Positions 1 to 61,064 of a stretch of DNA of 61,064 bases are shown one piece after another. The notes beneath the pieces are model-generated. The model made no database searches. It was not told where the DNA came from and was given only the letters and a program-made list of their open reading frames with translations. Position numbers and translations under genes: made by a program. Position 1 is the first letter of the stretch; each line of letters begins with the position of its first letter. This DNA is from Actinophytocola xinjiangensis (GTDB taxonomy: Bacteria > Actinomycetota > Actinomycetes > Mycobacteriales > Pseudonocardiaceae). Where the stretch lies: the NCBI RefSeq assembly GCF_001921215.1, contig NZ_MSIF01000037.1:1-61064 (forward strand). Direction: 5' to 3'.

Positions 1-564
1 GTGCTGCGCCTGGCCGGACGCTGGGAGCCGCCGGACACCCTGTGGCTGGCCCACGACCGGCCGCTGGCGTTCAGCCTCGCCGGGCGGCGGCGCATCGTCG
101 TCGCCACCGACGGCCTGACCCGGCATCTTGGCGCGCCGGCGGCGGCGGCCGTGCTGGCCCACGAGCGGGCCCACCTGCGCGGCCGCCACCACCTGCTGGT
201 CGCCACGGCCGAGGCGCTGCGGGCGGCACTGCCGTTCGTCCCGCTGTTCGGCCGCGCCCCGGCCGCGATCCGTGCCCTGGTCGAACTCGCCGCCGACGCG
301 GCCGCCGTGCGCCACCACGGCACCTCGGCGGTCCGCTCGGCGTTGCTGTGCGTGTCCCACCACGACACCCCCCGTTCGGCGCTGGCCATGACCGGCGACG
401 CCGTCGACCTGCGGCTGGCCCGGCTACGGCACGGCACGACGACTCCCGGCCGGCTGCGCCGCGCGGTGACCTGCGCGGTGGCCGGGCTGACCGTCACGGC
501 CCTCCCGTTCGCCGTCGGCACGGTCGGGCTGCTCGGCCTGTCGCTGGTCACCTGCCCCGGCTAG
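1..564 (+). CDS. M56-family (BlaR1/MecR1-like) membrane peptidase, 5'-truncated
   Basis: The visible 187 residues carry a zinc-peptidase motif HERAH (residues about 53-57) followed by a downstream E-L-A-A-D-A-A-A stretch typical of the third zinc ligand in M48/M56 peptidases, and end in a hydrophobic C-terminal segment that would be a membrane helix. Actinobacterial M56 proteins of this kind are about 300 residues with N-terminal helices, so the gene very probably begins before the window; the GTG at base 1 is just the first codon available. In this family a peptidase often pairs with a BlaI/CopY repressor, which would lie upstream and cannot be seen. It ends two bases before the stop of the convergent P450 gene. 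Family is fairly clear; substrate is unknown. Confidence 0.75.
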   Translation: MLRLAGRWEPPDTLWLAHDRPLAFSLAGRRRIVVATDGLTRHLGAPAAAAVLAHERAHLRGRHHLLVATAEALRAALPFVPLFGRAPAAIRALVELAADAAAVRHHGTSAVRSALLCVSHHDTPRSALAMTGDAVDLRLARLRHGTTTPGRLRRAVTCAVAGLTVTALPFAVGTVGLLGLSLVTCPG

Positions 565-565
565 G

Positions 566-1768
566 TCACCAGGTGACGGGCAGGGCGTGCAGGCCGTAGA
601 CGACGCTGAACCGGCGGTAGTCCAGTGTGTCGTAGGGCTGGGCGAGCGCCAGGGTGGGGAAGCGGCGGAGCAGCGCGCCGAACGCGATCCGCATCTCGGT
701 GCGGGCCAGCGGGGCGCCGAGGCAGTGGTGCACGCCGTGCCCGAGGGCGACGTGCCGGGTCGGCGGGCGGGCCAGGTCGAGTCGGTCGGGATCCTCGACC
801 AGGGACGTGTCGCGGTTGGCGGACACCAGCGACGTCATCACCAGCGCCCCTTCGGGGATGGTGTGGCCGGCGATCTCGACGTCGGTCTTCGCCCGGCGTG
901 GGGGCATCCAGTTCACCACCGACAGCCAGCGCAGCAGCTCCTCGACGGCGGAGTCGATCAGCTCCGGGTCGTCGCGCAACGCCGCGAACTGGTCGGGGTG
1001 GCGCAGCAGCGCCAGGGTGCCAAGGCCGAGCATGTTCGAGGTCGTCTCGTGGCCGGCCATCAGCAGCAGCTCGGCGCTGCCGATCAGCTCCTCGGTCGAC
1101 AGGTCGTCGCCGTGGTCGCGGATCAGCATGCCGAGCAGGTCGTCGCCGGGGTTGGCCTGCGCCTGGGCGACCAGGTCGGCCATGTAGGCGCGCCCCTCCC
1201 GCTGGGCGACCATCCGCTCCTCCAGCGACAACGACGTGTCCAGCAACCGCATCGAGCGGTCCTGGAACCCGTCGCGGTCGGCGTACGGCACGCCGAGGAG
1301 TTCGCAGATCACCAGCGACGGCACCGGCAACGCGAAGTGCGCCACCAGATCGGCCGGTTTCCCGGCAGCCTCCAGCTCGTCCAGCGCGGCGTCGACGATC
1401 TCGGTGATCCTCGGCTCCAGCCGGCGCATCCGCCGCACCGTGAACTCGCCGGTCAGCATCCGCCGCAGCCGGGTGTGCTCCGGCGGGTCGAAACTGATCA
1501 GCTGCCCGGCCCGCAGCCGCTCGGCCTCCTCCTTGTCCAGCATCTCCGCACCCGGGATCTGACTCGCCGCGCTGCTGAACCGGTCGGTGTCGGCCAGCAC
1601 CTCGCGGACGTCCGCGTGCCGGCACACCACGTACGCCGGCCGGCCGGCCGGGGTCGTGATGGACACCACGCCTTCCTCCTCGCGCGCCCTGGCCAGCTCG
1701 TCGGTCGGGTACAGGCCGTCACGGCGCATCGGTAGCGGCAGGTTCGGGGCTTGCGTCATCAGATCCAT
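566..1768 (-). CDS. cytochrome P450 monooxygenase
   Basis: A soluble bacterial class I P450 of about 400 residues. The I-helix oxygen-binding motif AGHETTS, the K-helix E-x-x-R (EELLR) and the haem loop LGHGVHHCLGAPLAR are all present, with the haem-ligand Cys at about residue 349. The loop has Leu where the usual Phe stands (FGxGxHxCxG), a variation seen in actinobacterial P450s. I chose the ATG at 1768, 20 bases after the sigma-factor stop; a GTG at 1816 would overlap the sigma gene by 28 bases and adds only a non-conserved tail. Same strand and tight spacing suggest co-transcription with the ECF sigma factor. The electron-transfer partners (ferredoxin, reductase) are not in the window. Substrate cannot be told from sequence. 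Confidence 0.9.
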   Translation of the reverse strand: MDLMTQAPNLPLPMRRDGLYPTDELARAREEEGVVSITTPAGRPAYVVCRHADVREVLADTDRFSSAASQIPGAEMLDKEEAERLRAGQLISFDPPEHTRLRRMLTGEFTVRRMRRLEPRITEIVDAALDELEAAGKPADLVAHFALPVPSLVICELLGVPYADRDGFQDRSMRLLDTSLSLEERMVAQREGRAYMADLVAQAQANPGDDLLGMLIRDHGDDLSTEELIGSAELLLMAGHETTSNMLGLGTLALLRHPDQFAALRDDPELIDSAVEELLRWLSVVNWMPPRRAKTDVEIAGHTIPEGALVMTSLVSANRDTSLVEDPDRLDLARPPTRHVALGHGVHHCLGAPLARTEMRIAFGALLRRFPTLALAQPYDTLDYRRFSVVYGLHALPVTW

Positions 1769-1788
1769 CCATTTCTGTTGCGGGACAA

Positions 1789-2691
1789 CTACTTCACTGC
1801 GGTGGCCGGAGTCCACGCCCGGAGCTTGTCGGGGTTGCGGACCGCCCAGATGTGCCGGATGCGGCCGCGTACGACGTGGAACGCGGCCACCGTGACGGTG
1901 ACGCCGTCGCGCTGGACGACCAGGCCCGGCTGGCCGTTGACCGTGCTTTCCAGCAGCGTCATCGGGCCGAGGCGGCGGAACAGGGCGTGCAGCGAGCGCA
2001 CGATCGACTCGGCGCCCTGGATCGGGTGGCGGCTGGTGCGGGCCCGGCCGCCGCCGTCACCGGTCGCGGTGGCGTCCGGGTCGAGCAGGCCGATCAGCGC
2101 GGTGATGTCACCGGCCTCCCAGGCCGCCTTGAACTCGCGGACGACCCCGGCCTGGTCGGGCAGCGGCGCCGGGGTGTGCGCGGTGCGCAGCCGCCGGCGC
2201 GCCGAGGACGCCAGCTGGCGGCAGGCGACGTCGCTGCGGCCGACGATCCGGCCCACCTCCGCGAACGGGTAGCCGAACACGTCGTGCAGGATGAACGAGA
2301 CCCGCTCGGCGGGCGTCATCGCGTCCAGCACGACCAGGAACGCCATGTTCACCGACTCGTCGAGGGTGACCTGGTCGGCCGGGTCCGTGACCGCCCACTC
2401 CCCCGGTTCGGGCAGCGGCTCGGGAATCCACTCGCCGACGTAGGTTTCCCGGCGGGCGCGGGCCGAGGTCAGGATGTTGAGGCACAGCCGGCTGGCGACC
2501 GTGGTCAGCCAGGCGCCCGGCCGGCGGATGTCCAGCCGCGCCCGCACGGGCATCGCGTACCAGCGGGCGTAGGTCTCCTGGACGACGTCCTCCGCGTCGG
2601 CCAACGTCCCCAGCAGGCGATACGCCAGGTTGATCAGCTGGCGGCGCTCGCCCATGATCACGCTCAGGGCTGGTTCTGGCGGGTTGGTCAT
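1789..2691 (-). CDS. ECF41-type RNA polymerase sigma factor with SnoaL-like C-terminal domain
   Basis: Sigma region 2 (Y-R-L-L-G-T-L-A-D-A-E-D-V-V-Q-E-T) and region 4 (F-A-E-V-G-R-I-V-G-R-S) are followed by a roughly 100-residue NTF2/SnoaL-like extension. The ECF41 hallmarks are visible: a W-x-P-E-P linker motif (EWIPEP), DGGGR near residue 207, and NPDKL close to the C terminus. In this family the extension acts in place of a separate anti-sigma factor. ECF41 genes characteristically sit beside an oxidoreductase, carboxymuconolactone decarboxylase or epimerase; here a divergent FAD oxidoreductase fits. The start is the ATG at 2691, preceded by GGAG nine bases upstream; the open frame continues to 2820 but without plausible initiation signals. 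The P450 gene follows 20 bases after the stop. Confidence 0.9.
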   Translation of the reverse strand: MTNPPEPALSVIMGERRQLINLAYRLLGTLADAEDVVQETYARWYAMPVRARLDIRRPGAWLTTVASRLCLNILTSARARRETYVGEWIPEPLPEPGEWAVTDPADQVTLDESVNMAFLVVLDAMTPAERVSFILHDVFGYPFAEVGRIVGRSDVACRQLASSARRRLRTAHTPAPLPDQAGVVREFKAAWEAGDITALIGLLDPDATATGDGGGRARTSRHPIQGAESIVRSLHALFRRLGPMTLLESTVNGQPGLVVQRDGVTVTVAAFHVVRGRIRHIWAVRNPDKLRAWTPATAVK

Positions 2692-2732
2692 CGTCGTCGG
2701 CTCCGTCGGTGTCTGCGATCGCTCACCCCTTC

Positions 2733-2759
2733 GACGGGACAGCCGGCCGTTTCGTGACG
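2733..2759 (-). promoter_or_regulatory. candidate ECF41 autoregulated promoter
   Basis: On the minus strand, CGTCACGA (2759-2752) is followed after 15 bases by CGTC (2736-2733), about 40 bases before the sigma-factor start. ECF41 promoters characterised elsewhere have a TGTCACA-like -35 and a CGTC -10 element, so this resembles a self-recognised promoter. The -35 match is imperfect, hence the low confidence. Confidence 0.35.
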
Positions 2760-2823
2760 TCTCACGTTTCGCGGCGGCGCCTTGTCGGAGGCGGTGAGAA
2801 CCCGAACAGCGAAGGGACATCGC

Positions 2824-3975
2824 ATGTCAACACCAGCTCACCAGGTCGTCGTGGTCGGCGGCGGCTACGCCGGAACGATCGCGGCCAACCGGCTGCGCTC
2901 CCGCGACGACGTCGCCGTCACCATCGTCAACCCGAGGCCGGTTTTCGTCGACCGCATCCGCCTGCACCAGTTCACCGCCGGCACCGGCCAGGCCCAAGTC
3001 GACTACGACACGCTGCTCGGCGAGGGCGTGCGGCTGGTGGTCGACGACGTCACCCGCATCGACCCGGCCACCCGCACCCTCCACCTGGCCTCGGGCGGCA
3101 CGCTGCCCTACGACCACGTCGTCTACGCCGTCGGCAGCACCGGCGCGATCCCGCTGTCGGTGCCCGGTGCGGCCGTGCACGCCCTGTCGGTCGCCGAACT
3201 GGAGTCCGCGCGGCGGCTGCGTACGCGGCTGGGTGAGCTGGCGCCGTCGGACCGGGTCACCGTCGTCGGCGGCGGCCTGACCGGCGTCGAGGTGGCCGCC
3301 GAACTGGCCGAACAGGGCCGGCCGGTCACGTTGATCGGCGACCTGGCGCCCTCGCTGAGCGTCGGAGCGCGCCGATCGGCGACGAGATGGCTCGCCCGCC
3401 ACGGAGTCGTGCTGGTCGACGGTCAGGTGGCCGAGGTCCTGCCCGACGCGGTGGTTCTCGCCGACCGTTCGACCCACCGCGGCGCGCTGACCATCTGGGC
3501 GGCGGGTTTCGGCGTGCCCGGCCTCGCGGCGGCCAGCGGCCTGCGCACCGACGACCTGGGACGCCTGCTCACCGACGAAACCCTGACCAGTGTCGACGAC
3601 GAGCGGATCGTCGCCGCCGGGGACGCGGCGGCGCCGTCCGGTCAGCCATTGCGGATGAGCTGCCAGGCGGCCGGACCGCTGGGGGCGCAGGCGGCCGACA
3701 CCGTGCTCAGCCGGATCGCCGGCGAGGAACCGGCGGTGATCAACCAGGCGTTCGTCGGGTCGTGCGTGAGCCTGGGGCGCGGCGGCGGTGTGCGGCAGTT
3801 CGCCACCAAGGACGACCGGGCGAGGGAGCTGTACTTCGGCGGGCGGGTGGCGGCGGTGTACAAGGAGTTCACCTGCAAAGTGGCGCTGGCCAAGATTCGT
3901 CTGGAGGCACGCAGGCCCGGATCGCTGCCGTGGATCAAGGGCGGGACGAGGGCGACAGCGGCGCAGCGAGTGTGA
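2824..3975 (+). CDS. FAD-dependent NAD(P)H oxidoreductase (NDH-2/AIF-like)
   Basis: A 383-residue two-dinucleotide-binding flavoprotein. The FAD motif is VVVVGGGYAGTIAANRL at the N terminus, the NAD(P)H motif VVGGGLTGVEVAAELAE lies near residue 147, and the second FAD-contact motif is IVAAGDAAA near residue 265. This is the type II NADH dehydrogenase/AIF layout; there is no membrane segment. Start is the ATG at 2824, after GAAGGGAC. It is divergent from the ECF41 sigma gene, the arrangement in which ECF41 factors are known to drive the neighbouring oxidoreductase, so it is the likely regulon target. The electron acceptor is unknown. The 3' end overlaps the convergent uncharacterised gene by about 40 bases. 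Confidence 0.85.
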   Translation: MSTPAHQVVVVGGGYAGTIAANRLRSRDDVAVTIVNPRPVFVDRIRLHQFTAGTGQAQVDYDTLLGEGVRLVVDDVTRIDPATRTLHLASGGTLPYDHVVYAVGSTGAIPLSVPGAAVHALSVAELESARRLRTRLGELAPSDRVTVVGGGLTGVEVAAELAEQGRPVTLIGDLAPSLSVGARRSATRWLARHGVVLVDGQVAEVLPDAVVLADRSTHRGALTIWAAGFGVPGLAAASGLRTDDLGRLLTDETLTSVDDERIVAAGDAAAPSGQPLRMSCQAAGPLGAQAADTVLSRIAGEEPAVINQAFVGSCVSLGRGGGVRQFATKDDRARELYFGGRVAAVYKEFTCKVALAKIRLEARRPGSLPWIKGGTRATAAQRV

Positions 3976-4564
3976 GACGGTCGGAGTAGGGGAAACGGTC
4001 GCCTTCGTCGGCGGGGAGATCGCGGACGAAACACCGGTACAGCAGTAGTTCCCGGCGTTGTTCCGTTGCCGGGTCGGTGGATTCGGTGGTCAGGTCGTGC
4101 TCACCGTCGTGGTTGAAGTGGAGGCCTTGGTCGTCCTGGTAGAAGCGGGGGAAGGCGGTGGCCCATTGGGAGTGTGATCCCCAGCCGTGGGAGAGGTCGT
4201 CGGTTCGGCGGGTTGGACGGCGGTGGGTGAAGTACAGGGTTGACGTGGTGGCGGTTTCTGGGTTGATCAGTGTGCGCGGGGCTCGGATGTGCACTTCCGC
4301 TCGACTGAACAGCAGGTTGCCGAAGGTGAATCCTGGACTTGTTACTTCTTCCAGGGTTATCTCGTCGGTGGTTTCGTCCGGTGTCACCATGGTGATTTCG
4401 TGATGGAAGGGGGAGAAGTTCGTGGTGTGTTCGAAGGGGGTGAGACCTATGTTTGTCAGGAAGCCCGCACGCAGCTGAGGTTGGGGTAGCAGGTAATCGC
4501 TGATCCGGTTCAGGGCATACAGTTCGTACAAGTGGGATGGGGTGGCTGGTTGGCGTTGTTTCAA
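3935..4564 (-). CDS. uncharacterised protein, start codon unclear (possible ATC start or broken gene)
   Basis: I do not recognise this protein. From the TTG at 4564 it has 209 residues, rich in His, Thr, Phe and Tyr, with no membrane segment or known motif. Composition is unlike its neighbours: many CAA, AAC and ACC codons and clearly lower GC, which may mark transferred DNA. Protein-like sequence continues upstream of the TTG in the same frame (HPGYFQTLYRLL, then AKCLAELAGL) up to the stop of the LuxR gene at 4727, but there is no ATG or GTG in that stretch. An AGAGGA motif (4688-4683) sits about seven bases before an ATC codon (4675-4673). Either a non-standard ATC start gives about 246 residues, or this is a gene whose 5' end has been lost. 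It overlaps the tail of the convergent FAD oxidoreductase. Confidence 0.5.
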   Translation of the reverse strand: MKQRQPATPSHLYELYALNRISDYLLPQPQLRAGFLTNIGLTPFEHTTNFSPFHHEITMVTPDETTDEITLEEVTSPGFTFGNLLFSRAEVHIRAPRTLINPETATTSTLYFTHRRPTRRTDDLSHGWGSHSQWATAFPRFYQDDQGLHFNHDGEHDLTTESTDPATEQRRELLLYRCFVRDLPADEGDRFPYSDRLTLAAPLSPSSRP

Positions 4565-4726
4565 GCCGGCCAGTTCGGCCAGGCACTTGGCCGCTTGGGG
4601 TTGTTGGTCCAGCAGGGTGTCTTCTTGATTTGCGAGGAGGCGGTACAGGGTTTGGAAGTAGCCTGGGTGTTGGATAGCGTTTCCTCTTGAGTCAGAGACG
4701 GTTGATGGTCCAACCGCCAGCGGTCG

Positions 4727-7612
4727 TCAGCGTGCGGGGACGAAGTCCGCGGCGAACTGGCCCAGGGCGATTCTGTTGGGGAGGCCGGTTTTGGTCATCA
4801 GGTTGCAGACGTGTCGTTCCACCGTTCTCGGCGACACGTGCAGTTTGGCGGCGATCTCCTGGTTGCCCAACCGGCCCACCAGCAGGCCCAGTACCTCGTA
4901 CTCTCGCACGGTGACCCCGGCCGACCGCAGCTCTGGTGGGATTCCGTCCACTCCTGAGCGTCGTTGGGGGACCTTCGCTCCTGCTTTGCGCAGCAAGGCT
5001 CGGCAGGCGTCGGCCACCGGGCGGATGCCTCGGCCGTGGAAGTAGCTTTCGGCCGCGCGTAGCCACGCGGCGGGCTCGCCCCAGCCGTCCTCCAGCGCCG
5101 CCTGGCCCACCAGTCGTAGTCCGAGGTGGCGGGTCATGGTGAACGGTTCGGCCACGGCCAGCGCCTGCGTCACCGCTTCGGTGGCCGCTGGGCCGTTGCC
5201 CTCGCGGCCGGACAGGACCGCGTCGGCGAACAGGACGAACTGGCGGTCCCAGCGCAGTGCGCTGGCCGGGTCAGCGGCCACTGCCGCGTGTTCGGTGCGG
5301 TCGGCCTCGCCGGACAGGACGGTGAGGAGCAGGGCCAGACCGTGTCTGCCGCTGAGGTAGTAGACGCCGTCCAGAGTGGACACCGAGGCGACCAGCGACG
5401 ACGCCAGGGAACGGTTTTCGGCCAGCAGGGCGCGGAAGGCCCCGGCCAGTCCGTGGATCCGGGGGGCGTGCAGGGTGGGGTTTCCGCCCCAGCGTTCGAA
5501 CTCGGCCAGGGCGACGGTCATCGCTGACTCGTCGCCCTCGTGCGCGGCGCACACCACGCGCAGCAGCAGCAGGTACCGGGTGGTTTCCATCAGTCTCAGG
5601 CGGACCGTGGAGCCCAGGACGCGGTCGATCACCGCGCGCGCACCGGCGCAGTCGCCGCGCAGGATCAGCTGGAGGGCGATGCTGGATTCCGCCTGGTACC
5701 CGGCGGTGACGGCGCCGACCTGGCCCGCTTTGTCCCGCGCCTGTTCCAGGCGGCGGATGTCACCGGTGCGCAGCGCGTCGTCGTTGCCCAGGCGGATCAG
5801 GGCGTGGATCTCCCAGATCGGGAGGCCGTACTGGATCGCCAGCGAGTTCGCCCGCTCCAGGCAGCGGGTCGCCTCCGCCGGGTCCCGGTGGCGCACGATC
5901 GCGCCCAGCAGCTGCCAGGCCTGGCACGCCACCGCCGGCAGCGGCACGGATTCCGCCACGGCCGCCGCCTGGCGGGCGGTTCGTTCGGCGTGGTCGAACT
6001 GGCCGACCCCCGCCTGGTCCAACGCCAGGTGGGCGGCGACCACGTCGACCTGTGCCAGGTCGGCGGCGTCGGGAGACGGGCCGAGCAGGCCTCGGGCGGC
6101 GGCGACCTGGCTCAGGGCCTCCTCACCGCGACCGGCGACGGCCGCCGCCCACGCCACCTGGGTGTGCAGGTTCGCCCTGCGTTTCGCGCTCAGGTCGCCG
6201 ACCTGGTCGAGGATGCGCATCGACGTCAGGGCGCGTTCCACCTGGCCGGCCTCGACCAGGGCCAGCAACAGCTGTTCGAGCACGGACGCCCTGGTCTGCT
6301 GGTCGCCGGCCAGGAGTTCGAACGCCCGGTCCAGCAGGGACACCGCTGAGGTGGCGCCGCCGGCGGTGAGGGCGCGGCGACCGGCCTCGGCGAACAGGCG
6401 GCCGGCCGTTTCGCGGTCGCCGGCGTCCAGGCGCAGTCTGGCCACCACCTCGCACCATTCGCCGGGGTGGCCGGGGTGAACCGTGTCGACCGCGTCGGCC
6501 ACGCGGCCGGCCAGGCGCGCCTGCTCCTCGCGATCCAGTTGGGCCAGAACCGCGTCCCGGCTGAGCTGGTGGTGGAACGTGTACCAGTCGGCGGTCTGCT
6601 CGTCGGGCGCCACCAGCTGGCCGGCGAGGTCGTCCTGCAGGAGGCTGAGCAGGACATGGTCCGACAGGCCCGTCGCCAGTCGCACGACCGCCAGCGGGAA
6701 GCGGGAGCCGAACGTGGCCGCCACGGCCAGCACGTCCCTGGTGCGCTGACCGAGGTTGGCCACCCGCCTGGCCAGCGGGCGGGCCAGGCCCGCCGACGTC
6801 GCCGTCGGGTCGCCGGTGAAGGTCCAGGTGCCGCCGGTGCGGGTGAGGGTGCCGTCGTCCACCATGACCTTGAGCATTTCCTCGGCCATGAAAGGGTTTC
6901 CGGCGCTGCCCGCCCACAGCAGGCGCAGTGCCTCGGCCGGCAGCTCGCTGTCCAAACAGGACATGGCGAGGCGTCGGAGGTCGTCGTGGGGCAGGCGGTC
7001 CAGTTCGATGACCGTGCACCGTCCGCGCTGTGCGGCGGTTCTGGCCAGGGTCGCCGCGGTGCTCTCGTGGTCGCGGATCCCGCCGATCAACAGGGTCGGC
7101 CACAGATCCAGGTTGTCGACCAGATACTCCAGCACCGCCAGGGTTTCCGCGTCGGCGTCATGCAGATCGTCCAACGCCAGCAGGCAACCGTCGTCCCGGC
7201 CGGCGAGACCGGTCAGCCGCAGGATCCCCTCGGCCAGCACGACCAGCGAGTCACCGTCGCCGCCCCACGTGGCCGCGTTCCCCCAGCCCGGCACGACCCG
7301 CCCGAGAATCGGGCCGAAGGGCCCGAGTTCCGCCTGGTCGATGGTGTTCACCCGCAGCAGGTACAGGATCGCCTCGGTGAGCGGGCGGAACGGCGTCGCC
7401 GGGCCGATGACGCTGGCCCGCCCCCGCATCAGGGCCATTCCGGCCGCGTAGGCCGACTCGGTGGCCGCCGCGGCCAGCCGGGACTTCCCGATGCCCGGCT
7501 CGCCGATGAGGAACACCGCGCCGCCACGGCCGATCCTGGCGTCGGCGAGCGCGTCCTCCAGGACCCGCAGCTCGCGTTCGCGACCGGTCAGGGCGGCTGA
7601 ACCATGCCGCAT
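4727..7612 (-). CDS. LAL-type (large ATP-binding LuxR) transcriptional regulator
   Basis: A 961-residue MalT-like STAND regulator. It begins with an AAA/NACHT-like ATPase module: Walker A GEPGIGKS at residues 37-44 and a Walker B-like LLALDDLHDAD near residue 145. A long alpha-helical, TPR-like region fills the middle. The C terminus is a LuxR helix-turn-helix (about 890-950; VTVREYEVLGLLVGRLGNQE then VSPRTVERHV). LAL proteins are pathway-specific activators of secondary-metabolite or sugar operons. A TAATGT hexamer ends seven bases before the ATG, so the transcript may be leaderless. It lies downstream of the lanthipeptide precursor gene on the same strand but behind a hairpin, so it is probably its own unit. 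What it controls is not evident. Confidence 0.88.
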   Translation of the reverse strand: MRHGSAALTGRERELRVLEDALADARIGRGGAVFLIGEPGIGKSRLAAAATESAYAAGMALMRGRASVIGPATPFRPLTEAILYLLRVNTIDQAELGPFGPILGRVVPGWGNAATWGGDGDSLVVLAEGILRLTGLAGRDDGCLLALDDLHDADAETLAVLEYLVDNLDLWPTLLIGGIRDHESTAATLARTAAQRGRCTVIELDRLPHDDLRRLAMSCLDSELPAEALRLLWAGSAGNPFMAEEMLKVMVDDGTLTRTGGTWTFTGDPTATSAGLARPLARRVANLGQRTRDVLAVAATFGSRFPLAVVRLATGLSDHVLLSLLQDDLAGQLVAPDEQTADWYTFHHQLSRDAVLAQLDREEQARLAGRVADAVDTVHPGHPGEWCEVVARLRLDAGDRETAGRLFAEAGRRALTAGGATSAVSLLDRAFELLAGDQQTRASVLEQLLLALVEAGQVERALTSMRILDQVGDLSAKRRANLHTQVAWAAAVAGRGEEALSQVAAARGLLGPSPDAADLAQVDVVAAHLALDQAGVGQFDHAERTARQAAAVAESVPLPAVACQAWQLLGAIVRHRDPAEATRCLERANSLAIQYGLPIWEIHALIRLGNDDALRTGDIRRLEQARDKAGQVGAVTAGYQAESSIALQLILRGDCAGARAVIDRVLGSTVRLRLMETTRYLLLLRVVCAAHEGDESAMTVALAEFERWGGNPTLHAPRIHGLAGAFRALLAENRSLASSLVASVSTLDGVYYLSGRHGLALLLTVLSGEADRTEHAAVAADPASALRWDRQFVLFADAVLSGREGNGPAATEAVTQALAVAEPFTMTRHLGLRLVGQAALEDGWGEPAAWLRAAESYFHGRGIRPVADACRALLRKAGAKVPQRRSGVDGIPPELRSAGVTVREYEVLGLLVGRLGNQEIAAKLHVSPRTVERHVCNLMTKTGLPNRIALGQFAADFVPAR

Positions 7613-7677
7613 AAACGCGACATTACCTGACGTTTTGTCCGTTCGGCTGCGCCGATCCGACCAACCGCGCCCAGCCC

Positions 7678-7723
7678 GCCGGAGGCTGTTCGCCGGTATC
7701 CAACAGCGGAAACGGCCTCCGGC
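7678..7723 (-). terminator. hairpin terminator after the lanthipeptide operon
   Basis: GCCGGAGGC (7678-7686) pairs perfectly with GCCTCCGGC (7715-7723), nine base pairs, with a possible inner TGTT/AACA pairing. It lies 11 bases beyond the precursor-gene stop and before the LAL gene start, as expected for a transcription terminator. There is no T tract, which is common in actinobacterial terminators. Confidence 0.55.
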
Positions 7724-7734
7724 GCGCCGTCAGG

Positions 7735-7950
7735 TCACGCCTGCGGCGGGCAGCAGGTGGTGTCCAGGACGACGAGGCTCTCCGCCCCGGCGGCCGGGCC
7801 GCCGGCCAGCAGACCGGCGGCCACCATCGCCACCGGCAGCGCCGCGCGGGTCAGCACGGCCGTGTTCAGACCGAAGGTCACCGACGGCAGCAGGCGCAGC
7901 CGGCCAACGGCGTTCGTGGTCGGGTCGTCGGTCGGGATGTGCTCGGACAT
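7735..7950 (-). CDS. putative class II lanthipeptide precursor peptide
   Basis: A 71-residue peptide encoded 51 bases downstream of lanM on the same strand, after AGAAGGGAAA. Residues 1-30 are a polar leader (MSEHIPTDD...), 31-56 are hydrophobic and Ala-rich, and the tail is a short Cys-containing core. Two cleavage motifs are possible: GG at 50-51 and GA at 55-56, both types used by class II leaders. The core after GA is ESLVVLDTTCCPPQA, with Ser58, Thr64, Thr65, Cys66 and Cys67 as possible ring residues. Two adjacent Cys at the end, with only five modifiable residues, is a compact and unusual core. A secreted or membrane peptide is the alternative reading, but lanM linkage makes a LanM substrate most likely. 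Confidence 0.7.
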   Translation of the reverse strand: MSEHIPTDDPTTNAVGRLRLLPSVTFGLNTAVLTRAALPVAMVAAGLLAGGPAAGAESLVVLDTTCCPPQA

Positions 7951-8001
7951 GGTGGGTTTCCCTTCTGGTGGAACAGGTCCCGTGGGTGTGCGGAACCGGG
8001 G

Positions 8002-11000
8002 TCAGGAACGGGTGGTTCCTGGTCGTAGCAACAGGATCGACGGCACCTGGTGGGGTGCCGCCAGCCGCAGCAGGCCGTGGCCGATGCCGGCGAGCCCGGT
8101 GAGCAGCCCCGGGGTGGGGACCGCGCCGGGCACCCCGCACAGCGGCCCGTGCCGGTGCAGCACGTCCAGCGCCTGCCCGGCGTGGCGGGGCAGTGCGACC
8201 GACGCCGGGGTCACCGGCCCACCGGTCCCGGCGATCGCCGCCAGGACCTCGGTGACCCCCAACTGGCCGTGGCACAGGCTCAGGTCTCCGCCCACCGCAC
8301 CGTCGGCCATCGCCGCGACGTCGGCCGGCGAGATCTGACCCGGCACACACGAACTGGCCAGGGCCAGGCCGGCGCCGCCGTCGCACCAGCCGCCGGTCGG
8401 CTCGCGGGTGGTGGCCAGCGCCGCGACCTGGGCCGCCGCCCGCCGGCCGGCCTCGCGGTGGGCCGGGGCCGGACCGTCGTTGGCCAACGCCCAGGCGATC
8501 CCCGCGAGGCCCGCGGCGAAGGTCAGCGGCAGGCCACCGACGTCCTCGTCGGCGATGCCGGTCAGCCGGTCGGCGCAGTCGGTGGCCACGGCGGCGGCCT
8601 CGGCCAGCCCGAGGTCGACGTGTACGGCGCTCATCGCCGCCAGACAGCCGGCCAGGCCCCCGGTCCAGCCGGGGTCGGGGCCCAGCGGGCCGGCGGTCGC
8701 GGCCAGCAGCACCACGTCGGCGGCGCACTCGCACAGCACCGGGTCGTCGAGCAGCAGACCGAGCCGGGTCAGGCCGTAGGCCAGGCCGCCGAGCCCGGAC
8801 AGCCCGCCCCAGCCGACCGCCGTGGCCAGTGCCGGGTTCGCGGTCAGCGACCGCACCAGGGACGGCACGTCGTCGACGGCCCGGGCGGCGACCTCGGCGT
8901 AGCGGTCGATGCCGGTGACCCCGGCCAGCTGCGCCAGGAACAGCGCGACCCCGAGATAGCCGCTGCCCAGGCCGGCGCCCATCGGCAGCACCAGCCACTG
9001 CCGCTCGTCGACGGCCTCCAGGCCCAGCCAGTTGACCCGCTCCCCCTCGGCGCCGGCGGCGTGCGCGACGATCCGGTCGGCGACCGCGCGGGCCGCGGCC
9101 ACCAGGGCGTCCGGATGCACCACGGCGTTGCCCAGCGCGCCGGCGACCGTCGTGGCGACCGGGTGGGCCGGCGCGCCGCGCCGGGTCGCCAGGGCCGCCG
9201 CGATGATCCACTCCTGTTCCCGGCGGTCGACCTCGTCGAGGCCGGCGAGCACGGCCAGCGCGGCGCCGACCCCGGGGCGGGGCAACCGTCGCGGCAGCCG
9301 CACGCCCTCGGGGGTGCGCAGGTCGCCGGCGCCGGCGCCGGCCAGGAACATCGGCACGTCACCGTTCCACAGCGCGGCGATCTCGTGGCGCAGCAGCTGG
9401 CCGAACAGCGGGTGGCCGGCGCGCCCGGCGTAGAGCACCGACAGCGCCTCGTCGCGGTCCAGCGCGTCGCGCAGCACGTCGGGGTGGGTGGTCTCGTCGA
9501 GCAGCGTCGCGTACAGCCAGGTCGGCCGGGTGATCACCCGGACCTCCAGGCCCGTGCACGCGCCGAGCAGCTCGGCGAACTCGTCGCGGTGGGCGACGAT
9601 CGTGTCGTAGGCCTGGCGGAACCCGGCGACCATCGCGTCCTCGTGGTCGCCGGGGTCGAGGTCGGCGCCGTCCAGACGCGGGCGGTTGGCCGAGCCGGTG
9701 AGCGTGGTGGCGCGCCGGGTCAGGCGCATCCGGTCGGTGCCGGCGTCGAGCCAGTCCACGACGCTGGCCGGGCTGGCCGCGCCGCTGTCGCCCCCGAGAC
9801 CGGACAGGTCGGCGATGCCCTGCTCGCCGACGACCAGCCTCGGCAGCAGCGACGTGCGGTACACCGAGGAGGCGAGCAGGTCGCTGGCCGGGTCGCCGCT
9901 GCCGGCCACGTCCAGTTCGGCGTTGAACAGTGTCTCGGTGTCGATCAGGACCGGGGTGTCGCCGTGCGCGACGACGTTCTCGAAGTGCACGTCGGTGGTG
10001 CGCAGCACGTGCAGGGCGGCCAGCAGCGCCCCCTGGCCACGGTAGAAACGTTCTGCCCCCGCGCGGTCGGCCAGCTCACGCCGGGGCACGTACTCCGACC
10101 AGCCGTACCCCGCCGCGGCGACGGTCCGCGCGGTGCGCGGGCCGGTCGACGGCTGGTGGGCGGCCAGCCGGTCGAGGAACTCCCCCGCCCGCAGCCCGGT
10201 GGTGACCTCGCGCGGCTTGTGGACCACCCGCCGCCCGTCGGCGAAGTCGACGAACGCGACCGCGCGCCCGCCGTGGTGGCGCTCGCCGCGTCCGGTCACC
10301 ACGGCGGTCACCGGCCCGGGATCGGTGCCGTCGAGCAGTGTGGCCACCACCAGCGCCCGGTCGGCGACCAGCCGGTCGAGCAGTTCGCCGGTGGTGGTCA
10401 CGGTGGCGTCGGTGGCGGTGGCGAGGAGCCGGGCGAGCACGGGGTAGCGGGTGAACAGCTCGGCGAGCCCGTCGCGGGAGGCCACGGCGGCGGCGAAGCC
10501 GACGAAGCGGGCGCGGGAGTCGGGGCCGGTCAGCCGGCCCTCGGCGCCCCACTCGTGCAGCAGGGTCACCAGCGCCCTGGCGGCCAGCCGGACCAGCTCG
10601 GCCAGCAGGGTGTCGCGGATCCCGGCGGTGATCCCGGCCAGGTCGAGCAGCGCGGGGTCCACGGTGCCGGCGGCCGAGGTGATCCGGCGGACGGCGTCGT
10701 CGGCGAAGGGCGCCAGTACCCGGCCGAACGCCGCCCGCCACGGGCCGTCGACCTCGCCGGCGGTGGCGGGCCGGGCGGCGGAGACCACCCGCTCGGTGGT
10801 GTCCACCCAGCCGGGTCTGGCGACGCGGGCGGCGAGCGTGGCCGGCGGTTCGGCCCGCAGCGCGCGGACGGCGTCGGCGTCGAGTCCGAGGTCGGCGGCC
10901 AGCAGGGCGGCGGTGTCGGTGGGGTCGGCCGGCTCCACGGGCTGGCGGGTCTGATCGGCGGGGAGACGTTCGTGGGTGGCGAGCGCGCGGGCCCACCAGG

Positions 11001-11061
11001 CCTGACCCGCCAGCGGCTCGGTGTGCCCGGCGATCGTGACGTTCCCGCCGCTGGAGGTCAT
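8002..11061 (-). CDS. lanM: class II lanthipeptide synthetase LanM
   Basis: A 1019-residue bifunctional enzyme that dehydrates Ser/Thr by phosphorylation and elimination and then forms (methyl)lanthionine rings. The N-terminal DUF4135 dehydratase shows kinase-like elements (R-V-V-H-K-P-R-E near 265; TDVHFENVVAHGD followed by LIDTETLF near 365-390). The C-terminal third is a LanC cyclase with all zinc ligands: Cys893 (GWCDGG), Cys930 and His931 (LCHGQLG). Length is normal for LanM. Start is the ATG at 11061, which opens with the usual W-A-R-A-L-x-x-x-E-R-L region; an ATG at 11097 is possible. The precursor gene follows in the same operon. No LanT transporter/protease or immunity gene is adjacent, so leader removal must be done elsewhere. 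Confidence 0.93.
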   Translation of the reverse strand: MTSSGGNVTIAGHTEPLAGQAWWARALATHERLPADQTRQPVEPADPTDTAALLAADLGLDADAVRALRAEPPATLAARVARPGWVDTTERVVSAARPATAGEVDGPWRAAFGRVLAPFADDAVRRITSAAGTVDPALLDLAGITAGIRDTLLAELVRLAARALVTLLHEWGAEGRLTGPDSRARFVGFAAAVASRDGLAELFTRYPVLARLLATATDATVTTTGELLDRLVADRALVVATLLDGTDPGPVTAVVTGRGERHHGGRAVAFVDFADGRRVVHKPREVTTGLRAGEFLDRLAAHQPSTGPRTARTVAAAGYGWSEYVPRRELADRAGAERFYRGQGALLAALHVLRTTDVHFENVVAHGDTPVLIDTETLFNAELDVAGSGDPASDLLASSVYRTSLLPRLVVGEQGIADLSGLGGDSGAASPASVVDWLDAGTDRMRLTRRATTLTGSANRPRLDGADLDPGDHEDAMVAGFRQAYDTIVAHRDEFAELLGACTGLEVRVITRPTWLYATLLDETTHPDVLRDALDRDEALSVLYAGRAGHPLFGQLLRHEIAALWNGDVPMFLAGAGAGDLRTPEGVRLPRRLPRPGVGAALAVLAGLDEVDRREQEWIIAAALATRRGAPAHPVATTVAGALGNAVVHPDALVAAARAVADRIVAHAAGAEGERVNWLGLEAVDERQWLVLPMGAGLGSGYLGVALFLAQLAGVTGIDRYAEVAARAVDDVPSLVRSLTANPALATAVGWGGLSGLGGLAYGLTRLGLLLDDPVLCECAADVVLLAATAGPLGPDPGWTGGLAGCLAAMSAVHVDLGLAEAAAVATDCADRLTGIADEDVGGLPLTFAAGLAGIAWALANDGPAPAHREAGRRAAAQVAALATTREPTGGWCDGGAGLALASSCVPGQISPADVAAMADGAVGGDLSLCHGQLGVTEVLAAIAGTGGPVTPASVALPRHAGQALDVLHRHGPLCGVPGAVPTPGLLTGLAGIGHGLLRLAAPHQVPSILLLRPGTTRS

Positions 11062-11301
11062 GGCGGCGACACTGCCAGCCGGACCGGTCCCCGTCATGGG
11101 GGTCCGACCCCGACATTCCGCTGTCACCGACCCCCACGTTCTGCCCCGCCGGGCCCGCCGGCACCCCGAAACAGCAGCTGGCGGCGCTGATGACCAGCAG
11201 GTCGGGGCCGGGGAACAAATGTAGGTACCGGGACCCGATGTGCGGGCGGGCCCGCGCGCACATGCTGGGACCAGCTCGTTCGACTCGCCGAGGAGGGCAT
11301 C

Positions 11302-11910
11302 GTGGGTGAACCGGTTCCGGTCGGCGTGGTGGCGCTCGACCCCGTGCTGGAGGCCGGTGCGACGGTGGCGCTCAGCGCGTCGCCGGACGTGACGGTCGTG
11401 CTGCCGGGGGAGGCGCCGGCGGTCACGGTCGTCGTGGTGGACGAGGTCGGGGAGCGGGAGCTGGACCTGGTGCGCGGCACGCGCGACACCGCCGCCCGGC
11501 CCGAGGTGGTGCTGGTGGCCACCGACCTGGCGGCGACGGCGGCGCTGCACGCGCTGGCCGCCGGGGCGCGTGGGCTGCTGCGCCGCCGGGAGACGGCCGG
11601 CGGCCGGCTGGCGCGCGCGACGCTGGCCGCCGCCAGCGGTGACTCGACGGTGCCGCCGGACCTGCTGGACCACCTGCTGGCCAGAGCGTCGACGGTGCCG
11701 CCGCCGGGTGGGCCGTCCTCGTCGCTGAGCGAGCGTGAGCGGGCGGTGCTGACGCTGGTGGCGCAGGGGTGCGACACCGCCGAGATCGCCCGCCAGCTGT
11801 GCTACTCGGCGCGCACGGTGGTGAGCGTCATCCACGACATCACCAACCGGTTCCGGCTGCGCAACCGCGCCCACGCGGTGGCCTACGCGCTACGGACGGG
11901 GTTGCTGTGA
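11302..11910 (+). CDS. LuxR-family response-regulator-like transcription factor
   Basis: A 202-residue protein with a C-terminal LuxR/NarL helix-turn-helix (LSERERAVLTLVAQGCDTAE, then SARTVVSVIHDI). The N-terminal 120 residues look like a worn receiver domain without the normal acidic pocket and phospho-Asp context, so control by a ligand or a partner protein is more likely than phosphorylation. GTG start at 11302 after a strong GAGGAGG six bases upstream. It is the first gene of a four-gene operon (two LuxR genes, LanB-like, adenylation-like) and is divergent from lanM, which makes it a good candidate for controlling both arms. Confidence 0.85.
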   Translation: MGEPVPVGVVALDPVLEAGATVALSASPDVTVVLPGEAPAVTVVVVDEVGERELDLVRGTRDTAARPEVVLVATDLAATAALHALAAGARGLLRRRETAGGRLARATLAAASGDSTVPPDLLDHLLARASTVPPPGGPSSSLSERERAVLTLVAQGCDTAEIARQLCYSARTVVSVIHDITNRFRLRNRAHAVAYALRTGLL

Positions 11911-11965
11911 GTGAGGTTGGCGAGCGAACGATGGGCACAGGCGAGCGAGCTGGTGGGGGACGGTC

Positions 11966-12580
11966 GTGAGTGTCCCGGTTCTGGTTCGGCCGGCGGCCGC
12001 TGTCGCGCCGTTGCGGGTGTGTGCGCGGGTGTGTCCGGCGAGCCGGGAGCAGGTGGATCGGCTGTTGCGTCACCGGGACGTGGTCGTCACCGCCGACCTG
12101 GAGTCCGATGTGGACGTTCTGTTGGTGGCCGGGACGACCGTCGAGGAGGCGTTCGCGCTGCGGCCGGCCGGGTGGCCGGGTGCGCGGGTGGTGGTGCTGG
12201 CCGACACGTTCTCCCGTGAGGGTGTCCGCGAGGCCGTGCGCGCCGGGGCGACGACGCTGCTCCGGTTCGCCACCACCAGCCCCGGGCACCTGGCCGCCGG
12301 TCTGCTGACCGCGCGCGAGGGCGGCGGGCAGATGCCGCACGACGTGCTGGTCCGGCTGCTGGGCGGGTCCGGGGCGGCGGGGCGCGCACCGCGCCTGACC
12401 CGGCGGCACCTGTCGGTGTTGTGGCTGCTGGCCGAGGGGTTCGACAACGCGGCCGTCGCCCGGTCGCTGACCTGCTCGGTGCACACGGTGAAGAACGTGG
12501 TCCGCGAGCTGCTGGTGCTGCTGAACGCGCGCAACCGGGCGCACGCGGTCGCCGAGGCCGTCCGGCTCGGCCTGGTCTGA
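11966..12580 (+). CDS. second LuxR-family response-regulator-like transcription factor
   Basis: A 204-residue protein built like its upstream neighbour: degenerate receiver-like N-terminal half, then a LuxR HTH (LTRRHLSVLWLLAEGFDNAA, then SVHTVKNVVREL). Both proteins end in a near-identical R-N-R-A-H-A-V-A-x-A-x-R-x-G-L signature, so the pair probably arose by tandem duplication and divergence; they may work as a heterodimer. GTG start at 11966. The LanB-like gene begins 13 bases after its stop. Confidence 0.85.
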   Translation: MSVPVLVRPAAAVAPLRVCARVCPASREQVDRLLRHRDVVVTADLESDVDVLLVAGTTVEEAFALRPAGWPGARVVVLADTFSREGVREAVRAGATTLLRFATTSPGHLAAGLLTAREGGGQMPHDVLVRLLGGSGAAGRAPRLTRRHLSVLWLLAEGFDNAAVARSLTCSVHTVKNVVRELLVLLNARNRAHAVAEAVRLGLV

Positions 12581-12593
12581 CCGGAGGGACGAC

Positions 12594-14813
12594 GTGGAGT
12601 CCGAGAACCCGCTGACGGTCGGGCGGTGGCGGCTGTGGCCCCGGTTCGCGGTGTGTGGCCCGGGTTTTCCCGCCTCGGGGGTGCTGTCGCTGGCCCCGGA
12701 CGGCCTGGCGGGCGCGGCCGACGCGCTGCCCGCCGAGGCGCCGCTGGCGGGCGGCCCGCGCTGGGACGCGTTCGTGGCGTCGTTCGACACCGCCTCGGTG
12801 ACGACCGCGCTGACGGTGCGGGAGATCGCCGACCGGCCGGCCTTCCGCACGGCGGTGGCCTGGTCGGATCCGGCGCTCACGCCGCCGGTGGAGGACTGCG
12901 AGGACCTGGCCGCCCACCACTGGCAGCGCCTCGCCACGCGTTCGGCGGGTGGACCGATCGGGTGGGGCGGTTGGGATCCGTCGATCAAGGGGGTCGAGGT
13001 CGACCACGGCGTGGGGCTGGTGGCGTCCTCGGAGGTGTCCGTGGCGGGCTGGGTGGTCGACGTGCTCGCCCGGGCCGTGGACTCCGATCCGGCGCTGCGC
13101 GCGTGGATCCCGCCACGGCGGGTGCCGTTCGTCCGGGTCAGTGGGAGCACGGTGTCGGTCGCGGGCCGGCCGACGCGGCTGGTGCCGCCGGCGACGCGGG
13201 AGCTGCTCGCCCTGTGCGACGGGACACGCACGGTCGCCGACCTGGCCGAGGCGCTGTCCGCGCGCCGGGACCGGCCGGTCGGTTCGCCGGCGGTGGTGAC
13301 GACGCTGGCGGAGATGGTGGCCCGGCGGTGGATCGTGTGGCGGCTGGAGGTGCCGGCCGGCCCGGACGCGTACCGGTCGCTGCGGGCCGCGCTGGACGCG
13401 GTCGGCGATCCGGCGACCCGCGCCACCGCACTGTCCACTGTGGACGTCGTGGAGCGCGGGCTGGACCGGGTGGTCGCCGCCGGCCGGGACGCCGGGGCAC
13501 TGCCCGTCGCGGTCGCGGCGCTGCGGACCGACCTCGAAGGGCTCACCAGCGGTACCCGGGGGCTGCCCGACCGGCCGCTGGTGCACCTGGACCGCCGCCG
13601 CTCGGCCACGGCCAGGGTCGGCACGGCGGTCCTGGGTGAGCTGGCGCCGCTCGCGCTGTGCCTGGACGCGGCGCGCTGGCTGGCCGGCCGGTTCGCCTCG
13701 GCCATCGCCGGGCACGTCCGGCACGCCTACCGGCGGCTGCTGGCCCGTGACGGCTCGGTGGACCTCGGGTCGCTGTGGTTCGAGTGTCTGCCAGCGCCGC
13801 ACCGCGAGGCGGTCACCGAGGTCGAACGCCTCCAGGGCGAGCTGCGCGAACGCTGGGCCGGGATCGTCGCCGCGCCACCGGGCGCCAGCCACGTTCAACT
13901 GTCCAGTATGGACATAGCGGTGAAGCTCGGCGCCGCGTTCGCCGAACCGGGTCCCGGCTGGCCGGGCGCGCGCTACGCCAGCCCCCGGCTGCGGGTGGCG
14001 GCCACCAGCGTCGAGGCGGTCGAGCGGGGCGAGTTCAGCCTGGTGCTCGACGCCCTGCCGGTCGCGACCAACACCGCCGGCACGGCCCTGTTCCTCCGCC
14101 AGCACACCGACCCGGCCGAACTGCTCGACCAGACCACAGTGGACTTCCCGGGCCCGCGACTGCTGCCGATGCCGGCCAGACCGTACGACCGCGACCAGCC
14201 GGCACTGGTGCGGCCGTGCGACTACCAGGTCGCGCTCGCCGACCACACCGTCGACCCGCGCCGGCCGCGTACCGTCCTCGGCGCCGACGTCACGGTGTCC
14301 GAACAGGACGGACGGCTGTCGGCGGTCCTGCCCGACGGCACGGTGTTCGACCTGCTGGACGTGTTCGGCGAGGCCATGAGCGCCCGGGTGGCCGACCGGT
14401 TCGGCGTGACCGGCGACGACGACCACACGCCGAGGGTCACCATCGACCGGCTGACCGTCGCCCGCGAGACCTGGCGGATCGCCCCCACCCGACTGACCTT
14501 CGCCGAGGAGCCATCGCAGGCCCGGCGGTTCGTGCTGGCCCGGCGGTGGCGCGCGCGAACCGGCCTGCCCCGGTTCGTGGTCGTCGACTCCCCCGCCGAG
14601 CCGGTGTTCACCGTGGACTTCGACAGCCCGGTGTCGGTGAACATCCTGGCCGGTTGCGCCCGCCGGCTCGCCGCCGAGGTCCCGCACGGGCGACTGACCA
14701 TCACCGAGATGCTGCCCACCCCCGACCAGGCGTGGCTCACCGACGACGCGGGCAACGCGTATCTGTCCGAACTGCGGCTCATCGCCGTCGACCAGCAGGG
14801 AGCCGGGACATGA
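12594..14813 (+). CDS. stand-alone LanB-like protein (lantibiotic dehydratase N-terminal/glutamylation-type domain)
   Basis: This 739-residue protein resembles the large N-terminal domain of class I LanB dehydratases, which uses aminoacyl-tRNA. Recognisable parts are W-R-L-W-P-R-F-A near the N terminus, the HHWQRL...IGWGGWDP segment around residues 110-125, and the strong C-terminal block PRFVVVDSPAEPVFTVDFDS (near 655-675). The C-terminal elimination domain is missing, as in split thiopeptide systems and the small LanBs (PEARLs) that add amino acids to peptide C termini. The usual K-N-D-x-I-G-F-F-G-P stretch is replaced by TRSAGGPIGW, so activity is uncertain. GTG start at 12594 after GGAGGG. 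Its stop overlaps the next gene's start (ATGA). Finding it beside a LanM system is odd. Confidence 0.75.
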   Translation: MESENPLTVGRWRLWPRFAVCGPGFPASGVLSLAPDGLAGAADALPAEAPLAGGPRWDAFVASFDTASVTTALTVREIADRPAFRTAVAWSDPALTPPVEDCEDLAAHHWQRLATRSAGGPIGWGGWDPSIKGVEVDHGVGLVASSEVSVAGWVVDVLARAVDSDPALRAWIPPRRVPFVRVSGSTVSVAGRPTRLVPPATRELLALCDGTRTVADLAEALSARRDRPVGSPAVVTTLAEMVARRWIVWRLEVPAGPDAYRSLRAALDAVGDPATRATALSTVDVVERGLDRVVAAGRDAGALPVAVAALRTDLEGLTSGTRGLPDRPLVHLDRRRSATARVGTAVLGELAPLALCLDAARWLAGRFASAIAGHVRHAYRRLLARDGSVDLGSLWFECLPAPHREAVTEVERLQGELRERWAGIVAAPPGASHVQLSSMDIAVKLGAAFAEPGPGWPGARYASPRLRVAATSVEAVERGEFSLVLDALPVATNTAGTALFLRQHTDPAELLDQTTVDFPGPRLLPMPARPYDRDQPALVRPCDYQVALADHTVDPRRPRTVLGADVTVSEQDGRLSAVLPDGTVFDLLDVFGEAMSARVADRFGVTGDDDHTPRVTIDRLTVARETWRIAPTRLTFAEEPSQARRFVLARRWRARTGLPRFVVVDSPAEPVFTVDFDSPVSVNILAGCARRLAAEVPHGRLTITEMLPTPDQAWLTDDAGNAYLSELRLIAVDQQGAGT
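13433..13445. repeat. GTCCAC-T-GTGGAC palindrome (iterated element)
   Basis: A perfect six-base-arm palindrome around a central T, inside the LanB-like gene. The same GTCCACNGTGGAC pattern recurs elsewhere in the window, always inside genes, which suggests a genome-wide iterated word rather than a local operator. Confidence 0.45.
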
Positions 14814-15979
14814 CGGTGCTCGACGCGATCGCCGCCCACGCCGCACGCACACCGCACCAGCCGGCGGTCGTCGGCAACGACGCCGAGCTGACCTACGGCG
14901 AGCTGCTCGCCAGGATCGACCGGCTCGCCGGGTCACTGGTCGCGGCCGGCGTCGGACCGGAACGGATCTGCGGGGTGGCCCTGGACAGCGGGGTCGACGC
15001 GGTCGTCGGCCTGGCCGCCGTGCTGCGCGCCGGCGGCGCGTTCCGCACCTGGGACGTGGACCGCACGGCGTGCGTACTGACCACCGGCGCGCTGGCCGCG
15101 ACCGTCCCGGCCGGGGTCCCGGTGGTGCTGGCCGACGACCCGGCGCCGGCCGCGGCGTTCATCCCGCGCTCGCCGGGGCCGCGGTCGCTGGCCTACGTCA
15201 GCCCCGACGCCGTGCTGGTCGAGCACCTCGGGCTGGTCAGCTCGCTGGTGGCGCTGGTCGAGGACTGCGACCTGGGCCCGAACACGGTGACCGTGCGGCT
15301 GGCCCCGCTGGGCACCGACGCCTCGGTGCGGGAGATCTTCGGCACGCTGGTCGCCGGCGGCCGGCTGGTCGTGCTGCCCCGGGCGACGCTGGCGCGCCCG
15401 GCCGGGCTCGGCCGCGCGGCGGAGGTCTTCGGGGTGAACACGATCCTCGGCGTCACCCCGTCGTGCCTGGGGTACCTGACCGAGGACCGGTCGGCGTCGC
15501 GGTGGCTGCGGGCCGTGCGGTTGGTGGTGACCGGCGGCGAGTCGCTGCGCCCGTTCCTGGCCTCGGGCGGGCGCAACCTGCTGGGCGGGCGGCTGCTGAA
15601 CCAGTACGGCCCACCGGAGGTCACCCTGCCCTCGACCCGCCAGGACGTGCCGACCCACCCGGAGACCGAGGTCGACCTGATCGGCACCCCGCACGACGGC
15701 GTCACCGTCCACCTGCTGTCCGAGCGCCTGGAGCCGGTCCCCGACGGCACTCCCGGCGAGGTGTACCTGGGTGGGCCGGGGGTGGCACGCGGCTATCTCG
15801 GCCGGCCGGCCGACACCGCCACCCGGTTCCTCCCCGACCCGTTCGGCCCGCCCGGCGCGCGGATGTTCCGCACCGGCGACCTGGCCCGGCGGCTGCCCGA
15901 CGGCACCCTGGTCCACCTCGGCGACCTGGTCACCCGGCCCCGGGAGCCCCAGGAGCGCCCGCTGGCCGCCCTGCGGTAG
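14810..15979 (+). CDS. degenerate stand-alone NRPS-type adenylation domain (pseudoenzyme?)
   Basis: A 389-residue ANL-superfamily protein. Adenylation-core motifs are present: L-T-Y-G-E-L (A1), NQYGPPEV in the A5 position, GEVYLGGPGVARGYL (A6) and FRTGDLARR (A7). However, the A3 P-loop, normally T-S-G-S-T-G-x-P-K-G, is gone: LAYVSP runs straight into DAVLVEHLG. After A7 the A8 hinge is degenerate and the protein ends, so the small C-terminal subdomain with the catalytic Lys (A10) is absent. No carrier domain follows. By these losses it should not adenylate in the normal way; a binding or scaffold role with the LanB-like protein, or decay, are the options. Translationally coupled by ATGA to the LanB-like gene. 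Confidence 0.8.
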   Translation: MTVLDAIAAHAARTPHQPAVVGNDAELTYGELLARIDRLAGSLVAAGVGPERICGVALDSGVDAVVGLAAVLRAGGAFRTWDVDRTACVLTTGALAATVPAGVPVVLADDPAPAAAFIPRSPGPRSLAYVSPDAVLVEHLGLVSSLVALVEDCDLGPNTVTVRLAPLGTDASVREIFGTLVAGGRLVVLPRATLARPAGLGRAAEVFGVNTILGVTPSCLGYLTEDRSASRWLRAVRLVVTGGESLRPFLASGGRNLLGGRLLNQYGPPEVTLPSTRQDVPTHPETEVDLIGTPHDGVTVHLLSERLEPVPDGTPGEVYLGGPGVARGYLGRPADTATRFLPDPFGPPGARMFRTGDLARRLPDGTLVHLGDLVTRPREPQERPLAALR

Positions 15980-15982
15980 CGG

Positions 15983-16492
15983 TCAGCGGCGGCGCGCCCG
16001 GTAGGCCGCCGCGTGGGTGCGGTTGCCGCAGGAGCGGGAGCTGCAGAAACGCCGGGAACCGTTGCGGGACAGGTCGACGAACACGTCCTGGCAGCCGTCG
16101 GCCGCGCACACCCGCAGCCGGTCGGCGCCGCCGTCGGCGATGACGGTCAGCAGGGCGGCGGCGGTGGTCGCGGCGACGCGGTCGGCGACACCGGCGCCGT
16201 CCGGGGCGTAGTGCCAGTGCCAGGCGCCGTCGTGGTCGGTGAGCTGGGGCAGCGCGTGGCGGTCGGCGAGCACGGCGTTGAGCGCGGCGACCACCGCGCG
16301 TTCGTCGCCGGCGCCGAACACCGCGCGCAGGGTGGTGCGCAGGCGTTCCAGCTCGGCCGGGGGCGGTGGCTCGGTCAGCGCCCAGCCCCGGTTGGTCAGC
16401 AGGGCCGCGGCCGTGGCCTCGTCCAGGTCCGGGCTGTTGACCAGGTCGACGGCCGTCAGCACCGCCCGGTTCGCGTAAGCACCAAAGTTCAT
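15983..16492 (-). CDS. CGNR zinc-finger (ABATE-domain) transcriptional regulator
   Basis: A 169-residue protein with the N-terminal ABATE domain and a C-terminal CGNR zinc finger. The finger Cys residues lie in RVCAADGC and FCSSRSCGNR, with the name-giving C-G-N-R intact. These proteins are predicted stress or metabolite-responsive DNA-binding regulators of actinobacteria and usually lie beside the gene they control. Here the divergent target, 64 bases away, is the PrdA/PrdB-like fusion. The start ATG at 16492 has TCAGGAG five bases upstream; that same sequence is one arm of the inverted repeat in the shared promoter, so binding there could also block its own translation start region. It ends three bases after the convergent adenylation-like gene. 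Confidence 0.88.
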   Translation of the reverse strand: MNFGAYANRAVLTAVDLVNSPDLDEATAAALLTNRGWALTEPPPPAELERLRTTLRAVFGAGDERAVVAALNAVLADRHALPQLTDHDGAWHWHYAPDGAGVADRVAATTAAALLTVIADGGADRLRVCAADGCQDVFVDLSRNGSRRFCSSRSCGNRTHAAAYRARRR

Positions 16493-16493
16493 T

Positions 16494-16528
16494 TGACTCC
16501 TGAGCCGTGATCACCCTAACGTCAGGAG
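16494..16528 (+). promoter_or_regulatory. promoter and nested inverted repeats upstream of the PrdA/PrdB-like gene
   Basis: TTGACT (16494-16499), 17 bases, then TAACGT (16517-16522) makes a good sigma-A-type promoter for the rightward gene. CTCCTGA (16497-16503) and TCAGGAG (16522-16528) form an inverted repeat bracketing the promoter, and GTGATCAC (16507-16514) is a second palindrome almost on the same centre. A further CGTCAG/CTGACG pair spans 16520-16551. The layout suits repression by the adjacent CGNR protein. Confidence 0.55.
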
Positions 16529-16556
16529 CATAACCAATTTCACTACTGACGCCGAG

Positions 16557-18521
16557 GTGACCCAGGTGCGGTGCGACTGCGAGATCCTGCCTCCCCCGAC
16601 CCTGGTCCGCGAGACCGTCGCGGTCAGCGCCGTGCGCCGGGGCGCGACGACCGCCTGGCGGGACGGCACGCTCACCGTCGCCACCGACCTCGCCGACGGC
16701 ATCGCCGTCCCCCTGGTGACCTCGGTGTCCGTCGACGTCATCCCCCCGGACGGGCGCGCCGTGCCGACCGACACGATCCTCGACGTCGCCCCTCTGGCCG
16801 CCAAGGTCGAGGGCGGCCTCGGCCACGGGACCACGCGGCTGGCCACCGGACTCGCGCTGGTCGTGACCGGCGTCGACGCCCAAGGCACCCAGCTGGGCGA
16901 GGCCGGCAACTCCGCCGGCGTCCTGGCCGACCGGCTCGCCGACGCCGCCGCCGGCACCCCCGACCCCGGCGACTGGATCATCCGGGTCGCCGTCACCATC
17001 GAGGCCGGCCGGCGGATGGAACGCCCCGGCCCCGCCGCCGCCCACCGCGCCGCCGACCTGGTCGCCGACCGGCTGCGGGCCGCACTGCTGGCCGCGCCGG
17101 TCACCGGCCGGGAAACGCTCACCGAACCCGGTGGCAGCGGGCCGCGCGTCGCGCTGGTGAAACTGGTCATGGGCCAGGGAGCCATGCACGAGAACCTGGT
17201 CTTCCCCACCGAACCGGCCGGCGTGCGCGGCGCGGCCTCGCTCATCGACCTCGGCAACCTGCCCCAACAACTGCGGGTCAACGAGATCCGTGACGGCGCC
17301 GTGCACTCGCTGTGCTGCGTCGGCCCGTCCAGCAAGGAAACGACACTGCACTACTACCGCGACCCGCTGGTCACGGCGCTCGCCGGGAACCCCCGGCTGC
17401 GCCTGACCGGGGTCATCGTCGTCGGCAGCCCCGCGCAGGAGGCCGACAAGCACTTCGTCGCCCGGCGGGTCGGCGCCCTGGTCGCGGCGTCCGGTGTGGA
17501 CGGTGTGGTGGTGGCGACCGAGGGCTTCGGCAACAACCACATCGACTTCGCCGCCGCCATCGCCGAGATCGCCAAGTACGGCACGCCGACCGTCGGCGTG
17601 TGCTGGTCGGCCGCCCGGGGTCTGGTCGCCGGCAACGAGTACCTCTACGCCCTGGTCGAGGTGAACAAGGCGGCCAGCGGCCAGGAGACCGACGTCCTTG
17701 GCGAGAACACCGCCGACGCCGCCGACGCCGGCCGCGCGGTCACCATGCTCGAAACGATGCTGCTCGGCACCGACATCGCCCCGCCGCCCCCGGTGTGGGA
17801 GCCCGGCGCGACGCCCGGCGACGGCCTGCGCAGCGAGGTCCCGGTCGCCGCGACCACGCCGCCGGAGCTCGCGGTCCTGGCCGGACCGCTGGCCGCGACC
17901 AGGGTCGCGCTGGTGTCCTCGGCCGGCGCCCACACCGCCGGCGACACCCCGTTCCGCCCCTACGCCGACTACACCCTGCGCGAGATTCCCGCGCCGACGC
18001 CCGACGAGCGGCTGACCTTCGCCTCGGGCAGCTACGACAACAGCGACGTCAACGCCGACCCCAACTGCCTGTTCCCACTGGCCCGGCTGCGGGAGCTGGC
18101 CGAGGCCGGGGTGATCGGCGGCGTCACCGGCACGCACTTCGCCATGCAGGGCGGCGGCGCCGAGATCGAACGGGTCCGCACCATCACCGGCCCCGACCTC
18201 GTCCGGCGGCTGCGGGAGTGCGGCGCCGAGGCGGTCGTGCTGGTCGGCGCGTGCGGCAGCTGTCACCGGTCGGCGGTCGTGCTGCAACGGCTGGTCGAGC
18301 GCGCCGGCATCCCCACGGTGATCATCGCGTCGCTGCCGACGGTCGCCGCGCAGCTCGGCGCGCCCCGGATCGCCACCGCCGACACCCCGATGGGCGCGGC
18401 CCTTGGCGCACCGCACGACACCGCCCAGCAGCGCCGGGTGCTCACCGGCGCGCTGGAGCTGCTGACCACCGCCACCACGCCCGGCCAGACGGTCCGGCTC
18501 GCCGAGTCCTACCGGGGGTGA
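16557..18521 (+). CDS. fused PrdA/PrdB-like (glycine/sarcosine/betaine/D-proline reductase family) protein, Cys form
   Basis: A 654-residue protein. The first two-thirds match the proprotein subunit family (GrdE/PrdA): E-I-R-D-G-A-V-H-S-L-Cys253-Cys254-V-G-P-S-S-K-E is the region where family members self-cleave to make a pyruvoyl-type cofactor. The last third matches GrdB/PrdB: YDNSDVNADPNCLFPLARLR, then GVTGTHFAMQGG, then GACGSCHRS (Cys566-G-S-Cys569-His570), where anaerobic enzymes carry selenocysteine. No in-frame TGA and no SECIS context are seen. In anaerobes these are separate subunits and reduce D-proline or glycine in Stickland metabolism; here they are fused, Cys-based and in a presumably aerobic actinobacterium. 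Substrate is unknown. Probably controlled by the divergent CGNR protein. Confidence 0.75.
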   Translation: MTQVRCDCEILPPPTLVRETVAVSAVRRGATTAWRDGTLTVATDLADGIAVPLVTSVSVDVIPPDGRAVPTDTILDVAPLAAKVEGGLGHGTTRLATGLALVVTGVDAQGTQLGEAGNSAGVLADRLADAAAGTPDPGDWIIRVAVTIEAGRRMERPGPAAAHRAADLVADRLRAALLAAPVTGRETLTEPGGSGPRVALVKLVMGQGAMHENLVFPTEPAGVRGAASLIDLGNLPQQLRVNEIRDGAVHSLCCVGPSSKETTLHYYRDPLVTALAGNPRLRLTGVIVVGSPAQEADKHFVARRVGALVAASGVDGVVVATEGFGNNHIDFAAAIAEIAKYGTPTVGVCWSAARGLVAGNEYLYALVEVNKAASGQETDVLGENTADAADAGRAVTMLETMLLGTDIAPPPPVWEPGATPGDGLRSEVPVAATTPPELAVLAGPLAATRVALVSSAGAHTAGDTPFRPYADYTLREIPAPTPDERLTFASGSYDNSDVNADPNCLFPLARLRELAEAGVIGGVTGTHFAMQGGGAEIERVRTITGPDLVRRLRECGAEAVVLVGACGSCHRSAVVLQRLVERAGIPTVIIASLPTVAAQLGAPRIATADTPMGAALGAPHDTAQQRRVLTGALELLTTATTPGQTVRLAESYRG

Positions 18522-18591
18522 CCGGGCCTCGGAGTTGCGGGCGCCCCGGAGTACGTCTGTGATGGAGCTCCGACGGTGGAAGGAGTTCCTC

Positions 18592-19614
18592 GTGCGTGGC
18601 GTCGTGTTGCACGCTCCCGGTGACGTCCGGGTGGACCACCGCGAGGACCCGACGATCATCGAGCCGACCGACGCGCTGCTGCACGTGTCCGCGACCTGCG
18701 TGTGCGGGTCGGACCTGTGGCCCTACCGGGGGATCGAGACCGTCGACGGCCCGTCGCCGATGGGCCACGAGTACGTGGGAGTCGTCGAGGCGGTCGGGGA
18801 CGAGGTGACCACGATCAGCCCCGGCCAGTTCGTCGTCGGGTCGTTCTTCGCCTCGGACAACTGCTGCGCGAACTGCCGGGCCGGCTACCAGAGCGCCTGC
18901 CGGCACCGGGTGCCGATGGGCTCGCTGGGCACGCAGGCCGAGTGGGTGCGGGTCCCGCTGGCCGACGGCACGCTGGTGCCGACGCCGCGCGTGCCGCCCG
19001 ACGACCTGGTCCCGAGCCTGCTGGCGGCCTCCGACGTGCTGGGCACCGGCTGGTTCGGCGCGCTCGCCGCGCACGCCGGGCCAGGCCGCACGGTCGTGGT
19101 CGTCGGCGACGGGGCGGTCGGGCTGCTGGCCGTGCTGGCCGCCCGGCAGCTGGGCGCGGAACGGATCGTCGCGATGAGCCGCCACGAGCCCCGCCAGCGG
19201 CTGGCCACCGAGTTCGGCGCCACCGACATCGTCACCGAACGCGGCGACGAGGGCGTGGCGCGGATCAGGGAGTTGACCGACGGGCTGGGCGCGCACTCGG
19301 TCGTCGAGGCGGTCGGCACCCAGGAGTCGATGATGCAGGCCATCCGCTCCACCCGCCCCGGCGGGCACGTCGGGTACGTCGGCGTGGCCCACGGCGTGAC
19401 GTTGCCGGGTGAGGAGCTGTTCTACTCCCACGTGCACCTGCACGGCGGCCCCGCGCCGGTCCGCCGGTTCCTGCCCCAGCTGATCGACCTGATCCTGGAC
19501 CGGGTGATCGACCCCGGCCGGGTCTTCGACCTGACCCTGCCGCTGGACGAGGCGGCGGAGGGTTACCGGGCGATGGACGAACGCCGCGCGATCAAGGCGC
19601 TGTTGGTTCCCTGA
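18592..19614 (+). CDS. zinc-dependent alcohol dehydrogenase (medium-chain, GroES-like)
   Basis: A 340-residue zinc-containing MDR dehydrogenase. Catalytic zinc ligands are in VCGSDLW and GHEYVG; structural zinc Cys residues lie in DNCCANCRAGYQSACRH. The Rossmann motif is VVVVGDGAVGLLAV. The overall pattern is that of IMP-dependent/glutathione-independent formaldehyde- or threonine-dehydrogenase-like enzymes; substrate cannot be set. The GTG at 18592 is chosen because AAGGAG lies seven bases before it; the frame is open to 18535. It starts 70 bases after the PrdA/PrdB-like gene on the same strand and may be co-transcribed with it. Its end overlaps the convergent uncharacterised gene by 23 bases. 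Confidence 0.88.
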   Translation: MRGVVLHAPGDVRVDHREDPTIIEPTDALLHVSATCVCGSDLWPYRGIETVDGPSPMGHEYVGVVEAVGDEVTTISPGQFVVGSFFASDNCCANCRAGYQSACRHRVPMGSLGTQAEWVRVPLADGTLVPTPRVPPDDLVPSLLAASDVLGTGWFGALAAHAGPGRTVVVVGDGAVGLLAVLAARQLGAERIVAMSRHEPRQRLATEFGATDIVTERGDEGVARIRELTDGLGAHSVVEAVGTQESMMQAIRSTRPGGHVGYVGVAHGVTLPGEELFYSHVHLHGGPAPVRRFLPQLIDLILDRVIDPGRVFDLTLPLDEAAEGYRAMDERRAIKALLVP

Positions 19615-20215
19615 CCGGCAGGTCCAGTGCCCGCGCGATGGCCGAGACGACCGGGTCGGCGTGCTCGGGCAGGTGCCGGGCGGCCCACGCGGTCACGAGC
19701 CCGAGAAACGCGGTGAGGTCACGTTCGGCGCCGGCCAGCAGCTCCCGCAGCGTGGCGGCCGGCAGCTCGATCACCGGGCTGTCGCGCAGGTCGGTGTCGA
19801 CGGTCAGCCGGACCGTGTCGCCGTGACGTTCGGCCGACGGGCTGGGTTCGTGGCCGAAGAAGCCGTAGCCGCCGTCCAGGACGCCGTACCAGTCGCGCCG
19901 GTCCTCCAGACCGGTGCAGCAGCCGGGAACCAGCGTGACACCCGCCGTGGCGTCGGTGACCCGCAGGCCACCGGCGGCGAGCGGCTCGTCGACGGTGATC
20001 AGCCCGTGCAGGAAGGCACCGAGCGGGTCGGTCGGCGGGTGCGGGTCGCCGGCGTCGTGGTTGTACGCGGCGATGCCCAGGACGGCCGTGCCGATCTCGT
20101 CCTCGGTGAGCCCGCCACCGAGGGCGAGCAGGCCGAACCGCTCGATCCCGGCGACCGGCCACAGCGCGAACCCCTCCGGCGGGACGACCTCCAGCACCGG
20201 TTCCAGCACGATCAT
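19592..20215 (-). CDS. uncharacterised cytosolic protein
   Basis: A roughly 207-residue acidic protein with no signal peptide or membrane segment that I do not recognise. It shows a well-formed alpha/beta composition and normal high-GC third positions, so it is a real gene. Notable stretches are GCCTGLEDRRDWYGVLDGG and GYGFFGHEPSPSAERHGDTV around the centre, and a helical C-terminal third. Start is taken as the ATG at 20215 (MIVLEPVLEV); the frame is open to 20251. It is convergent with the alcohol dehydrogenase and divergent from the EamA transporter. It could be a SUKH- or immunity-like protein, but nothing proves this. Confidence 0.7.
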   Translation of the reverse strand: MIVLEPVLEVVPPEGFALWPVAGIERFGLLALGGGLTEDEIGTAVLGIAAYNHDAGDPHPPTDPLGAFLHGLITVDEPLAAGGLRVTDATAGVTLVPGCCTGLEDRRDWYGVLDGGYGFFGHEPSPSAERHGDTVRLTVDTDLRDSPVIELPAATLRELLAGAERDLTAFLGLVTAWAARHLPEHADPVVSAIARALDLPVREPTAP

Positions 20216-20280
20216 CCGCCCAGTGTGGCCGGCCGGAAATTCGGTGTTCAACCGGATTTCCCGGCCAGCACACTGCGGTC

Positions 20281-21192
20281 GTGGCCATGACAGCGACCAT
20301 GACCGGAACCGGACTGGGCCTGGTGTCCTGGGTGCTGTTCGCGACCTCCGGGCCGCTGGCCAAGGCCGTGATGGCCGCCGGCTGGCCGGCGGCGGCGGTC
20401 ACCTCGGTGCGGGTCGCGCTGGCGGCGGTGCCGCTGGTGGCGCTGGTCGCGCTGGCGCGGCCGGGGGCGTTGCGGTGGCGGGCCGGTGACGTCTGGCCGC
20501 TGCTGGGTTACGGCGTGCTCGGGGTCGCCGGGGTGCAGTTGCTGTTCTTCGTGGCCGTGGCGCGGATCCCGGTCGGGGTGGCGATGGTGCTGGTGAACCT
20601 GGCGCCCGCGCTGGTCGCGCTGTGGGTGCGGGTGGTGCGCGGCGTGCGGCTGCCCCGGCTGGTGTGGCTGGGCATCGGGCTGGCGGTCGCCGGGCTGGCG
20701 GTGGTCGCGCGGATCTGGGACGGTGGCGGGCTGGACGCGCTGGGTGTGGCGGCCGGGTTGGGGTCGGCGGTGTGCTCGGCCGGGTACTTCCTGCTCGGGG
20801 AGCGCGCCGCGCACCGCCGCGACGCCCTCGGCACGACCGCCGCCGGGCTGGTCGTCGGCGCGGTCGTGCTGGCCGTGCTCTGTCCACCGTGGACACTGCC
20901 GGTGGACCGGCTGGGCGCGGCGACGCCGCTGGGGCCGGTGTGGCTGGTGTTGCTCACGCTGGCCGTGGCCGGCACCGCGCTGCCCTACCTGGCCGGACTG
21001 CGGGCCCTGCGTGAGCTGGCCCCGGCGCGGGCCAGCGTGCTGTCGGTGGTGGAACCGCTGGTCGCCGCCGCGCTGGCGTGGGTGCTGCTCGGCCAGGCGC
21101 TGGGCCCCGCCCAGCTGGCCGGGGCGGCGGTGATGCTCGCCGGCGCGGTCCTGGTCCAGCTGGCCGGAGTGGTCGAGGCCACCGGCGTGTAG
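20281..21192 (+). CDS. EamA/DMT-superfamily transporter
   Basis: A 303-residue membrane protein made of two repeated EamA halves with about ten hydrophobic helices. Helix-forming blocks such as LLGYGVLGVAGVQLLFFVAV and the end of repeat two (SVLSVVEPLVAAALAWVLLG) are typical of drug/metabolite exporters. Members export amino acids, nucleosides or small drugs from the cytoplasm; the cargo here is unknown. The start may be the GTG at 20281 or the ATG at 20287. It is divergent from the uncharacterised gene and is followed after a short gap by the mannonate dehydratase gene. Confidence 0.85.
   Translation: MAMTATMTGTGLGLVSWVLFATSGPLAKAVMAAGWPAAAVTSVRVALAAVPLVALVALARPGALRWRAGDVWPLLGYGVLGVAGVQLLFFVAVARIPVGVAMVLVNLAPALVALWVRVVRGVRLPRLVWLGIGLAVAGLAVVARIWDGGGLDALGVAAGLGSAVCSAGYFLLGERAAHRRDALGTTAAGLVVGAVVLAVLCPPWTLPVDRLGAATPLGPVWLVLLTLAVAGTALPYLAGLRALRELAPARASVLSVVEPLVAAALAWVLLGQALGPAQLAGAAVMLAGAVLVQLAGVVEATGV
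20881..20895. repeat. TGTCCAC-C-GTGGACA palindrome (iterated element)
   Basis: Seven-base perfect arms around a central C, inside the EamA gene. This is a second copy of the GTCCACNGTGGAC word found at several places in the window. Confidence 0.45.
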
Positions 21193-21225
21193 TCCCGCGC
21201 CGGTTCGGCGGTTAGCGTGACCGAT

Positions 21226-22254
21226 GTGCGCATCAGCCTCGGTCACATCGACACCTACGACGACCGGACCGCCGCGTTCGCCCACCAGCTCGGGCTCGGC
21301 TCCGTGCAGCTGCACACGCCGAGCAACCTGCCGTGCGAGAACGGCTACTGGAGCCTGGCCGAGCTGCGCGAGCTGCGGGACCGCTGCGACCGCGACGGGC
21401 TGGTGATCGAGGGCCTGGAGAACGTCCCCGCCCAGCACTTCGTCAAGGTCCAACGTGGACTGCCCGGCCGCGACGAGCAGATCGAGAACTACCAGCGCAC
21501 GATCCGCAACCTCGCCAAGGTCGGCATCACGCTGCTCGGCTACAACTTCCTCACCACCTACGTGTGGCGCACCGACATGGGCGGTCTCGGCCGGGGCGGC
21601 GCCGCGGTCACCGGGTTCGACCTCGACGTCGCCGACCGGGGCAACGCGCTCGCCGCCTACAAGCTCACCCCCACCGAGCCGATCGACGAGCCGATCACCG
21701 CCGACCAGATGTGGGCCAACCACCAGTACTTCCTCGACGCCGTCCTGCCGGTCGCCGAGCAGGAGGGCGTGCGGCTGGCGCTGCACCCCGACGACCCGCC
21801 GGTCGACACCCCGCTCGGCGGCGCCACCCGCATCTTCACCTCGCCGGCCGCCCTGGTCGAGGCGTCGCGCCGGGCCGGGGACAGCCCGGCGTGGGGCCTG
21901 AACTTCTGTGTCGGCACGGTCTCGGAGATGAACGGCGAGGAGTCGGTCAACGAGGTCATCGACACCCTCGGCGCGGCCGGGCGCATCTGCTACGTCCACT
22001 TCCGCGACGTGCGCGGCACCGTGCCGCGCTTCACCGAGTCCTTCCTCGGCGAGGGCAACCTCAACCCGGCCAGGGTCATCCGCCGGCTGCACGAGACCGG
22101 CTTCGACGGCTTCCTCATCGACGACCACGTCCCGGCCATGGTCGGCGACGCCGGCACGTGGGGCGACACGTCGTCGGAGGCGTACTGCTCGCGCGGCCGG
22201 GCGCACGCCATCGGCTACCTGCAGGGCGTGTTCAACGCTTTGGGCATCGACTGA
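21226..22254 (+). CDS. uxuA: mannonate dehydratase (UxuA-like)
   Basis: About 342 residues of a TIM-barrel mannonate dehydratase, which converts D-mannonate to 2-keto-3-deoxygluconate in hexuronate breakdown. Family signatures visible are the metal-site LHPDDPP, GLNFCVGTVSEM, YVHFRDVRG and the C-terminal DDHVP segment. The sequence is somewhat shorter than E. coli UxuA (about 394), as in many actinobacterial members. TAGCGT ends seven bases before the GTG at 21226, which suggests a leaderless transcript from that codon; a GTG at 21217 is also in frame. No uronate isomerase or KDG kinase is next to it, so it either works with distant genes or on a related sugar acid. Confidence 0.85.
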   Translation: MRISLGHIDTYDDRTAAFAHQLGLGSVQLHTPSNLPCENGYWSLAELRELRDRCDRDGLVIEGLENVPAQHFVKVQRGLPGRDEQIENYQRTIRNLAKVGITLLGYNFLTTYVWRTDMGGLGRGGAAVTGFDLDVADRGNALAAYKLTPTEPIDEPITADQMWANHQYFLDAVLPVAEQEGVRLALHPDDPPVDTPLGGATRIFTSPAALVEASRRAGDSPAWGLNFCVGTVSEMNGEESVNEVIDTLGAAGRICYVHFRDVRGTVPRFTESFLGEGNLNPARVIRRLHETGFDGFLIDDHVPAMVGDAGTWGDTSSEAYCSRGRAHAIGYLQGVFNALGID

Positions 22255-22281
22255 GACGTCCCGTCGCTAGGCTGCCGGCCC

Positions 22282-23385
22282 ATGGGGAGACGGCGGACCT
22301 GGCGTGTGGTCGACGGTGAACGCGTCGAGGGGACCTGGCGGCCCGCGTTCATCCACAACATCGACACCTACTACCTGACCGACCTGGTCGTCTACGCCGA
22401 CGGCCTGGTCGACTGCTGGGGTCTGGTGACCGTCGACGAGCTGGCCGAGAAGCTGGCCGAGGGCTGGGTCGCCACCGACCTGCCCGAGGGCGCCCTGGCC
22501 TCGGCCGACGGGATCGGCGCGTGGCGGTTCGACCGGTCGTGGTCGACGCTGACCGCGCGGCGGCTGCTCGGCGAGGTCCGCGACGAGATCGACCAGCTCA
22601 ACGACCGCCCCGACTCCACCGCCCGCTGTCTGGCCGTGCTCGACGTGTTCCGCGCCGACCCGACCGAGGCCAACCGCGCGGCGCTGCGCCGGGCGTTCGA
22701 GGCCATCCCCGAGCACCGGCGCCGCTATGCCCTGGGCGACATGGACCTGCGCGACCGGCCGCTGCGGATCCTCGCGGCCGGCCCCGGCAACCCCGTGCTC
22801 CCCGACGCCGATGGCAGCGAGGAACCCGAGACCGTCACCGAGGAACTGCACGCCGAGGCCCTCGCCGACATCGCCGACCTCACCGCCGATCTGGACCGCC
22901 GGGAGCGCCCACCCGCCGAACCGGCCGAGACCAGCGTCCTGATCAGCGAGACGCACTTCCCGCGCGGCTGGCCGGCCGACGCCGGCGTCCTGGTGCTGCG
23001 CAACGAGTTCCCCGCCCCGGTCACCGCCGGCGACCGGACCTACCCGACCGTCGCCCACGCCTACTGGGCGCTGGCCGTCGCCGGCGAGCCGGCCCGCCAG
23101 GAGGTCCTGGCCGCCGCCAACGGCTACGCCGCCGCGCACGCCGGCGAGCGGGCACCGGCCCACCCCGGCTGGAACCAGCGGCGCACGGCCGTCATGGCCG
23201 ACCTGCTGCGCCACAAGTTCGCCCAGCACCCCGACCTCGCCACCGCCCTGCTGGCCACCGGAACGAGCCGCCTGATCTACGCGACCGGCGACCCGTTCTG
23301 GGGCCAGCTCGGCGACCGGGGCCACAACTGGCTGGGCCGGCTGCTGGAACTGGTCCGCGCCGAACTGGCGGTCAGCGCAACCTGA
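22282..23385 (+). CDS. NADAR (YbiA/DUF1768) domain protein with N-terminal extra domain
   Basis: A 367-residue two-part protein. The C-terminal 150 residues are a NADAR fold: LRNEFPAPVTAGDRTYPTVA, then HAYWALA, MADLLRHKFAQHPDL, and GDPFWGQLGDRGHNWLGRLL. NADAR proteins are N-glycosidases acting on riboflavin intermediates or ADP-ribosylated guanine and recur in phage-defence contexts. The N-terminal 200 residues start with an IHNIDTYYLTDLVVYADGLV beta-rich module and an acidic helical linker that I cannot assign. TAGGCT lies eight bases before the ATG, so the transcript may be leaderless even though the mannonate dehydratase gene is close upstream. The 3' end overlaps the convergent GH51 gene by 14 bases. 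Confidence 0.75.
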   Translation: MGRRRTWRVVDGERVEGTWRPAFIHNIDTYYLTDLVVYADGLVDCWGLVTVDELAEKLAEGWVATDLPEGALASADGIGAWRFDRSWSTLTARRLLGEVRDEIDQLNDRPDSTARCLAVLDVFRADPTEANRAALRRAFEAIPEHRRRYALGDMDLRDRPLRILAAGPGNPVLPDADGSEEPETVTEELHAEALADIADLTADLDRRERPPAEPAETSVLISETHFPRGWPADAGVLVLRNEFPAPVTAGDRTYPTVAHAYWALAVAGEPARQEVLAAANGYAAAHAGERAPAHPGWNQRRTAVMADLLRHKFAQHPDLATALLATGTSRLIYATGDPFWGQLGDRGHNWLGRLLELVRAELAVSAT

Positions 23386-24871
23386 TCATGTTCCAGGACA
23401 ACGCCGGCAGCTCGACGCTCACCCGCCCGTCGGCCACCCGCACCCGCGGCAGGGTCCGTGGCGTGACCCGGTCGGGCCGCTCGGCGTTGTTCGTCGCCTC
23501 CGGGTCCTCGTCGAACAGCGCGGTGTGCTCGCCGGCCACCAGGTCCGGCACCGCCCGCAGGTCCAGGTCCAGCACCAGCGGCGCGTGCTGGTCACGGTTG
23601 ACCGCGAACACCGTCACCGCCCCGGACTCCTCGTCGTGAACGGCCGTGGCGTCCAGCAGCGGCACGTCGCCGAAGGCCTCGGTGTCCCCGACCGGGCCGG
23701 TCGGTTCGATCCGCAGCACCTGACCCCGGCCGTGGCGCGACATCAGCGCGTACGGGTGGAAGATCGTCTGCCGCCACGCCGGGCCGCCCGGCTCGGAACG
23801 GATCGGCCCGATCACGTTCACCAGCTGCGCCATGCACGCGATCCGCACCCGGTCGGCGTGGCGCAGCAACGAGATCAGCAGGCTGCCGACCACGACCGCG
23901 TCGACCACCGAGTACTCGTCCTCGATCAGGCGCGGGTGCTCGGCCCAGTCCAGGCTCGCCTCGCCGCCGAACCTGCTCTGGTACCAGACGTTCCACTCGT
24001 CGAACGACAGGTTGATCCGCTTGCGGTGCCGCCCGACCGCGCGCACGTGGTCGGCGGTCGCCACGACCGCCTCGACCATCCGCTCCAGGTTGACCCCGCT
24101 GGCCAGGAAGCTCGCCCTGTCCTCGGGCAGCGGGTCGTAGTAGCTGTGCAGCGAGATGTGGTCGACCAGGTCGTAGGTCTCGGTCAGCACGGTCGCCTCC
24201 CAGGTGCCGAAGGTCGGCATCTTCTGGTGGGAGCTGCCGCAGGCGACCAGCTCGATCGTCGGGTCGACCCGGCGCATCGCCTTGGCCGTCTCGGCCGCCA
24301 GCCGCCCGTACTCCAGCGCCGTCTTGTGCCCGATCTGCCACGGCCCGTCCAGCTCGTTGCCCAGGCACCACAGCTTGATGTCGTGCGGCTTCGGCGTTCC
24401 GTTGGCGCGCCGCAGGTCCGACCAGTACGTCCCGCCGGGGTGGTTGGTGTACTCCAGCAGGTTGCGCGCGGCGTCGATGCCCCTGGTCCCCAGGTTCACG
24501 GCCATCATCGGCTCGCTGCCGGTGCGCCGCGCCCACTTCGTGAACTCGTCCACGCCGACCTGGTTGGTCTCCAGCGACCGCCAGGCCAGGTCAAGGCGCG
24601 TCGGCCGGTTCTCCCTCGGCCCGATGCCGTCCTCCCACCGGTAGCCCGACACGAAGTTCCCGCCCGGGTAACGCAGCACCGGCGGCGCGATCTCGGTGAC
24701 CAGCTCGGAGACGTCGCCCCGGAATCCCTCGCCGTCGGCGCTGGGGTGGCCTGGCTCGTAGATGCCGGTGTAGACGCACCGGCCCATGTGTTCCACAAAG
24801 GACCCGTAGAGCCGTGGGTCCACCTCCCCGATGCGGAACGCGGGGTCGACTGTCAGTGCGGCGTGCTGCAT
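23372..24871 (-). CDS. abfA: alpha-L-arabinofuranosidase, glycoside hydrolase family 51
   Basis: A 499-residue intracellular GH51 enzyme that releases terminal arabinofuranose from imported arabino-oligosaccharides. The acid/base is Glu173 in CLGNELDGPW and the nucleophile Glu292 in SFDEWNVWY, almost exactly the positions (175/294) known from characterised bacterial GH51 enzymes. The N-terminal YGSFVEHMGRCVYTGIYEP is also diagnostic. No signal peptide. Start is the ATG at 24871, four bases from the permease stop. It is the last gene of a four-gene operon with an ABC sugar importer (binding protein, two permeases), which fits uptake followed by cytoplasmic hydrolysis. Confidence 0.95.
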   Translation of the reverse strand: MQHAALTVDPAFRIGEVDPRLYGSFVEHMGRCVYTGIYEPGHPSADGEGFRGDVSELVTEIAPPVLRYPGGNFVSGYRWEDGIGPRENRPTRLDLAWRSLETNQVGVDEFTKWARRTGSEPMMAVNLGTRGIDAARNLLEYTNHPGGTYWSDLRRANGTPKPHDIKLWCLGNELDGPWQIGHKTALEYGRLAAETAKAMRRVDPTIELVACGSSHQKMPTFGTWEATVLTETYDLVDHISLHSYYDPLPEDRASFLASGVNLERMVEAVVATADHVRAVGRHRKRINLSFDEWNVWYQSRFGGEASLDWAEHPRLIEDEYSVVDAVVVGSLLISLLRHADRVRIACMAQLVNVIGPIRSEPGGPAWRQTIFHPYALMSRHGRGQVLRIEPTGPVGDTEAFGDVPLLDATAVHDEESGAVTVFAVNRDQHAPLVLDLDLRAVPDLVAGEHTALFDEDPEATNNAERPDRVTPRTLPRVRVADGRVSVELPALSWNMIRLR

Positions 24872-24874
24872 GGA

Positions 24875-25708
24875 CTATCCCTTCAACCCGGTGCCTGCGA
24901 TACCTTCCACTATGCGCCGTTGGAACAACAGGAACACCATCACCAGCGGCAGCGCGCCGAGAACCGCCGAGGCCATGGTGTCGGCGTACCGGATACCGTA
25001 GGTGCCCTGGACCGTGGCCAGACCCACCGGGATGGTCATGATCTCCGGGTTGCTCAACGCCAGCAACGGCCACAGCAGGTCGTTCCAGGTCCACACGAAG
25101 GCGAAGATCGCCACCGCCGACACCGCGGGCCTGGCCAGCGGCATCACGATCTGGGCGTAGGTGCGCAGGAACCCGGCGCCGTCGATGCGCGCCGCCTCGT
25201 CGAGATCCTTCGGGATGCCGTCGAAGAACTGCTTGAACACGAACACCGCGATGGCGATCGGGATCTGCGGCAGGATCACCGCCCAGTACGTGTTCAGCAG
25301 GTTCACCGCGCCCAACTCCCGGAACCGGGGCACGACCAGCACCTGGCTGGGGATCATGATCCCCACCAGGATGAACCAGAACGCCAGCCAACGGAACCGG
25401 AACCGCAGCCGGGACAACGCGTACGCGGCCAGGCTCGCGGTCACCACCGTGCCGGCGCAGGCCAGCGCCGAGGTGATGAACGAGGCGGCGTACCAGTTGA
25501 GGATGTCGCCCTGCGCGAGCAGCGCGCCGAACGAGGCCAGCGTCGGGTTGTCGATGGCCCAGGTCGGGTTGGTGGTCTCGCTGTTGGGTTTGAGCGCGGT
25601 GTCCACCGCCCACGCCAGCGGCACCAGCCACAGGATCGCGAACGCGATGAGCACCCCGACACAGGTCCGGTTGAACAGGCGGGTGCGGCGGTCGACCGAG
25701 GCGTTCAT
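24875..25708 (-). CDS. carbohydrate ABC transporter permease (MalG-type)
   Basis: A 277-residue inner-membrane permease with six predicted helices and the EAA loop that contacts the ATPase (DLDEAARIDGAGFLRTYAQI followed by a Met-Pro turn). It is the second permease of the arabino-oligosaccharide importer. It starts one base before the end of the preceding permease gene, so the two are translationally coupled. As usual for this CUT1 family, no ATPase is encoded here; a shared MsiK-type ATPase probably serves it. Confidence 0.92.
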   Translation of the reverse strand: MNASVDRRTRLFNRTCVGVLIAFAILWLVPLAWAVDTALKPNSETTNPTWAIDNPTLASFGALLAQGDILNWYAASFITSALACAGTVVTASLAAYALSRLRFRFRWLAFWFILVGIMIPSQVLVVPRFRELGAVNLLNTYWAVILPQIPIAIAVFVFKQFFDGIPKDLDEAARIDGAGFLRTYAQIVMPLARPAVSAVAIFAFVWTWNDLLWPLLALSNPEIMTIPVGLATVQGTYGIRYADTMASAVLGALPLVMVFLLFQRRIVEGIAGTGLKG

Positions 25709-25709
25709 C

Positions 25710-26603
25710 TCACAGCTCCGGTTCCTGGCGGCGGGTCATCACGAGCCACACCGCCGACACCGCGAGCACCACGACGAAGAACAACGTGGACGCGGCGGCG
25801 GCGTAACCACTGCGGAAGTCGGTGAACCCGACGTCGAACACGTACTGCAGCGCCGAGCGGGTGGCGAAGTTCGGGCCGCCCTGGGTCATCACGTACATCT
25901 GGTCGAACACCTTCAGCGACGCGATCACCTGCAGCACCACCACCAGCGACGTCGTGCGCGACAGCAGCGGCACGGTGACCAGCCGGATCTGTTGCCACGG
26001 ACCGGCACCGTCGATCGCCGACGCCTCGTGGAGCTCACGCGGGATCTCGGCCAGCCCGGCGAGGTAGAGCACGAAGTTGAAGCCCAGCGTCCACCACACG
26101 GTGGTGATCGCCAGCGACACCATGGCGAAGTCCGGGTCGCCCAGCCAGTTCGGCTCCCCCAGGCCGATCGCGCTCACCGCCCGGCTGAGCAACCCCAACT
26201 CCGGCGTGTACATCCAGATCCAGATCAGCGCGACGACCGCCGAGGGCAGGACGTAGGGCAGGAAGAACGCGAGCCGGAAGAACCAGCGGCCCCGGGTGGT
26301 CCGCTCGGCCAGCAGCGCGAACAGCAGCGCCAGCGCGATCAGCGGCGGCGTGGTGAGGATGGTGAACCAGACGGTGTGCCACAGCGCCGACCAGAAGTCG
26401 GCGCTGCTCAGGGCCTCGGCGTAGTTGCTCAGCCCGGCGAACTCGCCGAGACCGGTGCTGACCATGCTGGTGTGGAAGAAACTCATCACCAGCCCGTAGA
26501 TCGCCGGGCCGACGATGAACAGCACGTACAGCACGAGGAACGGGGCGAGGAACCACAGCGCTGGCCGGCCCTGCCGGCCGGTGTCGGTGCTGGCCACGGC
26601 CAA
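25710..26603 (-). CDS. carbohydrate ABC transporter permease (MalF-type)
   Basis: A 297-residue permease with six hydrophobic segments and the EAA loop IPRELHEASAIDGAGPWQQI. The N terminus (WFLAPFLVLYVLFIVGPAIY) is a typical first helix. It pairs with the downstream MalG-type protein to form the membrane pore of the importer. The start is an ATG at 26603, 15 bases after the binding-protein stop. Confidence 0.92.
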   Translation of the reverse strand: MAVASTDTGRQGRPALWFLAPFLVLYVLFIVGPAIYGLVMSFFHTSMVSTGLGEFAGLSNYAEALSSADFWSALWHTVWFTILTTPPLIALALLFALLAERTTRGRWFFRLAFFLPYVLPSAVVALIWIWMYTPELGLLSRAVSAIGLGEPNWLGDPDFAMVSLAITTVWWTLGFNFVLYLAGLAEIPRELHEASAIDGAGPWQQIRLVTVPLLSRTTSLVVVLQVIASLKVFDQMYVMTQGGPNFATRSALQYVFDVGFTDFRSGYAAAASTLFFVVVLAVSAVWLVMTRRQEPEL

Positions 26604-26618
26604 CCTCCTCGTCGAGGG

Positions 26619-27941
26619 TCACACCGGGGGTGGGGTCGCCGCGAGTTCGCCGAGCTTCGCGCGCAACTGCGCGACCGCGGCCGTGGGGGTCAGGTCGCCG
26701 GCCTCCACCGCGCCGACGGCGGCGCCCATCACGATCTCGAAGTTCGACCCGGACCCGGAGTACCAGCCGGGCGGGTCGTAGACGGCGGCGTCGGCGGCCG
26801 AGGCGTAGTGCGACTGCGGGGTGAGGGCGGCGTAGCGGTCGCTGGTGGCGACCGGCTGCCAGGTCGGCACGTGGCCGCCTTCGGCCCAGGTGAGGCTCTG
26901 GTCGAGCATCGACCGGACGAACCCGAGCGCGCGGTCCAGACCGGCGCGGTCGCGGTCGGCGCGCACCGGCAGGACCAGGGTGTGCGAGTCGGCCTGCACC
27001 GCGTACTCGTCGCCGAACACGTGGGGGACCAGCGCCATGCTGAACGGCAGGCCCGCGGTCTGGAGGGTGGAGATCTCCCACTCGCCGTTGAGGTGGAACC
27101 CGGCCGCGCCGCTGGCGAACAGGGCGATGGCGCCCTGGTAGTCGACGCTGCCCGGCATCAGTCCTTTCTCGACGGTCAGGGTGCGCAGGTAGTCGAGCAC
27201 CTGGACCGCTTTGGTGTCGTCGAGCACGACCCGGGTGCCGTCCTCGGCCAGCACCTCGCCGCCGAGTTGGGCGTAGAGGGTCTGGAACAGCCGCCACGGG
27301 GAGGCGGTGTCGGAGTTGATGCCGTGGGTGGCGCCGTAGCGGCCGGTGACCTGCCGCGCTCTGGTCAGCGCGTCCTGGAACTGGTCGGGGCCGGTGATCG
27401 GTGCGAGCGTGCCGTCGGCGGCGAGCAGGCCGGCCTCGTCGCAGATCTCGGTGTTGTAGAACAGGACGAACGGGTGGGTGTCGATCGGGATGGCGTAGAC
27501 CCGGCCGTCGACCAGGCCAGCGTCCCAGGCGCGCCGGTTGAACCGGTCGGCGGTCAGGCCGTGGCGTTCGAGGTCCTCGGGGAGCAGTTCCTCCAGGAGG
27601 TCGCCCTGGACCAGGGTTTTCATCCTGGTCAAGTGGGCGGCGGCGACGTCGGGCGGCAGGTCGCCGACGGTGGCCAGCGCCAGCTTGGTGTAGTAGGGGT
27701 TTCCCCAGGCCAGGGTCACGGCCTGGAGGTCGAGGTGCGGATTGGCCGCGCGGTAGGCGTCCTCCATCTGCCGCATGCGGACGCCGTCGCCGCCGCCGAA
27801 CAGGTTCCAGTAGGAGACGACCGCCGGGTCGGGCGGTGTGCTGAGCAGGCCGGCGCGGACCGAGGAGCAGCCGGTGAGGGCCGCGCCGGAGAGCAGGCTC
27901 GCGCGAAGCAGGGTGCGTCGGGTGATCGCGGACGGGCGCAT
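26619..27941 (-). CDS. extracellular sugar-binding lipoprotein of an ABC importer
   Basis: A 440-residue family 1 solute-binding protein. The N terminus has a twin-arginine-like start (ITRRTLLRASLLSG) followed by a lipobox LTGC, so the mature protein is probably a lipoprotein anchored by the Cys near residue 24 after Tat export. Then come typical CUT1 receptor features (YWNLFGGGDGVRMRQMEDAY; VYAIPIDTHPFVLFYNTEIC). It delivers arabino-oligosaccharides or related sugars to the permease pair, judging from the linked GH51 enzyme. AAGGAG lies seven bases before the ATG. First gene of the operon and directly downstream of two LacI-type operators. Confidence 0.92.
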   Translation of the reverse strand: MRPSAITRRTLLRASLLSGAALTGCSSVRAGLLSTPPDPAVVSYWNLFGGGDGVRMRQMEDAYRAANPHLDLQAVTLAWGNPYYTKLALATVGDLPPDVAAAHLTRMKTLVQGDLLEELLPEDLERHGLTADRFNRRAWDAGLVDGRVYAIPIDTHPFVLFYNTEICDEAGLLAADGTLAPITGPDQFQDALTRARQVTGRYGATHGINSDTASPWRLFQTLYAQLGGEVLAEDGTRVVLDDTKAVQVLDYLRTLTVEKGLMPGSVDYQGAIALFASGAAGFHLNGEWEISTLQTAGLPFSMALVPHVFGDEYAVQADSHTLVLPVRADRDRAGLDRALGFVRSMLDQSLTWAEGGHVPTWQPVATSDRYAALTPQSHYASAADAAVYDPPGWYSGSGSNFEIVMGAAVGAVEAGDLTPTAAVAQLRAKLGELAATPPPV

Positions 27942-27967
27942 GGTCCGGCTCCTTGGGAGTGCACCGG

Positions 27968-28037
27968 AGTGAGCGCTAACAACTATGCCTGGTTCCGCGA
28001 GCCCCTGGCAATCACCTGTGTCGTGTGAGCGTAAACA
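27968..28037 (-). promoter_or_regulatory. promoter with two LacI-family operators for the arabinofuranosidase/ABC operon
   Basis: On the minus strand TTGCCA (28011-28006), 18 bases, CATAGT (27987-27982) forms a promoter. One operator (27968-27981, reading AGTGAGCGCTAACA on the plus strand) matches the TGTTAGCGCTAACA ideal at 12 of 14 and overlaps the likely start point. A second (28024-28037, TGTGAGCGTAAACA) matches at 11 of 14 and lies upstream of the -35. The pair would suit a looping LacI-type repressor; no such gene is in the window. Confidence 0.65.
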
Positions 28038-28040
28038 TGG

Positions 28041-29534
28041 CTAGCGCGCCGGGGTGAACCACCGGACCAGCGCGGCCGTGAGCCCGTCGGGGTCGGTGCC
28101 CGACCAGGCGACGTAGCCGTCGGGGCGCACCAGCAGCGCGTCGGTCCGACCGTCGGCGCCGGCCCGCGCGTGCCGGACCCGTCCGGCCAGCGGGGCCACG
28201 GTGTCGGCCAGGGCGTCGGTACCGGTCAGGTCGACCAGCACGGGCTGGGCCTCGCGCAGCAGTTCGGGCAGCCGGCGGGCGGCGCCCTCGACCGTCAGGT
28301 CGAGGGAGGGCGCGAAGGCGCCGGCGAGCGGGCCGGGGTCCTCGCCCATGTCGTAGCGGATGTCGGCGCCGGCCATCAGCGCGGCCAGCCGGCGCACGTT
28401 CTCGCGGTCGGTGAGCAGTTCGCCGAACAGCTGGCGCAGCGCGGTGACCGCCGGACCGGGGGCCAGCAGCGCGGTCCGGTCGGCCTGGGTCGCCATCGAC
28501 ACCCGCTCGCCACAGGGGCGGCGCTCGGACTCGTAGGTGTCGAGCAGGCCGTCGGGGGCGTGGCCGCGCACGGTCGCGCCGAGCTTCCAGGCCAGGTTGG
28601 CCGCGTCCTGGAGTCCGAGGTTGAGCGTGGGGCCGTTGCCGACGTGCGCGGCGTCGCCGGCCAGGAACACCCGGCGGTCGCGGTAGCGCTCGGCGAGTCG
28701 GGTGTTGCGCCCGGCGGTGCGGCGCAACAGGGTCGGCGCGCCCTCGGGCGGCGGGGTGAGCGGCACGCGGACGCCGAGGACCCGTTCGACGCTGTGTTCC
28801 ATCTCGGCCAGGGTCAGCGGGGGGCCGCCGGGGTCGGGCGTCCACTCGACGGTGTTCACCAGTGGTCGCGCGGGATCGTGGGCGAGGATGGTGAACACGC
28901 CCCGGTCGGTGCGGTGGAAGTGCGCGGGGATCTCGCCCAGGCCGTCGATCTCGACCCGTCCCATCGGCCCGAACCGCACGGCGTCGCTGGCCCCGACCAG
29001 CGCCCAGCGTTCGACGACGTCGTCCTCGGTGACCCCGGGAAAGCCGATCCCGGCGGACTTACGTACCAGGCTGGCGGCACCGTCACACCCGACGAGGTAC
29101 CGCGCGGCCTCCGTTCCATCCACTGTGGACACTTCGACCCGGTCGTCGTGCTGGACGAAGGACCGCACGTCGGTTCCACGCCGGACCTCGACACCCAGTT
29201 CGGCGGCGCGCGCGGCGAGCACCCCTTCGAGTGCCCGCTGCGGGACCGGCAGCAGGTACATCGGGTTGTCCTCGCCGAGGGTGTGCAGCGGCAGCGGCAG
29301 CCCGCCGAAGAAGAAGCCGGGGGCCGGCTGCGGCGCACCTCGCCCGCCGCAGCGTTCCACCAGGCCACGGTGGTCGAACAGCCGCACGACCTGGCCGGCC
29401 AGACCGTGGGCCTTGTCGGCCGGGTCAGGCTCCGGCCGCCGCTCCAGCACCAGCGGCCGGGCGCCCGCGAGCCGCAGCTCGCAGGCGAGGAACAGGCCGA
29501 CCGGCCCACCACCGACGACGATGACGTCGAACAT
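28041..29534 (-). CDS. FAD-dependent aromatic monooxygenase (PHBH/RdmE-like)
   Basis: A 497-residue class A flavoprotein hydroxylase. The N-terminal FAD motif is VIVVGGGPVGLFLACELRLA, the central D-G motif is YLVGCDGAASLVRKSAGI, and the ribityl-binding block is FLAGDAAHVGNGPTLNLGLQ. The C-terminal 110 residues form a thioredoxin-like extra domain as in polyketide and rifampicin monooxygenases. It hydroxylates aromatic substrates with NAD(P)H and oxygen; the substrate is unknown. It is divergent from a TetR gene 72 bases away, the common layout for drug- or aromatic-responsive monooxygenases. Confidence 0.9.
   Translation of the reverse strand: MFDVIVVGGGPVGLFLACELRLAGARPLVLERRPEPDPADKAHGLAGQVVRLFDHRGLVERCGGRGAPQPAPGFFFGGLPLPLHTLGEDNPMYLLPVPQRALEGVLAARAAELGVEVRRGTDVRSFVQHDDRVEVSTVDGTEAARYLVGCDGAASLVRKSAGIGFPGVTEDDVVERWALVGASDAVRFGPMGRVEIDGLGEIPAHFHRTDRGVFTILAHDPARPLVNTVEWTPDPGGPPLTLAEMEHSVERVLGVRVPLTPPPEGAPTLLRRTAGRNTRLAERYRDRRVFLAGDAAHVGNGPTLNLGLQDAANLAWKLGATVRGHAPDGLLDTYESERRPCGERVSMATQADRTALLAPGPAVTALRQLFGELLTDRENVRRLAALMAGADIRYDMGEDPGPLAGAFAPSLDLTVEGAARRLPELLREAQPVLVDLTGTDALADTVAPLAGRVRHARAGADGRTDALLVRPDGYVAWSGTDPDGLTAALVRWFTPAR
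29116..29128. repeat. TCCAC-T-GTGGA palindrome (iterated element)
   Basis: A copy of the iterated palindrome (ATCCACTGTGGAC), here with five-base perfect arms, inside the flavin monooxygenase gene. Confidence 0.4.
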
Positions 29535-29548
29535 CAGGATGCCGCCTC

Positions 29549-29603
29549 AAGATACGTGAATGTTTCTTAGGGCGGTCAACGTAGCGAGCCGGGATAAGAT
29601 ACG
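29549..29603. promoter_or_regulatory. shared promoter region with AAGATACG direct repeats (likely TetR operator)
   Basis: AAGATACG occurs at 29549-29556 and again at 29596-29603 between the divergent monooxygenase and TetR genes. The right copy contains TAAGAT, six bases before the TetR GTG start, so it may be the -10 of a leaderless transcript; leftward, TTGACC (29579-29574) and GTATCT/TATCTT could serve the monooxygenase. Repressor binding to the repeats would cover both promoters. Confidence 0.45.
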
Positions 29604-29606
29604 CAA

Positions 29607-30188
29607 GTGAATCCTCAGCGGACGCGGCGCCGAGGCCCCGCCCTGGAGAACGCGATCCTCGACGCCGCCTGGGACGTCCTGGTCGAGCACGGCTACCACG
29701 GCCTCACCTACGAGGCCGTCGCCGCCCGCGCGCACACCAGCCGCCCGGTCCTCTACCGCCGCTGGCCCACCCGCGACGACCTGCTGCTGGCGACCATCAC
29801 GCGGTACCGCGCCGCCCAACCCGTGGAGATCCCGGACACCGGCGACCTGCGCGCGGACGCCATCGGCTTCCTGCGCAACGCCGACGCCGGCCTCACCGGC
29901 ATGATCACGCTGATCAGCGTCCAACTGATGGACTACTTCCGCGACACCGGCACCAACTTCACCACCCTGCGCGACGCGCTCGGCTCCCCCACCCCGACCC
30001 CGTGCGAGATCATCGTCGCCCGCGCCGTGGCCCGTGGCGACCTGCCCGACGTCCCCCGCTCACGCCGCCTGCTCAACCTCCCGTTCGACCTGTTCCGCCA
30101 CGACGTGCTGATGACCCTGCGCCCCCTCCCGGCGCACTCGCTCACCGAGATCGTCGACGAGATCTGGCTGCCCCTACTGCGCCGGTGA
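29607..30188 (+). CDS. TetR/AcrR-family transcriptional regulator
   Basis: A 193-residue TetR protein. The DNA-binding domain reads ILDAAWDVLVEHGYHGLTYE, then AVAARAHTSRPVLYRRW; the rest is a ligand-binding helical domain of the TetR_C-type. GTG start at 29607 with TAAGAT six bases upstream. Divergent from the flavin monooxygenase, which it probably represses in the absence of its ligand. The 3' end overlaps the convergent NmrA-like gene by 15 bases. Confidence 0.9.
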   Translation: MNPQRTRRRGPALENAILDAAWDVLVEHGYHGLTYEAVAARAHTSRPVLYRRWPTRDDLLLATITRYRAAQPVEIPDTGDLRADAIGFLRNADAGLTGMITLISVQLMDYFRDTGTNFTTLRDALGSPTPTPCEIIVARAVARGDLPDVPRSRRLLNLPFDLFRHDVLMTLRPLPAHSLTEIVDEIWLPLLRR

Positions 30189-31091
30189 GGCCACCAGGTG
30201 CTCGCGGGCCCAGTCCTCGAAGCGGGTGAGCGGCAGGCCGAGGTCGCGCGCGTACTCCGGGCGGCCGGGCTGACTGGCGACGTTGAACCACTCGTGGCCC
30301 ACGCCCATCGCCGGCAGACCCGCCGCGAGCGCCTCGTCCACGGTCATGTCCGGGGCGGGGACGGGCCGGCCGAGGACGCGGGTGAGCACCTCGGCGATCT
30401 CGGTCATCGACAGGTACTCGCCGGCCAGTTCCAGTTCCACGCCGTGGAAACGGCCCGGGTCGGTGATCGCGGCGGCGGCGGCCGTGCCGATGTCGGCCGC
30501 CGCGACCAGGGACAGGCGGGTGTCCGGGCGCACCACGCTGACGAGCCCGCCGTCGACACCCCGGGGGAACAGGAACGCCATGGAGGGCAGGAAGTTCTCC
30601 ATGAAGAAGCCCGGCTTGATCAGGGTCCAGCTGGGGAAACCGGCGGCCCGGACCCGGTCCTGGATCGCGGTCTTGGCCTCCATCGCGGGCGCCAACATCG
30701 ACCACCGGCCCTCCGCCCAGCCTGGCACCGACCGGTGCTGACCGACGCCGGTGGCCGACGTGTACACGAACCGCGTCACCCCGGCCGCCAGCGCGCCCTC
30801 GACGAGGTTCACGCCCTGGACGACCTCGCCGGCGAAGTCGAACCCGTCGGCCGTCGCTGCCGGCATCTGGACCGAGAACACGGCACCGGCGCCGGTCGCC
30901 GCCGCCACGATCGAGTCGCGGTCGCGCAGGTCCCCGGTGACCAGTTCGGCGCCCAGCGCCGCGACCGCCCTGGCCCGCGCGGTCGACGGGTCACGCACGA
31001 GCGCGCGGACGGGAACGCCGTCGGCGAGCAGGGCGCGGGCGGTCGCCCCACCCTGCCGGCCGGTGGCACCGGTCACGAGTACGGGATCCAT
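30174..31091 (-). CDS. NmrA-like NAD(P)-binding protein
   Basis: An atypical short-chain dehydrogenase-like protein of about 305 residues. The N-terminal Rossmann motif is VLVTGATGRQGGATARALLA and NADP-type residues follow (ALVRDPS). The region VYTSATGVGQH replaces the catalytic Y-x-x-x-K of true SDRs, and TLIKPGFFMENFLP is characteristic of NmrA and azoreductase/quinone-reductase-like (QOR2) proteins. These act as redox sensors or as oxidoreductases of quinones. I use the ATG at 31091, with AGGAG five bases before it. Divergent from a TetR gene across two strong palindromic operators, so it is almost certainly controlled by it. Confidence 0.85.
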   Translation of the reverse strand: MDPVLVTGATGRQGGATARALLADGVPVRALVRDPSTARARAVAALGAELVTGDLRDRDSIVAAATGAGAVFSVQMPAATADGFDFAGEVVQGVNLVEGALAAGVTRFVYTSATGVGQHRSVPGWAEGRWSMLAPAMEAKTAIQDRVRAAGFPSWTLIKPGFFMENFLPSMAFLFPRGVDGGLVSVVRPDTRLSLVAAADIGTAAAAAITDPGRFHGVELELAGEYLSMTEIAEVLTRVLGRPVPAPDMTVDEALAAGLPAMGVGHEWFNVASQPGRPEYARDLGLPLTRFEDWAREHLVASPAQ

Positions 31092-31109
31092 GGGCACTCC
31101 TCACATCAT

Positions 31110-31164
31110 AAACGGCGGGGTCCGCCGTTTTGTCTCCGCTACGATACGGCGGACCCCGCCGTTT
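31110..31164. promoter_or_regulatory. twin TetR operators forming a 19-bp perfect inverted repeat
   Basis: AAACGGCGGGGTCCGCCGT at 31110-31128 recurs as its exact reverse complement at 31146-31164, 17 bases apart. Each copy is also a palindrome by itself (9-bp arms with a 3-base spacer on the left, 7-bp arms on the right). The block lies between the NmrA-like and TetR genes and covers both promoters, with TACGAT (31140-31145) as a possible -10 for the TetR gene. Confidence 0.75.
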
Positions 31165-31174
31165 AGGAAGTGCC

Positions 31175-31735
31175 ATGCCAGATCAGCGACGCGCCGACGC
31201 CCGCCGCAACCACGCCCGCATCCTCGCCGTGGCCGAACGCGAGGTCGCCGCCCACGGCAGCGAGGCGTCCCTGGAACAGATCGCCCGCACCGCCGGCGTT
31301 GGCTCGGCGACCGTGCGCCGCCACTTCCCCACCCGCCACGCCCTGCTGACCGCCGTCTCCCACGAACGCGTCGAGGCCCTGCGCCGCCGCGCCCTCGACC
31401 TGACCACCCACACCGACCCCCGCCAAGCGCTGCTGGACTGGCTCGACGAGGTCGTCGCCTACTGCGTCACCGCCCGGGGCCTGGCCACCGCCCTGTCCTA
31501 CGACGAGGCCCTGGTCCCCGAGAACTCCTGCTCGGCGACCCTGGAGGAGGCGGCCGGCCCGCTGCTGGACCGGGCGGCCGCCGACGGCGCGGTCGCCGAC
31601 GGCGTCACCGTCCGCGACCTGATCACCCTGGCCGTCGGCATCGCCCTGGCCGTCGAGCACCACCCGGACCCGCCCGCCACCGCCCAACGCCTGTTCGGCC
31701 TGGCCGTGACGGGACTGAGCCCGGTCAGGCGGTAG
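31175..31735 (+). CDS. TetR/AcrR-family transcriptional regulator
   Basis: A 186-residue repressor-type protein with an N-terminal HTH (NHARILAVAEREVAAHGSEA, then IARTAGVGSATVRRHFPTRH). The C-terminal domain resembles the SbtR-like group of TetR proteins. The ATG at 31175 follows AGGAAGTG; the frame is open to 31130 but that would run into the operator. It most likely represses itself and the divergent NmrA-like gene through the twin operators. Its end overlaps the AraC gene end by 11 bases. Confidence 0.9.
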   Translation: MPDQRRADARRNHARILAVAEREVAAHGSEASLEQIARTAGVGSATVRRHFPTRHALLTAVSHERVEALRRRALDLTTHTDPRQALLDWLDEVVAYCVTARGLATALSYDEALVPENSCSATLEEAAGPLLDRAAADGAVADGVTVRDLITLAVGIALAVEHHPDPPATAQRLFGLAVTGLSPVRR

Positions 31736-32663
31736 CCGCGCCCCGCCACCGCCCCGGCGGCACACCGTGGTGCCGCTTGAACGCCGCCGCGAACGAGAAC
31801 TCCGAGGCATAGCCCAGAGATCGGGCCACCACGGCGAGCCCCGCGTCCCCCGAGCGCAACTGCTCGCGAGCCAGGGCCATCCGCCAGTCGGTCAGGTACG
31901 CCAGCGGCGCCACGCCGAGCAGGGCGGTGAACCGGCGCGCCAGCGTCGCCCGCGACAGGGACGCGGCGGCGGCCAGGTCGGCGACCGTCCACGCCCGCGC
32001 CGGGTCGGCGTGCACCGCCCGCAGCGCGACACCGACCGCCGGGTCGGCCATCGCGCGGAACCAGGCCGGGGCGGCACGCAGGTCGGCGGACAGCTGCTCG
32101 CGCAGGGCCTGGACGAGGATCACGTCGAGAAGGCTGTCGAGCAGGGCCTGCTGGCCGGGGCCCTCGTGCAGGAGCTCACCGGCGAAGACGTCGACGGTGG
32201 CCCGCAGGCTCGACCCGGCGCCCGGGCGCACCACCGTCAGCTCCGGCAGGGCGGCGAGAAGCCCGGCGCACAGGTCGCCGTCGAAGGAGTAGGCGCCGCA
32301 GAAGAACGTCGTGGCGTCGCCGGTGCCGGCGCCGAACTCGCGGCGCAGCGTTCCGCAGGACTGGGCGACGGGCGGCTGACCGTCGAACGGCACCGACGCC
32401 GCCCCGGGCGCGTGCGCCATGAACTGGGTGGACGTCGAGCGCACCAGCAGCAGGTCGCCGCCAAGGACGTGCCGGGAACCGCCCGGGTCACCGACCCAGG
32501 CGTAGGCCTCGCCGCCGAGGATGCCGTGGATCGCGAGGCGGGCGCCGACCGGGAACCGCACACCCCACTCACCTCGGGCACTCGAATGCGAGAACGCGGC
32601 ACCACGCGCCCGCGATCGCTGCAACAGATCCGTCAGAACGTCCACAGCCTGAGACGCTCGCAT
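31725..32663 (-). CDS. AraC-family transcriptional regulator (cupin-type sensor)
   Basis: A 312-residue protein. The N-terminal half is a cupin-like ligand domain (HSSARGEWGVRFPVGARLAI; GGDLLLVRSTS). The C-terminal 100 residues hold two HTH motifs of AraC type (TVADLAAAASLSRATLARRF and LAVVARSLGYASEFSFAAAF, followed by G-V-P-P-G-R-W-R). The start is the ATG at 32663, divergent from the quinone-oxidoreductase-like gene 87 bases away. AraC proteins in this setting usually activate the neighbouring oxidoreductase in response to small molecules. Confidence 0.9.
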   Translation of the reverse strand: MRASQAVDVLTDLLQRSRARGAAFSHSSARGEWGVRFPVGARLAIHGILGGEAYAWVGDPGGSRHVLGGDLLLVRSTSTQFMAHAPGAASVPFDGQPPVAQSCGTLRREFGAGTGDATTFFCGAYSFDGDLCAGLLAALPELTVVRPGAGSSLRATVDVFAGELLHEGPGQQALLDSLLDVILVQALREQLSADLRAAPAWFRAMADPAVGVALRAVHADPARAWTVADLAAAASLSRATLARRFTALLGVAPLAYLTDWRMALAREQLRSGDAGLAVVARSLGYASEFSFAAAFKRHHGVPPGRWRGAATA

Positions 32664-32750
32664 ATTTCCCCGCTCGTTTCCAGCATGGAAAGTGTCGCCG
32701 GACCCGGGTTGGGTAGTCGGCAGGAACACCGAACCCGAAGGAGGGGCCGA

Positions 32751-33665
32751 ATGCCCAAGGCAGTGCGGTTCGACGAGTACGGCGACGTCGACGTCCTGGA
32801 CGTTCGCGAGGTGCCCGTGCCGCGACCGGCGGCCGGCGAGGTACTGGTGCGGGTGCGCGCCGCCGGGATCAACCCGGGCGAGAACTCGATCCGGCTCGGG
32901 CTGCTGCACGAGCGGTGGCCGGCCACGTTCCCCTCCGGCCAGGGCAGCGACCTGGCCGGCGTGGTGGAACGGTCCGGCGCCGGCTGGTCGGCCGGCGACG
33001 AGGTGGCCGGCTGGGTGGACACCCGCTCCAGCCACGCCGAGCTGGTGGCCGTGCCGGCCGAACACCTGGTGGCCAGGGACCCGGCCGTGCCGTGGGAGGC
33101 GGCCGGCGCGGTGTTCGTCGCCGGCACCACCGCGCACGCGAACGTCCGGGCCGTCGCCGCCGCGCCGGGCGACACGATCGTCGTGGCCGGAGCCGCCGGT
33201 GGCGTCGGATCCCTGACCGTGCAACTGCTCCGCCACGCCGGCGCGACGGTCATCGGCCTGGCCAGCGAAACCCACCACGACTGGCTGCGCGCCCACGACG
33301 TCACCCCGGTGCCCTACGGCGACGGTGTCCTCGACCGGATCCGCGCCGCCGCGCCGCAGGGCGTCCAGGCGTTCGTCGACACGTTCGGCAGCGGTTACGT
33401 CGACCTGGCCCTGGAGTTGGGTGTGCCCCAGGACCGGGTGAACACGATCATCGACTTCGCCGGGGCCGCCAGGACCGGCGTGCGCAACGAGGGCATGGCC
33501 GGCTCCGCGAACGCCGAGGTCCTGGCCGAGTTGCTCAAGCTGATCGCGTCCGGCGACCTCGAGGTGCCGATCGCGGCGACCTACCCGCTCACCGAGGTCC
33601 GCGCCGCCTTCCACGAGCTGATGCGCCGCCACACCAGGGGAAAAATCGTCCTCCTGCCACGATAA
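32751..33665 (+). CDS. NADP-dependent quinone oxidoreductase-like MDR protein
   Basis: A 304-residue zinc-free medium-chain reductase. The GroES-like N-terminal half (VPRPAAGEVLVRVRAAGINP) is followed by the NADPH-binding motif VVAGAAGGVGSLTVQLLRHA. No zinc-ligand Cys cluster is seen, in line with quinone oxidoreductases/zeta-crystallin. GAAGGAGGGG precedes the ATG at 32751. It is divergent from the AraC gene and followed after eight bases by the methyltransferase gene, which however has its own possible promoter. Confidence 0.88.
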   Translation: MPKAVRFDEYGDVDVLDVREVPVPRPAAGEVLVRVRAAGINPGENSIRLGLLHERWPATFPSGQGSDLAGVVERSGAGWSAGDEVAGWVDTRSSHAELVAVPAEHLVARDPAVPWEAAGAVFVAGTTAHANVRAVAAAPGDTIVVAGAAGGVGSLTVQLLRHAGATVIGLASETHHDWLRAHDVTPVPYGDGVLDRIRAAAPQGVQAFVDTFGSGYVDLALELGVPQDRVNTIIDFAGAARTGVRNEGMAGSANAEVLAELLKLIASGDLEVPIAATYPLTEVRAAFHELMRRHTRGKIVLLPR

Positions 33666-33673
33666 TCGACTGT

Positions 33674-34324
33674 ATGACGGCACACTTCTGGGACGCCCAG
33701 GCCGACCGTTTCGACGAGGCCCCCGACCACGGCCTGCGCGACGCCGAGGTCCGCGCGGCGTGGCGCGACCTGCTGCTCCCGGTCCTCCCCCCACCCCCGT
33801 CGACGATCGCCGATCTGGGGTGCGGGACCGGAAGCATCAGCGTCCTGCTCGCGGCCGAGGGCCACACCGTGACCGGCGTCGACCTGTCCGCCGCCATGGT
33901 CGCCGCCGCCACCGCCAAGGCCTTGTCCGCCTCGTTTGCCCCGCCCGCCGCGTCCGCCGCACCCGCCGCGTCCGACGAGGCGGCCGTGTCCGGCGTGGCC
34001 GGCGTCCGGCCGACCTTTCACCAGGGCGACGCGGCGACCCCGCCCCTGGAACCGGGCACGTTCGACGTCGTGTTCGCCCGGCATGTGCTGTGGGCACTGC
34101 CCGATCCGCTGGCCGTCCTCGGCCGGTGGATCGGGCTCCTGCGTCCCCAGGGTCGCCTGGTCCTGGTCGAGGGCCACTGGTCGTCCGGCGCCGGCCTCAC
34201 CGCCGCCCACACCACCGACCTGATCGCCGCCCACGGCCGGCAGGCCCACCTCGACCCCCTCACCGACCCCGTCTACTGGGGCGGCCCCATCACCGACGAG
34301 CGGTATCTCATCGTCAGCCCGTGA
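33674..34324 (+). CDS. class I SAM-dependent methyltransferase
   Basis: A 216-residue methyltransferase. Motif I is IADLGCGTGSISVLLA, motif II is TVTGVDLSAAM, and the post-I and motif III regions (FDVVFARHVLWALPDPLAVL; LVLVEGHW) are in order. Between motif II and the QGDA acidic loop there is an Ala/Pro-rich low-complexity insertion (ASFAPPAASAAPAAS) not usual for the family. GATAAT lies seven bases before the ATG, which suggests a leaderless transcript despite the close upstream MDR gene. The methyl acceptor is unknown. Confidence 0.85.
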   Translation: MTAHFWDAQADRFDEAPDHGLRDAEVRAAWRDLLLPVLPPPPSTIADLGCGTGSISVLLAAEGHTVTGVDLSAAMVAAATAKALSASFAPPAASAAPAASDEAAVSGVAGVRPTFHQGDAATPPLEPGTFDVVFARHVLWALPDPLAVLGRWIGLLRPQGRLVLVEGHWSSGAGLTAAHTTDLIAAHGRQAHLDPLTDPVYWGGPITDERYLIVSP

Positions 34325-34654
34325 GGCACCGGACGCAGTCCTCATTTCTGCATTCCACCGAGAGTGACCTCACCACGGACTGGGTCAAACTACCAGCCAG
34401 TAATCGCTCGATCTGATGTTCAGGGTTCTACTCTGGCCATGCCTTGGCCTCACGTGGGCAAGCGCATGCCTGACGGAATTACATGCCCGATCAAACAAAA
34501 GCCCTGGCCAAGACCACAGAGGACTGCCAGAACCGATCCTTTTGCGACCTACGACGACGGCTTGCACAACGGGGGGTGTCAAGAGCTGTGCCCAGACCGC
34601 AACGCGGTATAACTTGCCCGGTACATGATCGTCGATCAGAAAGTGAGGAAATTC
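34325..34654. other. lower-GC intergenic spacer
   Basis: About 330 bases without a credible gene between the methyltransferase and a small secreted protein. Base composition is visibly lower in GC than the flanks. TATAAC at 34608-34613 is a possible -10 for the downstream gene; I see no strong hairpin, tRNA-like fold or repeat. Confidence 0.5.
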
Positions 34655-34984
34655 GTGGCAAGTTGGGCCGGGAGGACCGTGGTCCTGACATTGACTCTGG
34701 TGTTGTTGGCGGCTGGCAGCACCATCGCCTCGGCCGCACCGCCGCTGCACCTTCCCTACAATTCACCGCGAGCCCAACTCGTGGCGGCACACAACGACTC
34801 GGCTCTCTCCACAGAGACCGGACAGACCGGGGAGGACGGTGCACCGCGATCGGCCCACGAGGCCGGTACCCCGCGACCGGGAAGCGGAACTCACGGGAGG
34901 ATCTCGTCCGCTGACCCGGGCGTCAGCCCGTCGCTACTGAGCCGAGTGGTGTGGCACATACTCAACGCCGCTGCCCTTCGCTAG
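34655..34984 (+). CDS. small secreted protein of unknown function
   Basis: About 109 residues. GTG start at 34655 preceded by AGTGAGGAA; an ATG at 34625 is also in frame. The N terminus is a clean Sec signal peptide: Arg, then VVLTLTLVLLAAG, then a cleavage-type ASA-APP near residue 28. The mature 80 residues are Ser/Thr/Gly/Pro-rich and probably disordered, ending in a short helix-like LLSRVVWHILNAAAL. No Cys. I know no family for it. Third-base GC is lower than in neighbours, so it may be recently acquired or weakly constrained. Confidence 0.5.
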   Translation: MASWAGRTVVLTLTLVLLAAGSTIASAAPPLHLPYNSPRAQLVAAHNDSALSTETGQTGEDGAPRSAHEAGTPRPGSGTHGRISSADPGVSPSLLSRVVWHILNAAALR

Positions 34985-35073
34985 TCGGTCACACCTGAGC
35001 CGCATGGCCGATTCGGACAGTGCTACCCACCGGTAATCCGTCCCCACGCGCGCATCACGGTCTCCGGAAGACT

Positions 35074-35109
35074 GGGGGTGGTCGAGGAACAGACTCCTCG
35101 ACCACCCCC
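35074..35109. terminator. long perfect hairpin, probable bidirectional terminator
   Basis: GGGGGTGGTCGAGGA (35074-35088) and TCCTCGACCACCCCC (35095-35109) form a perfect 15-base-pair stem with a six-base loop, in the 280-base gap after the small secreted protein gene. There is no T tract. A transcription terminator is most likely. Confidence 0.65.
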
Positions 35110-35264
35110 GGCGTCTCTCACCGACGAGTGGTACCTCCTCGATGAGACCCTGAGGCCCTCGCGCCACGGCCCTTGGTCCCGCCAGCACGGGACGTCCTCC
35201 CGCTGCGGGAGCCCGCGAATCCTGGTGCCATGGAGTCTGCGGACTCGGGAGCAGGTGACAGGCC

Positions 35265-36233
35265 ATGGACAGTGACGACCCTCGTGAGGCGATCGACCAC
35301 GCCCTGCACGCGGCGGTCAGGGCGCCGTCGGTGCACAACACCCAGCCGTGGCGGTTCGTGGTGCGGGGGCCGGTGGTGGAGGTGTGCCTGGACGGGGACC
35401 GGGTGCTGACCGTCGCCGATCCGGACGGGCGGGAGGCGCGGTTGTCCTGTGGGGCGGCCCTGTTGAACCTGCGGGTCGCGTTGCGGGCGGCCGGCCGGGC
35501 CGTGGTGGTCGACCCGTTGCCCGACCCCGCCCACCCCGAGCTTCTCGCCACCGTCCGGGTGGCGGGGCGCCGGCCGGCCACGCCGGCCGAGCGCGATCTC
35601 GCCGACGCCGTCGGCAACCGGACGACCAACCGGCGGCCGTTCGTCGACCGGATCGTGCCGGGGTCGGAACGGAGCGCGCTGGTCGCGGCGGCGGACGCCG
35701 AGGGCGCGCATCTCCTCCTGTTGGACACGCCGCGCGCGTTGGAGACGTTCGCGACGTTGCTGCGCCGGGCCGACCAGCGCCAGGAGGACGACCCGGACTA
35801 CCAGGCCGAGCTCCGGGCCTGGACGACCGGCGACCCGGCCCGGCACGACGGTGTGCCCAGCGCCGCCGGCGGGCCACGGCCGGCCGGCACGCCACTGCTC
35901 AAGCTGCGTGACTACCCGGGCCGGCGCACCGCCGAGCGGGAGTTCGAGCAGGACCCGCTGGTGGCGATGGTGACCACCGCCGGCGACACCGCGCTCGACC
36001 ATCTCCGTGCGGGGCAGGCGATGCAGCGCGCGTTGCTGGTCGCCACCTCCGCCGGGCTCGGGGCGTCGTTCTTCTCCCAGCCGATCGAGCAGCCCGACCT
36101 CCGGGCGGCGCTGCGCACCGGCCTCACCGCCGGGGCGCACCCGCAGGCGGTGCTGCGGATCGGCTACGGCCACCGGGGGGCGCCCACTCCGCGCCGCCCG
36201 GTGGCCGAGGTGACCAGCTACCGCACCGAGTAG
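35265..36233 (+). CDS. Acg-family nitroreductase-like protein
   Basis: A 322-residue protein of the Acg (Rv2032-like) family, which has the nitroreductase fold with two FMN-type halves in one chain. Typical features are AVRAPSVHNTQPWRFVV near the N terminus, GNRTTNRRPF in the middle, and AGLGASFFSQPIE near the end. Mycobacterial Acg is a DosR-regulated protein that seems to sequester FMN rather than reduce nitro compounds. I looked for a DosR-type palindrome upstream and found none. Start ATG at 35265. Convergent with the subtilase gene, overlapping it by 16 bases. Confidence 0.85.
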   Translation: MDSDDPREAIDHALHAAVRAPSVHNTQPWRFVVRGPVVEVCLDGDRVLTVADPDGREARLSCGAALLNLRVALRAAGRAVVVDPLPDPAHPELLATVRVAGRRPATPAERDLADAVGNRTTNRRPFVDRIVPGSERSALVAAADAEGAHLLLLDTPRALETFATLLRRADQRQEDDPDYQAELRAWTTGDPARHDGVPSAAGGPRPAGTPLLKLRDYPGRRTAEREFEQDPLVAMVTTAGDTALDHLRAGQAMQRALLVATSAGLGASFFSQPIEQPDLRAALRTGLTAGAHPQAVLRIGYGHRGAPTPRRPVAEVTSYRTE

Positions 36234-39200
36234 GCGTCGACGAGTGTCTGGGTGACGGTCCTGCCTTCCTGGCCGGTGGCGCTGGCCCGCACCGACACCG
36301 TCTCGCCCGCCCTGGGCAGCGACAGCGACACCACGCCGAACGTGCCGTCGGGCAGCGGGACCACCACCGACGGCACCCAGCGTTCGCCGTGGTCGGTGGA
36401 GGTCCAGAAGCGCAACGTGCCGCGCTCAGCGACGATCGGGCCGGACTGTCCGACCGTTGTGGACAGTCGCACCTGGATGGTGACGGGGTGGCGGGCGCGC
36501 AGCTGGCCGGTCTGGTCGGTGTTCGGTTCGTAGCCGACGTTGAGCAGCTGCGTCGGGTTGTTGAACGGGCCCGACTCCGGCGGCGCCTCCGAGGTGAACG
36601 TCCACGACGTGTCCGCCCGGGTCGCGAAGGGCAGCGTGTCCTGGTCGGGCGTGATGCTGTGCTCCAGCCGGTAGTTCGCCCGTTCCGTCGGCACGTCGAA
36701 GTACCGCGTCGCCCTCGGCGCCACCTCGACGCCCTCGCGGAACAGGCGCAGCGTGATCGGCCCCAACGAGTCGAGTGCCTGGCCGGTGTGCTGGCCGTCG
36801 CTCAGGTCGATGGGCACGTTGAGCGAGCGGCGGCTCTGCTGCACGCCGATCGCCGCCGGCGCCACGCCGGAGAACCACGAGCGCGTGATCCGCTCACCGG
36901 GGCGGAAGCTGTTGCGGTAGGTCCCGAGGTCGACCGGGCCGCGAACCCGTTGGCTCCACAGCACGTCCTCGCGCGCGGTCAGCTTCTCCACCACCTTCGC
37001 CGGGGCGCTCCGCTCGCGCCAGAACCCGAGCGGGGCGCTGACCAGCGGTGTCGCGGCGTAGCGCAGTTCGAGCAGGTCGGCCTGGTCCTGGCGCACCGTG
37101 CGGTAGTCGTGGACCTCGGTGGCCAGCTGCCGCACCTGCCTGGCGTCGAGGTGGAACCGCGGCGGGTCGGGGATGGTCGGCGAGTCCAGCAGCAGCTCGT
37201 AGGCGTCGGCCTGGCCGGGGCGCGGGTGGTCACCGGCGACCAGGCGCCAGTGGGTCTGGAACAGCGACCGGCCGGTGCGCACCGGGTCGGTCGGCTCGAC
37301 GAACACACCGCCGTTCTCGACGTCGGCGCCCGGCGCGTAGATGATGCTGCCGACCGTGCCGTCGTCGACGGCGTCGCGGTGGACGTAGTGCAGGGCAAGG
37401 CGTTGCGTGGTGGTCGACGCACCGGCGACGGTCGCCGGCCGCACCGGCAGCGCGCGGCGCGCGTCGATGGTGAGCGTGACGTCGGAGTCCACCCGCACCT
37501 CGGACTCACCGGCGAGCGAGATCGACGCCGGCTCGTCGCCGTCGGCGGGGGTCTCCACCCGGGCGACGATGCTGAACGCCCCGGGTGCGACCCGCGCGGT
37601 CACCTGGCCGTTCTCGTCGAGCTGGGTGGTGATCAGGCCGCCGCCGTAACGCTGGGTCAGGTCGTCGACGTTGCCCAGCCAGACGGTGCCGCCGGCCCAC
37701 GGCTGGCCCCGGCGGTCCAGCACCGTCAGGTGCACGTCGCGGCGCGGCGCCTCGACGGCGGCGTTGAGCGGCAGCGTGGTGTTCTCCTTGCCGGGCCTGG
37801 CGATCGTGACCAGACCGGCGTAGAGGCCGGGGTTGCCCAGCGTCGGGTCGACGGTGACGGTGACGGTCCCGGTGGCGCCCGGTTCGAGGGTCAACACGCT
37901 CGGCTCGACGACGAACATGTCGTCCGGGGCCTGCTCGTTCCAGTGGTTCTTGGCCGAGTCGGTGAAGGTGAGCGACTCGGTCCCCTCGCCGGTGTTGGTG
38001 ATCGTCACCGGGATGCTCGACGACTGCTGGCCCTCCGGCCAGCGGCGGAACCGGAAGTCGACGGACGCGCGGTCGTAGCTCAGGGTCTCGCCGACGGCGT
38101 CGGTCAGGTCGAGGACGCCGGCGCCCTCGGCGTTGGGCGCGGGGAAGGCGACCTGCGCGTCGGCCGTGGTCATCAGGGTGTTCTTGACCTCGCGCCAGGT
38201 CCAGTCCGGGTGGCGCTGGAGCAGCAGGGCGGCGGCGCCGGCGACGTGCGGGGTGGCCATCGAGGTGCCGGTCATCGCGACGTACGGGTCGCCGCCGCCG
38301 GCGCGGGCGCCGAGGATGTCGACGCCGGGCGCGGTCAGGTCGGGCTTGGCGCGGTAGGTGCCCCGGGTGGGGCCGTTGCCGGAGCCGTACATCGGCAGCA
38401 GGTTGCGCCCGGCGTTGCCGACGGTCAGCGCGCTTTCCGCGACGCCGGGCGAGTCGACGGTGCCCGGCCCCGGCCCGAAGTTGCCGGCCGCGACGACGAA
38501 CAGCGCGCCGGTGCTCTCGGTGAGGTTCTCCAGGGCCTCGACGACCGGGTCGTCGCCCTCGCCGGCGGTGGCGCCGAGGCTGAGGTTGACCACGTCCGCG
38601 CCCTGCGCGGCGGCCCACTCCATGCCGCTGATCACCCACGACTGCTGGCCCCGGCCCTCGTCGTCGAGCACCTTGGCCGACATCAGCCGCGAGTCGAACG
38701 CGACGCCCCGGCGGGCCCCGTCCGCGGCGGCCCCGCTGCCGCCGACGATCGAGGCGACGTGCGTGCCGTGCCCGTGGCCGTCGCCGGCGGTGGCCTCGTC
38801 GGTGAAGTTGACCTCCTCGGCGACCCGGCCGGCGAGGTCCGGGTGGTCGGTGTCCACGCCGGTGTCGAGCACGGCGACGTCGACGCCCGCACCGGTGAGC
38901 CCGCCGTCCCACGCGCCGGGCGCGCCGACCGCGTCGAGGTTCCAGTCCAGCGCGGCGGTGGTGACCGGGCGGTCGAGCCACACCCGGCTCACCCCGGCGG
39001 AGCGGGTACCGAGCGTGCGGGCGAAGCTGGTGGCGCCGCGCTTGGGCAGCTCCACGGCCGTCGCACCGATGCTGGGCAGTTCCTTCGCCGCCCGCAACGT
39101 GCCGACGCCGGGGGCACCGCGCACGATCAGCGGCAGGGCGTCGGTGTGCGCGTCGCCGTAGCCCATCTCCACCAGCGCGGTGACGTTGAACAGGTCCATC

Positions 39201-39514
39201 TCCAGCACGTCCGGCACGAGATGAGCCACCCCGTCCGGGATGACGTAGGCGTCCTCGCCCCGGGTGAACGTGGTGAACGAGGCCGCCGAGTCCTCTCCCC
39301 CGGCCGGCTCGACGACCGTCACCGGACGCCCGCCGGAGGTGTCCACCGTGACCCGGTCCCCGGTGATCAGCGTGACCGCCTCACCGGCGGCGGCCGGCGC
39401 GGCGGCTGGCGGCGGATCCGCCGACGCCGGGCCGAGAGGCACCGCCATCGTCACCGCGGTCGCGAGCACGACGAGAAGGACGGACCGGGGGCGCGGACAT
39501 CTGCGGGACGACAT
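36218..39514 (-). CDS. secreted subtilisin-like serine peptidase (S8), large multidomain
   Basis: A 1098-residue secreted protease. Signal peptide: MSSRRCPRPR then a hydrophobic core and cleavage near PASA-DPP (about residue 33). A prodomain follows. The catalytic triad is Asp217 (VAVLDTGVDTDHPDLAGR), His252 (GHGHGTHVASIVGG) and Ser418 (MTGTSMATPHVAGAAAL). After the peptidase domain come beta-rich domains, including a segment with TITNTGEGTESLTFTDS, of the sort that bind substrate or cell wall. The ATG at 39514 gives the best signal peptide; the frame is open to 39580. This is a nutritional or developmental exoprotease of filamentous actinobacteria. The next gene on this strand lies upstream with its own control. 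Confidence 0.92.
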   Translation of the reverse strand: MSSRRCPRPRSVLLVVLATAVTMAVPLGPASADPPPAAAPAAAGEAVTLITGDRVTVDTSGGRPVTVVEPAGGEDSAASFTTFTRGEDAYVIPDGVAHLVPDVLEMDLFNVTALVEMGYGDAHTDALPLIVRGAPGVGTLRAAKELPSIGATAVELPKRGATSFARTLGTRSAGVSRVWLDRPVTTAALDWNLDAVGAPGAWDGGLTGAGVDVAVLDTGVDTDHPDLAGRVAEEVNFTDEATAGDGHGHGTHVASIVGGSGAAADGARRGVAFDSRLMSAKVLDDEGRGQQSWVISGMEWAAAQGADVVNLSLGATAGEGDDPVVEALENLTESTGALFVVAAGNFGPGPGTVDSPGVAESALTVGNAGRNLLPMYGSGNGPTRGTYRAKPDLTAPGVDILGARAGGGDPYVAMTGTSMATPHVAGAAALLLQRHPDWTWREVKNTLMTTADAQVAFPAPNAEGAGVLDLTDAVGETLSYDRASVDFRFRRWPEGQQSSSIPVTITNTGEGTESLTFTDSAKNHWNEQAPDDMFVVEPSVLTLEPGATGTVTVTVDPTLGNPGLYAGLVTIARPGKENTTLPLNAAVEAPRRDVHLTVLDRRGQPWAGGTVWLGNVDDLTQRYGGGLITTQLDENGQVTARVAPGAFSIVARVETPADGDEPASISLAGESEVRVDSDVTLTIDARRALPVRPATVAGASTTTQRLALHYVHRDAVDDGTVGSIIYAPGADVENGGVFVEPTDPVRTGRSLFQTHWRLVAGDHPRPGQADAYELLLDSPTIPDPPRFHLDARQVRQLATEVHDYRTVRQDQADLLELRYAATPLVSAPLGFWRERSAPAKVVEKLTAREDVLWSQRVRGPVDLGTYRNSFRPGERITRSWFSGVAPAAIGVQQSRRSLNVPIDLSDGQHTGQALDSLGPITLRLFREGVEVAPRATRYFDVPTERANYRLEHSITPDQDTLPFATRADTSWTFTSEAPPESGPFNNPTQLLNVGYEPNTDQTGQLRARHPVTIQVRLSTTVGQSGPIVAERGTLRFWTSTDHGERWVPSVVVPLPDGTFGVVSLSLPRAGETVSVRASATGQEGRTVTQTLVDAYSVR

Positions 39515-39605
39515 GCCACCAACGTCTACCGGCGACATGGTGGTCAGGGGAACGCCCGCGCGGTGGCAACATCTCGCCATGTCCGAAGTACGACACCGGC
39601 GGGTG

Positions 39606-42572
39606 TCACTCGTCGACGGTCACCTGGCTGCCGGCGGGGCGACTCACCGGGATGGCGACGTCACCGGTCGGCAGGTGACGGACCCGGTCGTGGACGGCCG
39701 CCGCGCGGGTGATGTTGCCCATCCTGAGGTAGAGGTCGGCTGCCCGCTTCCAGGCCGAGATGGCGTCCTCGATCTCGCCATCGGCGTGGCACACGGTGCC
39801 GAGCGCGACCAGCGCGGGTGCCTCGACCACCTGATCACGGGTCTGCTCGCAGATGTCGAGCGCGACCCGGATGGTTCCGCGGGCATTAGCGGTGCGGCCC
39901 TGGGCGATGTCGAGTTCGGCGAGGGCGAGACACGCGCGCGCCGTTTCCCTCTGGTCCGGGATTCCTTCCGCGACACCGCGCGCCCGGGCCAGGTGCGACG
40001 CGGCCAGTGCGTGGTCGCCGCGCACGGTGTGCAGGATCCCGAACTCGATCAGAATCGCGGCATGCGCCGACTGCTCCCGGATGCGCAGGGCGATTCTCCT
40101 GGCCTCGTCCAGCCGGACGAACGCCTCGTCGTGCTGATCGTTGGCCGCGAGCACCGTGGCGATTCTGTAGTGGTACCAACACCTTCCCTCATCGTCGTTA
40201 TTCTCCTCCACGAGAGCCATTCCCTGGCGCCACCAGTTCATCGCGGCCGCGGTGTCTCCCCGCACCATCTCCAGTTTGCCGAGATGGATGAGCGCGGCGG
40301 ACCGTCCACGTGGGACATCGTGTTCGATGGCCAGCCGCAGGGCTTCCTCCAGTGTCCGTCGGGCGTCGACCACCTCACCCAGGGTCAGCTTGGTCATGGC
40401 GGAGCCGAGCAACGACGAGGTCAGATCCTCGTGATCCCCGGTCAGCGTCGTGACCCGCACGGTCAGGTCCCTGATCCGAAGACTGTCCTCGTGGGCGCCG
40501 AACCGGTCGCAGAACGTCGCCACCGGGTCGCCGAGCCGGTAGGTGTACCGGCGGAGGTCGACGTCGGACGCGGAGAAGACGATGGCCGCGAGGAGGTTGT
40601 TCCGCTCGCGCAGGAACCACTCCCGGGCGTGCACGTTGTCCACGAACGCCACCGGGTGCTGATCGATCTCCGCCGAGCCCGGCGGCCGCAGATAGGTCGA
40701 GTAGGCGAGGCACGCGGCGTCGGTCACCGCCGCCAGGTAGAAGCGCAGCATGCGTTCGACCGTCGCGTGCCGGTCGGCCGGCTCGTCGGTCTCGGCGCAG
40801 TAGACGGCGAACTCCGCCAGCAGGTCGTGCAGCCGGTAGCGACCAACCACCGGCTGTTCGACGAGGTGCGCCTCGATCAGTTTCGCCAGGCTTCGGTTGG
40901 TGTCCAGCATGGTCCGACCGTCACCGGCGGCGGCCGCCTCGATACTGATGTCGGGACCCGGATGCAGTCCGATCACCCGGAACAGGCGGCGTTCCGGCTC
41001 GTCGAGCGAGTCGTAGGACTGGGCGAACAGCGCGCCGACGTTGACGGTGCCGTCCTGGTCACCGAGGTCGACGACCAGCCGCCGTCGCGTGAGCTGATCG
41101 GCGACCTCGGCGATCGGCCCGTCAGGACAGGTCGCCGCGAAGGCGGTGGCGACACTGATCGCCACCGGCAGGCCGCTACAGCGCTCGACCAGACCGGCAC
41201 GGTCGGCCGCGTCGAGTTCCCGGTGGGGGCCAAGCTGGGTGATGAGCAGTTCGTCCGCGTCGGACGGTGTCATCGCGCGGACGGTGATCCGGCGCGCGCC
41301 CACGGTGGTTCCCAGTGAGGTCAACCGCCGGCGGCTCGTGATGACGACCAGAGCACCCGCCAGTCTCGGCAGGAGATCGCGGACATGGTCGTTGTCGCGC
41401 ACATTGTCCAAAATCACCAGAGTATCTCGTTCACCCAGCAGCCGGGACAACAGAAACGTCCGCTCCTGAGGACTCCCGTCCGGCCGGTGTCCACATGCGA
41501 TGATGAAATCATCCACGACCTGAGCGGGATCGACAATTGTCCTGTCCGAGTAACCACTGAGATTCGCCACGAGGACACCACCAGGGAACCGGTCGCGGAC
41601 CCGGTGTCCCCAATGGACCACCAGTGCGGTCTTGCCGATACCGGCCGGCCCGGCGACGATCACCACTCCCCTGGCCGGTTCGCCCGTGCGTGGTGTGGTC
41701 AGTGAGTGCAGCCGTTCGAGCGGTTCGGCTTGGCCGACGAAGTCGACGTCCTGTGGAAGCAGGTCGGGCGCCACCCGTTCCGGCGGTCGGGAACCGTTGT
41801 GGCGCACCACGATCGGCGAGGTCGGGAGGGTGCTCCCGCGCAGCAGGTCGTGCTGGCGCAGCAGTTCGTCGGCGGCGTCGATCTCGTCGTTGTCGAGCAG
41901 TGCGCGCCGCACGGCCTGCACGTAGCCCATGGCGTCGCGCTGCCGGCCGACGACGTAGAGCGCCTTGATGCGGTGCACCGCGAGCCGGTAGTGCCGGTGG
42001 TGGTCGAACGGGAGATCGTCCAGCCGGCGCAGGACGTCCTGACTCCTGCCCAGACCGTCGAGCGCGCGCAGCAGCACGTCGTAGGCCGGTGCCCACAGGT
42101 CGGCGTCGGCGATCGATCTGCGGTGTTCGGCCGGGTGTCCCAGCAGGTCCGCGAACGGACGGCTCGTCCACAACCGCACGGCGCGCTCCAGCAGTTCGCC
42201 GGCCTGCTCGTACTCCCCGGCCTGGACCAGTTCCTCACCGCGCCTGACGGCGTCCTGCAGCCACCAGTAGTCGACCTCGTCGCGTTCGACGTCCAGTCGC
42301 AGCATGCCGTTGCGCCAGCGCAGGTCGGGAACCGGATCCAGCTGGTCCAGGCCTTCCCTGGCGAGTTGGGCATACCGCTGGACGGTGTCCGGGTTCACCC
42401 GCCCGATGCCGGGCCACACCCACCGGATGACCGTCTCCAACGACACCTCCTGCCCCGGGTGCAGCAGCAGGACCGCGAGGAGCCCTCGTGGTTTGGGTCG
42501 TTGCCAATCAAGGTTGAAATTGTCTCGAACGCGTAACGACGTCGGACCGAGAATGCAGAATCTGTATCCCAC
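39606..42572 (-). CDS. AfsR/SARP-family regulator with NB-ARC and TPR domains
   Basis: A 988-residue AfsR-like activator. Residues 1-90 are an OmpR-type winged helix (RFCILGPTSLRV...LLHPGQEVSLETVIRWVWPG), 100-250 the bacterial transcriptional activator (BTAD) domain, about 300-560 an NB-ARC ATPase (Walker A VAGPAGIGKTALVV near 310; TLVILDNVRD), and 680-960 TPR-like repeats. These regulators bind direct repeats 11 bp apart and recruit RNA polymerase to secondary-metabolite genes. Exactly such repeats lie in the gap between this gene and the divergent peptide/ThiF genes. GTG start at 42572. It is the likely pathway-specific activator of the 42.9-44.1 kb RiPP-like pair. Confidence 0.92.
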   Translation of the reverse strand: MGYRFCILGPTSLRVRDNFNLDWQRPKPRGLLAVLLLHPGQEVSLETVIRWVWPGIGRVNPDTVQRYAQLAREGLDQLDPVPDLRWRNGMLRLDVERDEVDYWWLQDAVRRGEELVQAGEYEQAGELLERAVRLWTSRPFADLLGHPAEHRRSIADADLWAPAYDVLLRALDGLGRSQDVLRRLDDLPFDHHRHYRLAVHRIKALYVVGRQRDAMGYVQAVRRALLDNDEIDAADELLRQHDLLRGSTLPTSPIVVRHNGSRPPERVAPDLLPQDVDFVGQAEPLERLHSLTTPRTGEPARGVVIVAGPAGIGKTALVVHWGHRVRDRFPGGVLVANLSGYSDRTIVDPAQVVDDFIIACGHRPDGSPQERTFLLSRLLGERDTLVILDNVRDNDHVRDLLPRLAGALVVITSRRRLTSLGTTVGARRITVRAMTPSDADELLITQLGPHRELDAADRAGLVERCSGLPVAISVATAFAATCPDGPIAEVADQLTRRRLVVDLGDQDGTVNVGALFAQSYDSLDEPERRLFRVIGLHPGPDISIEAAAAGDGRTMLDTNRSLAKLIEAHLVEQPVVGRYRLHDLLAEFAVYCAETDEPADRHATVERMLRFYLAAVTDAACLAYSTYLRPPGSAEIDQHPVAFVDNVHAREWFLRERNNLLAAIVFSASDVDLRRYTYRLGDPVATFCDRFGAHEDSLRIRDLTVRVTTLTGDHEDLTSSLLGSAMTKLTLGEVVDARRTLEEALRLAIEHDVPRGRSAALIHLGKLEMVRGDTAAAMNWWRQGMALVEENNDDEGRCWYHYRIATVLAANDQHDEAFVRLDEARRIALRIREQSAHAAILIEFGILHTVRGDHALAASHLARARGVAEGIPDQRETARACLALAELDIAQGRTANARGTIRVALDICEQTRDQVVEAPALVALGTVCHADGEIEDAISAWKRAADLYLRMGNITRAAAVHDRVRHLPTGDVAIPVSRPAGSQVTVDE

Positions 42573-42777
42573 CAGCGTGCCCTTCGCTGGAGACCATCCC
42601 CGACAAGATGAGAGTGTGCGGGCATTTCGGTCGACCGATCCAGCGCACTCATCTTTCGAAATCGTTCCGTTATCGTTGACGAGAAAGCGATCTTCTCAAT
42701 GCGCGTGCAGATGCTCGTGCGATGTCCAGGAAGTGTCCTGTTCATGTCCACCCACCGCCGCCGCCCGCCGGACACAC

Positions 42778-42821
42778 TGTCGGGATTCTGTCGGGATATC
42801 CGCCGGATTTCGTCCGGCTCG
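42778..42821 (+). promoter_or_regulatory. 11-bp-pitch direct repeats, probable SARP binding site
   Basis: TGTCGGGATTC (42778-42788) and TGTCGGGATAT (42789-42799) are adjacent direct repeats, then CCGCCGGATTT (42800-42810) and CGTCCGGCTCG (42811-42821) continue in the same 11-base register with more changes. This is a heptamer plus 4-base spacer array, the form of SARP/AfsR operators. It lies in the 311-base gap between the SARP gene and the small peptide gene, ending 62 bases before the peptide start. Confidence 0.65.
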
Positions 42822-42883
42822 GTGGGAGACGCTGGACACCGTCGGCCAGCGGGGGCCGGCGAAACGGGAGGGGGTGACCGGTA

Positions 42884-42949
42884 ATGATCCACTTCGATGA
42901 CTCCGACCAGCGGATGATGTTCTGCTCCGACAAGGAACAGAGCTCGTAA
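42884..42949 (+). CDS. 21-residue peptide, putative precursor for the ThiF-like enzyme
   Basis: A short ORF with a strong GGGAGGGGG ribosome-binding site about ten bases before its ATG, and a TAA stop 36 bases before the ThiF-like gene. The peptide begins MIHFDD, carries MMFC around residues 11-14 (single Cys14) and ends KEQSS. It is acidic and polar with no signal sequence. Its position directly before an E1-like enzyme that carries a peptide-recognition domain is just the layout of microcin C-type systems (short MccA peptide, MccB enzyme). Unlike MccA it ends in Ser rather than Asn. It is too short for ordinary gene callers. Function as a substrate is inference from context. Confidence 0.55.
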   Translation: MIHFDDSDQRMMFCSDKEQSS

Positions 42950-42985
42950 CCCGATGAGTGCGTGACGAGGTGCGGGGAGGTTTCC

Positions 42986-44116
42986 ATGTTTCGCCCGAGG
43001 ATCAAGTGGGAGCACCGGCCGGTGAGGCTGGGCGAGGACCAGGTTCAGATCGGCGGCAACGTGCCCGGGATCAGGGCCCGGATCGAGGACCCGACCGGAT
43101 GGGTGTGGGCGTTGGTGGAAACCCTCGACGGTAGGAGGACGGTGGACCAGGTCGTCGCCGAGCTGGTCCACCGTTTCCCCGACAGGTCCGAGACCGAGGT
43201 CCGCTCCGAGGTCGTCCGGGACCTCGGACTGTTGGCGGGAGCGGGCTACGTCGAGGACGCGGCCGAGCCCGTTCCCCGGACACTGTCCGGCCGGGAGCGG
43301 GAACGGTACAGCCGCGCCCACGCGATGTGGCGATGGATGACCCGCGATTCCCGGCGATCGAGCTGGGACACTCAGCTGTCGTTGCGGCAGGCACGGATCG
43401 CCGTGGTCGGGATCGGCGGCACCGGCAGCACCGCCGCGCTGGGCCTGGTCCTGTCCGGTGTCGGTCACGTGCACTGCGTCGAGCCCGACGTGGTGGAACT
43501 GTCGAACCTGAGCCGGCAGGTGCTCTACACCGAGCGGGATCTCGGCCAGCGGAAGGTCGACGTGGCGCTGCATCGGCTGCGCGAACACAACTCCGACGTC
43601 GTCGTCACCGGTGAGGCGGTAACCGTGCGGGGGCCAGGTGATCTGGCGACGCTCGCGGCCCGCTTCGACGTGGTGGTGCTCGCGGCCGACCAGCCACCCG
43701 AGATCCGGTCCTGGACGAACCAGGCCTGCCTGGGGACCGGCACCGCGTGGGTGCACGGCGGCTACCACGGTCCCCAGATCAACGTCGGCCTGTACCGTCC
43801 GGGCGGGGGCGCCTGCTACGACTGCGCGTGCGCCGCGGAGCGCGAGCGCCTGGCCACACTGCCACCGCGCACGCCGGCCACCGCCACGACCGGACCGCTG
43901 ACCCAGGCGGGCAATGCCGTGTCCGCCGGAATCTCCGGTCACCTCACCGCGCACGCCGCCATGAGCCTGATCACCGGAAGTCCCCGGCTTCCGGCCAACC
44001 GCGAGTACGCGCTGAACCTGGTCACGCTCGACGCCGGCACCGTGCTGGCCCTTGACGTGCCGCGGCCCGACTGCCCGGCCTGCGGCGGGTCAACGACCAT
44101 CGGCCACCAACTCTGA
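42986..44116 (+). CDS. ThiF/E1-like adenylyltransferase with N-terminal PqqD-like peptide-recognition domain (MccB-like)
   Basis: A 376-residue protein. Residues 1-95 have the pattern of a RiPP recognition element (IGGNVPGIRARIEDPTGWVW, then LETLDGRRTVDQVVAELVHR), used to bind leader peptides. Residues 130-376 are an E1/MoeB/ThiF adenylation domain: nucleotide loop VVGIGGTGS (140-148), VEPDVVELSNLSRQVLYTER, and a zinc site from Cys277/Cys280 (CYDCAC) and Cys363/Cys366 (CPAC). Such enzymes activate a peptide C terminus or side chain as an acyl-adenylate, as in MccB (microcin C) and PaaA (pantocin). The ATG at 42986 follows GGGGAGG. It makes a two-gene unit with the 21-codon ORF. Its end overlaps the convergent STAND gene by 27 bases. 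Confidence 0.82.
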   Translation: MFRPRIKWEHRPVRLGEDQVQIGGNVPGIRARIEDPTGWVWALVETLDGRRTVDQVVAELVHRFPDRSETEVRSEVVRDLGLLAGAGYVEDAAEPVPRTLSGRERERYSRAHAMWRWMTRDSRRSSWDTQLSLRQARIAVVGIGGTGSTAALGLVLSGVGHVHCVEPDVVELSNLSRQVLYTERDLGQRKVDVALHRLREHNSDVVVTGEAVTVRGPGDLATLAARFDVVVLAADQPPEIRSWTNQACLGTGTAWVHGGYHGPQINVGLYRPGGGACYDCACAAERERLATLPPRTPATATTGPLTQAGNAVSAGISGHLTAHAAMSLITGSPRLPANREYALNLVTLDAGTVLALDVPRPDCPACGGSTTIGHQL

Positions 44117-46222
44117 GAGTCTTCGCCGTACCTGGTCCAGGCGCGGATCCTCCAGGTCGACGAGGAGGACCTCCGCCGCACGCAACGCCGCCAACTCCGA
44201 CGACCGGTCCTGTTGGTGTTCCAGTGAGACCGCCAGTGCCAGCACCGCCTGCACCCGATCGGCGCCCGTGTACCCGATGGTCTCGTAGGATTCGATCGCC
44301 TGCCGGAGAAGGGAAATCGCGGCCTCGTGTTGGCCAAGCCCTTGCCGGGCAAGGGCGATGTCACACAGCGCGCCGGCCTCACCGATCTGGTCTCCGGCCT
44401 GGCTCCGCAGGTCCAGTTCCCGTACGGCATGGCCCAACGCGATCTCGTACTCGCCGAGTTCCACGGAGATGGCACTGAGATGACACAGGGCCACCGCCTC
44501 CGCCCGTAGCTGTCCCACGCCTCGGGCGATCTCCGCCACCCGTTGGTACACCGTCCTGGCGTCCTCCGGTCTGCGCTGGCCGCGCCGAACCCAGCCCAGG
44601 CCCGACAGTCCGGAGATCCGGCGTGCGGTGTCGTCCAGTTGTTCGGCGAGGGCGATGGTCCGCGTGGCGGTCGCCTCGGCGTCGTCCCAGCTGCCCAGGC
44701 GGCACAGGGTGTCTGTCCGCATGCTCAGCACAAGCGCTTCCACCGCCTGGTCGTCGAGTGCCCGCGCCGACCGCGCACCCAACTCGGTGGCCGTCAGGTG
44801 AAGCGCGGACCACGCCCTACCGCCGGTGGTCAGGAACCGGCACGACACGGCGAGCGCCGTCACCAGTTCGTGCAGCCCGGCCGTGGCCGCCGCCCGCGTC
44901 ACGGCCACCAGGTTGGCGCGTTCGGTCCGCAGCCAGGCCTGAGCCTGGTCGCGATCGGCGAAGGAGGTCTCCACTCCCACCGGTGGTACGGCGGCCGGGG
45001 AGACGCCGGCCAACGGGGGGAAGAGCATGCCGTCCGCGCGCTGGGCGGCACCGGCGTACCAGGCGAGCGTCCGTTCGGTCGCGGCCCGGCGAACGTCCGG
45101 GGTGTCGTCGATCTCCACCCGGTGGGCCGCATAGTTCCGGATGACGTCGTGCATCTGGTACCGCCGCCTGGTGCCGGGTTGGACCAGGCGCAGGTCCGCC
45201 AGTACCTCCAGACAGCGGTAGGCCTCGGACGGGGTCAGGCCGGCGAGCGTGGCGGCGGCGTCGACGTCGAGTTCGCCACCGGGGTGCAGCCCGAAGCGTC
45301 GGAACACCGTCGCCTGCTGGTCGGTCAGCTGCCGATAGGTCCAGTCGAACACCGACCGCACCGCGAAGGTCACCCCGTCGTCCTCCTCCAGTCGATCCCC
45401 GTCGTCGCTGATCTCGGCGACCACGTCCCCGATTCCCACGTGTGGCCGGGCGGCGGCCCGGGTCGCCGCGACCCGCACGGCCAGCGGGAGTCCGCCGCAG
45501 AGGGCGAGCAGTTCGGCCACGGCGTGCAGTTCGTCGTCGATCCGCTCCGTTCCGACGATTCCGCGCAGCAGGTCCTCGGACTCCTCGGTGGTGAACACGT
45601 CCAGGCTCACCCGACGGGCCGCCTCCGTGATCACCAGACTGGTCAGGCCACCGCGACCGGTGACCACGGCCATGCATCCCGGCGCACTGGGCAGCAGCGG
45701 CCGAACCTGCTCGGCGTTCGCGGCGTTGTCCAGGACCACCAGCACCCGGCGTTGCGCGAGCAGCGACCGGTACAGCCCGATCCGGGCCTCGAACTCGATC
45801 GGCACCTGTGCCTCGGTCGTGCCCAGGGCCGGTAAGAACAGCGCGAGCACCACGGCGGGGTCCAGGGGCTCGCTCGGCCCGGAGCCACGCAGGTTGACGA
45901 ACAGCGTTCCGCCCTGGAACCGGTGCTGCGCGCGGTGCGCCCACTGCACGGCGAGAGTGGTCTTGCCTGCTCCGCCGACACCGTGCACCACGGCGACCAT
46001 CACCTTGGCCGGAGGGTCTCCGACCTCGGACAACAGGCCGTCCAGCACCGTCATTTCGCGCTGGCGCCCGGTGAAGTCCGGGAGCGGCGGTGGCAGTTGC
46101 CGGGGTACCGGCACGTCCGGCCCCGCGTGCGCGGGGAGGACGACCTGCTGGATCGTCCCGGCCTGGATCACATTTCCCGTGACCCGGCCACTGATCGCAT
46201 TCCTGCTCTGCTCCCGCTCCAT
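44090..46222 (-). CDS. STAND-family NB-ARC/TPR protein with N-terminal amyloid-like motif
   Basis: A 710-residue NLR-like protein. Residues 8-24 read NAISGRVTGNVIQAGTI, a G-x-V-x-G-x-V-x-Q-A-G-x-I pattern like the RHIM-type motifs predicted to mediate amyloid signalling in bacterial NLR-like proteins. Then an NB-ARC ATPase (Walker A VHGVGGAGKTTLAVQW near 79-95; RVLVVLDNAAN), a winged-helix region ending YQMHDVIRNYAAHRVE, and TPR-like repeats to the end. Unlike the SARP at 42.6 kb it has no DNA-binding domain. It could sense stress or invasion, or serve the adjacent ThiF system; an effector with a matching motif is not found beside it. I use the ATG at 46222; the frame is open to 46276. Confidence 0.85.
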   Translation of the reverse strand: MEREQSRNAISGRVTGNVIQAGTIQQVVLPAHAGPDVPVPRQLPPPLPDFTGRQREMTVLDGLLSEVGDPPAKVMVAVVHGVGGAGKTTLAVQWAHRAQHRFQGGTLFVNLRGSGPSEPLDPAVVLALFLPALGTTEAQVPIEFEARIGLYRSLLAQRRVLVVLDNAANAEQVRPLLPSAPGCMAVVTGRGGLTSLVITEAARRVSLDVFTTEESEDLLRGIVGTERIDDELHAVAELLALCGGLPLAVRVAATRAAARPHVGIGDVVAEISDDGDRLEEDDGVTFAVRSVFDWTYRQLTDQQATVFRRFGLHPGGELDVDAAATLAGLTPSEAYRCLEVLADLRLVQPGTRRRYQMHDVIRNYAAHRVEIDDTPDVRRAATERTLAWYAGAAQRADGMLFPPLAGVSPAAVPPVGVETSFADRDQAQAWLRTERANLVAVTRAAATAGLHELVTALAVSCRFLTTGGRAWSALHLTATELGARSARALDDQAVEALVLSMRTDTLCRLGSWDDAEATATRTIALAEQLDDTARRISGLSGLGWVRRGQRRPEDARTVYQRVAEIARGVGQLRAEAVALCHLSAISVELGEYEIALGHAVRELDLRSQAGDQIGEAGALCDIALARQGLGQHEAAISLLRQAIESYETIGYTGADRVQAVLALAVSLEHQQDRSSELAALRAAEVLLVDLEDPRLDQVRRRLSELVADGR

Positions 46223-46654
46223 CGATCCAGTCTGTTGCCGTACGATGAAGGTCGCAACATTCAAACGGCGGAACATCCGGAATCCCCCGACCGTGGTGAG
46301 TCTTCCACCACAGGCAAAGATCTACAGCCCGGCGGTCACCGACTTCTCCCGATGACGGATCCATTGCCGATCGTCCAAGGAACGATCTTGACCGACCCGC
46401 CTTCCGGTGCCCGTTTCACCGCCCCACCACGGTTGATCGTCGACAGGTCACCGCCGCGTCGCCGTCGTCGTGACCGCCCGTCGAGGCGTTTCGGGAAGCT
46501 CTGAATGCCCACAGGGACGTCATTGCCCGATATTCTGGAACCATTTATCGAGAGGTCATGGCAAACGTTTCCAAAATAGCGGGTCAGGACCACGTCCGCC
46601 ATTCGGGACCATCACTGATCGTATGATCACTTTCGACGATTGCTCTCATTTCTT

Positions 46655-46672
46655 CAATTCGGCTCCGAATTG
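46655..46672. repeat. CAATTCGG-ct-CCGAATTG palindrome
   Basis: Eight-base perfect arms with a two-base centre, in the gene-poor region upstream of the M15-like peptidase. It looks like a dimeric-regulator operator; the protein that binds is unknown. Confidence 0.45.
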
Positions 46673-46760
46673 CCGGCAGCGCGGACCCGGGGCCGCCGTC
46701 GACACCAGGACCTGCCCCGACGCCGCCGCGGGGACGCCGAACCGGTCACCGCTCCGTAAG

Positions 46761-46777
46761 TTTGTCACTGACAAACA
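46761..46777. promoter_or_regulatory. GTTTGTC-act-GACAAAC inverted repeat, likely operator of the peptidase gene
   Basis: Seven-base perfect arms with a three-base centre, 63 bases before the M15-like peptidase ATG. It overlaps possible -35 elements (TTGTCA, CTGACA), so a bound repressor would block transcription. TetR-type size and symmetry. Confidence 0.5.
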
Positions 46778-46839
46778 CGGGCGGTTATGCGTTAATGGTT
46801 CATCTTGCTTGCCGGATCGGATGAACGGAGAGCTTGGCG

Positions 46840-47727
46840 ATGGTTCAGTCACCGGACATACCCGCGGCCTACTCGAGGCGCCGGTTGCTCGTTCGTGGGG
46901 TTGCCGCCGGTGCGGCACTGGCGGGAACGGCCCTGGTCGGACTGCCGGCCGCCGCGGCGCCGGGGGACGAGGTCGGCGCGCTGGCCACGGTGGACATGGA
47001 GATGGTCCTGCTGGCCTGCCAGGTGGACCCGCCCAAGTCGGGAACGGGGACCACACCCGGGGCCCAGGCGCACGTTCTCGCGGTCGAGGAAGCGTTGCGC
47101 GCCAAGGGACTGCTGGCCGCCGCGCAGACCGACGGGCACTACGGGACCTCGACGCTGACGGCCTACGCGACCTACCAGCGCAGTCTCGGGTTCAGCGGGC
47201 TGGACGCCAACGGGGTGCCGGGGCGCACCTCGCTGACCCAGTTGGGCTCCGGGCGGTTCGACGTGAGCCGGCCGGTGACGGCGGGGTCGCGGACGGACTC
47301 CTACGGCGGCAAGCGGGTCAACACCCGCACCGCCGCGATGCTGCGCGCGGCCGACGGCATGCTGTCCTGGAGCCTGACGCTGACCCAGGGCTCCTACACC
47401 TCCGCCAACCCGGGCTCGGCCGGTACGCACGACGGCGGCGGCGTGGTCGACATCAGCGTCAGCTCGCTGAGCACCACCCAGCGGTGGCAGACGATCAAGG
47501 CCCTGCGAACGGTCGGTTTCGCCGCGTGGTTGCGGACCCCGTCCGACGGGTTCGCCTACCACATCCACGCCAACGGGATCTCCGACCCGGACATGTCCCG
47601 TTCGGCCCGCGACCAGGTCAACGACTACTACTTCGGGCGCAACGGGCTGGCCAACAACGCCGCGGACAACACCCCGGAGGCCTACCGGATGCCGCTCACC
47701 TGGTGGGAGAAGTACCAGTGCGGCTGA
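46840..47727 (+). CDS. Tat-exported peptidoglycan-binding/M15-like carboxypeptidase
   Basis: A 295-residue secreted protein. The N terminus has a twin-arginine signal (SRRRLLVRGVAAGAALAG) with cleavage near AAAA-PGD (about residue 40). Residues 55-130 form a helical peptidoglycan-binding-like domain (EEALRAKGLLAAAQTDGHYG...YQRSLGFSG). The C-terminal part carries an M15-type zinc pattern: H-x6-D in THDGGGVVDISVS and HIH in AYHIHANG. M15 enzymes are D-Ala-D-Ala carboxypeptidases or endolysin-like peptidases, so wall remodelling outside the cell is the likely role. I use the ATG at 46840 after ACGGAG; a TTG at 46834 is in frame. Confidence 0.8.
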   Translation: MVQSPDIPAAYSRRRLLVRGVAAGAALAGTALVGLPAAAAPGDEVGALATVDMEMVLLACQVDPPKSGTGTTPGAQAHVLAVEEALRAKGLLAAAQTDGHYGTSTLTAYATYQRSLGFSGLDANGVPGRTSLTQLGSGRFDVSRPVTAGSRTDSYGGKRVNTRTAAMLRAADGMLSWSLTLTQGSYTSANPGSAGTHDGGGVVDISVSSLSTTQRWQTIKALRTVGFAAWLRTPSDGFAYHIHANGISDPDMSRSARDQVNDYYFGRNGLANNAADNTPEAYRMPLTWWEKYQCG

Positions 47728-47743
47728 GCCTCCCATTGCCCTC

Positions 47744-47762
47744 GCAGGCAAGGCTAACCTAA
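47744..47762 (+). promoter_or_regulatory. IdeR/DmdR-type iron box upstream of irtAB
   Basis: GCAGGCAAGGCTAACCTAA matches the 19-base iron-box ideal TTAGGTTAGGCTAACCTAA at 15 positions, with a perfect right half. It is 38 bases before the irtA start, so iron-bound IdeR/DmdR would shut off the importer. Confidence 0.75.
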
Positions 47763-47799
47763 GTTAGCGGTGCTGGGGCGAGGGTGAAGGGACGTGGTG

Positions 47800-50349
47800 A
47801 TGGCGCGCGGGTTCCAGGGTGCGGTCCTGCGGGGCTTCGGCGCACGAGATCACGACGCGACCGTGGTGGAGACACTGCGGCTCGCGCCGAACCTGGTACG
47901 GGTACGGCTGCACTCGGCGACCCTGTTCTCCGAGATCGTCGTGGAGCCGACCGCCTGGCTGCGGTTCTGGTTCCCCGACCCCGGCGGCACCGACACCGAG
48001 TTCCAGCGCGCCTACACCATCAGCGAGCACGACGCGCCCACCAGGCGCTTCGCCATCGACGTCGTGCTGCACGAGCCCGCCGGCCCGGCGTCGCAGTGGG
48101 CGGTCGAGGTCCAGTCGGGGGCCACGGTCAGCGTGACCTCCCTCGGCTCGGACCGCTTCGCCCTGCCCGAGGAGCTGCCCGCCGGCTACCTGCTGGTCGG
48201 CGACTCGGCGTCGACGCCGGCGATCAACGCGATCCTCGACGTCGTCCCCGCCGACCTGCCCGTCGAGCTGTACCTGGAACTGCACGAGGAGGCCGACCGC
48301 CAGCTCCCGCTCACCCCACACCCCCGGCTGCGCGTGCACTGGGTGCCGCGCGGTGACGGGCGGGAGCTCGCGGCGGCCATCGAGACCCGCGACTGGTCGG
48401 ACTGGCACGCCTGGGCCGCCCCCGAGTCGACCACGCTCAAACACGTGCGCGCCCGCCTGCGCGACGAGTTCGGCTTCCCCAAGACCGAGGTGCACGCCCG
48501 CGCCTACTGGATCCAGGGCCGGTCCATGGGCAAACTGCGCGACGACACCAACGACCCCGCCGGGAAACCGGCGGCCGTGCCCAAACCCGTCAAGCCCAAG
48601 GAGAAGGCGGCCGGGGCGTGGCGCTCGCAGGCCGCCGGGCGGCTGCTGGCCCCGCTCAGGCGCACGCTGGTCGCCGCCGGGGTGGGTCAGGCGCTGGTCA
48701 CCCTGCTCCAGCTCGCGCCGTTCGTGCTGCTGGTCGAGCTGGCCCGGCTGCTGGTGGCCGGCGCGCAACCCGCCCGGCTGTGGACGGTCGGCGGGTGGGC
48801 GCTGGGCCTGCTCGGCGCGGGCGCGGTGCTCGGCTCGGCGCTGCTGCTGTGGCTGCACGTGGTCGACGCGCGGTTCGAACGCGACCTGCGGGTGCGGCTG
48901 CTGGACAAGCTCGCCCGCGTCCCGCTCGGCTGGTTCACCGGCCGGGGCTCCGGCTCGGTCACCAAGCTCGTGCGCGACGACACCCTGTCGCTGCACTACC
49001 TGGTCACCCACGCGGTACCGGACGCGGTCGGCGCGGTCGTCGCGCCGGTGGCGGTGCTGGTGTACCTGTTCGCCGTGGACTGGCGGCTGGCGCTGGTGCT
49101 GTTCGTGCCGGTGCTGGTCCACCTGGTGACCATGGCGGTCATGGTCGTGCGGTCCGGGCAGAAGATCGGTCAGGCGCACCGCTGGGCGGAGCGGATGAGC
49201 GGCGAGGCCGCCGCCTACCTGGAGGGCCAGCCGGTGATCCGCGTGTTCGGCGGCGCGGCGGCCTCGACGTTCCGGCGCGACCTCGACGAGTACGTCGGCT
49301 TCCTCGCCGCCTGGCAACGGCCGTTCACCGGCATGAAGACCGTCATGGACCTCGTCACCCGGCCGATGACCTTCCTGTGGCTGATCGCCGCCGCCGGCAC
49401 GCCACTGGTCGTCTCGGGCGCCATGCCGGCCCTGGACCTGCTGCCGTTCCTGCTGCTGGGCACCACGTTCGGCGCGCGGCTGCTGGGCATCGGCTATGGC
49501 ATGGGCGGCATCCGCGACGGCGTCCAGGCCGCCCGCCACCTCAGCGTCGCGCTCGGCGAACGGGAGCTCGCGGTACGCGAGTCGCCGCCCGAGGACAGCC
49601 CGCCGGGGCGGGTCGAGTTCGCCGGCGTGACCTTCGGGTACCGGCCGAACACGCCGGTCGTGCGGGACATCGACCTGACGCTCGAACCGGGCACGGTGAC
49701 CGCGCTGGTCGGGCCGTCCGGGTCGGGCAAGTCAACGCTGGCCGCACTGCTCGCCCGCTTCCACGACGTCGACGCCGGCACCATCCGCGTCGGCGGGCAC
49801 GACGTCGCCTCGCTGACCGCCGACGAGCTGTACGCGCTGGTCGGGTTCGTCTTCCAGGACGCGCAGGTCGTGCACGGCACGGTCCGGGACAACATCGCGC
49901 TGGCCGTGCCGGACGCGACCCTGCCCGAGGTGATGGCCGCCGCGCAGGCCGCCCAGCTGCACCAGCGGATCCTGCGGATGCCGGCCGGCTACGACACCGT
50001 GCTCGACGGCGGCACCGGCCTGTCCGGCGGCGAGCGGCAACGCCTCACGATCGCCAGGGCGATCCTGGCCGACGCGCCGGTGCTGATCCTCGACGAGGCC
50101 ACCGCCTTCGCCGACCCCGAGTCGGAGTACCAGGTGCAGCGGGCGCTGAGCACGCTGGCCAGGGACCGCACGGTGCTGGTCGTGGCGCACCGGCTGACCA
50201 CGATCACCGGCGCCGACCGGATCGTGGTGCTCGACGACGGGCGGATCGCCGAGACCGGCACGCACGAACAACTGCTCGCCGCCAACGGGCGCTACCACCG
50301 GCTGTGGGAGTCCCGGGCCGCCGCCCCCACGGAAGGGGCCCTGCGATGA
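47800..50349 (+). CDS. irtA: IrtA-like siderophore importer: SIP flavin domain fused to ABC transporter half
   Basis: An 849-residue fusion. Residues 1-260 are a siderophore-interacting FAD-binding reductase domain ([54 protein letters not shown]). A Pro/Lys-rich linker (about 250-270) leads to a six-helix ABC exporter-fold membrane domain and a nucleotide-binding domain with Walker [11 protein letters not shown], signature LSGGERQR and Walker B LILDEATA. This is the layout of mycobacterial IrtA, which with IrtB imports ferric siderophores and reduces the iron on the cytosolic side. The ATG at 47800 is preferred; GTG at 47794 is in frame. Overlaps irtB by ATGA. Iron box upstream. Confidence 0.92.
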
Positions 50350-52076
50350 TCCGCACCTACCTGCGGCTGATCCCCGCCGACCGGCGCGGCCGGGTCGTCG
50401 CGTACACCGTGCTCACGGTGGTCTCGGTGCTGCTGCGGGCGGCCGGGGCGGTGCTGCTGGTCCCGTTGGTGGGCGCCCTGTTCGGGGCGACACCGGGCGA
50501 CGCGTTCGGCTGGCTGGGCGCGCTCACCGGGGTCACCGTCGCCGGCTGGGCGGTCGACGCGGTCACCGCCAGGATCGGGTTCGACCTCGGGTTCGCCGTG
50601 CTGGACACCGTGCAGCGCGACCTCGCGGCACGCCTGACCCGCGTCCGGCTGACCTGGTTCACCTCGGACAACACCGCGACCGCGCGGCAGGCGGTGGCCG
50701 CGACCGGCCCGGACCTGGTCGGTCTGGTGGTCAACCTGCTCACCCCGCTGTTCGGCGCGGTGCTGGCGCCGGCGGCGATCGCGGTGGCGCTGCTGTTCGT
50801 GTCGCCGGTGCTGGGGCTGGCGGCGCTGGCCGGGGTGCCGCTGCTGCTGGGCGCGCTGTGGGCGGCCGGGCGGGTCGCGCGCACCGCCGACGAGGCGGCG
50901 GCCAGGGCCAACAACGCGCTGACCGAACGGATCGTGGAGTTCGCCAGGACCCAGCAGGCGTTGCGGGCCGCGCGCCGGGTGGCGGCCACCCGCAGCAGCG
51001 CCGGGGCGGCGCTGGCCGTGCAGCACAGCGCGACGCTGCGCCTGGTGCTCATGCAGATCCCGGGGCAGCTGCTGTTCAGCGTGGTCAGCCAGGTCGCGCT
51101 GATCGGCCTGGCCGGCACGACCGCGCTGCTGGCCGTCGACGGGACGCTGCCGGCGGCCGAGGCGGTCGCGCTGATCGTGGTGATCGCCCGGTACCTGGAG
51201 CCGATCACCACGCTCGGCGAGCTCGCGCCCGCGCTCGGCTCGATCCGCGCGACCGTCGAGAACATCCGCGCGGTGCTCGACGCGCCGGTCGTCGGCTCGG
51301 GCACCACGCCCAGGGCCGCCGCCACGGCGCCACGCATCGAGTTGGACGGGGTGAGCTTCGCCCACGGCGAGGACGACCCGGTGCTGGAGAACCTCACGCT
51401 GCGGCTGGAACCCGGCACGACGACCGCGATCGTCGGCCCGTCGGGCGCCGGCAAGAGCACGGTCCTCGCGCTGATCGCCGGCCTGCACCAGCCGGTGCGC
51501 GGGCGGGTGCTGGTCGACGGGGTGGACGCGGCGACGCTCGACGCCGGTGCCCGCCAGGCACTGACCAGCGTCGTGTTCCAGCACCCGTACCTGTTCGACG
51601 GGACGGTGCGGGACAACGTGCTCGCCGGCCACCCGTCGGCCGGCGAGCACGAGTACGCCACGGCGCTGCGCCTGGCGCGGGTCGACGAGATCACCGCCCG
51701 CCTGCCCGAGGGCGACCGCACGGTCACCGGTGAGGCCGGCACGGCGCTGTCCGGCGGCGAGCGGCAGCGGGTGAGCATCGCCCGTGCGCTGCTCAAACCC
51801 GCACCGGTGCTGCTCATCGACGAGGCGACCAGCGCGCTGGACACGGAGAACGAGACCGCCGTCGTCCAGGCCATCGCCGACGATCCGGTGGCGCGGACCA
51901 GGGTGATCGTGGCCCACCGGCTGACCAGCATCGCCCACGCCGACCGGGTGCTGTTCCTCGACGGCGGCCGCGTCGTGGAGGACGGCACCCCGGCGCGGCT
52001 GCGCGACGCGGGCGGCCGCTTCGCCGAGTTCTGGCGTCAGCAACAGGAAGCGGCCACCTGGCACGTCACCGCCTGA
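50346..52076 (+). CDS. irtB: IrtB-like ABC transporter half
   Basis: A 576-residue ABC protein with an N-terminal six-helix exporter-fold domain and a C-terminal ATPase: Walker [11 protein letters not shown], signature LSGGERQRV, Walker [13 protein letters not shown]-loop VAHRLTS. It is translationally coupled to irtA (ATGA overlap) and should form the IrtA-IrtB heterodimer for ferric-siderophore import. The 3' end overlaps the convergent PPOX-family gene by 11 bases. Confidence 0.92.
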
Positions 52077-52596
52077 AGTCCCACCGGGTCGCGCCGTGCG
52101 GCTCGGCCGCGCCGACGCCCACGGCCGAGTGCAGCGTCAGGCGGTAGAGCTGCCACGGCGGCGGGCCGGCGCTCGGCGCGCTGAACGGCGCGGTGAGCGC
52201 GTCGCCGTCCGCCCGCGCCGGCCAGCCGCCGGTGCGGAACACCTCGGCCACTCGCTCCACTGTGGACCGGTCGGTGACCCGGTGGGCCTCGCCGTCCAGC
52301 ACCACGTCGGTGCCGCGCAGGCGGACCGCCACGGTGCACACCGGGTTGGCCGCCAGGTTGCGGGAGCGGCGGGTGCCCGCGCCGCCGGTGAAGTAGAGGG
52401 CACCGTCCACCCACACCGCCCCGACGCCGGCGGTGTGTGGCCGGCCGTCGGGGCGGATGGTGGAGACGAAGAACGTCAGGTCCTCGGTGGGCGAGTCGGC
52501 CACCAGGACGTCGAGCACCCTGCTCCAGGGCAGCTCCGGGGAGCCGTACTGGGACAGGTTGCGCGTGGACACCGGGGTCGTCGAGTTCTCGTTCAT
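52066..52596 (-). CDS. pyridoxamine 5'-phosphate oxidase-family (split beta-barrel flavin/F420) protein
   Basis: A 176-residue protein with the PPOX-like split beta-barrel: TFFVSTIRPDGRPHTAGVGA, VWVDGALYFTGGAG, TRRSRNLAANPVCTVAVRL. This family binds FMN, F420 or haem; actinobacterial members are mostly F420-dependent reductases or of unknown role. ATG at 52596 chosen (MNENSTTPVSTRNL); the frame is open to 52632. It is convergent with irtB. Nothing ties it to iron uptake beyond position. Confidence 0.8.
   Translation of the reverse strand: MNENSTTPVSTRNLSQYGSPELPWSRVLDVLVADSPTEDLTFFVSTIRPDGRPHTAGVGAVWVDGALYFTGGAGTRRSRNLAANPVCTVAVRLRGTDVVLDGEAHRVTDRSTVERVAEVFRTGGWPARADGDALTAPFSAPSAGPPPWQLYRLTLHSAVGVGAAEPHGATRWDFRR
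52255..52267. repeat. TCCAC-T-GTGGA palindrome (iterated element)
   Basis: Copy of the iterated word, CTCCACTGTGGAC, inside the PPOX-family gene. Confidence 0.4.
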
Positions 52597-52633
52597 ACCT
52601 GTGCGTCGAACTCGACGACCCCGGATCGACACG

Positions 52634-53794
52634 TCAGGCGCGCGGAGCGAAATATCCCGCCACGTCCACCACGATGTGGGTGTGGTCGCTGGCGTTGTAC
52701 ACGTCCACCGCGCGCCTGGTGCCCAGGTCGACCACGGCGTGGTTCGCGGCGGTCTGCGAGCCGTTGATGTTCACCGACGACACGTTCGGCCGGGGCTGGC
52801 CGGCCGGCCAGGCGGTCAGGCTGGTGCCGTAGAAGTAGCCGATACCGGTCAGGTTGAACAGCACCGTCTCGGCCTCCGCCGGCACCACACCACCCAGCGG
52901 CACGTTGCGCTGCGCGTTCGGCCACACCCACTCGGTCGTGCGGGAGTCGTAGCCGCGCACCGGGGTGATCGGGTGGAAGCCGGCGCCCTCGTCGGGCGAG
53001 TAGTAGCCGAACAGGTCGAGCAGCACGTCGACCTCACCGGAGTTGTTCCACACCGCGATGTTCAGCTCGTCGCTCACCGGCACGGTCACCAGGTTGGGGG
53101 TGATCCGGTACGGGTAGGCGTTGAGGCTGGACGTGGTCGGGCGTCCGGTGATGGTGCGCGACACGGTCAGGAAGGTGTGCTTGGTCGGGTCGACGGCAGT
53201 CACGTTGAGCACGACCGACGTCGTCGACGGCGGCACCAGACCGGCGAGGCTGACCGTGCGGGCGGAACCGCCGTGGAACGGTTCACCGCCCCGGGTGTCC
53301 AGGAACCGTTGCTGGGTAACGGAGTTGTACCAGGACGTGCCGCCCTGACCGTAGTGCCCGACGAAGTCGGCGATCAGGTGGGTGTTGCCGTTGTGGTTGT
53401 ACAGGCTCACCCGCCGGTCCGAGCCGACCGGCACGGTGACGGTGGTGGACCGTGTCTCGCCGACCACCAGGTTCAGGCTCGACACCCCGGGTCTTGGCTC
53501 GCCGGCCTGCCAGGCGCTGACGTAGGTCGGTTGGGTCAACGCCACCCCCGTGACGTTCAGCACGACGGCCGTGGCACCCAACGGAACCCGGTCCGCCACG
53601 TCGACGGTGACCGAACTCCGTGTCCAGACCGGCACGCCGTCACCGGTGCGGGTGTCGAGCACCCGCACCGACGACTCCGCCGCGACGAACGCCGAACCCG
53701 GCTCCGGTTGGGCGTTCGCGGTGGTCGCGGTGACCGTCGGCAGGGTGACGGCGACCAGCCCGGCCAGCAACGCACCCATGAGTCGACAACGCAT
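52634..53794 (-). CDS. secreted repeat protein (actinobacterial LDTR/LNVT-type beta repeats)
   Basis: A 386-residue secreted protein. Signal peptide MRCRLMGALLAGLVAVTLPT with cleavage near ANA-QPE (about residue 28). The mature part contains about three beta-rich repeats, each with R-x-L-D-T-R (RVLDTRTG; RFLDTRGG; RGYDSRTT), V-V-L-N-V-T, a W-x-x-G-x-P-R-P-x-x-S-x-L/V-N segment, and an ending like HLIADFVGHYGQG, LLDLFGYY or IVVDVAGYF. Such repeats are common in exported actinobacterial proteins, often next to hydrolases, but no activity is known. It may be a cell-surface or carbohydrate-binding protein. The chitinase gene lies upstream on the same strand. Confidence 0.82.
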   Translation of the reverse strand: MRCRLMGALLAGLVAVTLPTVTATTANAQPEPGSAFVAAESSVRVLDTRTGDGVPVWTRSSVTVDVADRVPLGATAVVLNVTGVALTQPTYVSAWQAGEPRPGVSSLNLVVGETRSTTVTVPVGSDRRVSLYNHNGNTHLIADFVGHYGQGGTSWYNSVTQQRFLDTRGGEPFHGGSARTVSLAGLVPPSTTSVVLNVTAVDPTKHTFLTVSRTITGRPTTSSLNAYPYRITPNLVTVPVSDELNIAVWNNSGEVDVLLDLFGYYSPDEGAGFHPITPVRGYDSRTTEWVWPNAQRNVPLGGVVPAEAETVLFNLTGIGYFYGTSLTAWPAGQPRPNVSSVNINGSQTAANHAVVDLGTRRAVDVYNASDHTHIVVDVAGYFAPRA

Positions 53795-53982
53795 GAATTC
53801 CCCTCAGTTCTGAACTCGGGAAGCCGGCCCCTCCGGCCTCCCACGTTCACAGGACGCCTGGAGTTTCCCCGGGTTGCCAACGGTTTTGTCGAACCCGCAC
53901 GCCGATGCGCGCCCGGACCGTGCGGCCCGGCACGGCCCCTGTTTCCGTGCCGGGTCCCGCCGGTCAGCTCACCTCGGGCAGG

Positions 53983-55338
53983 TCAGGGCAGGTTCCAGAC
54001 CTGGTTGCTGCCCGCGAAGCAGTCCCAGATCTGCAGCCGGGTGCCGTCGGCGGAGCTGGGACCGGTGGCGTCCAGGCAGCGGCCGGACGCCGGGTTGCGC
54101 AGGGTGCCGTTGGACTGGGCCTGCCAGACCTGGGCGCCGGTGCCGTTGCAGTCCCACAGCTGGATCGGGGTGCCGTTGGCGGTGCCGGCGCTGGTGACGT
54201 CCATGCACTTGCCCAGCGCGCGCAGCGTGCCGTCGGAGCCGGCCGTCCAGCTCTGGGCGGTGGTGCCGTTGCACGTCCACAGTTGCACGGCGGTCCCGTT
54301 GGCGCTGCTGGCGCTGGCCACGTCGACGCACTTGCCGCCGATGCCGGTGATCTGACCACCGTCGCCGGGCGGGTTGCCGCCGCCACCGGTGGCGACCTCG
54401 TAGATGGCGCTCACCAGCGAGGTCGCGCCGCTGGTGTCCTGGGACAGCTCCCAGTTCATGATGCCGCCGGCGTTGGCCATCGCCCACTGGGTCTTGCGCT
54501 TGATGGTGGGGATGCCGTTGTAGCACTGCTGGGCGCCGCCGACGCTGACACAGTCCCGGTTGGCGTTGGCCGGGTCCATCGAGACCAGCTGGGAGTAGGT
54601 GTAGTAGTTGGGGCGGCTGTAGAACGGCACGCCGAGCACGGTCTTGGACGCGGGCAGCCCCCGGGACTTCCAGTAGTTGGCCGAGGCGATCGACCAGTCG
54701 TAGTTGGCGTGGGGGCTGCCGCCGTCGTAGGCCATGATGTTGAGGAAGTCGACGTGGCCGAACACCGCCGGCTGCACGCCCTCGGCGGTTCCGCCGCCGG
54801 AGACCACGGCCGCCGTGAGCAGTTTGCCCCGGCTGTGCATGGCGTCGCTGAGCTGCCCCATCAACGCGGTGAAGTTGTTGCCGGAGGCGCCGGGGTCGGG
54901 GTACTCCCAGTCGATGTCCACGCCGTCGAGGCCGTACTGGTTGACCACGCTGACCACGCTGTTGACGAAGGTGGTCCGACCAGCGGAGCTGGCGGCGAGT
55001 GCCTCGAACGCCGAGTCGTTGCCGTCGTTCCAGCCGCCGATGGCCAGCAGGACCTTGACGCCGTTGGCGTGTCCCTGGCTGACCAGCGAGGAGAGCTTGC
55101 CGGGGTCGGGGATGGCCTGCAGGGTGCCGTTGGAGTTGGGCAGGGCGAACGCGTAGTTGATGTGGGTGAGCTTGCCGTACTGCACGGCGTTGACGCTGCC
55201 CGACCAGGAGGGCAGGTAGCCGACGCTGCGGAAGCCGTTGGGCAGCGCGGCGGCGGCCGGGGCCGCCGCGAGCGCCACGAGCCCGGCGACCATGGCGAAC
55301 ACGGTCGTGAGCACGGCCAGGAGACGGGTCCTTCTCAT
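53983..55338 (-). CDS. secreted chitinase, GH18 plus ricin-type lectin domain
   Basis: A 451-residue secreted enzyme. Signal peptide MRRTRLLAVLTTVFAMVAGL, cleavage near AAA-ALP (about residue 30). Residues 35-320 form the GH18 barrel with the catalytic D-x-x-D-x-D-x-E in LDGVDIDWEYP (Glu145) and the downstream MAYDGG and GVPFYSRP motifs. A Gly/Pro linker leads to a ricin B-type beta-trefoil (330-451) with three Q-x-W repeats (AQSWTA, AQVWQA, NQVWNLP). It degrades chitin outside the cell. GGAAGGTG precedes the ATG at 55338. A DasR-like site upstream suggests N-acetylglucosamine control. Confidence 0.93.
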   Translation of the reverse strand: MRRTRLLAVLTTVFAMVAGLVALAAAPAAAALPNGFRSVGYLPSWSGSVNAVQYGKLTHINYAFALPNSNGTLQAIPDPGKLSSLVSQGHANGVKVLLAIGGWNDGNDSAFEALAASSAGRTTFVNSVVSVVNQYGLDGVDIDWEYPDPGASGNNFTALMGQLSDAMHSRGKLLTAAVVSGGGTAEGVQPAVFGHVDFLNIMAYDGGSPHANYDWSIASANYWKSRGLPASKTVLGVPFYSRPNYYTYSQLVSMDPANANRDCVSVGGAQQCYNGIPTIKRKTQWAMANAGGIMNWELSQDTSGATSLVSAIYEVATGGGGNPPGDGGQITGIGGKCVDVASASSANGTAVQLWTCNGTTAQSWTAGSDGTLRALGKCMDVTSAGTANGTPIQLWDCNGTGAQVWQAQSNGTLRNPASGRCLDATGPSSADGTRLQIWDCFAGSNQVWNLP

Positions 55339-55386
55339 GGATCACCTTCCGTAGCAGGGGGGAGCAGTGATCGGACCTCTGACAAT

Positions 55387-55402
55387 ATTTGTCTAGACCT
55401 AT
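55387..55402 (-). promoter_or_regulatory. DasR-like operator (dre) upstream of the chitinase gene
   Basis: ATTTGTCTAGACCTAT matches the ideal dre ACTGGTCTAGACCAGT at 12 of 16 positions, with an intact GTCTAGACC core. It lies 49-64 bases before the chitinase ATG and next to a possible leftward -10, TATTGT. DasR is known to repress chitin genes until glucosamine phosphates accumulate. Confidence 0.65.
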
Positions 55403-55512
55403 TCGCGCCAGAGGCGGCCGGCCACGAATGGCCGGTGCGTGGCCTGTTCCCCCGCGCGGCACTCCCCCAGCATGTGCAGCCGCAGGTGTCGGGGTGAAGG
55501 GGATCGAGGAAC

Positions 55513-58074
55513 GTGAGTGTCAGTGGGCCGGGTGCCACTCCCGGCTCGGATCGGAACCAGCCGGGGTCCAGGGTGTTGTCCGTCGACCTCGGGACGTCCA
55601 CCACGGTGGCTGCGTTCGCCGCGCCCGACCACCCGCCACGGGTGATCGAGATCGACGGCGCGTCGGCCATGCCCTCGGGCGTGTTCGCCGCCGAGGACGG
55701 CCGGCTGGTCGTCGGCCGGGAGGCGCTGCGGCTGGCCCGCACCGCGCCGGACCGGTTCGAGCCGCACCCGCTGAGCCGGGTCGGTGAGCCGAACCTGCTG
55801 CTCGGCGAGGCCACGACACCGACGGCGACACCGGTGGCGGTGCCGGTGGCGGCGGCGCTGGCCGCGGTCCTGGGCACGGTCCTCACCGAGGCCGGCCGCC
55901 AGCTCGGCGGTGCTCCGCCCGACCAGGTCCGGCTGACCCACCCCGCCCGGTGGGACACCGCGCGGTGCGCGGTACTGCTGGAGGCGGCCCGGCTGGCCGG
56001 TGTCAGCGGGACCATCCAGCTGGTGGCCGCGCCGGCGGCGGTGGTGGCGCACGTCGCGCCGGGGACCGGTCAGCCGCTGGCGGTCGTCGACCTGGGGGCG
56101 GGCCGGGTGGAGATCGCCGTGGCCGGCCCCGGGCCCGTGCTGGCCGAACCGGGCCCGCCCGGCCTGGGCGGTCTGGAGATCGACCAGGCCCTGCTCGACC
56201 ACCTCGGCCGGCAGGTCGGGGACCGGGACCAGCCGGCGTGGGAGCGGCTGGTCACCCCCGGGTCGTCGGAGGACCGGCGGGCCGCGCTGGCGGTACGGGA
56301 CGAGGTCCGGGCCGCCAAGGAGGCGCTGTCCGAGCACCCGAGCACGGTGGTGGCGCTGCCCGAGCCGTTCGGTCCGGTGCCGGTGACCCGCGCCGAGCTG
56401 GAGACACTGCTCCAGCCGGAGGTGGCCAGGGTCGTCGAACTGCTCGGGTCGGTCACCGGCGCCGCCGGGGTGTGCCTGGTCGGCGGGTCGAGCCGCATCC
56501 CGCTGGTGGCCGCGACGATCGCCGAGCGGCTGCGGGTGACACCGGTCGTGCCGAGCCAGCCGGAGACGGCCGCCGCGCTCGGTGCGTGCGCCGGCCCGGC
56601 CCCCGTCCAGCCGCCCCGAGGAGCGCCTGTGCCGCCGGCCCCTGGTTCGCTGCCGCCCGCACCCCCGGTCCCGCCCGGTCCCCTGCCGTACGCGGCGCCC
56701 GGGCCGGCCCGTCCCGGGGCGCGCCGGGCCGCGTTGATCGGCGCGGCGGCGGTGGCGCTGGTCGCGGCGATCGTGGCGGTCGTGGTGCTGGCCCCGTGGC
56801 GGTCCACGACCGCGTCGCCGTCCCCGTCGGGCGGCGACGAGCCGGCCGGGCCCAACGGCCAGAACGGGTACCACTGGTCGATGACCATGGACCAGGTCGG
56901 CGTGTTCGAGGGCATGTGGGCCGCGCCGGACTCGGTGGTGCTGGGCCACTGGCAGGGTTTCATCGCCTTCGACGCGGCCACCGGCGAGCAGCTGTGGTCC
57001 TTCGACCTGCCCGACAACAACTTCCTGTGCAACATGACCCCCACCGTCACGCCGGCCGGCGTCGGCGCGTTCGCCTACGGCGAGATGGGCGAGGAGGGCG
57101 GCGAGAACTGCCACCACCTCCAGACCATCTCGGTCGAGACCGGTGAGGCGCAGTGGTCCGAGCCGGTCTCCCTGGTCGACGAGGACTACACCGGCTGGCT
57201 GGGCAAGATCGGCGGCACGTCGCTGTCGATCAACGGCGACCTGGTGACCGCCGCCTACGGCGCCAGCAACTCCCAGGACGAGCACCCGACCGACCTGACC
57301 TGGGTGGACACCAGAACCGGTGAACGGCTGGGGACGACCGAGTCGGGCGCCGAGCCGCTGCTGCACCTCTGCCGGCTCACCGGCCACGCCCAGGTGCAGC
57401 GCGACACCATCCTCGCCCTGTCCCAGTGCGACCACGTCGCCACGCCGAGGATCCTGTCGTGGAGCATCGACCACCCGACGTGGGAGCTGGGCGCCGAGCT
57501 GGACGGGTGCCCGGAGCTGTCCAACACCATCGACAACGTGTTCATGCGCCAGACCGGCAAGGACGAGCTGGTGATCGGCTGCTACACCGGCCTGTCGCTC
57601 CAGCGGCTGTACGCGGTGACCGACTCGTTCGACACCGGCGCGGTCAGCCTGGACGGCGTGGCGATGGAGGGCACCGGCACCGGCGGGGGCGCGGCCCGCC
57701 CGCCGGAGAACCTGGTGCTGGACGGCAAGAACCTCTACCTCCCGCGCGGTGAGGACTCCACCAGCAACGGTGTCATCGCGGAGCGCGACGACCGCCGGCA
57801 GTGGCAGTACGCGCTGCGCGACACGACCGAGGTGAAGCTGATGGCCGCCGAGAGCGAGGAGGTCGCGGTGCTGGTGGTCACGCCCGGACCGTCCACCCTG
57901 TACACCGTGGCCGGGGCGAACGAGATGACCGAGGCGCCCGAGCTGGACCCACGGGTGGCCGAGGAACTCCCCGACGCCGAACAGTCCGTGCGCGTCGGCG
58001 ACTACCTGATCTGTGGTTTCGGTTCCCTCAACGGGGACGGGACGGTCATCGGCGCCGTTGCCCTGACGGACTGA
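55513..58074 (+). CDS. membrane-anchored Hsp70-like ATPase fused to a predicted extracytoplasmic beta-propeller
   Basis: An 853-residue protein. Residues 20-370 are an Hsp70/actin-type ATPase: phosphate 1 SVDLGTSTTVAAF, phosphate 2 AVVDLGAGRVEIAV, adenosine loop VCLVGGSSRIPLV. A Pro-rich linker and one membrane helix (AALIGAAAVALVAAIVAVVV, about 408-430) follow. The outer part (about 455-853) has W/G-rich blades such as GHWQGFIAFDAATGEQLWSF and ISVETGEAQWSEPVSLVDED, the pattern of a PQQ-like beta-propeller. The peptide-binding domain of true DnaK is absent. It may sense an outside signal and pass it to the ATPase. GTG start at 55513 after GAGGAAC. The locus continues with four uncharacterised genes. 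Confidence 0.82.
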   Translation: MSVSGPGATPGSDRNQPGSRVLSVDLGTSTTVAAFAAPDHPPRVIEIDGASAMPSGVFAAEDGRLVVGREALRLARTAPDRFEPHPLSRVGEPNLLLGEATTPTATPVAVPVAAALAAVLGTVLTEAGRQLGGAPPDQVRLTHPARWDTARCAVLLEAARLAGVSGTIQLVAAPAAVVAHVAPGTGQPLAVVDLGAGRVEIAVAGPGPVLAEPGPPGLGGLEIDQALLDHLGRQVGDRDQPAWERLVTPGSSEDRRAALAVRDEVRAAKEALSEHPSTVVALPEPFGPVPVTRAELETLLQPEVARVVELLGSVTGAAGVCLVGGSSRIPLVAATIAERLRVTPVVPSQPETAAALGACAGPAPVQPPRGAPVPPAPGSLPPAPPVPPGPLPYAAPGPARPGARRAALIGAAAVALVAAIVAVVVLAPWRSTTASPSPSGGDEPAGPNGQNGYHWSMTMDQVGVFEGMWAAPDSVVLGHWQGFIAFDAATGEQLWSFDLPDNNFLCNMTPTVTPAGVGAFAYGEMGEEGGENCHHLQTISVETGEAQWSEPVSLVDEDYTGWLGKIGGTSLSINGDLVTAAYGASNSQDEHPTDLTWVDTRTGERLGTTESGAEPLLHLCRLTGHAQVQRDTILALSQCDHVATPRILSWSIDHPTWELGAELDGCPELSNTIDNVFMRQTGKDELVIGCYTGLSLQRLYAVTDSFDTGAVSLDGVAMEGTGTGGGAARPPENLVLDGKNLYLPRGEDSTSNGVIAERDDRRQWQYALRDTTEVKLMAAESEEVAVLVVTPGPSTLYTVAGANEMTEAPELDPRVAEELPDAEQSVRVGDYLICGFGSLNGDGTVIGAVALTD

Positions 58075-58651
58075 CTGCGGTCAGGGCCACCAGCTCGGTG
58101 TCGGGCACCAGGAACGGCTCGCGCTGGGGCACCCAGCGCACGGCCGTGCCCGGCGCGTAGCTGACGAGCTGCTCGGGCAGGTAGTAGCCGTGGGCGCGCA
58201 CGCCGCCCCGGTCCGGGGTGCCGGTGAGGTAGGCCGGTTCGGAGCGGGGGTCGAGCACGAACTCCACCCGGGTGTGGTCGGCGCGGACGTACTCGGGGTC
58301 CGGGTGGATCTCGCGGACGGTGGCCTCGACGGCCTTGCCGAGGTTCCCGGTTCCCGGCAGCAGCCCGCGCCGCCGCTTCTCGCGCACCAGCCCGGCCAGC
58401 TGCGCGCGGCGCGGCACGCCGACCACCCGCACCGCCCGGTTCGGCTGCGCGGGATCCACCCGGACGGCGACGTAACGCCCGGGCAGCAGCCTGGCCAGTT
58501 CCTCGGCCGACACCTCGGCCTCCACCAGGAACAGGCCCTCGGGCAGTTCGACGGACAGCTGGGCGGCGATCCGCCGCAGGGAGTTCGACTGGTCGGCGTC
58601 GGTGCCCCGGACCATGGCGTAGCGCACCGGACCCGGGGCGGTGTGGCTCAC
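58046..58651 (-). CDS. uncharacterised protein of a coupled pair
   Basis: About 201 residues, soluble, no signal peptide. Start is the GTG at 58651, overlapping the stop of the upstream gene (GTGA), so the two are translationally coupled. It contains QLSVELPEGLFLVEAEVSAE, ALLPGRYVAVRVDP-like strands and a basic helix (AQLAGLVREKRRRGLLPGTG), with a beta-rich second half. I do not recognise a family. It ends inside the last 29 bases of the convergent Hsp70-fusion gene. Length and codon use support a real gene. Confidence 0.7.
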   Translation of the reverse strand: MSHTAPGPVRYAMVRGTDADQSNSLRRIAAQLSVELPEGLFLVEAEVSAEELARLLPGRYVAVRVDPAQPNRAVRVVGVPRRAQLAGLVREKRRRGLLPGTGNLGKAVEATVREIHPDPEYVRADHTRVEFVLDPRSEPAYLTGTPDRGGVRAHGYYLPEQLVSYAPGTAVRWVPQREPFLVPDTELVALTAVSPSGQRRR

Positions 58652-59400
58652 CACGGGAACGGCCCGAGTGTCCCGGTGGAACCGCCGGCGCCGAGCGTGA
58701 CCGGCGCCCGGCGGGACAGGCGCATCCCGGCCGCGTCCTCGGGCCGCACGAACCCGGTGCAGGGCACCACCTGGTCGCCGACGGTCGCGCGGACGGTCAC
58801 CTCCACCTGGCCGTCGCGGATCCGGCCGGTGGGCCACGGGCGGGTCACCGGCGCGACGGTGGTGACGCCGTCGACGACCAGGGCGTGCTGGGTGGTGTCG
58901 TAGAGCCCCCGGCGCAGCCGTTCGTCGGCGATGGCGCGGGCGATCCGTACGGGGGTCGCCGTGACCGCCGCCCGTGCCTGAGTGTCCCGGGTGGCGGGGT
59001 GGAACGGGATCATGGTGCCCGGCCGCAGCTTCCCCGGTTCGCTCGTCAGCACCTCCACGCTCACCTGGCCCTCCGGTCCGTCGAGAGCCAGCCGCACCGC
59101 CGGCACGCCCTCCCACTCGCCGCCGGCGAACCACCACAGCCGCAGCGACCCGACGTGCGGCGGTGCGGCGGGCGCGGCGGAGGAGTCGGCGTAGTAGGTG
59201 GGCTCCAGGAAGTCGCCGAGGCCCGGCTGGGGCCGGCCCCACTCCCCCCGCCGGCCCCGGCCGATGGTCCGCGCGATCAGCCGTAGGTCCGGCGGCGACG
59301 GCCGCCCGACCGCGCGCTTGTCGAGGACGAAGGACAGCATCAGCCCCCCGGCGACGTAGGCCACGCCCATCCCGATGACCAGCCATTGGATCCCTGTCAC
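58648..59400 (-). CDS. membrane-anchored uncharacterised protein
   Basis: 250 residues. A single N-terminal membrane helix (WLVIGMGVAYVAGGLMLSFV) is followed by a mostly beta, cytosolic or outer domain with W-W-F-A-G-G-E-W-E-G-V-P-A-V-R-L and GTMIPFHPAT. No recognisable catalytic motif. GTG start at 59400, divergent from the next gene. Coupled to the downstream 201-residue protein by a GTGA overlap; both may work with the membrane Hsp70 fusion next door. Confidence 0.72.
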   Translation of the reverse strand: MTGIQWLVIGMGVAYVAGGLMLSFVLDKRAVGRPSPPDLRLIARTIGRGRRGEWGRPQPGLGDFLEPTYYADSSAAPAAPPHVGSLRLWWFAGGEWEGVPAVRLALDGPEGQVSVEVLTSEPGKLRPGTMIPFHPATRDTQARAAVTATPVRIARAIADERLRRGLYDTTQHALVVDGVTTVAPVTRPWPTGRIRDGQVEVTVRATVGDQVVPCTGFVRPEDAAGMRLSRRAPVTLGAGGSTGTLGPFPW

Positions 59401-59445
59401 GGGCGCAGCCTCCCGTGGGCGGCGGGCCTACCGGTCACAGAAACT

Positions 59446-60696
59446 ATGCTCGGGCCGGTGAGCGTCCTTCCCGGTGAGCGCACGGTGCCGCGCGCGGCGC
59501 TGCTGGCCAGGGCGTGGTCGCTGCTCGGTGACGGGGTCGCCCCGCTCACCAACGCCGCCGGCCGCCCACTGGCCCGCACGGTGAAGCTGATCCTGGACCC
59601 GCTGGTGCTGCGCCCGGTGCTCAACCCGGGGTTCGCCGCCGGTGCGGTGTCCGGCGCGCACGCCGACGACCTGGTCGCCACGATCACCGCCGCCGGCCCG
59701 GCGCTGAGGGCGACCGCCGAGTGGTATCTGCTGGTGAAGCGGGCGCGGCGGCGCGCGGGCATCACCGAGGGCCACCCGCAGGACCTGTACTTCCAGCGCT
59801 GCTTCGAGCTGGCGACCACCCACGGCCGTCCCGGCGCGGACGCCGAGCGGGTCGCCGCCGACGTCGTCGAGGAGGTCCACGCGGGCGCGTCCCGGCTCAC
59901 CGCCGAGGACCTGCGCCGCTACCTGACCGACCCGGCCAACGCCGGGGAACTCGACCGGCTGCTGCGCGCCGCGCGACACCCCGTCCCGGACCCGGCGCGG
60001 GATCCCGGGCCGGATCCCGGGGTCGCGGCGTTCCTGGTCTCCGGTGACACCGCCGGGTTCCCGGCGCTGGTGGCCGCGAACGCCGGCAGTCGCGGCGCGG
60101 CGGAACTGGCCGGGCCGGGCGTGGCGCGCGGCTACGGCCTGTCCGACCGGACGGTGCCGGTGCCGCCAGAACTCGGTGACCGGGCGTCCAAACGGGACCT
60201 GCCAAGGCCACTGGACCGGTCGGTCCTGGAACGACTGTTCACCACGGTCACCGGGAGCGACCCGGCCGGACTGCCCGCGTTGGTGCGCCGGGAGATCGAC
60301 CGCACCGGCCGGGCCTGGCAGCTGGGCGAGGAGGCCAGCCGGGTCACCATGGTCCTCGGCCGGGACGCCAGCGCCGGCCTGGAGCACGAGCCGACGTCCG
60401 GCGCGCAACGCCGGCTGCGGTCGCGCTGGGACCGGGAGGCCTACGTCCACCGCGTGCTGCGCCTGCCGGATCCGGCGGCGGCCGGTGTCCCCGAAGCGCT
60501 GCGGGCCGACATCCTCGGCGTGCGCCGCGCGTACCTGCGGCGGCTGTGGGTGCGTCTGCACGGCCGGGAGGTGCGCGGCGGCGAGGTCACCGCCGACGCG
60601 CTGTGGGACCTGCTCGACGGCGTGCTGCGCTCGGTCATCCTCGACCAGCGCGACCGCCTGCGCGCCGCCCTCGAACGGCTGGTGGCCGCCCGATGA
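59446..60696 (+). CDS. uncharacterised helical protein
   Basis: A largely alpha-helical protein of about 416 residues with no signal peptide, membrane helix or recognised motif. The N-terminal part (AALLARAWSLLGDGVAPLTN) and the regular Leu/Arg-rich helices through to the C terminus suggest a helical repeat or adaptor protein. The start may be the ATG at 59446 or the GTG at 59458; TATGCT stands seven bases before the latter, as in a leaderless transcript. It overlaps the next gene by ATGA, so the two form an operon. The link to the Hsp70-fusion locus is by position only. Confidence 0.65.
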   Translation: MLGPVSVLPGERTVPRAALLARAWSLLGDGVAPLTNAAGRPLARTVKLILDPLVLRPVLNPGFAAGAVSGAHADDLVATITAAGPALRATAEWYLLVKRARRRAGITEGHPQDLYFQRCFELATTHGRPGADAERVAADVVEEVHAGASRLTAEDLRRYLTDPANAGELDRLLRAARHPVPDPARDPGPDPGVAAFLVSGDTAGFPALVAANAGSRGAAELAGPGVARGYGLSDRTVPVPPELGDRASKRDLPRPLDRSVLERLFTTVTGSDPAGLPALVRREIDRTGRAWQLGEEASRVTMVLGRDASAGLEHEPTSGAQRRLRSRWDREAYVHRVLRLPDPAAAGVPEALRADILGVRRAYLRRLWVRLHGREVRGGEVTADALWDLLDGVLRSVILDQRDRLRAALERLVAAR

Positions 60697-61064
60697 CCCA
60701 CCCCGAGCGCACCGCGCTGCTGCTGGCCAGGGGCGCCACCCTGCACTGGGACGTGTTGTCGGACAGCGCCTCCCCCACCACGACGGTCCACGACCCGGCG
60801 CTGGCCGCCGACTGGCTCGACGACGACCCCGACGTGCTGGCCGCCGCGCGGACGGTGGCCTACGTGGAGTGGGCGCTGGCGTGGTGGCCGGCCTCGACGG
60901 TCGCCGGGGTGCCGCAGCTGGACCGGCGGCTGCTGCGGGCCGAGGCGGCGGTCGCGGCCGCCGGCATCGACCACGTCCTCGACGAGGACACCGTGACCGG
61001 CACGCTGTGGGCCGCCCGGGACGCGGTGCCGGCGCTGGCCGCGGTCCCGGGCGCCCGCGCCGCC
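60693..61064 (+). CDS. uncharacterised protein, 3'-truncated by the window end
   Basis: The first 124 codons of a gene that runs off the window, starting at an ATG that overlaps the preceding stop (ATGA). The visible part (MTHPERTALLLARGATLHWD, then AADWLDDDPDVLAA and VEWALAWWPASTVAGVP) is acidic and helical. No family recognised. Coupling shows it belongs to the same operon as the 416-residue protein. Confidence 0.65.
   Translation, partial: MTHPERTALLLARGATLHWDVLSDSASPTTTVHDPALAADWLDDDPDVLAAARTVAYVEWALAWWPASTVAGVPQLDRRLLRAEAAVAAAGIDHVLDEDTVTGTLWAARDAVPALAAVPGARAA

What the first reader, a model, noticed from the sequence alone, without database searches (positions are those of the whole stretch)
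42884..44116. Possible minimal RiPP-like system: 21-residue peptide plus RRE-ThiF enzyme
A 21-codon ORF with a strong ribosome-binding site lies 36 bases before an E1-like adenylating enzyme whose first 95 residues look like a PqqD-type peptide-recognition domain. This copies the MccA-MccB and pantocin layout, but the peptide (MIHFDD start, MMFC centre with one Cys, KEQSS end) is unlike any precursor I know and ends in Ser rather than Asn. No other tailoring or export gene is near, so the product could be a modified peptide with an adenylated or otherwise activated C terminus or side chain.
Basis: partly seen in the sequence, partly recalled or inferred. Interest (0 to 1): 0.88.

Follow-up and report, generated by a model that had tools for sequence, protein, structure and literature searches.

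The report
Tiny peptide, E1 enzyme, NLR-like receptor
A conserved 21-amino-acid peptide gene sits beside the enzyme that probably modifies it and an immune-receptor-like (NLR) gene, suggesting that these soil actinobacteria make a small modified peptide that acts inside the cell on such a receptor.

Summary
A ~20-residue ORF precedes this RRE-E1 gene in 53 of 56 loci at 48.4% identity or more, window included; a profile of the other 52 peptides ranks the window ORF first of 777 small window ORFs. The enzyme has a PaaA/MccB-type RRE and intact adenylation residues. The 53 peptides share one position that is Cys, Ser or Thr (27/25/1) and end in S, G, N, A or T. No acidic position is universal. 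I infer C-terminal adenylation, then (thio)lactone closure.

Such a gene lies 0.9-6 kb downstream in 39 of 39 loci with this peptide type, in 0 of 14 of a sister type (an XRE regulator takes its place) and in 1 of 32 other related ThiF loci. Three close relatives add a small protein ending in a similar motif.

Best reading: the mature peptide is an intracellular ligand or regulator of the NLR. Pairing and module are well supported; chemistry and ligand role are inference.

The parts
42884..42949 (+). 21-aa precursor-like peptide MIHFDDSDQRMMFCSDKEQSS; IxF strand-like N terminus; candidate nucleophile Cys14; small last residue Ser21
42866..42876 (+). ribosome-binding site of the peptide (GGGAGGGGGTG)
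   Evidence: sequence
42986..44116 (+). RRE-E1 (ThiF-like) adenylating enzyme, 376 aa; Arg177, Lys190, Asp235 and two CxxC pairs (277/280, 363/366) invariant in 21 aligned sequences
42986..43270 (+). N-terminal RiPP recognition element (about residues 1-95)
   Evidence: PaaA-like_N at residues 24-62; PaaA alignment from residue 3; model
42974..42980 (+). ribosome-binding site of the E1 gene (GGGGAGG)
   Evidence: sequence
44090..46276 (-). convergent NLR-like STAND gene (likely start 46222): N-terminal motif, NB-ARC with GGAGKTT and MHD, TPR array; its end overlaps the E1 gene by 27 nt
46124..46216 (-). N-terminal motif NAISGRVTGNVIQAGTIQQVVL of the NLR-like protein (candidate BASS/RHIM-like beta motif)
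39606..42572 (-). divergent SARP/AfsR-like regulator (BTAD, NB-ARC, TPR); a homologue of it or of the NLR lies within 4.5 kb upstream in 19 of 53 loci
42722..42797 (.). two sets of direct repeats with 11-bp period (42722-42750 and 42777-42797), possible SARP boxes
   Evidence: not general across the loci

Best explanation
A three-gene module: a ~20-aa precursor peptide, an RRE-E1 enzyme that modifies it, and an NLR-like STAND receptor that probably responds to the product. Steps: (1) the strand-like N terminus (IEF/IxF) binds the RRE [inferred; RRE shown]; (2) the E1 domain adenylates a carboxylate, most likely the C-terminal one (the last residue is always small) [inferred; intact active site shown]; (3) the conserved Ser/Cys, with 4-9 residues from it to the end (Cys14 to Ser21 here), attacks and closes a C-terminal macrolactone or thiolactone with loss of water [inferred]; (4) as I saw no recurring protease or transporter and no signal-peptide-like sequence, the product acts inside the cell on the linked regulator: the motif/NB-ARC/TPR protein here, an XRE-DUF5753 protein in the sister type [inferred from co-occurrence]; (5) the NLR passes the signal on through its N-terminal motif, in some strains to a small protein with a similar motif [inferred]. 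Rough odds: genuine peptide-enzyme pair 0.93; genuine module with the NLR 0.93; C-terminal activation 0.6; Ser/Cys (thio)lactone 0.5; peptide as ligand or regulator of the NLR 0.45.
For: Peptide conservation and selection. G142/144/145/147, D168, R177, K190, D235, C277/280/363/366 invariant in 21 aligned enzymes; the R-K (13) and K-D (45) spacings equal EnfB R167/K180/D225 as given in PMC12250964 section 17. Model match to MccB over 374 alignment columns and to PaaA. One peptide position is C27/S25/T1 of 53 and the last residue S17 G16 N11 A8 T1 (L081's position set by hand), against 45% of 359 neighbouring predicted proteins ending in one of these five; at fewest 14 Ser-Cys changes on a quick ThiF tree. 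12 of 53 peptides have no acid after the nucleophile and 3 of 53 none in the 8 residues before it. NLR-like gene 0.9-6 kb downstream: 39 of 39 loci whose peptide is not type B, 0 of 14 type B, 1 of 32 other related ThiF loci. In 26 genomes the 14 best hits of the window NLR (itself included, 43-100% identity) all lie beside these ThiF genes. ThiF and NLR distances correlate over 38 loci (r 0.76, 0 of 2000 permutations as high). Type B: an XRE-DUF5753-like gene convergent in 14 of 14 by reading, Pfam run on one (L087). IndF is a precedent for C-terminal activation and an internal side-chain nucleophile (PMC12150305).
Against: No product, binding or expression data. Ring size would vary (4-9 residues). 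No peptide lacks acids both before and after the nucleophile, so a side-chain acid is not excluded. Ser/Cys conservation could serve recognition. Nearest neighbours of ThiF and NLR agree in only 20 of 38 loci, and kinship of genomes alone also gives correlated distances. Type B is one clade, so the partner swap may be a single event. The small effector-like protein was found in only 3 of 85 loci. One of 32 comparison loci (L045/L170) does have an NLR-like match (34%) 3.5 kb downstream, and one (L152) could be seen for only 1.4 kb.
Confidence: 0.5

Rival explanations
1. Same pair, other chemistry: the E1 activates an Asp/Glu side chain (as GrcB, or PaaA on Glu) and the Ser/Cys or a backbone nitrogen attacks it, giving a side-chain thiolactone/ester or a pantocin-like bicycle.
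For: GrcB makes a Glu-Cys thiolactone (PMC12250964 section 14); no peptide lacks acids on both sides of the Ser/Cys; PaaA is the best PDB sequence relative.
Against: No acid column is invariant: 12 of 53 lack one after and 3 of 53 lack one in the 8 residues before the nucleophile. The window peptide has no Glu-Glu pair.
Confidence: 0.25
2. Small antibiotic-like RiPP whose STAND gene only regulates expression or gives immunity; the product acts on other bacteria.
For: MccA-MccB and pantocin layouts; a divergent SARP and SARP-like repeats in the window.
Against: I saw no transporter, protease or immunity gene among the neighbour clusters shared by the A-type loci (judged by reading, most without a profile). 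The NLR has no DNA-binding domain over a Pfam cut-off (HTH_IclR 18.6 bits under its 22, at the winged-helix place), and one relative carries a PNP_UDP_1 domain at its N terminus (L081).
Confidence: 0.2
3. Tagging rather than cyclisation: the E1 joins the peptide C terminus to a protein (for example the NLR), as a miniature ubiquitin-like mark.
For: E1 fold; small last residues; PADLOC E1-E2 models match the ThiF domain (best 4.4e-14).
Against: I saw no E2 or ligase among recurring neighbours (by reading); it leaves the invariant Ser/Cys unexplained; the RRE points to peptide processing.
Confidence: 0.08
4. The short ORF is a leader or attenuator for the E1 gene and its product has no role.
For: It is short and lies just upstream of the E1 gene.
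Against: Conservation at amino-acid level, the small-last-residue rule, an RRE in the enzyme, a second copy in L022 (17.1 bits), and peptide type changing with the regulator partner.
Confidence: 0.04

Closest known systems
Pantocin A PaaP/PaaA
   Same: RRE-E1 closest by sequence among solved structures (E 3e-27, residues 3-207); short precursor gene beside it
   Different: no Glu-Glu-Asn core; I saw no PaaB- or PaaC-like recurring neighbour (by reading); an NLR-like partner instead
Microcin C MccA/MccB
   Same: peptide plus RRE-E1; MccB is the best structural match
   Different: 21-aa precursor ending in Ser; only 11 of 53 relatives end in Asn
GRC (GrcB), enterofaecin (EnfB) and Ind (IndF) RiPPs of streptococci/enterococci
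   Same: RRE-ThiF enzymes that use ATP to form rings at the precursor C terminus; EnfA is also 21 aa
   Different: no WWIVI or NWYFI core; Cys is internal; no radical SAM, protease or transporter seen recurring (by reading); actinobacterial
Peptide-processing systems coupled to AP-ATPase/TPR proteins (FxSxx, RxD, acidic types; PMC7159879 section 24)
   Same: short peptide, modifying enzyme and NB-ARC/TPR protein in actinobacteria; a peptide toxin or signal was proposed there
   Different: the enzyme is an RRE-E1, not metallopeptidase plus radical SAM; that paper's main text has no hit for E1-like, adenylating or RiPP
Bacterial NLR/BELL amyloid signalosomes with BASS motifs (passages of PMC7889193)
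   Same: N-terminal short motif before an NLR core; in 3 loci an adjacent small protein with a similar C-terminal motif
   Different: tied here to a peptide/E1 pair; motif not tested against published BASS profiles; amyloid formation untested
Autoinducing peptides, AgrD/AgrB (recalled; mentioned in PMC12250964 section 14)
   Same: proposed Cys-to-C-terminus (thio)lactone
   Different: unrelated enzyme class; export not indicated

Membership tests
RRE-fused ThiF/E1 RiPP enzymes | N-terminal RRE domain | tested here: met
   PaaA-like_N 30.5 bits, cut-off 27; Foldseek to MccB over 374 columns, and PaaA
RRE-fused ThiF/E1 RiPP enzymes | intact adenylation residues and zinc cysteines | tested here: met
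   R177, K190, D235, C277/280/363/366 invariant in 21 sequences
RRE-fused ThiF/E1 RiPP enzymes | adjacent conserved precursor peptide | tested here: met
   53 of 56 loci; rank 1 of 777
RRE-fused ThiF/E1 RiPP enzymes | the enzyme modifies that peptide | not testable with these tools
   needs in vitro or co-expression assay
Pantocin A type | Glu-Glu-Asn core | tested here: not met
   window peptide
Pantocin A type | PaaB and PaaC genes | tested here: inconclusive
   none recognised by reading recurring neighbour clusters; no PaaB/PaaC profile was run
Microcin C type | C-terminal Asn in the precursor | tested here: not met
   window ends in Ser; 11 of 53 end in Asn
GRC type | C-terminal Cys linked to Glu four residues before | tested here: not met
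   Cys14 is eighth from the end
Enterofaecin / Ind type | WWIVI or NWYFI core | tested here: not met
   peptide table
Bacterial NLR-like STAND protein | NB-ARC with Walker A and MHD plus sensor repeats | tested here: met
   Pfam NB-ARC and TPR; GGAGKTT and MHD; model hits a STAND-TPR protein and Apaf-1
BASS-type amyloid NLR | N-terminal motif shared with the C terminus of an effector encoded nearby | tested here: inconclusive
   motif shown; adjacent partner in 3 of 85 loci, not in the window; unlinked one in the own genome
BASS-type amyloid NLR | amyloid assembly | not testable with these tools
   needs fibre assays
Kaur et al. peptide-processing systems | AP-ATPase/TPR protein coupled to a short conserved peptide | tested here: met
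   39 of 39 loci with this peptide type
Kaur et al. peptide-processing systems | zincin metallopeptidase and radical-SAM/SPASM enzyme | tested here: inconclusive
   none recognised by reading the recurring neighbour clusters; neighbours were not all profiled
AIP/Agr-type signals | exported thiolactone made by AgrB | not tested
   no AgrB search was run; product unknown

The most novel reading that the evidence does not exclude
A ribosomal peptide, cyclised by its own E1 enzyme to a C-terminal (thio)lactone, is the dedicated endogenous ligand that arms, holds off or triggers a bacterial NLR whose N-terminal motif recruits a cell-death-type effector by amyloid-like templating: a RiPP-controlled inflammasome-like switch in actinobacteria, with a sister version in which the receptor is an XRE-DUF5753 regulator.
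Probability: 0.27. Interest if true: 0.94.

Novelty: new variant of a known kind. Interest (0 to 1): 0.8.

Why it matters
RRE-E1 peptide enzymes are known from antibiotics and from streptococcal RiPPs whose role is open, and what most actinobacterial NLR-like STAND/TPR proteins sense is, as far as I know, open too. Here a peptide-modifying pair and an NLR-like gene go together so closely (39 of 39 loci, against 1 of 46 others) that 'what does this NLR sense?' gets a concrete, testable candidate. The peptides have about 20 residues and are easy for gene callers to miss. A recent RRE-ThiF survey searched its clusters for a precursor, proteases and a transporter (PMC12150305; its supplement not seen), so loci like these could have been passed over. 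The pair also probably performs a further reaction of the E1 class.

Tried and rejected
Considered and rejected: pantocin, microcin C, GRC, enterofaecin or Ind membership (defining cores absent); YcaO-type azoline formation (no YcaO noticed); the subtilase at 36218-39580 and the ABC genes at 47.8-52.1 kb as dedicated protease or exporter (not among the clusters that recur). First passes read minus-strand loci in the wrong orientation and seemed to show many loci without a peptide; corrected. SARP-box idea: three-copy 11-bp repeats beat all 100 shuffles in the window, L020 and L028; two-copy repeats are rare in shuffles (1-2 of 100) in the window, L091, L092 and L094; the other loci are unremarkable. 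PADLOC: E1-E2 models match only the ThiF domain (best 4.4e-14) and a TPR model matches the STAND proteins. No Pfam model reaches its cut-off for the small effector-like protein, so 'BELL-like' rests on its layout and recall. Literature: ten searches of an open-access library listed nothing that by title and abstract describes an RRE-ThiF peptide tied to an NLR; subscription papers and supplements were not seen. PMC12250964: sections 13, 14, 17, 20 and passages; PMC12150305: parts 1-2 of 3; PMC7159879: section 24 and passages; PMC7889193, PMC8086366, PMC12261475, PMC7470986, PMC7136475, PMC12224297, PMC12710340: passages only; all others: search listings.

Full report
WHAT IS THERE. The 21-codon ORF at 42884-42949 and the 376-aa E1-like enzyme at 42986-44116 are as described, 36 nt apart, each with a good ribosome-binding site. 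The window is contig C31 of a 9.5-Mb genome that holds three further matches to the enzyme: 58% on C67, 36% on C8, and a 33% partial one on C45.

RELATIVES. Searches of overlapping genome sets, own genome included, gave matches in 13 of 150 related genomes (E<=1e-60), 22 of 397 of the order (1e-70), 45 of 390 of the family (1e-100) and 10 of 394 of the class (1e-70). Named genome contigs gave 12 loci, one of them (L029) only a weak partial match that I dropped. De-duplication left 85 distinct loci. Not every locus of the longer match lists was fetched. The patchy spread suggests an accessory trait.

THE PEPTIDE IS REAL. An HMM from nine peptides put 14 of 44 untrained loci of the later table above every one of 10,432 control small ORFs from the same loci (best control 7.8 bits); the window ORF scored only 3.8 and 30 of the 44 did not beat the controls. 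The table holds 53 of 56 loci at 48.4% identity or more, window included; L100, L039 and L133 lack one. Eighteen rows were chosen by eye, 35 as best HMM hit above 0.9 bits. 49 of 53 start with ATG, GTG or TTG at the aligned position, L134 has an ATG three codons before, and 47 of 53 have an SD-like string within 18 nt (loose pattern). A model from the 52 others ranks the window ORF first of 777 (14.2 against 5.5 bits), one from its four closest relatives also first (9.8 against 1.5). Uncorrected pN/pS by group: 0.26, 0.73, 0.56, 0.42, 0.26, 0.52, and 1.74 for one pair with four differences. Nearest relatives read VIEFVEYEQRMTFCSKDSS, VIEFVEYEQRMTFCSKDGA, VIEFLEFEQQMTFCTKSDG and VIEFIEFEQRMAFCNKQSN beside MIHFDDSDQRMMFCSDKEQSS. 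One relative has a second copy upstream (L022, MIEFDEVDWQVTCNGSGTS, 17.1 bits).

PEPTIDE ANATOMY. Column 5 is I/V/L in 53 of 53, column 6 Glu in 41, column 7 Phe or Ile in 50. One position is Cys 27, Ser 25, Thr 1 (L081's position set by hand; as aligned the column reads 26/26/1), with Phe or Tyr before it in 44 of 53 aligned rows. From it to the end are 4-9 residues. The last residue is S17, G16, N11, A8, T1; of 359 neighbouring proteins from my crude gene caller 45% end in one of these five. Ser and Cys replace each other at fewest 14 times on a quick enzyme tree and no Ala or Gly occurs there, as expected of a nucleophile. No acidic position is universal, but no peptide lacks acids on both sides of the nucleophile.

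THE ENZYME. Pfam: ThiF 1.2e-40, PaaA-like_N over its cut-off, PqqD under it. PDB sequences: PaaA first (3e-27, residues 3-207), then MccB. The AlphaFold2 model (mean pLDDT 85.9) matches MccB best (E 1e-23, 374 columns, TM 0.73, rmsd 5.5) and PaaA (3e-21). Catalytic and zinc residues are invariant in 21 aligned sequences, and R177-K190-D235 have the spacing of EnfB R167-K180-D225 (PMC12250964 section 17). An active adenylating peptide-modifying enzyme is very likely; which carboxylate it activates is inference. IndF (PMC12150305) is a precedent for a C-terminal carboxylate attacked by an internal side chain.

THE MISSED PARTNER. The convergent gene 44090-46276 encodes a 728-aa (probably 710-aa) protein with NB-ARC and TPR repeats; the only DNA-binding hit, HTH_IclR, is under its cut-off (18.6 against 22) and lies where STAND proteins have a winged helix. 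Its model (pLDDT 84.8, N terminus poorly predicted) is closest to a solved STAND-TPR protein, then Apaf-1, plant NLRs and peptide-binding TPR arrays. Walker A and MHD are present. With my gene caller 35 of 53 loci have a homologue convergent and three have one on the same strand; tblastn adds L135 (position). So a homologue lies 0.9-6 kb downstream in 39 of 39 loci whose peptide is not type B, and in 0 of 14 type B. Of the 32 other related ThiF loci 1 has one: L045/L170, 34%, 3.5 kb away; the 23 with short flanks were refetched, and only L152 stayed short at 1.4 kb. The C67 paralogue pair in the own genome has it, while the genome holds 44 NB-ARC matches in 9.5 Mb. In 26 genomes searched with the window NLR the 14 best hits, itself included (43-100% identity), all lie beside these ThiF genes; hits not known to be linked begin at rank 15 (42%), and a few lower-ranked ones reach 43-46%. 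ThiF and NLR distances correlate over 38 loci (r 0.76, 0 of 2000), though nearest neighbours agree in only 20 of 38.

SISTER TYPE. Fourteen loci in one clade carry MIEIVMVER...HVY[SC]xDN-like peptides and, in the same convergent place, an XRE-DUF5753-like regulator: 13 clustered, the fourteenth read; Pfam run on L087 only. The partner changes with the peptide, which ties the peptide and not only the enzyme to the regulator, but this may be a single event.

NLR OUTPUT. The NLR N terminus carries V.N.(I)SG.V.G.VVQAG.I.QVVL, modelled at low confidence as two short strands. In the own genome the motif recurs near the N terminus of other ATPase-like proteins (by reading; the C71 one lies at an NB-ARC match) and at the C terminus of a 111-aa protein on C2. 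In L090, L102 and L101, 3 of 85 loci, a homologous small protein ending NQVSGQVGGNVVQARDI(Q/H)GGI(S/T)F is encoded next to the NLR gene on its strand. This is the layout described for BASS/BELL amyloid signalosomes (passages of PMC7889193); I had no BASS profile. In L081 a PNP_UDP_1 domain (5.6e-21) replaces the motif, a domain that PMC7159879 lists in conflict systems.

HOW IT PROBABLY WORKS. Leader strand on the RRE, C terminus adenylated, Ser/Cys closes a (thio)lactone, product acts on the linked regulator inside the cell. Shown: genes, conservation, domains, co-occurrence. Inferred: every chemical and signalling step.

COMPARISON AND NOVELTY. The chemistry side resembles PaaA, MccB, GrcB, EnfB and IndF but lacks each one's precursor core. 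The module side resembles the metallopeptidase/radical-SAM peptide-processing systems coupled to AP-ATPase/TPR proteins (PMC7159879 section 24), whose authors proposed a peptide toxin or signal. None of my ten literature listings showed an E1-based version tied to an NLR-like gene; I call it a new variant of a known kind.

Noticed in passing
G000 C2:90240-90572 (L146/L148): Unlinked 111-aa protein in the same genome ending in NQITGTVSGKVVQARDIQGGISF, similar to the NLR N-terminal motif; homologues sit next to the NLR in L090, L101, L102.
   Followed up: partly
window 42722-42750 and 42777-42797: Two sets of direct repeats with 11-bp period between the divergent SARP-like gene and the peptide, resembling a SARP operator layout.
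   Followed up: partly
L022, -292 to -232 relative to the E1 gene: A second, diverged precursor peptide in tandem (MIEFDEVDWQVTCNGSGTS).
   Followed up: yes
L081:4847-7693: NLR homologue with an N-terminal PNP_UDP_1 domain in place of the short motif.
   Followed up: partly
L014, L040-L044, L072, L073: More distant ThiF genes follow longer precursor-like ORFs with an RKLEKLETT-like motif; L040-L044 end in PGCRND(V/L)CG.
   Followed up: no
G000 C8:187631-188641 (L003/L172): A third related ThiF in the genome with a VTIEVRKVESVKSTQHPDS reading frame before it and an NB-ARC gene divergent to it.
   Followed up: partly
L086:2692-6636 and L028:5543-9151: nSTAND1-WD40 genes lie upstream of two of these loci, so the modules may sit among STAND genes.
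   Followed up: no
window 47794-52076: By sequence, a siderophore-interacting domain fused to an ABC transporter followed by a second ABC half (IrtAB-like, recalled, no profile run); probably unrelated.
   Followed up: no
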